Assembly: GCA_948468495.1 (NCBI GenBank)
Contig: CAOKJI010000184.1
Location: forward strand, 1-5,183
Length of the DNA: 5,183 bases
DNA from: an uncultured Dorea sp.
GTDB lineage: Bacteria > Bacillota_A > Clostridia > Lachnospirales > Lachnospiraceae
Direction: 5' to 3'
The notes under the pieces are model-generated. The model made no database searches and was not told where the DNA came from. It was given only the letters and a program-made list of their open reading frames with translations. Positions 1 through 5,183 of the stretch are shown piece after piece; position 1 is the stretch's first letter, and each line of letters opens with the position of its first letter. A program made the position numbers and the translations under genes.

Positions 1-147
1 ATATAATTCCTCGCCACCGAATGACTGAAACGGACTCTCTAACGCCGAATCCAGTAGTCCATAATCCCAAATCCCTTCACACCCTCCAGTAGAATTGATT
101 AACTGACTATGGAGCTTTAAAACCTGTTCTTTTGTCAGACGAATCAT
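1..147 (-). CDS. doc: Doc/Fic-family toxin (death-on-curing), N-terminal part only
   Basis: Forty-nine codons of a gene leaving the window at its left edge. The protein starts MIRLTKEQVLKLH and continues with a GIWDYGLLDSALESPF segment and SFGGEELY. This is the recognisable N-terminus of death-on-curing toxins, whose family pattern is roughly LTxEqvlxlH...GlRDeGLLeSALa.PfqtFgGedLY. Doc toxins are Fic-fold enzymes; phage P1 Doc phosphorylates EF-Tu and stops translation. The catalytic HxFxD/GNKR motif lies beyond the window, so activity cannot be judged. The ATG (145-147) overlaps the antitoxin stop in an ATGA arrangement, so translation is probably coupled to the antitoxin. Family assignment rests on the N-terminus plus the Phd-like partner. 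Confidence 0.85.
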   Translation of the reverse strand, partial: MIRLTKEQVLKLHSQLINSTGGCEGIWDYGLLDSALESPFQSFGGEELY

Positions 148-386
148 TTTGCCAATACCTCATATGCTTCTTTATTCTGCTCAATCAGCCTTTTTGAAAT
201 ACTCATTATATCCTCATCCGATGCAACTGAATCATCCTCGGCTTTACTAAAATCTATTACAAGATATCTCGGAACATTATTTTTTAAAATTACAGCAGTA
301 CCATGTTCATCAACCAATCTTGCAACCTTAGAAAAATTCTGGTTTGCTTCTGTAATGGAAACTAATGTATTTGTATCAATCTTCAT
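144..386 (-). CDS. phd: Phd/YefM-family antitoxin
   Basis: An 80-residue protein of normal Phd/YefM length. The N-terminal half (residues 1-47) has the family layout: a short strand, then ITEANQNFSKVARLVDEHG, then a strand pair AVILKNNVPRYLVI. This half dimerises and binds the operator. The acidic, helical C-terminus (about 55-80, ending AYEVLAK) is the segment that wraps and blocks the Fic toxin in this family. The start is set by AAGGAG at 397-402, ten bases upstream. It overlaps the downstream Doc toxin by ATGA, the usual antitoxin-first order. It has its own promoter (423-451) overlapping palindromic repeats, which fits autorepression by the antitoxin or the antitoxin-toxin complex. Confidence 0.9.
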   Translation of the reverse strand: MKIDTNTLVSITEANQNFSKVARLVDEHGTAVILKNNVPRYLVIDFSKAEDDSVASDEDIMSISKRLIEQNKEAYEVLAK

Positions 387-403
387 GGTCTGACAACTCC
401 TTA

Positions 404-427
404 TATAGAATACTCTATCTATAGTAT
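404..427. promoter_or_regulatory. Overlapping palindromes, probable antitoxin operator
   Basis: TATAGA (404-409) is the inverted complement of TCTATA (418-423), and ATACT (410-414) of AGTAT (423-427). A shorter palindrome, ATAGA-N4-TCTAT, sits at 405-418. They lie between the -10 box and the ribosome binding site of the antitoxin, where Phd-type autorepressors bind. The binding role is inferred from position and symmetry. Confidence 0.6.
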
Positions 428-451
428 ATGCAATTTATAGGATATATTCAA
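423..451 (-). promoter_or_regulatory. Sigma-A-type promoter of the toxin-antitoxin operon
   Basis: On the minus strand the -35 TTGAAT (446-451) and -10 TATACT (423-428) are separated by exactly 17 bases. The -35 lies just after the stop codon of the HU-like gene, so the toxin-antitoxin pair has its own promoter. It could also receive read-through from the upstream gene, as no terminator is seen between them. Confidence 0.75.
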
Positions 452-452
452 C

Positions 453-905
453 CTATTTTTCTTTTAACGGACACCATGCAGGACTAATTTTTGGTGGATG
501 ATTTTCGCCCAGACTTCCCATATCGTCAATCCTTTTCTCATGGTCGCAATAATATTTCTTATATTTGTAGTCATACATCTTCATAAATTCGCATTCACTG
601 CAATGTGGTGCTCTGTATGCATTTTTATGTTCTTCTACAGGTTTTACACCTTTTACAGACCTTTTTTCTCCTTTCTGCCTGTGTATGGAGTCAAAAGCTA
701 TTCTTTCTTTTCGCATATTAGAAGCAAACTTGCCAAAGCCTCTTAGAATAATCTCTTCGCCGTCAATCATGCACTGGGACATTTCGCTTAACAGCGTATT
801 GATGATTAGTTCAATATCATCTTTTTTCAGCCTTTCCTTGTAACCTGTCCTTCCTACGTTTACCTTCTTCCATACTCTGTCAATTAACTGTGGTTTGTAA
901 ATCAT
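453..905 (-). CDS. HU/IHF-like DNA-binding protein with C-terminal Cys/His cluster
   Basis: A 150-residue protein. Residues 6-60 follow the HU/IHF pattern: LIDRVWKKV, a second helix KDDIELIINTLLSEMSQCMIDGE, then EIILRGFGKF, matching the GFGxF signature of HU proteins (usual length about 90). The following DNA-binding arm is not the usual RxGRNPxTGE but a degenerate basic stretch (about 64-90). After residue 100 comes a separate module: C102-x2-C105, C120-x-H122 and SPAWCPL with C145, a spacing that could bind zinc. The start is fixed by AAAAGGAGG (915-923), nine bases upstream. The gene lies behind a long structured leader (about 906-1165) and upstream of the toxin-antitoxin pair. HU-like proteins bend or bind DNA; the role of the Cys cluster is unknown. 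Such small proteins often occur in phages and integrative elements, so an accessory function is inferred. Confidence 0.7.
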   Translation of the reverse strand: MIYKPQLIDRVWKKVNVGRTGYKERLKKDDIELIINTLLSEMSQCMIDGEEIILRGFGKFASNMRKERIAFDSIHRQKGEKRSVKGVKPVEEHKNAYRAPHCSECEFMKMYDYKYKKYYCDHEKRIDDMGSLGENHPPKISPAWCPLKEK

Positions 906-963
906 GTGATTTGTCCTCCTTTTGTTTGTTCCTTTGAAATCATTGTTTTATTTTAGTCTCCTA

Positions 964-987
964 TACAGAGGCTTATTTCGCTCTGTA
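964..987 (-). ncRNA. Small hairpin in the leader of the HU-like gene
   Basis: TACAGAG (minus strand, 987-981) pairs perfectly with CTCTGTA (970-964) around a 10-base loop. The loop and 3' arm contain the AAATAAGCCTC segment needed for the alternative 968-1062 pairing, so the two structures exclude each other. This hairpin is compatible with the terminator-like hairpin at 1051-1096. Confidence 0.5.
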
Positions 988-1062
988 CTGCTCATAAAAG
1001 GGTTAGGGTGGGGATATGGACTATTTGTGCTTCCCTTTTATTCAGCCACTAAAATAAGCCTC
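968..1062 (-). promoter_or_regulatory. Alternative (anti-terminator-like) RNA pairing
   Basis: GAGGCTTATTT (minus strand, 1062-1052) is perfectly complementary to AAATAAGCCTC (978-968), 11 bp. Inside it, ATAAAAGGG (1041-1033) pairs with CCCTTTTAT (1002-994), 9 bp. The first segment is also the 3' arm of the terminator-like hairpin at 1051-1096, so the two folds are mutually exclusive. This is the hallmark of attenuation; function is inferred from pairing alone. Confidence 0.65.
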
Positions 1063-1096
1063 ACAGTTATCCTATTCTCTACTGTGGGACTTATTT
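1051..1096 (-). terminator. Attenuator-type terminator hairpin in the HU-gene leader
   Basis: In the minus-strand RNA, 1096-1081 pairs with 1067-1052 over 16 positions with one G-U pair and one C-A mismatch, around a 13-base loop. The 3' arm ends in CTTATTTT, giving a short U run. The stop codon of the 8-codon leader ORF (1095-1097) overlaps the base of the 5' arm, so a ribosome stalled there would block the hairpin. The U tract is short, so termination efficiency is uncertain. Confidence 0.6.
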
Positions 1097-1121
1097 AGAT
1101 GTCCAAATATTTTGTTGTCAT
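1095..1121 (-). CDS. Putative 8-residue leader peptide MTTKYLDI
   Basis: ATG at 1119-1121 is preceded seven bases upstream by AAGAAGGG (1129-1136), a plausible ribosome binding site. The ORF reads MTTKYLDI and stops at TAA, which overlaps the base of the attenuator hairpin. It sits about 45 bases downstream of a good minus-strand promoter. Order and spacing match leader-peptide attenuators known upstream of mobile-element genes such as tet(M). No run of one amino acid is present, so a specific amino-acid sensor is not suggested; sensing of slowed translation is more likely. Too short for family assignment. Confidence 0.5.
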   Translation of the reverse strand: MTTKYLDI

Positions 1122-1142
1122 ATTAAATCCCTTCTTATATGC

Positions 1143-1162
1143 TGTTGTAAAAGTGTTGTAAA
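1143..1162. repeat. Tandem 9-base direct repeat TGTTGTAAA
   Basis: TGTTGTAAA occurs at 1143-1151 and 1154-1162, an 11-base period of about one helical turn. It lies at or just downstream of the expected transcription start of the minus-strand leader, so it could be a regulator site. The TTGTAA core also occurs in the BceR-type box at 1231-1235 region. Role unknown. Confidence 0.45.
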
Positions 1163-1170
1163 TTCCACGC

Positions 1171-1199
1171 ATGATAAACCGCAAACCCAATAAAATCAA
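1171..1199 (-). promoter_or_regulatory. Promoter for the leader and HU-like gene
   Basis: Minus-strand -35 TTGATT (1194-1199) and -10 TATCAT (1171-1176) with a 17-base spacer. Transcription would start near 1164, placing the leader ORF, the attenuator hairpin and the HU-like gene in one transcript in a sensible order. Confidence 0.65.
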
Positions 1200-1220
1200 G
1201 CAGTTTCAGGATTCGGTAAT

Positions 1221-1236
1221 CTTACAGGATTGTAAG
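1221..1236. promoter_or_regulatory. BceR-family response-regulator box (CTTACA-N4-TGTAAG)
   Basis: A perfect inverted repeat with 6-base arms around GGAT. It matches the TNACA-N4-TGTAA site described for BceR-like response regulators that control BceAB transporters in Firmicutes. It lies about 130 bases upstream of the BceA-like start, which supports the match. The direct repeat GGTAAT at 1215-1220 and 1236-1241 flanks it with a 21-base period. Confidence 0.7.
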
Positions 1237-1273
1237 GTAATTCCATATCTGTCCGCTACCATCCACCGTATAT

Positions 1274-1296
1274 TTGCTGTAATATAAATACAGCAA
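1274..1296. promoter_or_regulatory. Palindrome TTGCTGTA-N7-TACAGCAA at the transporter promoter
   Basis: Perfect 8-base arms (1274-1281 and 1289-1296). The spacer contains TATAAA (1283-1288), a plausible plus-strand -10 box with no good -35 at the right distance; a weak -35 is expected of an activator-dependent promoter. If that -10 is used, the BceR-type box centre lies about 65 bases upstream of the start. The palindrome could be a second operator or an RNA hairpin. Another -10-like TATACT is at 1307-1312, also without a clear -35. Confidence 0.45.
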
Positions 1297-1356
1297 CGCA
1301 ACAGAGTATACTTGAGAATATGCTCCGGCGCAAACACTGCATGAAGCAAAAGAAAG

Positions 1357-1362
1357 AAGGAG
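1357..1362 (+). promoter_or_regulatory. Ribosome binding site that decides the BceA-like start
   Basis: AAGGAG lies five bases upstream of ATG 1368. The in-frame upstream ATGs at 1320 and 1341 have no comparable site, and the residues they would add do not belong to the family. Confidence 0.85.
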
Positions 1363-1367
1363 ACCAT

Positions 1368-2126
1368 ATGCTGCAGATACAAAATATAGAAAAATATTAC
1401 GGCAATAAAAATCAGGTAACCAAAGCCTTAGACCGGGTCAGCTTCGACGTGGACGACGGTGAATTTATCGCCATTATGGGGGCTTCCGGAAGCGGAAAAA
1501 CAACGCTGTTAAACTGCATTTCCACCATTGACGCCATAAGCGCTGGGAAGATTTTCCTGGACGGAACTGATATTTCCGACCTGCCCCAGAGCGCCTTAGC
1601 ACAGTTCAGACGCAGTCGGCTCGGCTTCGTATTCCAGGATTTCAATCTACTGGATACCCTGACTGTAGAGGAAAATATCGGTCTGGCTCTGACCTTAAAC
1701 CACGAGAATCCTCATACCGTAAAGGAGCGGGTCTGCCATGTAGCACAACTTCTTGGCATTCCGGATATTCTGGACAAATTTCCCTATCAGGTATCCGGCG
1801 GGCAGAAACAGCGGGCCGCCTGCGCCAGAGCGATTGCGGCGGGCCAGTCTCTTCTGCTGGCCGACGAGCCCACCGGAGCCCTGGATTCTAAAGCGTCCAA
1901 AAATCTCCTGGAAATCATGGTCCGCATGAACAGGGAAACTGACACGACAATTCTTATGGTAACTCACGACGCATACAGCGCCAGCTATGCCGGACGAATC
2001 CTGTTTCTCAAGGATGGACGGATATTTAATGAACTTCTGCGGGGAGAAAGAAGCCGGGCGGTATTCTATCACGAAATTCTGGATGTACTTGCTTTGCTGG
2101 GAGGTGATATCAGTGACCTTATATAA
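1368..2126 (+). CDS. bceA: BceA-like ABC transporter ATPase (antimicrobial-peptide resistance/sensing)
   Basis: A 252-residue ATPase, the usual BceA length. It shows Walker A GASGSGKTT (residues 38-46), Q-loop Q90, signature VSGGQ (142-146), Walker B SLLLADEP (161-168), D-loop ALDS (171-174) and H-loop H200, so it should be active. The C-terminal tail (LFLKDGRIFNELLRGERSR ... LALLGG) is characteristic of the BceA branch of the MacB/LolD superfamily. It powers the BceB-type permease encoded next, with which it removes or detects cell-wall-active peptides such as bacitracin or lantibiotics at the membrane. Control is probably by a BceR-type regulator through the box at 1221-1236, but no sensor kinase or regulator gene is in the window. 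Substrate is unknown; the symbol marks the family, not proven orthology. Confidence 0.9.
   Translation: MLQIQNIEKYYGNKNQVTKALDRVSFDVDDGEFIAIMGASGSGKTTLLNCISTIDAISAGKIFLDGTDISDLPQSALAQFRRSRLGFVFQDFNLLDTLTVEENIGLALTLNHENPHTVKERVCHVAQLLGIPDILDKFPYQVSGGQKQRAACARAIAAGQSLLLADEPTGALDSKASKNLLEIMVRMNRETDTTILMVTHDAYSASYAGRILFLKDGRIFNELLRGERSRAVFYHEILDVLALLGGDISDLI
2100..2108 (+). promoter_or_regulatory. Ribosome binding site that decides the GTG start of the permease
   Basis: GGAGGTGAT is a near-perfect anti-16S match whose GGAGG ends eight bases before GTG 2113. The upstream ATG at 1987 would add 42 residues read out of frame from inside the ATPase gene and not belonging to the family. Confidence 0.85.
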
Positions 2127-4044
2127 ATTATCTTTCAGAAACGCAAGAAGGCAGGCGAAAGATTACCTTGTCTATTTCGTCACCATCATCGTATCCTCCG
2201 CGCTGCTTTACGCCTTCAACGCGCTGGTATTCTCAGAGGAAATCAGAAACTTATCCGGGATGATGAAAAGCCTCCCCATCTTCATCGTTCTTGCCAGTAT
2301 CGCCGCAGTCTTCATTATCGGCTGGCTGGTACGCTACACGACCGGCTTTATGCTTTTAAGACGCAGCAGAGAATTAGGAACCTACATTCTGTCCGGTCTG
2401 GAACCTGCGCAGGTCTCCCGGCTGTTTTTCCTGGAAAATTTAATTGTCGGCGGTCTTGCATTCCTGCCCGGACTTCTGCTGGGAAGTTTCGTATTCCAGG
2501 CGTTACGGGCTGTTATACTGGCCCTCTTTCAGATGTCCTATACCTTCTCATTCTCCTTTCTGCCAAAGGCTGTGGGGCTTACGCTTTTGTACTTTCTGCT
2601 TATTTATCTCTCAGCGCAGTTAAGAGGGAATAAGCGGATTCGTTCTATGAAAATTTATGACCTCATCTATTATGAACGGCAGAATGAGAAAGCTTTCATT
2701 CAAACGGGAAAAATGCGCAGAAGAATATTTGCCATATCCATCCCGCTGGGAATCGTCGGAACGATTCTGATGACCTTAGGGGAACTGGCATCCGGTCTTT
2801 TAGGCGCAGCATGTATTATCCTGTTCCTTTTTGGATTCTTCATCAGCTTTTCCTCCGGCGTCCCCGCCTGGTTTGAAAAGCGTCCGGAGAAGAAATACGC
2901 CGGAGTGACGCTGCTCATCTTCCGCACTCTCTCCGCCAAACTCGCCACAATGGGCGTCGTCATGGCGGCTATATCACTCCTGTTTACCGCCGTTCTTATT
3001 ACCCAGGGCTCTGGAATGACCTTTGCCGCCATGTTTCAAAACCGGGCAGAACAGGTTTCCGCCTTTGATTTGTTCATCACCGCTAAAATCCCGGATGCAA
3101 CGCTGCCTCATTACATGGACTACATTCAGGATAACATAGCTGTAAAGGATTCCCTTACGTATCAGCTGTATCGCGGACAAGGCACACAAATATCAGAGCA
3201 TGTCAATCCAACCGACTATTCCATCCCCCATTGCGACATGCTTATGCGGTTCAGCGACTATGCCGCTCTGCGCGCTATGCTGGGTTATTCCGAAGCAGCT
3301 CTCACTCCCGGCGAATACCTGATTCACTGTATGCCGCATCTGAAAAATAAGGTGCTGGACGCAGCTTCCGCTCTCAATACAGATGACGGCCCCTTACATC
3401 CCGGCAAAGTTTATACGGAAAATTTTAACCAGCGCTGGTGGGATCAGGGTAATGGAGCCGGATTCGTCATCGTAGTGCCGGACGAACTGGCAGAAAAAAG
3501 GCCCGTCGATTACACCCTCTACGCCGCTATGCTGAAACACCCTGCCAGCGAGGAGCAGTATCAGGCTCTGGATGAGCTCCGGAACACCTACTGCAAGACA
3601 GAATATGATTCCCTGCATCTCAAATCCCATGAGGAAGAAGAAAGCGCCGCCATGATTGCAGTAATCGTATTTCCACTTTACTATCTTGCTCTGATACTTA
3701 CTATGACCGCCGCCGCAATCCTAACCATACAGCAGCTCTCCGAGACGGCGCACTACCGGCGTCAGTTCCTGCTTCTAGATAAGCTTGGCATGGAACGAAC
3801 GGAAATGGCAAAGGCGCTGCGCCGGCAGCTCGCCGTTTATTACACGATGCCGGCCATACCGCCCGTCCTAATCGGCGCACCCATGATATTCAGCGTAGGA
3901 AACGCCGTAGAGCCAGGCACACTGACCGGAGCAAGCCATCCAGCTGTAATCGTAGGAGACTGCCTAATATTGTTCTTCCTGATATATTTCATCTATATCC
4001 TGATGGCATATGTCCGTTTAAAAAAAGATGTGCTTCCCGCATAA
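2113..4044 (+). CDS. bceB: BceB-like ABC transporter permease (FtsX family)
   Basis: A 643-residue permease, matching the roughly 640-650 of BceB. The start is GTG: the protein then begins VTLYKLSFRNARRQAKDYLV, the typical BceB N-terminus. Ten hydrophobic segments fit the family topology: about 20-39, 53-75, 105-131, 153-170, 206-226, 228-250, 279-299, 511-538, 574-597 and 610-633. A large extracellular domain of about 205 residues lies between helices 7 and 8 (about 302-508); in BceB it determines peptide recognition and signalling to the kinase. FtsX-like regions are at about 60-180 and 515-635. A conserved cytoplasmic stretch HYRRQFLLLDKLGMERTEM follows helix 8. The gene overlaps the ATPase gene by 14 bases, so the two are translationally coupled. 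The extracellular domain is too variable to predict the peptide substrate. Confidence 0.92.
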   Translation: MTLYKLSFRNARRQAKDYLVYFVTIIVSSALLYAFNALVFSEEIRNLSGMMKSLPIFIVLASIAAVFIIGWLVRYTTGFMLLRRSRELGTYILSGLEPAQVSRLFFLENLIVGGLAFLPGLLLGSFVFQALRAVILALFQMSYTFSFSFLPKAVGLTLLYFLLIYLSAQLRGNKRIRSMKIYDLIYYERQNEKAFIQTGKMRRRIFAISIPLGIVGTILMTLGELASGLLGAACIILFLFGFFISFSSGVPAWFEKRPEKKYAGVTLLIFRTLSAKLATMGVVMAAISLLFTAVLITQGSGMTFAAMFQNRAEQVSAFDLFITAKIPDATLPHYMDYIQDNIAVKDSLTYQLYRGQGTQISEHVNPTDYSIPHCDMLMRFSDYAALRAMLGYSEAALTPGEYLIHCMPHLKNKVLDAASALNTDDGPLHPGKVYTENFNQRWWDQGNGAGFVIVVPDELAEKRPVDYTLYAAMLKHPASEEQYQALDELRNTYCKTEYDSLHLKSHEEEESAAMIAVIVFPLYYLALILTMTAAAILTIQQLSETAHYRRQFLLLDKLGMERTEMAKALRRQLAVYYTMPAIPPVLIGAPMIFSVGNAVEPGTLTGASHPAVIVGDCLILFFLIYFIYILMAYVRLKKDVLPA

Positions 4045-4153
4045 AGAATGGGCCAAAGCACATTCTCGCGCCGGGCGCGGCCGCCTGCGGCATACTACAT
4101 CTTCCCGGAGGATTTTCATCCTATAGGGAGCGAAGTTTCCTATAGGATGAAAA
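4045..4153. repeat. Palindrome-rich intergenic block, possible dispersed repeat
   Basis: Directly after the permease stop come several inverted repeats. AGAATG/CATTCT (4045-4050, 4061-4066); CGCGC-CGG-GCGCG (4067-4079); GCCG/CGGC (4080-4091); and a long near-perfect hairpin pairing 4113-4130 with 4136-4153 around a 5-base loop, with TTTTCATCCTATAGG and its exact complement as its core. The composition is unlike the genes on either side. Succession of palindromes between convergent genes resembles bacterial intergenic repeat families (REP/BIME-like); only a genome search can show copies. The long hairpin lacks a U run on the plus strand. Confidence 0.5.
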
Positions 4154-4175
4154 AAAGGGGGGCTGTTCCCCCCTT
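4150..4175 (-). terminator. Rho-independent terminator of folT
   Basis: Read on the minus strand: AAGGGGGG (4175-4168), loop AACAG (4167-4163), CCCCCC (4162-4157), then seven T (4156-4150). It begins three bases past the folT stop. On the plus strand the same stem is followed only by TTCATT, so it may stop the convergent transporter transcript weakly. Confidence 0.85.
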
Positions 4176-4177
4176 CA

Positions 4178-4693
4178 TTACACCTGCTGCCCCTTCGCAA
4201 AAACAAACAGCTTCGCCTTTCCAAGTACTCTGCTGACACCGTAAAACAGCGCCACATAGATAGGGAACATCACCGCCTGCTTGATAACCCTTGCAGGCAG
4301 GATTGCAAAAAATGCATTCCCATACAGCAGCGTCAGCCAGTAAGTGTTCAGGCAAATATTAACCAGTATCATCACAAGTCCGTTGGCAAGCGCTACTCTT
4401 CGGATAGTCAGCGGCCGTTTATACAGTATCATGCCATAGATAACGCCGCTGGCTGCGCCGCTAATGGTAAATCCCGGGAAAAACGGTCCGGTGGGACGCA
4501 CCAGATATTTCACAAGATCTGCCGCCCCTCCCATCAATCCTCCCACGACCGGCCCGAACAACATGCCGGTCACCTGCAGGGTGTAGAATCCAAGCACCAC
4601 TGCAATGGCAAGCAGCATTGCCGTCATCGCTAACGCTTTTACGTCTTTCAGCTCATGAAAGGAGTCTCTGAATAGCTGTCTCAAGTTTGTCAT
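4178..4693 (-). CDS. folT: Folate-family ECF transporter S component FolT
   Basis: A 171-residue membrane protein. The start at ATG 4693 is set by AAAGGAGG; an upstream in-frame ATG at 4777 lies in the riboswitch expression platform and is rejected. Hydrophobic segments: about 19-41, 42-62, 73-90, 98-118 and 126-157. Residues 43-78 carry the folate S-component pattern GMLFGPVVGGLMGGAADLVKY ... PTGPFFPGFTISG, and later LLYG.AF..ILPARVIKQ. S components capture the vitamin (folate) outside the cell and use a shared EcfA-EcfA'-EcfT module, not in this window. The upstream THF riboswitch supports the substrate. Odd point: relatives as I remember them have about 15-18 residues (a KIGFSFLPI-like loop and helix start) before GMLFGP that are missing here; after FYTLQ the protein goes straight to VTGMLFGP. 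Confidence 0.88.
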   Translation of the reverse strand: MTNLRQLFRDSFHELKDVKALAMTAMLLAIAVVLGFYTLQVTGMLFGPVVGGLMGGAADLVKYLVRPTGPFFPGFTISGAASGVIYGMILYKRPLTIRRVALANGLVMILVNICLNTYWLTLLYGNAFFAILPARVIKQAVMFPIYVALFYGVSRVLGKAKLFVFAKGQQV

Positions 4694-4702
4694 AAAAAAA
4701 TA

Positions 4703-4710
4703 CCTCCTTT
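4703..4710 (-). promoter_or_regulatory. Ribosome binding site deciding the folT start
   Basis: AAAGGAGG lies nine bases (TA and seven T) upstream of ATG 4693. It immediately follows a GCTGCTGC segment that can pair with AGCAG at 4731-4727, so access may be controlled by the riboswitch. Confidence 0.85.
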
Positions 4711-4777
4711 GCAGCAGCCCGTAAAACTGCTCATAAGCAGGTATTCTCTTACTGTCCGCCAAAAAAAGCGGCAGCAA
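4711..4777 (-). promoter_or_regulatory. Riboswitch expression platform (tentative hairpins)
   Basis: Two hairpins are visible in the minus-strand RNA. One pairs TTGCTGCCGC (4777-4768) with GCGG-A-CAGTAA (4759-4749), with one bulged A, one G-U pair and a U-rich loop. The second, CTGCT-TATG-AGCAG (4740-4727), is followed by TTTT and could be a weak terminator. AGCAG of the second can alternatively pair with CTGCT (4717-4713) next to the ribosome binding site. Which fold is the switch is undecided. Confidence 0.4.
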
Positions 4778-4795
4778 TTCTCTTTCTTATGTGCA

Positions 4796-4956
4796 GCAGC
4801 GGGATGCGGAATGTGCACCGCAAGCAGCATTCTTTGAGACTTCTAATAACAATCCGCCGCCTATTACGCGACGCCGTATCAGAATCTACCGCTGCTTTTC
4901 GTCCAACGGGCAACTCCCCGTCCCGCCGGCACTTAACGCGCATATTCCTACTCTGC
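4796..4956 (-). ncRNA. Tetrahydrofolate (THF) riboswitch aptamer
   Basis: The minus strand shows the conserved THF elements in order: GAGTAGG, GCGCGTTAAGTG, a P3 hairpin (CCGGCGGG with CCCGTTGG) with GGGGAGTTG in the loop, GGACGAA, and near the 3' end TGCGGTGCACATTCCGCATCC. P1 is GCAG/CTGC (4956-4953, 4799-4796); P2 pairs GGAATATGC with GCACATTCC with a single A-C mismatch. THF riboswitches bind reduced folates and repress folT and folate genes in Firmicutes, which matches the downstream gene. The P4 arm (4897-4822) is much longer than usual, giving about 160 bases instead of about 90-100. Confidence 0.85.
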
Positions 4957-4987
4957 GTTTCTTACTTTATTCACTTGTTACCGCTAC

Positions 4988-5016
4988 ATTGTAGCACACT
5001 GCCTGTGATACTGCAA
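4988..5016 (-). promoter_or_regulatory. folT: Promoter of folT
   Basis: Minus-strand -35 TTGCAG (5011-5016) and -10 TACAAT (4988-4993) with a 17-base spacer. Transcription would start near 4981, about 25 bases before the riboswitch. A TATAAT at 5030-5035 lacks a -35 and is the less likely alternative. Confidence 0.7.
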
Positions 5017-5068
5017 CCAGAATTTCAGTATTATACGCTTTTGCTCTGCGCCGGAGTTACTATTCTTT

Positions 5069-5172
5069 TAAGCGCCTGATATTTACGCCCTTGCTGCGTT
5101 GGCTTCAATCGACGATGCCACCGCATCGCTCTCAATCAGCCGCCTTGCACTGACGCAAATATCAGGCGCTTA
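5069..5172. repeat. 104-bp element bounded by 16-bp perfect inverted repeats
   Basis: TAAGCGCCTGATATTT (5069-5084) is the exact reverse complement of 5157-5172. The 72-base interior contains a hairpin CGATGC-CACC-GCATCG (5113-5128 region) and no ORF. The ends carry TA on both sides, compatible with a mariner/IS630-type MITE with TA target duplication, but a structured RNA or regulatory repeat is equally possible. The element lies upstream of the folT promoter. Confidence 0.6.
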
Positions 5173-5183
5173 GAACGTGTCCC

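Follow-up and report, generated by a model that had tools for sequence, protein, structure and literature searches.

The put RNA of phage HK022 is a structured leader RNA that stands at the start of a phage-type operon. In Tn916, termination insulation was shown in 2024, together with the antiterminator canT; the terminator T1 is >95% efficient, and the authors suspect that other such elements behave likewise (Wirachman and Grossman 2024, PMC11658703). Translation-sensing attenuators of the tet(M) type place a short ORF before a terminator-like hairpin (PMC5418344), and the late operon of SPbeta is read by the phage polymerase YonO (PMC5467207).

Here we describe a leader RNA found in a stretch of DNA of 5,183 nucleotides, hereafter the window, upstream of a gene for an HU-like protein. 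It resembles put of HK022 in that a structured leader RNA opens a phage-type operon, and it differs in being itself terminator-like; the two are likened by description, not by sequence. It shares with T1 of Tn916 (PMC11658703) a terminator-like hairpin form and a place close to the left end of an integrative element, where the first genes of the element follow it. Unlike Tn916, the elements considered here are larger and phage-like, an outer helix and the sequence are conserved beyond the U tract, and termination is what we infer. As a terminator-like leader at the end of a mobile element the structure is ordinary in kind, while its conserved outer part is unexplained. The features of the window to which the text refers are as follows.

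1039-1113, minus strand: whole conserved RNA hairpin, with an inner terminator-like stem and an outer helix with a conserved mismatch (fold, covariation, R1 match).
1052-1096, minus strand: inner stem-loop of 9+6 pairs with one mismatch and a 13-nt loop (fold).
1095-1121, minus strand: 8-codon ORF MTTKYLDI, not conserved, with a weak ribosome-binding site (sequence, ORF comparison).
968-978, minus strand: partner of an 11-bp alternative pairing with 1052-1062, not conserved (pairing scan).
961-998, minus strand: second conserved block, TATGAGC..CAGAGCG.. (alignment of loci).
1171-1199, minus strand: promoter-like site of the first-pass annotation, TTGATT-17-TATCAT (9/12 match).
1134-1162, minus strand: alternative promoter-like site, TTTACA-17-TATAAG (read by eye).
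453-905, minus strand: HU-like protein of 150 aa (PF00216, E 3.2e-9; phrog_379 and phrog_17842).
144-386, minus strand: Phd/YefM-like antitoxin (E 9.7e-5, below the curated cut-off).
1-147, minus strand: Fic/Doc-like toxin, truncated at the edge of the window (E 0.0021, short of the curated cut-off).

The minus-strand RNA 1121-1035 folded at -23.1 kcal/mol, compared with -11.85 ± 2.8 for shuffled sequences (z -4.0), and none of 200 shuffles was as good. This bears out the terminator-like hairpin of 16 positions at 1051-1096 that the first-pass annotation had noticed. The arms of the inner stem span 1096-1081 and 1067-1052, and a U-rich tract lies within the 3′ arm, GGCUUAUUUU (1060-1051), an arm that is nearly invariant over the 29 instances described below. 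The stem is strong and the U tract is broken up, UUAUUUUA, with an intervening A in the tract CUUAUUUUAG. A terminator scan of the window did not list this hairpin, the loop limit of the scan being 8 nt versus the 13-nt loop present here. Enclosing the inner stem is an outer helix (1109-1099 with 1049-1039; strands UUUGGACAU and AUGCCUAAAU) that adds 10 pairs and was absent from the earlier annotation; its A.C mismatch was kept in 24 of the 29 instances.

A search with the HU-like protein led to 12 loci, namely ten Lachnospiraceae-type records and two from Fictibacillus. At L002-L007 the leader was present upstream of a different gene and the HU-like gene came second. A whole-genome search revealed three leader copies in Sporofaciens musculi WCA-9-b2 (G001), and a 21-base core, with at most two mismatches allowed, matched 17 of 397 genomes of the Sporofaciens family, whereas the reversed control matched none. 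Upon inspection of these core matches, 11 genomes were kept as leaders, while L016, L017, L018, L021, L022 and L031 were dropped as other terminators or chance matches. At L016, L017, L021 and L022, in four genomes, another terminator with the tail GGCTTTTTTTCGTGCCTGAAT lies upstream of a sigma-factor-like gene; GTGCCTGAAT is common to this terminator and the leader family.

A covariance model, R1, was built from 18 aligned instances, one of which was the window (69.8 bits for its hairpin). At E<=0.01 the model matched 25 of 392 genomes of the order Lachnospirales, weak candidate matches included, and 12 genomes reached at least 48 bits. We viewed 17 loci among the R1 matches and added nine of them; L004 was also added, and at L019, where the core pattern had hit something else, R1 put the leader about 310-390 nt further upstream. 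The resulting 29 instances are the copy in the window and 28 loci in genomes of the order to which S. musculi belongs; 11 of these rows lie outside the set used for building R1. Since several genomes contributed more than one instance (three in G001; two each in G368, G123 and G646), the instances are not independent. Left out of the counts were, from the 17 loci viewed, L053 (52.9 bits), L056, L057, L072 and the doubtful L058, L059, L060 and L061, as well as L062-L068 (L063 being the place of L018) and further R1 places.

Rfam 15 gave no covariance-model match over the leader of the window at E<=10. For 15 loci, 13 of them with leaders, there were two matches at E<=1, both far below the gathering scores: mir-1277 over the hairpin of L025 (E 0.15) and FMN upstream in L030 (E 0.35). 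No match was obtained by blastn with the 311-base leader against either plasmid or phage records, or with the exact 21-base core in an IMG/VR scan, and a title and abstract search of open-licence PubMed Central papers found no published description of the element or the RNA. The leader family is a conserved regulatory RNA of a group of large mobile elements in Lachnospirales, without an Rfam match, and it is new as a family.

Over the 29 instances, in an alignment that was fitted to R1 and so leans towards the model, we counted 79 double-change cells compared with 19.9 in shuffles, and none of 500 shuffles reached 79. The outer helix alone accounted for 18 such cells versus 4.8 (0/500), whereas the middle part of the hairpin hardly varies and is hence uninformative on covariation. 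In a MAFFT alignment of the 18 instances, 93.1% of cells were paired, versus 87.9% in shuffles and 33-43% (maximum 43.2%) in slid versions, and double-change cells numbered 26 versus 9.0 (0/500); the number of pairs with a double change was not above shuffles in this 18-row alignment (6 versus 4.6, 107/500). By covariation and by the order-wide matches, then, the terminator-like hairpin suggested earlier for the leader of the HU-like gene of a mobile element is conserved far beyond chance. As the outer helix is kept by compensating changes, it would seem to have a job of its own.

The paired columns also held a strong bias in wobble pairs, with 165 G-U cells versus 6 A-C cells over the 29 instances, 102 versus 6 in the 18-row alignment, and 55 versus 0 in ten of the eleven non-model rows (L004 left out). 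Because a G-U pair in one strand corresponds to A-C in its complement, this bias indicates that the hairpin is selected, and acts, as RNA in the direction of the HU gene. It disfavours an inverted repeat that would serve at the DNA level in recombination, replication or transfer, for which a palindrome would not be expected to show such a strand preference. That idea draws on the position of the hairpin beside the attachment end, with different types of attachment and integrase on its outer side, and we judge it highly improbable.

The first-pass annotation had taken the leader for a translation-sensing attenuator, in which a ribosome that stalls as it finishes the 8-codon ORF would mask the 5′ arm of the hairpin, so that the polymerase can pass. 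In the window, the ORF indeed has its stop at the hairpin base, and a ribosome at that stop would cover the 5′ arm; over the 29 instances, however, frame, start codon and ribosome-binding site vary. In all 29 we scanned for start codons in an interval that opens 60 bases ahead of the R1 match and closes 15 bases inside it. An ATG ORF with a ribosome-binding-site match of at least 5 bases and a stop inside the 5′ arm was found in 7 of the 29. All seven have one type of upstream DNA (..TTGCACGTATGAC); they comprise L002, L003, L006, L015, L024 and L033, as well as L029, which has an early stop. The ribosome-binding match was only 4 bases, by a lenient rule, in the window, L004, L007, L019, L026 and L047. 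In L005, L025, L030, L051 and L055 an ATG ORF runs through part or nearly all of the hairpin, and in L020, L023, L032, L048, L050, L052, L054 and L070 no ATG ORF reaches the stem. The nucleotides TTTGGACAT, which form the 5′ arm of the outer helix, are conserved but their frame varies, reading MNIWTS in L026, L047 and L049, and YLDI in the window, L005 and L047. Moreover, the stop at the hairpin base means little because the bases CATCTAAATAAG carry stops in two of three frames, such that stop codons at this place arise from the conserved bases themselves. The ORF is probably incidental. What the window and one class of loci share with the tet(M) type (PMC5418344) is a short ORF that precedes a terminator-like hairpin; unlike in that type, the ORF and the alternative pairing are not conserved and the pairing partner lies downstream of the U tract.

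The alternative pairing joins 1052-1062 to 968-978 (11 bp) and 1033-1041 to 994-1002 (9 bp). Both blocks are present in the window, and when the 150 bases downstream were shuffled 200 times by mononucleotide, 0.5% of the shuffles gave a block as good as the 11-bp one. The RNA 1085-906, which is without most of the 5′ arm, folded no better than chance (z -0.87; 37/200 shuffles as good). The pairing was scored in 27 of the 29 instances, the script having found no arm in L054 and L055. Values of <=5% of 200 shuffles were obtained only for the window (0.5%), L048 (0.5%) and L029 (5%), and the pairing was strong in two of the 27, the window and L048. A 7-bp version that reaches the second block was seen in L003, L004, L005, L006, L024, L029, L030 and L033, with 5-22% of shuffles as good in each case. 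This version is suggestive, yet it comes without compensating changes: where the 3′-arm GGCUUAU has become GACUUAU (L002, L025, L032 and L034), pairing in the hairpin is kept and the GAGCC of the second block is unchanged. The same arm change occurs in L049, whose downstream part is outside the alignment. Furthermore, the alternative pairing cannot be a classical antiterminator because the polymerase is already beyond the U tract when it transcribes the partner sequence. The second block itself, downstream of the hairpin, reads TATGAGCC..CAGAGCG..AGCC. It was not seen in L023, L048, L050 and L070, where the gene closely follows the hairpin, and no consistent structure was read by eye in its alignment. 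Comparison of related leaders thus retained the hairpin and neither the ORF (29 instances) nor the alternative pairing (27 instances), and their combination was rejected as a conserved mechanism. Since most of the 29 either have no such ORF, read it in a different frame or continue it through the hairpin, we regard leader-peptide attenuation as very unlikely.

The promoter that had been placed at 1171-1199 is present as a 9/12 match, with a -10 that reads TGTCAT in L004 and L007. The window holds 9 such promoter-like sites versus 8.3 ± 2.8 expected from shuffles, and since this count is not above shuffles the site is no evidence in itself. The alternative site at 1134-1162, which the promoter scan did not list because the T at position 6 of its second hexamer is missing, would start RNA near 1127 and hence without the ribosome-binding site of the ORF.

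In three elements, two in S. musculi (G001) and one in G707, the hairpin was found immediately within the left end, ahead of the first operon. These elements are ~44, 44 and 50 kb in size; each has a gene for a tyrosine integrase at its right end and one for a YonO-like RNA polymerase in its interior, and their first operon contains HU-like and cold-shock genes and a weakly HNH-like gene. Two elements were bounded by repeats and one by the start of likeness to its sister element. The two Sporofaciens elements are 91-99% alike in long blocks. Their likeness begins at the leader (L037:1169 = L038:935, reversed coordinates), and outside it their attachment and integrase parts differ. One of them has a 26-base tRNA-like sequence at both ends, about 43.5 kb apart; the tRNA reading of this attachment end was drawn from the repeated sequence, and ARAGORN identified no tRNA in 11 loci. 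For the other, with no such repeat recorded, the integrase, about 44 kb away, was taken to mark the right end. In G707 a 29-base direct repeat of 90% identity flanks 50 kb, with the leader about 115 nt inside the left copy and the other copy after the integrase, at the right end. All three right-end genes matched Phage_integrase and, as in Tn916, two of the three also the Tn916 integrase DNA-binding domain (PF02920). Inside the elements we found TubZ-type tubulins and tape-measure-like proteins, a fused topoisomerase VI in one element and a primase-like protein in another, and among the subset of element genes tested no capsid or terminase gene was recognised.

On the upstream side of the leader, the window (1362-4044, plus strand) and L041 (7510-10486, reversed) carry genes for an ABC ATPase and an FtsX-type permease, and ABC genes of similar appearance flank one Sporofaciens element past its integrase end; an ABC-type locus may be a recurrent integration neighbourhood. 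A pre-integrase hairpin was observed in L041 (5930-5990, reversed), where 19 bases, AAAAAGAGCCTTAATATGA, are shared in inverted orientation with the left-end DNA beside the leader in L004 and L007. This 19-base site is a possible exchange point for integrase modules. Elsewhere in the window, a THF riboswitch (4795-4957, minus strand; 82.6 bits) is followed by a gene for a folate ECF transporter S component (4178-4693, minus strand; TIGR04518), an ordinary and known pair.

The reading that we favour, with a probability of roughly 0.55, is that the leader is a cis-acting hairpin, a T1-like end-insulator or attenuator terminator, that gates the first operon of these phage-like elements. At the left end of the element, where it separates the attachment end from the first operon, the hairpin would cause host RNA polymerase coming from flanking DNA or from a weak end promoter to stop at the U-rich tract, and in this way it would hold down expression of the first operon in the integrated state. 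Termination at the hairpin is what its form suggests, and the hairpin probably limits transcription into the element. An antitermination step would then allow read-through and expose the outer helix, which might be bound, for example, by a protein or the polymerase. Because it extends beyond the U tract, the outer helix can form only in read-through RNA. The conservation is more than insulation alone accounts for, since a plain insulator would need neither conserved sequence nor base pairs past the U tract. In addition, the gene stands close behind the hairpin in L023, L048, L050 and L070, so the promoter is probably upstream and the arrangement in these loci is more attenuator-like than insulator-like.

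The same outer helix, the place of the RNA at the start of an operon and its strand-specific conservation could also be accommodated by a processive antitermination RNA in the manner of put of HK022 or canT of Tn916, a nascent hairpin that would load onto the polymerase and let it pass later terminators. For such RNAs canT provides a precedent from a mobile element of Gram-positive bacteria (PMC11658703). The hairpin itself, however, looks like a terminator, and we consider such an RNA distinctly unlikely.

The HU-like gene downstream of the leader (905-453), as annotated at first, was upheld by its PF00216 match. The protein of the window consists of an HU N-terminal part and a Cys-rich tail; L024 has this tail as an ORF of its own, and in L001 it forms the end of a cold-shock-type protein. 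Since the window also lacks the first gene of the L002-L007 type, it represents a shortened copy. Behind the HU-like gene, the proposed toxin-antitoxin pair was recovered as Phd/YefM and truncated Fic/Doc matches, although both were below the curated cut-offs; the pair has a promoter-like site of its own at 451-423, and a closely similar pair is present in L001. A match to PF00216 was found in the operon at 20 of 22 loci with a chosen gene tested, the genes having been picked after reading them, and L026 was just below the curated cut-off. The other two tested loci were L047, with no family, and L030, where a cold-shock gene comes first; with L015, L029, L033, L049, L051, L052 and L054, which were outside the test, 9 of the 29 have no HU match on record. 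Another operon protein (query L009:5077-5514) had matches in 4 of 19 leader-bearing versus 1 of 19 other genomes, a weak link.

HU-like proteins bind bent and mismatched nucleic acids. The read-through hairpin could be a candidate binding site for an element protein, most simply for autoregulation by the HU-like product, and the PF00216 matches and the A.C mismatch retained in the outer helix are consistent with this. The genes of L047 and L030 do not fit, and the outer helix hardly changes among leaders whose HU-like proteins are diverse; we consider autoregulation unlikely, if worth keeping in view.

Like SPbeta with its YonO (PMC5467207), the Sporofaciens elements encode PF05183 polymerases, and they do so in both cases. 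The polymerase of G707 is a relative by 25% identity, the tested piece being without a Pfam match. A polymerase protein query against 392 genomes matched nine, which were 4 of 25 leader-bearing genomes versus 5 of 367 others (Fisher p 0.0013), or 4 of 12 versus 5 of 380 when leader-bearing genomes were those with at least 48 bits; the query is blind to part of the family, as it missed the second Sporofaciens polymerase (L040) in G001. The PF05183 model also matched 9 of the 392 genomes, G408 among them, but none was leader-bearing and G001 was missed. An earlier count of 8 of 19 leader-bearing genomes versus 0 of 19 others had used first-listed controls, with G408 omitted, and is superseded by the 392-genome run. 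Only in G001 and G707 were leader and polymerase seen to share a contig. The polymerase is therefore enriched with the leader in this sample, far from strictly, and neither needs the other. In G707 (C70:38287-40785) and G515 (C72:4358-5293) the YonO-like gene has one in-frame TAG each, which reflects either a broken gene or a recoded stop.

The flap is needed for control of hairpin-dependent pausing and termination, and YonO-like single-chain polymerases are without most conserved msRNAP domains (PMC5467207). The leader could conceivably be a polymerase-selective gate, at which the host polymerase stops during dormancy of the element, whereas the element's YonO-like polymerase ignores the hairpin. 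The first operon would then open only once the polymerase of the element is made, and the outer helix would mark or stabilise the element's own transcripts. Relatives of the polymerase also occur without the leader, and, unlike the reading of the SPbeta late operon by YonO (PMC5467207), its reading of the leader operon is only hypothetical; we hold this gate to be scarcely probable.

The leader family makes testable how integrated elements stay silent beside active host genes. If the hairpin works like T1 of Tn916, the insulation principle would extend to phage-like elements that encode their own polymerase, and conservation of the outer helix suggests that the RNA has a second function.
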